This document shows, one piece after another, positions 1 to 17,870 of a stretch of 17,870 nt of DNA; positions within the stretch are counted from its first letter, which is position 1; each line of letters opens with the position of its first letter. The notes below the pieces were generated by a model that worked only from the letters and a program-made list of their open reading frames with translations, did not search any database and had not been told where the DNA came from. The stretch comes from Anaerolineae bacterium (GTDB lineage: Bacteria > Chloroflexota > Anaerolineae > JAAYZQ01): assembly GCA_016929795.1 (NCBI GenBank), contig JAFGIA010000221.1:1-17870 (forward strand). The letters run 5' to 3'. Position numbers and translations under genes: made by a program.

Positions 1-48
1 CAACGTCCTTTCGCGCTGCGCGGCACGCGCCGAGGGAACAACCAAACG

Positions 49-58
49 TGGAGGCAAC
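49..58 (+). promoter_or_regulatory. Shine-Dalgarno site of the flavodoxin gene
   Basis: GGAGG lies five to six bases before the ATG at 59 and supports that start. The first 48 bases of the window show no gene I can support; the operon promoter may lie in them or further upstream. Confidence 0.6.
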
Positions 59-586
59 ATGACCAAGATCGCTGTCGTATATGGAACGTGGACCGGGGCC
101 ACGCGGAGCGTGGCGGATGCCGTGGGCGAGGTGCTGCGCGGGGACGGCGTCGACGTCGACGTGCGCCCCGCCGACAAAGTCAAAGACGTCACGCCCTACC
201 AGGCCGTCGTAGTCGGCACCTCCGTGCACATGGGCAAGCTGATGCGGGCGCCGTCGCGCTTTCTCAAGCGCCACGGCCCGGCGCTGAAGGACATGCCGGT
301 AGCCTATTTCGTCGTCTGCCTGGCGCCCGCCGCCGAGACGGAGCAAGAGCGCGCGCAGGCCGATACCTACCTCCAGACCCTGATCGAGGCGGCCCCTGCC
401 GTCAAGCCGGTGGACACGGCGGTCTTTGCCGGCACCGTCCTCGCAGACACCGCAGAGTTCAAGCGCCTGCCTTTCTTTATCCGCTTTATTACGGGCGCCA
501 TGGCGCGGGACGGGAAGGATTACCGCGACTGGGATGCCATTCGTACGTGGGCCGCACAGTTGAAACCGAGGCTCGTGTCACAATGA
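59..586 (+). CDS. Flavodoxin-domain protein, HemG-like
   Basis: A 175-residue cytosolic flavodoxin-fold protein, predicted to bind FMN and act as an electron carrier or small oxidoreductase. The FMN phosphate loop is seen near residues 10-16 (TWTGAT). A second conserved block, VVVGTSVHMGK, follows at about 50-60. The C-terminal half, with a GKDYRDW motif near residues 152-158, resembles menaquinone-dependent protoporphyrinogen oxidase HemG more than electron-transfer flavodoxins, and the length matches HemG (about 180). True HemG activity is not shown: no other haem genes are visible nearby. Its TGA overlaps the ATG of the next gene in an ATGA, so the two are probably translationally coupled. 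The fold is secure, the substrate open. Confidence 0.85.
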   Translation: MTKIAVVYGTWTGATRSVADAVGEVLRGDGVDVDVRPADKVKDVTPYQAVVVGTSVHMGKLMRAPSRFLKRHGPALKDMPVAYFVVCLAPAAETEQERAQADTYLQTLIEAAPAVKPVDTAVFAGTVLADTAEFKRLPFFIRFITGAMARDGKDYRDWDAIRTWAAQLKPRLVSQ

Positions 587-1236
587 TCCAGGCGCACACA
601 ACACCCATCTCGCCAGGCTTTTGGTCGACGCTGGGCAGTGTCGTGGTGCGTCCGTGGAAGGCACTGCGTGAGATGGCGCACGACCCTGCTGCGTTCCGAA
701 AGGCGCTCGTGCTCCTGCTGCTGATCATCGGCGTGTACACCCTCATCCTGGCCATCTTTCTCGCGCGCGGCTACCCCGCCGCTGCCCCCTCGGTGCTACC
801 TTTGACGGTGGACGAGCAGTATCCGGTCCAGATCTGGTACCAGGGGCCACTCTTTTTCGCCGTCACAGCACTGTCGGCGGGGTCCCTGGTCCTTGCCGGC
901 CGCGCGCTCGGCCTGTCGCTCGATTTCCGCCTGGCCTTTGCGCGCATCGCCTTTGCCAGCGTCATCCCCTTCTTTTTCACCACCATGATCGTCGAGCTGG
1001 TGCTGGCGCTGCTGATGCTAGTGGGGGTGGTGCAGCCGGCTGCTGTGTTGAGCTGGCTGCTCGGAGATGGCGCGTGGTTCCCGGCGATCTATCAGTTGAT
1101 CGCGATTGTATGGATCGCCGTTCTGTTCGTCATCACCGCGTGGCACACCCTGGATCGGGGCTGGGCCGGCGGCATCCTGGGAGGCGTGCTGGCGCTTGCC
1201 GTGTACGCGCTGCCCGTCGCACTCTTGATCCGTTGA
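583..1236 (+). CDS. Yip1-domain-like integral membrane protein
   Basis: A 217-residue protein with about five hydrophobic segments (roughly residues 45-66, 86-108, 115-147, 167-186 and 194-216) after a cytosolic N-terminal stretch of about 40 residues. The layout and the N-terminal PWKALREMAHDP block resemble bacterial Yip1/YIF1-family membrane proteins, whose biochemical role is unknown. The start ATG overlaps the stop of the flavodoxin gene by 4 bases. A longer in-frame extension upstream is just the alternative frame of the flavodoxin gene and is rejected. Translational coupling suggests that the two products are made in step. No catalytic residues are recognisable. Confidence 0.75.
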   Translation: MIQAHTTPISPGFWSTLGSVVVRPWKALREMAHDPAAFRKALVLLLLIIGVYTLILAIFLARGYPAAAPSVLPLTVDEQYPVQIWYQGPLFFAVTALSAGSLVLAGRALGLSLDFRLAFARIAFASVIPFFFTTMIVELVLALLMLVGVVQPAAVLSWLLGDGAWFPAIYQLIAIVWIAVLFVITAWHTLDRGWAGGILGGVLALAVYALPVALLIR

Positions 1237-1253
1237 GCGTATAGGAGGACACC

Positions 1254-2435
1254 ATGACAGACACCCTGGCGGCAGATGCCCTTATGCGCCACGTGCGCGC
1301 GCTGGCCGACGACATCGGCCCACGCCCTGCGGGGCACGTGGAAGAAGCACAGGCGCGCGACTATATCCGCCGCGCGCTGACCGAGATGGGGATCGCGGAC
1401 GTGGAGGAGCAGCCCTTTTTGACGTGGGACACGTGGGGCTATTCCTTCTGCGTGCCTACCGCTCTCTTGCTTACAGGGAACGCGGTGGGCATGGCAGGCC
1501 GCGCCGGCAAGCTGCTCGGGGGAATCGCGGCGCTGGCCGGTGGCTACCAGTTATACCAGCTCGCCAGGCTCGGACGCCAGCCGCTGGCGCCCCTATTCGC
1601 CAAGCGACCATCGGCCAATCTGATTGCCCGCATCGCCCCGGCAGAGGAGCCGAGGCACCGTGTTGTCCTCGTGGGGCACACCGACAGCAACAAGCATCGC
1701 TCCATGTTTCACGACGCGTTCAAGCGGGCGCTTGTCCCCTACATGACACTCGCGCTGGGCGTGGCGGCGGCCAATGGCCTGTCGCTGCTGGCGCAGGCGG
1801 CAGGCGTGGCAGGCCGCGCACGTGACGCGCAGCGCGCCACCCTGGCGGCCGCCAGCGTGTCGATCGTTGGGTTGCTTGCGGACGAGAGAGGCGGCTACAT
1901 CGACGGCGCCAACGACAACGCCACCGCCGTCGCCTGCCTGCTCGGCCTTGGCGCGCACCTGAGCCGCCATCCCTTGCAACACACCGAGGTGTGGCTCGCT
2001 TTTACAGGTGCGGAAGAGGTGGGCTGTGTCGGAATGAACGCCCTGCTCGACGCGTACGGAGAGCATCTGGCGGATGCGTGGTTCATCGATTTCGAGATGG
2101 TCGGCACGGAGCAGATCGCCTACCTCGCAAAACACAGCAGCGGCTCCTACCTGACCGGCTACGCGCCCGACGAGGAGTCGCTGGCCGTCGCAGAGGAGAC
2201 GAGCCGGCGGTATCCCGAGCTGGCGGTCGGCGGGCAGGAGATGGTCATCTTTGAAGAAGTGGGCACGCTGCGCGGGCGAGGGCATCGCGCAATCTGTCTC
2301 GCCGGGGTGGGCGAGGACGGCTGGCTGGCCAACTGGCACCGCTATGACGACAACGCCGCGAACATTGTCCCATCCGGAATGGAGCGTGCAGCCCGTTTTG
2401 CGCTGGCAATGATAGAGACGATAGATAAAGTGTGA
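1254..2435 (+). CDS. Membrane-associated M28-family zinc metallopeptidase
   Basis: A 393-residue protein with the M28 (aminopeptidase Y/S-like) di-zinc motifs: GHTDS with His142 and Asp144, GANDN with bridging Asp221, the Glu254-Glu255 pair in TGAEE, Asp279 and C-terminal His362. All expected ligands and the catalytic Glu are present, so activity is plausible. Two features are unusual. A hydrophobic stretch lies at residues 67-105. A further insert of about 75 residues with two hydrophobic segments (about 161-184 and 194-208) separates the first zinc ligand from the GANDN motif, which are normally about ten residues apart. The enzyme is probably membrane-bound; its peptide substrate is unknown. 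AGGAGG lies 6 bases before the ATG, and the gene follows the Yip1-like gene by 17 bp. Confidence 0.88.
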   Translation: MTDTLAADALMRHVRALADDIGPRPAGHVEEAQARDYIRRALTEMGIADVEEQPFLTWDTWGYSFCVPTALLLTGNAVGMAGRAGKLLGGIAALAGGYQLYQLARLGRQPLAPLFAKRPSANLIARIAPAEEPRHRVVLVGHTDSNKHRSMFHDAFKRALVPYMTLALGVAAANGLSLLAQAAGVAGRARDAQRATLAAASVSIVGLLADERGGYIDGANDNATAVACLLGLGAHLSRHPLQHTEVWLAFTGAEEVGCVGMNALLDAYGEHLADAWFIDFEMVGTEQIAYLAKHSSGSYLTGYAPDEESLAVAEETSRRYPELAVGGQEMVIFEEVGTLRGRGHRAICLAGVGEDGWLANWHRYDDNAANIVPSGMERAARFALAMIETIDKV

Positions 2436-2442
2436 GGTGCAC

Positions 2443-3108
2443 ATGAAGCGTTTTTATGCCATTGTACTGGCAGCCTTGCTGCTGCTTGCCGCGGCATATC
2501 CTGTTGCGTCCAACGCGTTGGCCCAAAAGGAATACAAAGCGCAGCGCTTTGACGTCGAGGTGGATGTCCGGCCGGACGGCACGCTGCTCGTGACCGAGAC
2601 GGTTGTGTTCGAGTTTACTGGCGGTCCCTTTACGCAGGTCTTTCGTGAACTACCGGATGAAAAAGTGGATCGAGTCGAGGTCGTGTCCGCCGCCCTCGAC
2701 GGGACGACGCTCGACCGTGGCGACGACGCCGGGCAGGTGGGAATCTCGGGTGGCACACCCATCGAGGTGGTGTGGCACCCGCCGCCGACGTCGGACGAAA
2801 CGCACACGTTCACCCTCATCTATCGTGTAGAGGGGGCGGTGGAACAGATCTCTGGCGTCGACAGGCTCGTCTGGCAGGCGCTGCCCGAGGAGCGCGAATA
2901 CCCGATCGACGCGAGCCGGGTGACGGTCATCTACCCGGATGGCGTCCGCCTGGCGGGGGAGCCGGCGGTCGAGTATGGCAACGCGAGACTTGAAACCACG
3001 CCAGGCCGTGTCGTCTTTCAGGCGCGGGACGTCGACGTCGAGGATCTGCTCATCATCCGCATTCCCTTTGAGCCTGGCAGCCTGGTCACCGTGCCACCCG
3101 AGTGGTAG
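2443..3108 (+). CDS. DUF2207 protein, N-terminal half (ends at in-frame amber codon)
   Basis: Encodes 221 residues: an N-terminal signal peptide or anchor (about residues 4-23, ending near SNALA), then an extracytoplasmic beta-rich domain typical of the N-terminus of DUF2207 membrane proteins, with VRPDGTLLVTETVVFEF near the start. The ATG at 2443 is preferred over the GTG at 2437 because GAGG sits 5 bases before it. The gene begins 7 bp after the M28 gene. The TAG at 3106-3108 follows GTVPPEW-like sequence where family members continue into a linker and a membrane segment; exactly that sequence continues in the same frame after the stop. This is therefore one gene broken by a point nonsense change, a sequencing error, or a read-through site. 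Alone it would be a secreted domain lacking its anchor and cytosolic part. Confidence 0.8.
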   Translation: MKRFYAIVLAALLLLAAAYPVASNALAQKEYKAQRFDVEVDVRPDGTLLVTETVVFEFTGGPFTQVFRELPDEKVDRVEVVSAALDGTTLDRGDDAGQVGISGGTPIEVVWHPPPTSDETHTFTLIYRVEGAVEQISGVDRLVWQALPEEREYPIDASRVTVIYPDGVRLAGEPAVEYGNARLETTPGRVVFQARDVDVEDLLIIRIPFEPGSLVTVPPEW

Positions 3109-3159
3109 GCGCAGCAGGAGCGTGCGCGCGCTGCAGCGCCCCTGTTTATCGCGCTGGGA

Positions 3160-4134
3160 TTGGGCGTTCTGACCTTGGGCGTAGTAGTGGTGGCCTTCTA
3201 CCTCTACCGGCACCGCCGCCCACCACACGAAAAGGCCCCGACGGTGCCGACCTGGAGCCAACCGCCCGGCGAGCTGCCGCCGGCCTTTGCAGGGGCGTTG
3301 GTGGGCGACCCGTCGAGCTGGAACAATGCCCTGGCGACGCTCTTTGACCTGGCCCGGCGAGGCGTGGTGCGCTTTGTCGAGCTCCCAGGCGAGAAAAAGT
3401 GGTATCAGGGGCCGCCGTTCGAGCTGCGGCTCGAGGAGGATCCGGCCGGCCTCTTGCCGCACGAGCAGGGGCTGCTGGCGGCCCTCTTTGAGACGAAAAA
3501 GGGCAAGGAGCGCTCGCTCGACATCTCGGAGCTTGGCGGGCGCTACACGGGCCACTCTGACCGGTTTCGCGAGCCGCTGCAGAGGGAGATGGTGATGGCA
3601 GGTCTGATCGACCCGGATCGCGCGGGGGTGCGCCAGCGGCTGCTGGTCGGTGGTGGGGTGGCTTGCCTGGTGGCGGGTGTCGGGTTTATCGCCGCGGTGG
3701 TGATCGGGGCGGTGACGGGCCTGTGGCCTGCCATGGCGGTGCCCGGAGGGCTGCTGGTGGCCGGCGTCGTGGCGCTGATCGCCGGCGCGCTGCACAACAC
3801 GCTCTCAATGCAGGGGTTGGAAGCGGCGGCGCGTTGGCAGGCGTTCAGCCGGCACGTGCGCGACGTGACGCGGGACGAGGCGCCGGCGTCGCCCTCCGCC
3901 TTTGAGCCCTACCTGCCATACGCGGCAGCGTTTGGGCACGCGGAGGCGTGGGTCAAGCATTTTGAAAAACAGGACGAGGTGCCCATCCCGGCGTGGTTCG
4001 AAGCGGTCTCTGATGGCAGCGCCGCCTGGGTGGCGCTGCTTGCCGCCACCAGTGCCACCAGCTCGGCCGGCGATGGCGGTGCGGGCGGCGCCGCGGCAGG
4101 CGCCGCCGGTGGTGGTGCCAGCGGGGCGAGCTAG
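3160..4134 (+). CDS. DUF2207 protein, C-terminal half (same frame after the stop)
   Basis: The frame is open from 3109, immediately after the amber codon, to 4134 (341 residues). The first possible internal start is TTG at 3160, without a convincing Shine-Dalgarno site. Features in order: a charged linker; a membrane segment encoded at about 3142-3210; a cytosolic winged-helix-like region with NNALATLFDLARRGVVRF, typical of DUF2207; a paired hydrophobic segment at about 3640-3790; a cytosolic tail ending in a Gly/Ala/Ser-rich stretch characteristic of the family. Joined to the upstream half it gives about 563 residues, the normal DUF2207 size. Codon use and reading frame look intact, so any inactivation must be very recent. 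Function of the family is unknown. Confidence 0.7.
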   Translation: MGVLTLGVVVVAFYLYRHRRPPHEKAPTVPTWSQPPGELPPAFAGALVGDPSSWNNALATLFDLARRGVVRFVELPGEKKWYQGPPFELRLEEDPAGLLPHEQGLLAALFETKKGKERSLDISELGGRYTGHSDRFREPLQREMVMAGLIDPDRAGVRQRLLVGGGVACLVAGVGFIAAVVIGAVTGLWPAMAVPGGLLVAGVVALIAGALHNTLSMQGLEAAARWQAFSRHVRDVTRDEAPASPSAFEPYLPYAAAFGHAEAWVKHFEKQDEVPIPAWFEAVSDGSAAWVALLAATSATSSAGDGGAGGAAAGAAGGGASGAS

Positions 4135-4208
4135 CGCGCGGCCAAGTTCTCAAACAAGGTGAGGGGCGAAGAGCTGCCCATCCACTGGCATGGAGGCATA
4201 ACCGAACG

Positions 4209-5078
4209 ATGACGCTTCACGAAATGCAGATCGAGGGCCACAAGCTGGCCGCTCTTTCCTTCAATCCCGATACGCCGGGCACGCCGATCATCCTGGTGCA
4301 CGGCATCACGTCGTCCATCGCTTCCTTCTCCCTACGTGATCTATCGCTGCTCATCCCGCGCGGGCCGTGCTACTCGTTGAGCCTGCCAGGTCACTATCCC
4401 GCGGCTTTTCCCGCCGGCTTTCGCCGGGAAGAGCTGACGGCCGAGACGATCGCCCGGCTGCTCATCGCGGCGATCTGCGAGCTGGTGGGCGAGCGCCCGG
4501 TGGCGCTGGTGGGACACTCGACCGGCGGATTCGCCTGCCTGGACATTGCCGCGCACCGGCCCGACCTGGCGCACTGGGTGATCAGCATCGCCGGCTTTGC
4601 CCACGGTCGGTGGGGCGGGGCGTTGGGCTTGAACCAGACGATGGTACGGTGCGGGGCGGTAGGGCGGCGTATGTTCAAGCTGGTCTACCAAGTCAACCGC
4701 AGCTCGCCGGGCATGCACCGGGCCATGCTGCGCCTGTACGTTGCCAATCCACGCGCGCTGTACAGCTATCCACATCTCGACGCGAGCATCGCCGGCTACC
4801 TGCCCTACTTCAAACAGCTCGACCTCGATGCGATGGCAGACTATTTCACCGTCATGCCGGGCGTCGACATCAGCCCGCTGCTGCCGCGCATCACGGCGCC
4901 CGTGCTGGCGCTCACGGGAGACAGCGATCCGATCGTGCCGCCATCTCACGCCAAGCTCATCGCCGGGGCGGTGTGCCAGGGCGACCTGGTCGTAGTTGAC
5001 AGGGCGGGGCACCTGCTCTTTTGGGAAAACCCGGACCCGTACAACCACGCACTTGAAGAGTGGCTCAGTGCCAGGTAG
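4209..5078 (+). CDS. Alpha/beta hydrolase with serine nucleophile
   Basis: A 289-residue cytosolic alpha/beta-hydrolase fold enzyme. The oxyanion-hole HG is at residues 31-32 (LVHGITS), the nucleophile elbow GHSTGG puts Ser104 at the active site, the acid is Asp240 in GDSDPIVP, and the base is His268 in AGHLLFW. The triad is complete, so esterase, lipase or lactonase-type activity is likely; the substrate cannot be read from sequence. A GGAGG lies 12 bases before the ATG, a little far for strong initiation. The gene follows the DUF2207 gene by 74 bp and is probably the last of the + strand unit. Unlike the right-hand cluster, it uses Ser rather than Asp as nucleophile, so it is not a dehalogenase. 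Confidence 0.88.
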   Translation: MTLHEMQIEGHKLAALSFNPDTPGTPIILVHGITSSIASFSLRDLSLLIPRGPCYSLSLPGHYPAAFPAGFRREELTAETIARLLIAAICELVGERPVALVGHSTGGFACLDIAAHRPDLAHWVISIAGFAHGRWGGALGLNQTMVRCGAVGRRMFKLVYQVNRSSPGMHRAMLRLYVANPRALYSYPHLDASIAGYLPYFKQLDLDAMADYFTVMPGVDISPLLPRITAPVLALTGDSDPIVPPSHAKLIAGAVCQGDLVVVDRAGHLLFWENPDPYNHALEEWLSAR

Positions 5079-5229
5079 ATGCAGGGTGCGGTACGCAGGG
5101 GACGATCTTTACTTTCCCGTGTCACTTGGCACCATCATCGACCAATGCTACAACGGGACGGTGCTTCCGCTGGTGAACGGGCTTGCCGTTCTGTCCGGTC
5201 TGGCAATTTGCGTGGTACGTTGGGACTAA
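5079..5229. other. Intergenic region with weak hairpin, no gene
   Basis: No convincing gene between the hydrolase and the PadR promoter. A 6-bp stem (GAACGG/CCGTTC, 5175-5191, 5-base loop) is present but lacks a downstream T run, so it is at best a weak terminator. Confidence 0.4.
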
Positions 5230-5244
5230 TTGACATAATAAGTA

Positions 5245-5273
5245 TTGACAAACAATGTTACTCATGGTATAAT
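5245..5273 (+). promoter_or_regulatory. Sigma70-type promoter of the PadR gene
   Basis: TTGACA at 5245-5250 and TATAAT at 5268-5273 are both perfect consensus boxes with a 17-base spacer. The expected start of transcription is near 5280, about 35 bases before the TTG start codon. A promoter this strong would normally need repression, which fits the palindrome overlapping its -10 box and start site. A second TTGACA at 5230-5235 has no matching -10 box. Confidence 0.88.
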
Positions 5274-5288
5274 ATACAAGATTGTATA
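5273..5288. promoter_or_regulatory. Probable PadR operator 1
   Basis: TATACAAGATTGTATA is a perfect palindrome (7-bp arms, 2-base centre). It overlaps the last base of the -10 box and the predicted transcription start, ideal for steric repression. The same arms occur at 5872-5887, before the next gene. PadR-family regulators bind such AT-rich palindromes and commonly autoregulate; binding here is inferred. Confidence 0.75.
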
Positions 5289-5314
5289 AACTGGACACCC
5301 GATAAGGAGATGGC

Positions 5315-5854
5315 TTGTCAACCCGGCTGGTGATCCTGGGGCTGCTGCGCGAGCAGCCACTGCACGGCTACGAGCTGAAGCAGATCATCGAAGAGCACAT
5401 GGGCGACTGGACCAACATCGCCTTTGGCTCGATCTATTTTGCGCTGCGCAAGCTCGAAGAAGAGGGGTTCGTCGAGCAGATCGCGACCGAGCAGGAGGGC
5501 AGACGCCCGTCGCGCACCGTGTACCGCATAACCGATGCCGGCAGGGAAGAGTTCCTGTGCCTGCTGCGCGAGGTGTGGGGCGAGGTCGAGCGCCACTACT
5601 ATGCCATCGACGTCGGTCTGGCGTTCATGGATGCGCTCGACCCGGCCGAGATCGAGAGCTTTTTGCGGGCGCGTGTCGCGCAACTGCGTGGGGTTGTCGA
5701 GCACCTGGAGGAGCACCGGGCCGAGCAGTTGTCTCAGGAAGGCGTGCCGCCCGCTGCCGCCGCCGTGTTCGACCACTCACTGGCCCACTTCCGTGCCGAA
5801 CTGGCGTGGACCCGGGATCTGCAGGCCAAGATCGAGCAAGGAGTCTATCCCTGA
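5315..5854 (+). CDS. PadR-family transcriptional regulator
   Basis: A 179-residue cytosolic DNA-binding protein. Residues 1-90 form the PadR winged helix: LVILGLL at the start, PLHGYELKQII, a recognition-helix region around GSIYFALRKLEEEG, and the wing ending in the family signature PSRTVYRITDAGREEF. Residues 95-175 form the helical C-terminal dimerisation domain of the longer PadR subfamily. PadR proteins usually repress in the absence of a small-molecule ligand. The TTG start at 5315 is preferred because AAGGAG sits 5 bases upstream and the protein then begins at the usual family position. Twin palindromes before this gene and the following one suggest that it represses itself and the downstream genes. 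The ligand is unknown. Confidence 0.92.
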   Translation: MSTRLVILGLLREQPLHGYELKQIIEEHMGDWTNIAFGSIYFALRKLEEEGFVEQIATEQEGRRPSRTVYRITDAGREEFLCLLREVWGEVERHYYAIDVGLAFMDALDPAEIESFLRARVAQLRGVVEHLEEHRAEQLSQEGVPPAAAAVFDHSLAHFRAELAWTRDLQAKIEQGVYP

Positions 5855-5862
5855 GCGTTTTT

Positions 5863-5891
5863 TTGTCTATGTATACAATGTTGTATATTAC
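5863..5891 (+). promoter_or_regulatory. Possible promoter of the VOC-like gene
   Basis: TTGTCT at 5863-5868 and TATTAC at 5886-5891, 17 bases apart, each match the sigma70 consensus at four of six positions. Operator 2 would lie in the spacer. An alternative -10 (TATACT, 5898-5903) has no good partner. A run of seven T at 5858-5864 after the PadR stop lacks an upstream stem, so I do not call a terminator. Confidence 0.35.
5872..5887. promoter_or_regulatory. Probable PadR operator 2
   Basis: TATACAATGTTGTATA has the same 7-bp arms as operator 1 and differs only in the 2-base centre. It is followed without a gap by an imperfect palindrome at 5884-5901 (centre ACATGT), possibly a second dimer site. 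It sits about 40 bases before the start codon of the VOC-like gene. Confidence 0.75.
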
Positions 5892-5927
5892 ATGTTATAT
5901 ACTAGAGGTTTCATAAGGGAGTGAAAG

Positions 5928-6722
5928 ATGAAACGGGTTCCAGAGGGCAAAGCCATTGCAGTAGTGGTAGACAGCATCGCCGGCAACGTCCACGATCTGG
6001 ACGGCGTGCTGGCGGCGGTGTATGAGCTGGTGGGTCTCAAGCCGTTCCTGCGGTTTGAGCTAGAGCTACCGCACGGTGCGGTGCGCGTCGCGCAGGTGAT
6101 GTGCGGCGACGTATCGCTCGAGTTCCTGGAGCAGGCCCACGGGCAGCACCCGGACGGCGCGGGCCGGATATGCCGCGTGGTGGTCGAGATCCCCGGGCGG
6201 GAGCCGCAGGAGCTAGCACTGGAACCAGGCTTGTGCTTCGCCGTGCGGCCGGGGGCGAAGCGGCGGGTGGCCGAGATCGAGATCGAGTCGAGCAGAGTGG
6301 CCGAGGACCTGGCCGTGCTCCAATCGGGCTGCCGCGCGGTGGCAGCACCGGGCGGCGAGGAGGGGGAGCGGGCACTGCAGCTTGGCACGGTCACCCTGCG
6401 GTTCCGTCCACTGGCGTACGGAACCGCGCCGGGCACGATCGTCGATCCCGGGCAGCGACTGCCGGGATGGCACAGGATTGGCCTGGCGTGCAAGCGCCTG
6501 GAAGAGGGCACGGCGGTACTTGTGCAGGCCGGTGCCCGGGTCGAGGAGCCGCCCTACCAGGTGCTGCCCGGACTGCGGGAGGCGATGCTGCGCCTGCCCT
6601 CGAACCTGATGGTGCAGCCTGTTGAACAAAAGCTGTGGAAGATGCTGCCGGTCGTCGGTGTGCGCGCCCTCGCGTGCAGGCTGACCGGCAGGCCACTGCG
6701 GTTCAAGACAACGGAGGCGTGA
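5928..6722 (+). CDS. VOC (glyoxalase-like) fold protein, divergent
   Basis: 264 residues with repeated beta-alpha-beta-beta-beta patterns like the vicinal-oxygen-chelate superfamily. Residues about 9-68 resemble a first module (helix near DLDGVLAAVYELVGLKPF, then VAQVMCGDVSLEFLEQ). Residues about 180-234 resemble a second (WHRIGLACKRLEEGTAVL, then REAMLRLPSNLMVQPVEQ). The intervening 100 residues contain at least one more similar unit (112-160), so this could be a two-domain, four-module VOC protein. The usual metal-binding His/Glu residues are not clearly conserved, so it may bind a small molecule rather than catalyse. AAGGGAG lies 6 bases before the ATG. It is the first gene after the PadR gene and has its own operator copy, making it the prime regulatory target. 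The fold call is from pattern only. Confidence 0.6.
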   Translation: MKRVPEGKAIAVVVDSIAGNVHDLDGVLAAVYELVGLKPFLRFELELPHGAVRVAQVMCGDVSLEFLEQAHGQHPDGAGRICRVVVEIPGREPQELALEPGLCFAVRPGAKRRVAEIEIESSRVAEDLAVLQSGCRAVAAPGGEEGERALQLGTVTLRFRPLAYGTAPGTIVDPGQRLPGWHRIGLACKRLEEGTAVLVQAGARVEEPPYQVLPGLREAMLRLPSNLMVQPVEQKLWKMLPVVGVRALACRLTGRPLRFKTTEA

Positions 6723-6725
6723 GCC

Positions 6726-7133
6726 ATGCCGCAACTCGTCAAGGGGGGCAAGTGGGTCTTTGGCTGGACGGTCGTGGGATCAGGTGGGGGGATCACGATC
6801 CCTCCGGAAGCGTGGGAAGAGTACCGGTTCCAGGTCGGAGACGAGGTAACGTTCATCGCCGGCAGCCGCAGGTCGGGAGGATTCGGCCTGAGCCATCCGC
6901 GGCTGCTGGTCGGTAGCGCGCTGCTCCTCGAATCACGCATGCTCGGCAAGGGGTGGATTGGCGAATCGGCCTGCATCGTGGCGCCGGCGGCCACAGGTGT
7001 ACAGCCAGGTGACCCGCTCCTGGTGGTGCGCGGGAGTGGCAGGGCGCTCGGGTTCATCGCTCGCGGTCCGATCTATGACGAGGCGGCAAAGCACCCCGAG
7101 CTTGCCTGTTTTGACCAAGAGAGCGAGCGATGA
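6726..7133 (+). CDS. AbrB/SpoVT-like domain protein
   Basis: A 135-residue small protein. The N-terminal half carries GGGITIPPEAWEEYRFQVGDEV, which has the shape of an AbrB/MazE-type swapped-hairpin beta barrel (G-x-I-x-I-P followed by a GD-x-V turn). The C-terminal half (about 80-120) may contain another small beta unit (VQPGDPLLVVRGSGRALGFI). Classic AbrB domains bind DNA; here the C-terminal extension and the operon context leave a DNA-binding or a structural role equally open. It starts 3 bp after the VOC-like gene's stop and its stop overlaps the start of the next small gene, so it is firmly part of the PadR unit. Confidence 0.6.
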   Translation: MPQLVKGGKWVFGWTVVGSGGGITIPPEAWEEYRFQVGDEVTFIAGSRRSGGFGLSHPRLLVGSALLLESRMLGKGWIGESACIVAPAATGVQPGDPLLVVRGSGRALGFIARGPIYDEAAKHPELACFDQESER

Positions 7134-7279
7134 CGAGGCGATCTCGGCACCCGGGCCCGCCGGTAGCCGGTCACGAGCTGCGCTGGACGCGGCTCGTCCA
7201 GGCGATACTCGCGCTCATTCTCTTTGGCTTGCTCACCGGGTGGTGGGCGTATCTCTGGTGTTCGCAAGATCCAGGATGA
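7130..7279 (+). CDS. Small single-pass membrane protein (49 residues)
   Basis: An ATG overlapping the upstream TGA as ATGA opens a 49-residue frame. The product has a basic N-terminus (MTRRSRHP), one hydrophobic segment at about residues 22-43 with several Trp and Tyr at its end (LLTGWWAYLWCS), and a short tail; N-in orientation is likely. It ends 16 bases before the next gene. I do not recognise the family. Four-base overlap, membrane topology and conserved operon spacing are the support; length makes chance a real possibility. Confidence 0.6.
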   Translation: MTRRSRHPGPPVAGHELRWTRLVQAILALILFGLLTGWWAYLWCSQDPG

Positions 7280-7295
7280 GAAAGGGAGGTCGATG

Positions 7296-8144
7296 ATGGA
7301 GCAGTTGTTCATCGGGCTGGTGTTTCTGGGCGTCGCCGTCGCCGTCCGCCGCAAGGAGGCCCTGGCGTTTCGTTGGCAGCCGGCGCGTGGAACGTGGGCG
7401 GCGGTGGGTGCGGGCACGTTGGCCTTTGCTTTGAGCGCCTCGCTGCTGCTGTTCGAGGCGGGCTCGCTGCCCGCACGCCTGATCCACTATGGTGGCATTT
7501 ATGTCGTGTGCGGCGTGGCGATTCCGTGGGGCTACACGCTGTTGGTGGAGCGGCAGAACCTGGCAGCCCTGGGGCTGCGCCGGGAGCGATGGGCCATCAG
7601 TCTGATCGTGGGCCTCGCGCTCGCCGCCCTCTTCACGCCGCTCCTCATCTTTGAGGGAGATCTGGGCGCTGCCCACCCAGGGCAACCTGGGCGCGCGCTG
7701 GTCGTGCTGACCGGTGCGGGCGGCCTGTTCGAGCTGTTCCTGTATTACGGTTTCATCCACCTGCGCCTCGAAAAGGCGTTCGGCACGCTCCCGGCGATCC
7801 TGCTCACGTCGGCGCTCTACGTCGCGTGGCACACGGGCACGCAGCTTCCCCTGGAGCCAGACCCGCTGTTCGGCGCGGTCAAGCTGCTGGGCGTCGGCCT
7901 GATGTACCAGTCGGTATTCAGCTTGACACGCAACCTGCTGGTGATCTGGCCCTTCTTTCACGCGGTGGGGGTAATGATCGACTTTGCGGTGAACATTGGC
8001 GAGATCGAGATGGCGAGTGCGGCGTTCCCGTGGGCGGCCGGGGCGCTGGCGATGATGGTTGCCACCGGGACGCTGTTGGCGTGGCTCGCCCGGCGGCAAG
8101 CAGGGCAGGGACGAGGGGGAACACTTTCCTACTTGCAACCGTAG
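7296..8144 (+). CDS. CPBP-type (CAAX-like) membrane protein, degenerate active site
   Basis: A 282-residue integral membrane protein with about eight hydrophobic segments. The C-terminal half looks like the CPBP/Abi intramembrane protease domain: motif 1 at residues 145-153 (FELFLYYGF), motif 2 at 175-179 (YVAWH, His179), motif 3 around His222 (FFHAVG). In active members motif 1 is EExxxR; here Glu146 is kept but the second Glu is Leu and the Arg is Tyr151, and motif 3 lacks the usual Asn/Asp four positions on. Protease activity is thus doubtful. Of two adjacent ATGs, the one at 7296 is better placed after GGGAGGT (5-base gap) than 7293. Gene neighbours suggest co-expression with the 49-residue membrane protein. 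Confidence 0.7.
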   Translation: MEQLFIGLVFLGVAVAVRRKEALAFRWQPARGTWAAVGAGTLAFALSASLLLFEAGSLPARLIHYGGIYVVCGVAIPWGYTLLVERQNLAALGLRRERWAISLIVGLALAALFTPLLIFEGDLGAAHPGQPGRALVVLTGAGGLFELFLYYGFIHLRLEKAFGTLPAILLTSALYVAWHTGTQLPLEPDPLFGAVKLLGVGLMYQSVFSLTRNLLVIWPFFHAVGVMIDFAVNIGEIEMASAAFPWAAGALAMMVATGTLLAWLARRQAGQGRGGTLSYLQP

Positions 8145-8214
8145 CGCGCGTTCGGCGTACAGGTGGAAGGGAGTGACAGATCATCTCACCCACCTGAAAA
8201 AGGAGCAACTGTTT

Positions 8215-8847
8215 GTGAAGCCGACAAAGCTGGATAGCCTGTATCCGTTGCAGAAAAAGGACGCCCCTCGCGCCGCCGTCGTGTTGGCCGATGCCTTTCA
8301 ACGCGACCCCGTCTGGAAAGCGGTCCTGAGCGATGGCAAGCCGGAGCAGAGGCGGGCTGCCTTCGAGGCCCCTGTCCGCTACTGTCTGAAGTATGGTGAG
8401 GTGTATGCGCCGTCCCCGGCCCTGGAAGGGGTCGCCGCCTGGCTACCCGGCGCGGTGGCCGACATGACGCCGTGGCGCATGCTGCTCAGCGGCGCCATGT
8501 GGCCTGGAATGAGGATGGGCATGGACGCGGCGAAAAAGATGATGCCGATCTTTCGCCCCATCGAGGCCGACCGGAAGGCGATGATGCGCGGCAAAGAGTT
8601 CATCTACCTCCTGGTCATCGGCGTCGATCCGAGGTTCCAGGGGCAGGGGGTTGGCGGCCGGCTGCTGCGCGCGCTGTTTGAAAAGAGCGAGCGGGATCGG
8701 GTTCCAATCTATCTCGAAACTCAGACCGAGGACAATGTGCGCCTGTACGAGCACCTCGGATTTCACGTCATCAAAGAGGTGGTTCTCCCCGTCGTTCACC
8801 TTCCGATGTGGGAGATGGTCCGCGATGTCAGTCCCTCCGCTCGATGA
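8215..8847 (+). CDS. GNAT-family N-acetyltransferase
   Basis: A 210-residue cytosolic GNAT-fold enzyme that would transfer an acetyl group from acetyl-CoA to an unknown amine. The acetyl-CoA pyrophosphate loop is seen at about residues 140-148 (RFQGQGVGG) after the strand LLVIGVDP; motif B follows with ETQTEDNVRLYEHLGF (168-183), typical of the C-terminal half. The N-terminal half (residues 25-110, with a Met-rich stretch around 100-110) is larger than usual. The GTG at 8215 is chosen because AAGGAG lies 9 bases upstream; an in-frame GTG at 8173 is possible. Its last 20 bases overlap tail-to-tail with the permease gene on the other strand. Confidence 0.88.
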   Translation: MKPTKLDSLYPLQKKDAPRAAVVLADAFQRDPVWKAVLSDGKPEQRRAAFEAPVRYCLKYGEVYAPSPALEGVAAWLPGAVADMTPWRMLLSGAMWPGMRMGMDAAKKMMPIFRPIEADRKAMMRGKEFIYLLVIGVDPRFQGQGVGGRLLRALFEKSERDRVPIYLETQTEDNVRLYEHLGFHVIKEVVLPVVHLPMWEMVRDVSPSAR

Positions 8848-11209
8848 GCGCTACCGGGTCGAGCCTCGATAGCATCCAGGCGGCGGTGGCAGCGCTGGCG
8901 GCAATCACGGCGGCGGGGATCGGCAGGGTGTAGAGCCACGGAGTGAGGTTGAAAAAGTCGAGGCGCAGGCCGAGCGGCGCGTACTGCTGGTAGTGCAGGA
9001 CCGCCAGGACGGCAGCGCATCCCGCCAGCCCGAGCAGCCAGGCGGCGCCGGTGGTGAACAGCGTCTCCCGCGTGACGCGCTGCACCAACTGCCGGCGGCT
9101 TTGACCGAGCGCGTTGAGCACGCCAAACTCGGCGTGGCGCTGCGTCACAAAGAGATAGTTCAGGCCCGCCAGCCCCAGCGCGGCGACCACGGCGATGATG
9201 CTCTCCATCAGCGAGATGGCGAACAGCCCGGTAGTCATCGCTTCGTCGAACCACTCTTGCTGCATCCCGGCGGTGAGCACCATCCGCTGGTCGTCCGCGA
9301 TCTCGTTGTCCAGCCAGTCGTCGAGCGCCGCCTTTTGCCCGGCTTGAGGCACGATGAGGAGCGTCGTTCCGGCGTTCCACAGCGCCGGGTCGCCGTCCAC
9401 GGTTTCCCTTGACGTAAAACTAAGCCACACGTCCTCGGCCGGGTCCTGTGGCCGCCGAAAAATGCCCGATACGACCAGCGGCACAGGCAACGCCGGCGCG
9501 TCGGAATAGATCGCGCGAGCCGGATCGCCGATTACGTCGCCCACGCGCAGGTCGCGGTTTTTCGAGGCGGTCCACGGGATCACGATCTCGTGGCTACCTG
9601 GCCGCGGCAAATGTCCTTCCGCCAATTCCAACCCGTAAAGCTGCACCAGGTAGGCCAGGTCATCCGCCGTCACCCCGTACGTCTCGAGGGGCGAGTCGTC
9701 GCGGATCAGCGGCACGACGAGCGCCAGCGGCGTGATGGTGGTGGCTGGCACGACGCGCTCCACCGCCGGGTGGGCGGCGATGCGCGCGGCTTCCTCTTCC
9801 GCCGGCACACCGAACAGCGACACGTGGCTCACCCGCCGCAGGGCGTTCATCGCCGGCTGCCCGCCGTCCATCACCGAGTCAAAGACGAACACGATCAGCG
9901 CCGTGCCGACGATCATCAGCGCCATGGCGGCGATGAGCGTGGCGGCGCGGCCCGTGTGGCGCCGGTAGAAGGTCGTCACCGACAGCGGGCGGGGCAGCCG
10001 CTTGGTGAGTGCGCGCTGCGTGCGTCCGGCGCCCGCCTTTTCCAGGCTCAGCTCTCCCCGTTCGACGATCGCTACGGCATCCAACCGCCCGAGGGCGCGC
10101 AGCGCGGTCAAGAGGGTGAATCCGATCACCGCGATCGGGACCGGCGTCGTGATCAGCAGCGCAGGCACCAGAAACGGCTCGAAGGGGAACCCTTTCGGAG
10201 CATAGACCGCGTTGCTCACGACAGCCATGCCCCCCAGCGCCGCGGCAATGCCCACAGCCCAGCCGGCAACCGTCAGCCCCGCAGTTTCCAGCGTCAGGCG
10301 GCGCGCCAGCCAGCCCCTGCTCCGCCCCACGGCGTGCAGCGTGCCGAACTCGGGCAAGCGGCGCATGAACGCGAGCTGGTTGATTGCGCCGACGACGAGC
10401 GTGACCGCGACCGTCACCAGCAATATGCCGGGTACAAAGAGCGCCATCAGCGTCGCCCGGCCCTCGGCGATCGTTTCCTTGAGGAGCTTGTCCGTATGCA
10501 CCTCGACGCCGGGCCGCGCCAGCGCCTGCAAATAGTCGTCCACTGTCTCCTCGTGACCCTGATGGGTGATGACCAGCAACCCGTCGCGCGCGGTGTCGAG
10601 ATAGCTTGCATGTCCGTCGAGGTATTCATAAGACACGATGCCCAGCCGGACGTCGCCGGACAGGATGCCCACTACCTCCATCGGCTCGGCGATGTTGGTG
10701 AACCGTGCAAAAAAGTCATTGCCGTCGTCCGCGGTTCGGTCGAACGTGTCGCCGATCTCGAGCTCGAGTCCCGCCGCGATCTCGCGCGACAGCGCCACGC
10801 CGTGGCTGCCCGGCCGCGGCAGCTCGCCGTCGACCAGCGACACGCCGCTCCGCGCGAGCACTGTCCCGGCATCCGCTTCGTGCAGGCCAAACAGGCGAAA
10901 GTAAAAGCCGAGTCCGCCCAGATTGGGCACGGCGACTTCGACATTCTTTTGCGGCAGCACGTGCGCCACGCCGGGGCGCACGCGGATCTCGTCTGCAACG
11001 GTGGGATCGAGTGCGCTTCCCGCTGCCGCCTGCACCACGCTGAACTTGCTCAGGTAGCGGCTAACCGTGTAATCGGGTGTGACAAACGATTCCTGGAACA
11101 GCCCGAGCAGCATATAGACGCCCATCACCGCCAGGGCGATGAGCCCGGCGAGCAGCAGCGCCTGCCGCTTGTGGCGGCGATAGTAGGTCAAAGGGGATAA
11201 CGGATTCAT
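8828..11209 (-). CDS. ABC transporter permease, two-module FtsX-like (MacB type)
   Basis: A 793-residue inner-membrane permease built of two homologous halves. Each half has one N-terminal membrane helix (about 16-38 and 423-446), a large extracytoplasmic domain (about 40-245 and 450-660) and three C-terminal helices of the FtsX domain (about 254-275, 307-331 and 346-370; 664-688, 717-739 and 761-780). The paired signatures EFGTLHAVGRSRGWLARRL (287-305) and EFGVLNALGQSRRQLVQRV (694-712) show the duplication, as do the YYRRH and FYRRH boxes at each start. It belongs with LolE/MacB-type transporters that move lipoproteins, peptides or drugs. It pairs with the ATPase two genes upstream. Its ATG overlaps the flavodoxin stop by 4 bases. 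Confidence 0.92.
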   Translation of the reverse strand: MNPLSPLTYYRRHKRQALLLAGLIALAVMGVYMLLGLFQESFVTPDYTVSRYLSKFSVVQAAAGSALDPTVADEIRVRPGVAHVLPQKNVEVAVPNLGGLGFYFRLFGLHEADAGTVLARSGVSLVDGELPRPGSHGVALSREIAAGLELEIGDTFDRTADDGNDFFARFTNIAEPMEVVGILSGDVRLGIVSYEYLDGHASYLDTARDGLLVITHQGHEETVDDYLQALARPGVEVHTDKLLKETIAEGRATLMALFVPGILLVTVAVTLVVGAINQLAFMRRLPEFGTLHAVGRSRGWLARRLTLETAGLTVAGWAVGIAAALGGMAVVSNAVYAPKGFPFEPFLVPALLITTPVPIAVIGFTLLTALRALGRLDAVAIVERGELSLEKAGAGRTQRALTKRLPRPLSVTTFYRRHTGRAATLIAAMALMIVGTALIVFVFDSVMDGGQPAMNALRRVSHVSLFGVPAEEEAARIAAHPAVERVVPATTITPLALVVPLIRDDSPLETYGVTADDLAYLVQLYGLELAEGHLPRPGSHEIVIPWTASKNRDLRVGDVIGDPARAIYSDAPALPVPLVVSGIFRRPQDPAEDVWLSFTSRETVDGDPALWNAGTTLLIVPQAGQKAALDDWLDNEIADDQRMVLTAGMQQEWFDEAMTTGLFAISLMESIIAVVAALGLAGLNYLFVTQRHAEFGVLNALGQSRRQLVQRVTRETLFTTGAAWLLGLAGCAAVLAVLHYQQYAPLGLRLDFFNLTPWLYTLPIPAAVIAASAATAAWMLSRLDPVALIERRD

Positions 11210-11643
11210 CGCTTCAAAAGTCCTTTCGCCCAGCGGGCGGCGCGCTCCAGCTCACCGTCCTTCAGCGGGCCCTTGATGCCCTCGACGACAAAGCCTTCCG
11301 GCGGTGCGATGAGCTTGCCGCCACTCGCTTCCAGCTTTTGGGCGATTCTGGGCGCTGCGTAACCAAAGGGCAAGATCCGGTTCCAGATCGTCGCGGTTCG
11401 GGTATCGAACGCCGCCACGTTGCCCCCTTCCAACCCCGGCAGCGCGTCGAGCAGTGCCTTGAGCGGCTCGGTGTACCAGCCTCCGTGTGTCGGCGAGCCG
11501 ACGATCAGGAGATCGAGCCCGGCGAGGTCGACGGGTCCCACCTTGCCGACGTGCTCCACTCGTGCGCCGCTGGCCTCGCCGATGGCGAACGCGATTTTTT
11601 CCGTGTGCCCATGTTGCGAGTCGTAGACGATCAAGGTCTTCAT
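11206..11643 (-). CDS. Flavodoxin
   Basis: A 145-residue flavodoxin-fold protein, cytosolic, predicted to bind FMN. The phosphate-binding loop is at residues 9-14 (SQHGHT), followed by the helix EKIAFAIGEA; the second flavin-contact region is GSPTHGGWYTEPLK (about 49-62). Length is standard for short-chain flavodoxins. The gene lies between the ATPase gene and the permease gene of one ABC transporter and overlaps both by 4 bases, which is not the usual arrangement. A redox or reductant-supply role linked to the transported substrate is possible but is only inferred. It is shorter than and distinct from the flavodoxin at the left end. Confidence 0.88.
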   Translation of the reverse strand: MKTLIVYDSQHGHTEKIAFAIGEASGARVEHVGKVGPVDLAGLDLLIVGSPTHGGWYTEPLKALLDALPGLEGGNVAAFDTRTATIWNRILPFGYAAPRIAQKLEASGGKLIAPPEGFVVEGIKGPLKDGELERAARWAKGLLKR

Positions 11644-12371
11644 TGCACCATCGCTCCTTCAAACAGTGGCGAGATCTCGGCCGGAGCCGGGCCTGCCGCC
11701 GCCCGCGCCACCCGGTCCTGCACCGCGGCGATGCGCCCGTCGCGGATCGTCAGTACCAGGTCGGCCTCTGCCAGGATCTCGGGGTTGTGGGTGACCGCGA
11801 TCAGGCTGCCCTGGTCGCGGTAGCTGCGCAGCAAGGTCATCACCTGCAGGCCCGTGTGCCGGTCGAGCAGGCCCGTCGGCTCGTCGGCAAAGATAAAGCG
11901 TGGGCGGTGGATCATGGCGCGGGCGATCGCCACCCGCTGCCGCTCGCCGCCCGACAGTTCGTAGGGAAAGCGGTGTGCCTTCTCACCCAACCCCAGGTCG
12001 GCCAGCAGCGCCCGCGCCTGGTCCGCGTGCGCCCTGTCCTGCACCGGCGCGGCGACCATCACGTTCTCCAGTGCGGTGAGATAGTTGATCAAAAAGTGCT
12101 GCTGGAACACGAACCCGAACTCGTGCCGGCGCAGCGCCACCCGCTCCTTCTCCGGCATCCTGCCAAACGCCCGGTCGTCGAGGTACACCTCGCCTGCCGT
12201 CGGCTTGCGCAGCCCGCACAGCAGGTAGAGGAGCGAGCTCTTCCCCGAGCCAGACGGCCCCAGGATGCCGACGAACTGGTGATCCTCGATGGCGACAGAC
12301 ACATCGTCCACGACGTTGCGCACCCTGTCGCCATCCTGATACGCGAGCACGAGATCTTCTCCCTGGAGCAT
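11640..12371 (-). CDS. ABC transporter ATPase subunit (MacB/LolD type)
   Basis: A 243-residue cytosolic ATPase that would energise the permease encoded downstream. Walker A is GPSGSGKS at 38-45, Q-loop Gln90/91, signature LSGGERQ at 139-145, Walker B FIFADE at 159-164, D-loop GLLD at 167-170 and switch His195. It is a complete, probably active domain. The subfamily is the LolD/MacB exporter type, as shown by the DEPTGLLD motif and the partner permease. AGGAGGG sits 4 bases before the ATG. A C-terminal extension of about 25 residues ([12 protein letters not shown]...) is rich in Ala and Pro. It is the first gene of a three-gene operon; its stop overlaps the flavodoxin start. Confidence 0.93.
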
Positions 12372-12375
12372 TCAT

Positions 12376-12382
12376 CCCTCCT
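12376..12382 (-). promoter_or_regulatory. Shine-Dalgarno site of the ABC operon
   Basis: AGGAGGG on the minus strand, four bases before the ATPase ATG, is close to ideal and fixes the start. I see no strong -35/-10 pair for this operon further upstream; it may need activation. Confidence 0.7.
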
Positions 12383-12457
12383 GACGTTGTAATCGCTCTG
12401 ACAACCATACTGTATCACAAAACGCGGTTCATTTCCATAGGCGGCTGTCATTCCCGA

Positions 12458-12475
12458 CCGTGACAACTGTCACGG
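12458..12475. promoter_or_regulatory. 18-bp perfect palindrome, candidate operator
   Basis: CCGTGACA-AC-TGTCACGG has 8-bp arms around a 2-base centre. It lies between the ABC operon and the response regulator gene, about 85 bases upstream of the ATPase start. Size and symmetry fit a dimeric regulator; the adjacent NarL/LuxR protein is one candidate binder. TGTCA and TGACA half-sites recur at 12446 and near 12391. Confidence 0.6.
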
Positions 12476-12480
12476 ATCGT

Positions 12481-12535
12481 GGATATTGGATATTGGGTAT
12501 TAGCTATTGGGCTGCCACCAATATCTAATACCCAA
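12481..12535. repeat. Degenerate heptamer repeat running into a long inverted repeat
   Basis: Four degenerate 7-base units (GGATATT, GGATATT, GGGTATT, AGCTATT) occupy 12481-12508. Bases 12493-12510 pair with 12518-12535: an 11-bp perfect arm (TTGGGTATTAG/CTAATACCCAA), one C/T mismatch, then 6 more pairs, around the loop GCTGCCA. It ends 2 bases before the -35 box of the response regulator gene. It may be a small dispersed repeat element; no mobility genes are present. Confidence 0.7.
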
Positions 12536-12537
12536 CA

Positions 12538-12566
12538 TTGACTTTTCCCCCCACCCGGGGTACAAT
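12538..12566 (+). promoter_or_regulatory. Sigma70-type promoter of the response regulator gene
   Basis: TTGACT (12538-12543) and TACAAT (12561-12566) each match the consensus at five of six positions, with a 17-base spacer. Transcription would begin near 12573, which rules out the ATG at 12565 as a start and supports the GTG at 12595. Confidence 0.75.
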
Positions 12567-12594
12567 GCTGCACGGAGAGAAAGGACACCCAATC

Positions 12595-13221
12595 GTGATC
12601 CGTGTTGCCGTTGTCGACGACCATCCACACGTGGCGATCGCGCTGCGCGCGCTGTTGGACCGGACGGCGGACATCCGCCTGGTGGCCGAGGCGCGGCGGG
12701 GGAGCGAGGTGTTTGCGTTGGTGCAGCGCGAGCGCCCGCACGTGCTGCTGCTCGACCTATTGATCGAGCCCGAGTTCGATGCGTTGAGCGCTGTGCGCGC
12801 GCTGCGGACGCAGCACCCCGACCTGCGCATCTGCCTGCTGAGCGCGCACATCGAGCCGGCGTACGTTCGTGACCTATTGGCAGCGGGCGTGTGCGGCTAC
12901 ATCCTGAAGGACGACGACTATGTGTCGTGCATCGAGCAGATCGTGCGCGACCTGGCGGCGGGGCGGCGCTACCTCAGTCCCCAGGCGTACGAGGCGCTAG
13001 CAGAGGCGGCGCAGCAGGCAGGGGACAGGGAGCTGCTCACCGAGCGCGAGCGCGACGTGCTGCGCCTGGCGCAGCGCGGCCTGCCCAATCCACAGATCGC
13101 GCAGGCGCTGCACCTGTCGGCGGGCACCGTGCGCAACCACCTGAGCGCGATCTATCAGAAGCTGGGGGTGCACAGCCGCTACGAGGCACTGGCGATTGCC
13201 GAGGAGCGGAATCTGTTATAG
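12595..13221 (+). CDS. NarL/LuxR-family response regulator
   Basis: A 208-residue two-domain cytosolic regulator. The receiver domain (about 1-120) has acidic Asp8 and Asp9 (VVDDH), the phosphoacceptor Asp54 (HVLLLDLL), Ser at about 89 and Lys at about 110 (YILKDDD). The C-terminal LuxR/GerE helix-turn-helix (about 140-208) begins with LTERERDVLRLAQRG and includes the recognition-helix region HLSAGTVRNHLSAIYQKLGV. All key receiver residues are present, so it should be phosphorylated, yet no histidine kinase gene lies in the window. The GTG start, with AAGGA 9 bases upstream, is preferred over in-frame upstream starts because the promoter covers those. It is divergent from the ABC operon and could regulate it. 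Confidence 0.9.
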   Translation: MIRVAVVDDHPHVAIALRALLDRTADIRLVAEARRGSEVFALVQRERPHVLLLDLLIEPEFDALSAVRALRTQHPDLRICLLSAHIEPAYVRDLLAAGVCGYILKDDDYVSCIEQIVRDLAAGRRYLSPQAYEALAEAAQQAGDRELLTERERDVLRLAQRGLPNPQIAQALHLSAGTVRNHLSAIYQKLGVHSRYEALAIAEERNLL

Positions 13222-13272
13222 TGCCCGGCGTGGACCACGGTGTGCGAGGGAATGAAGCGATTTTCTCTCGAT

Positions 13273-13380
13273 CTATTGAGACTTGAGCCATCGCAAAAGA
13301 CCCTTCCTTATCCAAGTCAATGCCAGTATCACGAGTGCAACACACGCTGCGCCGAACGTCAAATTGGTTCGGTTTGCATC
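13273..13380 (-). pseudogene. Possible remnant of a membrane protein C-terminus
   Basis: A 35-codon open stretch on the minus strand has no ATG but encodes a hydrophobic segment (TFGAACVALVILALTWI) followed by a basic end (RKGLLRWLKSQ), the look of a real membrane-protein C-terminus. In another frame just upstream (about 13404-13472) another hydrophobic stretch (ILLWYVTYLPLPVGALAA) is seen. Together they suggest a decayed, frameshifted membrane gene. The whole 13222-13483 interval otherwise holds no gene or clear terminator. Chance is possible. Confidence 0.3.
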
Positions 13381-13483
13381 TCAAAGGGACGCTTGATTGT
13401 GCTCGACCTAGGCGTTACCTGTCGCCGCCAGTGCCCCGACCGGCAGAGGCAAGTATGTAACGTACCACAAGAGTATGACCTAT

Positions 13484-14383
13484 TCACTCCGCGTTCCGGT
13501 CAAGGAACGCCAAGACCGTCGCGGCCAAGGTTTCGCCCTTGTCCTCCTGCAGAAAATGCCCACCGCCCTGAATAGTGGTATGGCGCTGACCTTTCGCGCC
13601 GGGAACTAGCCTTTGAAAGACTCTGTCTCCACCACGAGTGATTGGATCGCCGTCACTGAAGGCAGTCAGGAAGGGTTTGTCCCATCTCTTCAGCACTTCC
13701 CAGGCGTCTCGATTGGCCTGGGAAGCTGGATCGTCGGGTGTGGTTGGCACCAACGAGGGAAAGGTGCGCGCGCCTGCTTTGTACGCAGCGCCTGGAAAAG
13801 GCGCATCATAAGCGGCCAGCACTTCTTTGCTCAGTTTGGTTGCTGTTCCCATTTGCAGGATGCGGCCGACAGGGAGAATGGGGGAAAACTTGGAAAACGC
13901 CTGCCAGATCTTGAAAGCCTTTGGTAGGTCCCCATCGCCGGTTGGCAACCCACCATTCGCCAAGACAACCCGGCCGAACAAGCCTTGATGCGCAGCCACC
14001 AGGCGAAGGCCGATCAACGAGCCCCAATCCTGGCAGACCAGCGTGATATTGCTCAGGGCCATCTCTTGCAGCCATTCAGACATCCAATCGACATGGTTTT
14101 GATAGGAATAGTCCCGGCGCGAAGCCGGTTTGTCCGACTTGCCAAAGCCAATCAAGTCTGGCGTAACTGCCCGGAAACCAGCCTGCGTGAATATCGGAAT
14201 CATCTTGCGATACAGGTAGGACCAGCTCGGCTCTCCATGCAGCATCAGAATAGGATCCCTCGTTCTCGGACCCTCATCTACATAGTGAAGGCGCAAGCCA
14301 TTGGTGAGTTCAAAGTAATTCGCTGAGAAGGGATAATCCGGCAAGCTCTCGAAACGGGCTTCATCTGTTCTTAGAATTCTCAT
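13484..14383 (-). CDS. Haloalkane dehalogenase (subfamily I-like)
   Basis: A 299-residue alpha/beta hydrolase that would cleave carbon-halogen bonds by an Asp nucleophile, releasing an alcohol and halide. Residues: HGEPSW at 49-54 with Glu51, nucleophile Asp119 followed by Trp120 in CQDWGS, a possible second halide-binding Trp160 in the cap, catalytic acid Asp246 in SDGDPITRGG, and His276 in GGGHFLQED. Motifs and order match DhlA-type enzymes (HGEP, QDWG). The ATG at 14383 is chosen over an upstream in-frame start because the protein then begins MRILRTDEARFESLPDYPF, the standard family N-terminus, and GAGGA sits 5 bases upstream. It is the last gene of a four-gene minus-strand unit, 31 bp after the previous one. 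Confidence 0.88.
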   Translation of the reverse strand: MRILRTDEARFESLPDYPFSANYFELTNGLRLHYVDEGPRTRDPILMLHGEPSWSYLYRKMIPIFTQAGFRAVTPDLIGFGKSDKPASRRDYSYQNHVDWMSEWLQEMALSNITLVCQDWGSLIGLRLVAAHQGLFGRVVLANGGLPTGDGDLPKAFKIWQAFSKFSPILPVGRILQMGTATKLSKEVLAAYDAPFPGAAYKAGARTFPSLVPTTPDDPASQANRDAWEVLKRWDKPFLTAFSDGDPITRGGDRVFQRLVPGAKGQRHTTIQGGGHFLQEDKGETLAATVLAFLDRNAE

Positions 14384-14414
14384 GGCTTCCTCTTGGCAAT
14401 CCAGTTTTCCGGGC

Positions 14415-15518
14415 CTAGTGGATCTTTGCGGCCTGACAACCTGTACCCTCAACCTTGGAGGGAACCGGATCATCTACGAGTGTTGCGCGCAGAATATCCG
14501 CAATCAACTCTGGCTCATCCACCTGAAGATAGTGATCCGCACAGGGGATGCGCCAATATGCTGCCGGAGCGTCTCGGTCTTGAAGGTATTCCGCCCATAC
14601 GTAATCGGGCACGGCAACCGGCGCAACGGCATCCAACTCACCCCAAATGATGGTCGCCGGGACATCGCTCCTCTCCAGCGTCTCTAGCCAGGCGATCTCA
14701 TTTTCCGTTCGCTCATTCAAGTACTTGATGATGTCGTGTTGCACACTGTTCCCGGCTTGATAGTCAAAGATGGATGCATACGCATCAATCTCGCTTTGGG
14801 GTAGTTGCCTGGCAAAGACTTGCTCGGCTAATTCGCTAGCCAGCATATCCCCGCTCACCAAGGATGAGACTAACCGACCCAGGGTTGGGCTCAGGAGCGC
14901 CTTTTGCCCGGTCGTCAGCTGCGCCAAGGGCAGGTAGATGTTGCCATTGGTAATGAAGTGGTGCTCGATCGTATATGGTCTCTCGTCATACGTCTGGTAG
15001 ATTTGCAGCAAGGCCAGGCCAACGCTGTCGCCTTTGTCATGCGTAAGAAGGGCAAACTCCTCCAGACCGATCACTTGACGAATGTATTCATCCACCAGAC
15101 GGGCATCGTCAAAGATGGAATACTCGTACCCGTTCTTGGGCTTGTCTGAAAACCCATAGCCGGGTGTATCCAGCGCACAAACATAATACTCTTCACCAAG
15201 TTCTTGCATCAGGTCAGCATAATCAAAGCTCATGGTCGGGTAGCCGTGGATCATCAGAATGGCCGGATTATCCGGGTTGCCCTGGCAGACATGGAAAATA
15301 TGCAACGCGTCGAAGGTTTCGTTCACTGGCAGGGTGGATTCCCAGGCAAAGTACTCACCAGCCTGGCACCATTCGAGTGCGGCAGCGGGAGGGTTGTCCA
15401 TCTCGGCATAGAATTCCATGCAGGATCGGGATTGGTCGCCTGGTCGCACCACAATGAAGGCGATGGCAATGATCAGGAGTAGGGCGAGCGCTATGAGGAC
15501 AAGAGTTCTTCTCTTCAT
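14415..15518 (-). CDS. Membrane-anchored alpha/beta hydrolase with Asp nucleophile
   Basis: A 367-residue protein with an N-terminal membrane anchor or uncleaved signal (residues 5-24 after KRR), so the catalytic domain should lie outside the membrane. The hydrolase core has HGYP at 91-94, nucleophile Asp161 in LTHDKGDSVG, acid Asp296 in WGELDAVAP and His329 in ADHYLQVDEPE. An Asp nucleophile puts it with haloalkane dehalogenases and epoxide hydrolases, but Lys replaces the Trp that normally follows the nucleophile in dehalogenases, so dehalogenation is doubtful. Five Cys residues (33, 51, 78, 114, 326) suit an extracytoplasmic enzyme. GGAGAG sits 3 bases before the ATG. The tail (about 351-359, PVPSKVEGT) resembles a translated short repeat. 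Confidence 0.8.
   Translation of the reverse strand: MKRRTLVLIALALLLIIAIAFIVVRPGDQSRSCMEFYAEMDNPPAAALEWCQAGEYFAWESTLPVNETFDALHIFHVCQGNPDNPAILMIHGYPTMSFDYADLMQELGEEYYVCALDTPGYGFSDKPKNGYEYSIFDDARLVDEYIRQVIGLEEFALLTHDKGDSVGLALLQIYQTYDERPYTIEHHFITNGNIYLPLAQLTTGQKALLSPTLGRLVSSLVSGDMLASELAEQVFARQLPQSEIDAYASIFDYQAGNSVQHDIIKYLNERTENEIAWLETLERSDVPATIIWGELDAVAPVAVPDYVWAEYLQDRDAPAAYWRIPCADHYLQVDEPELIADILRATLVDDPVPSKVEGTGCQAAKIH
14446..14462. repeat. Short inverted motif in the hydrolase 3' end
   Basis: CCCTC-AACCTTG-GAGGG is a small imperfect palindrome at the extreme 3' end of the membrane hydrolase gene. It is translated as SKVEG in that gene. From memory, similar PSKVEG-coding stretches recur in Chloroflexota genomes; no second copy exists in this window, so the repeat status is inferred. 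Confidence 0.35.
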
Positions 15519-15536
15519 AATCTCTCCAATCCTATC

Positions 15537-16598
15537 TTACGGAACTGGGATAACGATCTGCATGCCGTCTTTACCAACAGAGATCTCTCCAGTGTAGGAC
15601 TCTCTCACAGGGTCTCGGAAAAGCCTATTCGCCTGCGATGTGCCTTGTGGTTTTGGCGCCAGGTGGTTTAGCGCGAGATGCTGCACGTTCGCCTCTTGCG
15701 CCAATGCACCGACATCGCTGACATCCATATGGTAATCTCGGATGTCGAAGAGAAGGCTAGCCTGGTCCTCATACCCAAGTTCTCGATTGATGTCTTCTAT
15801 GGTTTCCACCACCCTCTTGTTCATCGCTTCTGCAACGAGCAAGTCAGCGTTCCGGCTGTGTTGCAGCAGCGAAGTGGTGCGCACGGTATCGCCAGATAGA
15901 ACGATTACCTTGCCCGCATATTCGATTCGGTAGCCAACGGAAGGTTCGACGGGGGCATGGTTGACCCGAAACGCCTTGACCGTCACTTCATCGCGTTCGT
16001 AGATCACGATCGCCGAGTCATCGGTCGGGGGCTCGAATTCGATCGGCTCGGATGGTGCCCACTGTGGCGGCATGAGTTCCTCGCCATGGTGGGCGGTGCG
16101 ATAGCTTTCTTCCAGTTCATAAGCAGCTTGAAAGCCATCCACGATTTGGGTGATCCCGGTGGGGCCATACACCGGCAGGATCTTGCGCCGGCCCCAGATC
16201 CAGGACCACTCCATCACGTCACCCAGATCAGCGTAATGATCGTTGTGAAAATGGGTAATGAAAACGGCATCCAATTCGTCAAGTGGAAAATTCAAGCTGT
16301 TCATGACGTCCAGCGTATTGTTGCCGGCATCGAACAACAGGAATTGACCATTGACAAAAACGGCTGTAGAGGTCTGGGGGCCCGCTTGCGCAAGCGGGCT
16401 GCCTGTGCCGACCAAAACGATTGTGATCCGGTCGGTGCGCTGCAGTTCATCTGCCGTTTCGCTGGCTTGGTCCTGGTTGTTGATGATCGTGCGGCGCAGC
16501 GCTCCTTCAACGCCGTTGCTCCGCAGAAAGAGCAGGCCGATGGCAAGAACAGCGATGATAACAACTGTCCCGCCGACAATGATGTTTCGTTTGGTCAT
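15537..16598 (-). CDS. Membrane-anchored metallo-beta-lactamase-fold hydrolase
   Basis: A 353-residue protein with an N-terminal membrane segment (about 5-25) and a metallo-beta-lactamase fold. The zinc motif HFHNDH gives His116, His118, Asp120 and His121; further ligands are His214 (VNHAP), Asp237 (LSGDT) and His312 (LNHLAP). The set and the SGDT motif resemble RNase Z/arylsulfatase-like (AtsA) members rather than antibiotic-hydrolysing enzymes. All expected ligands are present. With the membrane anchor, it should act outside the cytoplasm; the substrate is unknown. AGGAGA sits 5 bases before the ATG. It starts 38 bp after the TetR-dehalogenase fusion gene and ends 18 bp before the membrane hydrolase, so these genes look co-transcribed. 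Confidence 0.88.
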   Translation of the reverse strand: MTKRNIIVGGTVVIIAVLAIGLLFLRSNGVEGALRRTIINNQDQASETADELQRTDRITIVLVGTGSPLAQAGPQTSTAVFVNGQFLLFDAGNNTLDVMNSLNFPLDELDAVFITHFHNDHYADLGDVMEWSWIWGRRKILPVYGPTGITQIVDGFQAAYELEESYRTAHHGEELMPPQWAPSEPIEFEPPTDDSAIVIYERDEVTVKAFRVNHAPVEPSVGYRIEYAGKVIVLSGDTVRTTSLLQHSRNADLLVAEAMNKRVVETIEDINRELGYEDQASLLFDIRDYHMDVSDVGALAQEANVQHLALNHLAPKPQGTSQANRLFRDPVRESYTGEISVGKDGMQIVIPVP

Positions 16599-16636
16599 GA
16601 TAATCTCCTAGATTTCATCCATCGAGCAGGGAGCCG

Positions 16637-17860
16637 CTACTCTGTTTCTGAGTATTCGTCTTGGACCGTGGCCGCGATGAATTCGTTGATACGACGGGCA
16701 ATTTCCTCGCCCTGGTCATCCTGTAAAAAGTGACTGGCTTCTGGCAGGCGCACGTGGTCCCAGCCGGCCGTACCGGGTATGTGATCCAGCAGCGCCTGCT
16801 GGACCATCGGCCGGCCAAGATTGCCGGGGTCGTTGCCGCCCCAGATCGTCAGGAACGGCTTCTCAAACCGCCCCAGCGTCTCCCAGGCGGCCTGCGTCAC
16901 GCCCGGCAGTTGATTAACCAGGCCGGGGAAGGCGCGGGGTCCTCCCATGTAAAGGCGCGACGGGAAAGGCGCGTCATACGCCGCCCGCTCGGCGTCTGAG
17001 AGCGGGAAGTAGGTCATCGCCTCGACGATTTGCGACGCTACAAACCGTTTATCGTTGCGCGCATAGTCGATCCAGACGCCAAACGCGCCCGGCGACGCAC
17101 TGCTGACGCGCGTGTTTTGCAGGTTGCCCTCGGCATCATAGAACGCCGGCTGCTGTGGCGGAATCGACGTGATCGTCTGGTAAAAAACACGGCGCGTCAA
17201 CTGCGGCACGGCGGGCAGCTCAAACGGGGTGCTGCCCGCCTCAAAGACCGGCAGGAAGCCGTTGCCGACGACCACACGGTCGAACCAATCCGGGTTTGTG
17301 CCGACGACGCGCAGGCCAATCAGACTGCCCCAGTCCTGCACAAAGAGGGTTAGGTGCGTCAGTTCGAGCGCCTGGATGAACCGTTCCAGCCGGTCGACGT
17401 GACCCAGATAGGTGTAGTAGTCGGGGGCGATTGGCTTATCGGAGCGGCCCATGCCCAGGTGGTCCATTGCGATGACGCGATGCCCCGCGGCCGCCAGCAC
17501 AGGGATCATCTTGCGGTAGAGATACGACCACGACGGCTGACCGTGCAGCAAAAGGATCGTCTCCTCGGCATCGGCCGGACCGACCTCGACATATCCCTGG
17601 CGCAGGCCGTCGAGTTCCACATACCGGACCTCGTACGGCCAGTTGGGCAGATTGTCAAAGCACGCGTCAGGTGTGCGGACGAACTCGACGCCGGCCGGCG
17701 TCGCCAAGATTTCCGGCTCGTCCGGCAGACAGAGGCGCTGCTTCGCTCCGCGGATGCTCACCCCCTCCAGCCCTTCCTGCCGCAGCAACTCGAGGGTTGC
17801 ATCGAGAATGCGTCCCCGCATCTCCTTGATTTCTTGTTCTGTCCTTTTGGCTCGTGGCAT
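16637..17860 (-). CDS. TetR N-terminal fragment fused to a haloalkane-dehalogenase-like hydrolase
   Basis: 407 residues with two unlike parts. Residues 1-40 are the start of a TetR regulator: basic tail, helix 1 (IKEMRGRILDATLELLRQEG) and the beginning of helix 2 (GVSIRG), after which the recognition helix is missing. From about residue 45 a haloalkane-dehalogenase-like enzyme follows: FVRTPDACFDNLPNWPY, HGQPSW (106-111), nucleophile Asp176 with Trp177 in FVQDWGS, acid Asp344, His377 in EASHFLQDD. The family's usual Glu/Asn in HGxP is Gln108, which may alter halide binding. An extended cap lies at about 208-290. GGAGG sits 5 bases before the ATG, at the very edge of the window, so the fused product is probably translated. 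DNA binding should be lost. Confidence 0.85.
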   Translation of the reverse strand: MPRAKRTEQEIKEMRGRILDATLELLRQEGLEGVSIRGAKQRLCLPDEPEILATPAGVEFVRTPDACFDNLPNWPYEVRYVELDGLRQGYVEVGPADAEETILLLHGQPSWSYLYRKMIPVLAAAGHRVIAMDHLGMGRSDKPIAPDYYTYLGHVDRLERFIQALELTHLTLFVQDWGSLIGLRVVGTNPDWFDRVVVGNGFLPVFEAGSTPFELPAVPQLTRRVFYQTITSIPPQQPAFYDAEGNLQNTRVSSASPGAFGVWIDYARNDKRFVASQIVEAMTYFPLSDAERAAYDAPFPSRLYMGGPRAFPGLVNQLPGVTQAAWETLGRFEKPFLTIWGGNDPGNLGRPMVQQALLDHIPGTAGWDHVRLPEASHFLQDDQGEEIARRINEFIAATVQDEYSETE

Positions 17861-17865
17861 TCTTG

Positions 17866-17870
17866 CCTCC
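17866..17870 (-). promoter_or_regulatory. Shine-Dalgarno site of the TetR-dehalogenase fusion gene
   Basis: GGAGG on the minus strand, 5 bases before the ATG at 17860. It supports initiation at the TetR-derived N-terminus rather than at an internal dehalogenase start. Confidence 0.65.

Follow-up and report, generated by a model that had tools for sequence, protein, structure and literature searches.

Comparison of its two parts with protein databases confirmed that an ORF at the end of the analysed DNA is a chimera, in which residues 1–37 of a TetR/AcrR-type regulator lead into the mature portion of a haloalkane dehalogenase of the DhlA type. The ORF (16637–17860, minus strand, 407 aa) is open over all 407 codons and lies where the first-pass annotation had placed it. 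The window, i.e. the whole 17,870-nt stretch of DNA analysed, is one complete contig, since its own MBL-fold protein matches P0162, which a protein-database search placed on a 17,870-nt contig. The fused ORF begins at the very end of this contig, with only ten bases of the window lying 5' of its ATG. We lean, if only a little beyond even chances, towards reading the ORF as a real deletion allele formed by in-frame loss between tetR and a dehalogenase gene, and place this reading slightly ahead of an assembly or library artefact. The parts of the fused gene are as follows:

17866–17870 (minus strand): GGAGG, ribosome-binding-like, the last five bases of the contig
17750–17860 (minus strand): TetR stub, codons 1–37, consisting of helix 1 and the first part of helix 2, without recognition helix or ligand domain (41 TetR matches; helix at residues 5–28 in the model)
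17732–17749 (minus strand): junction residues 38–43 (GAKQRL), not TetR by the alignments
16637–17731 (minus strand): mature region of an exported-type haloalkane dehalogenase (HLD-I/DhlA-like), Cys44 to the end, stop codon included

The join was thus placed at about 17750, 121 nt from the contig end and at the inner edge of the range (17725–17750) proposed for it earlier. The residues GAKQRL are perhaps the last residues of the leader region that the dehalogenase has lost. The strong ribosome-binding site reported previously is represented by the terminal GGAGG; these bases may also belong to an in-frame start further upstream (ME..), as they do in the reading of some relatives (ME..M in P0121 and L057). 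The GC3 of the stub (0.68) is lower than that of the enzyme (0.78), the former value coming from 37 codons only.

A search with residues 1–40, which admitted proteins of about 137–437 aa, gave 41 matches at E ≤ 10 among 43 candidates, with 81–95% identity over 93–95% of the 40 residues. All 41 bear the PF00440 domain (40 proteins of 197–216 aa and one of 146 aa), and homology runs through residue 37, in agreement with the initial description of this segment as the first helix and a half of a TetR regulator. The similarity ends sharply after ..GVSIR (residue 37), where the 41 TetRs continue with (K/N)IA(D/E/N)(R/H).GVSHM.LY.YF into the helix-turn-helix and the window ORF differs. Neither the full ORF nor residues 1–45 matched the Pfam TetR_N profile (PF00440), in keeping with the missing helix-turn-helix: the fused ORF lacks a complete one (47 positions in TetR_N). 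It also lacks the C-terminal ligand/dimer domain of TetR, residues 44–407 being dehalogenase, so that the recognition helix and the ligand domain had rightly been described as absent. In the AlphaFold2 model, residues 5–28 form a helix (block pLDDT values of 63, 83 and 74 across residues 1–30) and residues 30–42 are disordered, with pLDDT below 50. Judged from sequence and model together, the stub comprises helix 1 and the first part of helix 2 and lacks the helix that reads DNA. No close relatives of the TetR or of the dehalogenase were found in viral contigs, and the TetRs in plasmids (37 records) were all distant ones, none reaching 60% identity.

From about Cys44 on, the ORF can be aligned over its full length with a haloalkane dehalogenase family and matches the NCBIfam model NF002043 (haloalkane dehalogenase) with 318.7 bits against a cut-off of 265. 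By both sequence and fold, its best solved relatives are DmrA (4mj3), DpcA (6f9o), DccA (5esr), DppA (2xt0) and DhlA, all of them HLD-I enzymes, and entries of these five enzymes occupy Foldseek ranks 1–12. The model of the enzyme is confident over most of its length (mean pLDDT 84.3), and in it the enzyme has the alpha/beta-hydrolase fold with a cap, as in DhlA and DmrA. All positions of the catalytic pentad (D176, W177, W263, D344 and H377) are present and align with those of 4mj3, 6f9o and 5esr; presumably D176 (in the motif QDWG) is the nucleophile, W177 and W263 are the halide-binding tryptophans, D344 is the acid and H377 the base. Among the 120 dehalogenase homologues listed (of 7,916 matches, out of 7,998 candidates scored), D176, W177 and W263 occur in every one, and D344 and H377 in 119. 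In a 32-row alignment of the window enzyme with 31 of these homologues, four of the positions (D176, W177, W263 and H377) do not vary, and D344 hardly does. The catalytic domain is thus intact and is predicted to hydrolyse carbon-halogen bonds.

None of the 120 listed homologues has a TetR-like start, whether sought with the TetR profile or by a search with residues 1–37, and the origin by fusion accordingly stands against the possibility that the whole family shares this N-terminus. In two apparent exceptions, L006 and L033, the match begins at residues 11 and 15, respectively; both were rejected as further TetR-dehalogenase fusions, their extra N-termini being chance extensions of unrelated sequence, with a stop in L033. 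Homologues above 500 aa, considered as a full TetR plus a dehalogenase, were likewise set aside; their N-termini are leaders, internal starts and membrane segments, and the TetR profile matched 0 of 120. Some relatives are about 575–700 aa long (L001 3947–5749, the same as L022; P0003; P0043; P0064; L025 98–1825) and carry at least some 180 additional residues, which in L025 are C-terminal and for which Pfam returned no family; in L001, a TAG stop lies between the dehalogenase and its extra segment. An Anaerolineales MAG has three dehalogenases in tandem (L004 1241–6266), the third being cut by the end of the stretch.

The enzyme had been called complete, which holds for its catalytic domain and not for its N-terminus. 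By a hydropathy rule rather than a signal-peptide predictor, 110 of the 120 listed homologues are strongly hydrophobic before the RTPD motif; seven others have an internal Met start ten residues before RTPD, and three are short (P0018, P0069 and P0094). Residues 1–60 of the window ORF contain no hydrophobic stretch (maximum mean hydropathy 0.48), and the N-terminal hydrophobic leader/lipobox of the exported form is missing. The first-pass annotation recognised the chimera correctly, proposed an origin that the comparisons support and overlooked this lost leader. The cysteines of the exported form are retained: Cys67 is found in 119 of the 120 listed homologues, and Cys44 and Cys67 occur in 32 of 32 alignment rows, the conservation of Cys44 being read from those rows alone, since pairwise alignments reach it in only 15 of the 120 (14 Cys, 1 Ser). 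Leaderless relatives (L023–L026) keep Cys at position 44 and lack Cys67, a pattern that would fit a possible Cys44–Cys67 disulfide in the exported form. Retention of export-type cysteines without the leader suggests that the deletion, if real, would be recent.

If the two parts were once neighbours, relatives in which they stand as adjacent separate genes might be expected, and a search for these was successful. Twenty-three distinct TetR loci were compared, several of them cut by contig ends and the G824 match left out. In three (L025, L026 and L057), a full tetR lies directly upstream of, and on the same strand as, a dehalogenase homologue, which supports the proposed origin by a deletion fusing neighbours. 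In L057, the TetR is 65% identical to P0122, the near-homologue of the stub, and is separated by 119 nt from a leader-bearing dehalogenase 70% identical to that of the window; the TetR and enzyme parts of the window ORF lie at about the same distance from this locus (27 of 37 TetR residues and 250 of 356 enzyme residues identical). In L025 and L026, the gap is about 20 nt and the dehalogenase is leaderless. Of the 23 TetR loci, two (L054 and L058) have a DJ-1/PfpI-type gene in the place of the dehalogenase, and nine have an ABC transporter match further downstream. From the dehalogenase side, the TetR profile was run over 43 loci, some of them mutual duplicates and several only fragments; this added L032, where a TetR immediately precedes a more distant dehalogenase, and L029, where the TetR lies on the downstream side.

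The tetR-dehalogenase pairing holds in some genomes and is not general. In the phylum of G001 (the Chloroflexi MAG of L001), a TetR match at E ≤ 1e-30 was found in 2 of 400 genomes (G225 and G298), and in each of them the TetR gene immediately precedes a same-strand dehalogenase homologue, about 20 nt away. The order of G001 has one match at E ≤ 1e-25 in 154 genomes (G548); the corresponding counts are 1 of 9 in the family of G548 and 21 of 396 in its class, and in the order of G298 there are 3 of 47 at E ≤ 1e-20. The TetR of G548 is 66% identical to P0122, but its genome has no close dehalogenase (best E 3.1e-6). Conversely, the genomes of L001–L005, whose dehalogenases are 64–76% identical to that of the window, contain only distant TetRs (best E 1.6e-12, 27% identity), and no TetR was found beside these dehalogenases within the stretches examined, except for a weak opposite-strand match in L002. 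A possible pairing of TetR P0121 with dehalogenase P0056 on one contig (the longest contig given for either is 2133 nt) was discarded, since one equal value is expected by chance in lists of this length.

The window ends inside the ribosome-binding site, and the promoter and operator region, being off the contig, was read in relatives only. In L057, a 12-of-12 sigma-70 match precedes tetR (the scan gave 3 matches in the region, with 0.5 expected), whereas the gap between tetR and the dehalogenase gave no sigma-70 match. At 1445–1487 of this locus, a candidate TetR operator, the inverted repeat TTTAACAGTG..ACACTGTAAA, lies over the -10 of the consensus promoter before tetR. Candidate operator repeats also precede tetR in L054 (about 1458–1486), L058, L025 and L026. 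In all five the palindrome lies over or next to the -10; the numbers of shuffles (of 1000) reaching its score were 15 for L057, 15 for L054, 0 for L058, 0 for L025 and 29 for L026, so that significance is modest in three of the five promoters. From this layout, TetR probably represses its own promoter and thereby the enzyme in the relatives. It had been suggested that the fusion placed the enzyme under the regulator's promoter, but such a capture is not borne out, since in L057 the promoter already stands before tetR with none in the gap, and in L025 and L026 the gap is only about 20 nt. The dehalogenase was probably under the tetR promoter already, and the change would then be loss of the repressor rather than acquisition of a new promoter.

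These observations can be combined into a deletion model. The ancestor would have had a promoter and a TetR-type operator, then a full tetR, then a dehalogenase with a leader (the exported form). One deletion, of about 0.74 kb on the scale of L057, would have joined tetR codon 37 in frame to the end of the leader; relative to L057, the window is without about bases 1612–2354 (about 743 nt), a stretch that starts at TetR codon 38 and ends just short of the conserved Cys. The remainder of tetR, the intergenic gap and the start and leader of the enzyme would thereby have been lost, whereas the retained tetR promoter, ribosome-binding site and start may drive the fused ORF. With the repressor gone, expression would be constitutive; with the leader gone, the enzyme would be cytoplasmic and would carry a floppy N-terminal tail without DNA binding. 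The allele would probably have occurred in a mixed population. Taken as a whole, the proposal of a one-step "repressor decapitation" allele, which keeps promoter, ribosome-binding site and start, moves an exported enzyme to the cytoplasm, expresses it constitutively and coexists with the intact form, is put forward tentatively, as a possibility that we hold to be distinctly less probable than the deletion itself.

The fused gene is followed by a run of genes on the same strand:

15537–16598 (minus strand): MBL-fold (RNase Z-like) hydrolase with an N-terminal hydrophobic segment, directly downstream of the fused gene
14415–15518 (minus strand): alpha/beta hydrolase with an N-terminal hydrophobic segment, next in the run
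13484–14473 (minus strand): second haloalkane dehalogenase, in which no leader was seen and the profile match starts at residue 31

The ORF start of the second dehalogenase lies inside the neighbouring gene. The match lists of the MBL-fold and fused-dehalogenase families have six contig sizes above 8 kb in common (8461, 16837, 18931, 30389, 33909 and 39727), out of 41 and 27 distinct values in the two lists, whereas 40 offset controls gave no shared value; the MBL-fold family thus appears to share contigs with the dehalogenase family. DJ-1/PfpI, MBL and dehalogenase genes occur in a row in L005, and MBL, tetR and DJ-1/PfpI genes occur together in L054.

The main competitor of a real deletion is an artefact of assembly or library preparation, to which we give a substantial chance, somewhat short of even. 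On this explanation, the last 120 nt or so were added either through a chimeric molecule or through a false step in the assembly graph, at a fork on a tetR 5' end that another locus or strain shares; in reality, tetR would precede a dehalogenase with a leader, or the two would lie at separate loci. That the window is a complete contig with the join 121 nt from its end, about one long k-mer as we interpret it, speaks for this, assembly joins being least reliable there, and chimeric contigs from k-mers common to related genomes are a recognised failure according to an extract of PMC7299287. Moreover, no independent copy of the fusion occurs among the 120 listed dehalogenases or the 41 TetR matches; this absence weighs little, because neither list shows the window's own fusion, though its contig is in the database. 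A random chimera, however, is unlikely, because the join unites natural neighbours in their order, strand and reading frame, and a graph fork needs a k-mer shared across the join, where the L057 alignment reveals no similarity between tetR and dehalogenase. A join made inside one template of about 1 kb would be compatible with both the missing k-mer similarity and the natural neighbours. A contig stop one k-mer past the join would be expected if the tetR 5' end also occurs elsewhere in the sample, and fits a minority deletion allele and a wrong link alike. We counted for a real deletion the neighbour order in L057, L025 and L026, the nearly equal distances to L057, the open in-frame ORF, the exported ancestry of the homologues, the retention of Cys44 and Cys67, and the promoter layout in relatives. 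Counted against it, besides the position of the join and the missing second copy, were the off-contig promoter and operator, the GC3 gap, the modest palindrome significance and the limited occurrence of the pairing.

Even a real deletion need not have produced a useful protein. Within the probability given to it, we regard as unlikely, though deserving some weight, that the fused ORF is a degenerate remnant which is not usefully expressed or folded, the enzyme being on its way out. Loss of the leader with the export-type cysteines kept, the missing second copy (hence no sign of persistence) and the presence of a second dehalogenase in the same gene run would fit such decay, against which stand the 407 open codons, the five catalytic residues and the mean pLDDT of the model. 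That the stub is instead a functional N-terminal module of a standing fusion family, acting as a protein-protein tether or a degenerate DNA-binding domain, seems very improbable: the predicted helix at residues 5–28 is in its favour, but the helix-turn-helix is missing, residues 30–42 are disordered and no listed homologue carries the stub.

The enzyme part of the preferred deletion allele resembles DhlA, DppA and DmrA (HLD-I) in fold (TMt 0.86 and 39% identity to DmrA, 4mj3) and in the alignment of the pentad residues. It differs from the solved HLD-I enzymes by some 50 extra residues (206–257), its family reads HGQP (Q108 in 120 of 120 listed homologues) where the solved HLD-I chains have HGEP, and this family is mostly leader-bearing, the window enzyme being in addition fused to a TetR stub. 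The neighbour pairs of Chloroflexota-class genomes (L057, L025, L026 and, more distantly, L032) have the same gene parts, order, strand and ribosome-binding-site region as the window, but they have a complete tetR and a dehalogenase that starts independently; its leader is present in L057 and missing in L025 and L026.

A parallel is offered by Rhodococcus, in which DhaR is a TetR-like regulator and DhaA is an HLD-II enzyme, unlike the HLD-I enzyme of the window. Poelarends and co-workers reportedly described one strain in which deletion of dhaR made dhaA constitutive and another in which the dehalogenase is fused to a neighbouring gene; that fusion is said to be C-terminal and to the gene of another enzyme, whereas the fusion of the window is to a regulator. 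What the two systems share is the control of a haloalkane dehalogenase gene by a regulator gene, dhaR regulating dhaA in Rhodococcus according to an extract of PMC5605520. Among the titles and abstract openings listed for the literature on haloalkane dehalogenases, TetR fusions and assembly chimeras, none described a TetR-dehalogenase fusion. The fusion is plausible as a minor evolutionary event of a type already known, and a step of this sort, in which one deletion takes away both brake and export address, has been inferred for dehalogenase evolution.

Should the join be an assembly product, it would serve as a warning that fusions at contig ends can look sensible by joining true neighbours. 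In some genomes, the TetR subfamily is tied to exported hydrolases (dehalogenase, MBL-fold and DJ-1/PfpI), and since a candidate operator is visible, the regulation is open to testing. Should the deletion be real, a single event would have stripped a catabolic enzyme of both its brake and its export address in an uncultured group, and the fused gene would show an enzyme of a Chloroflexota-like bacterium in the act of passing from regulated and secreted to constitutive and intracellular.
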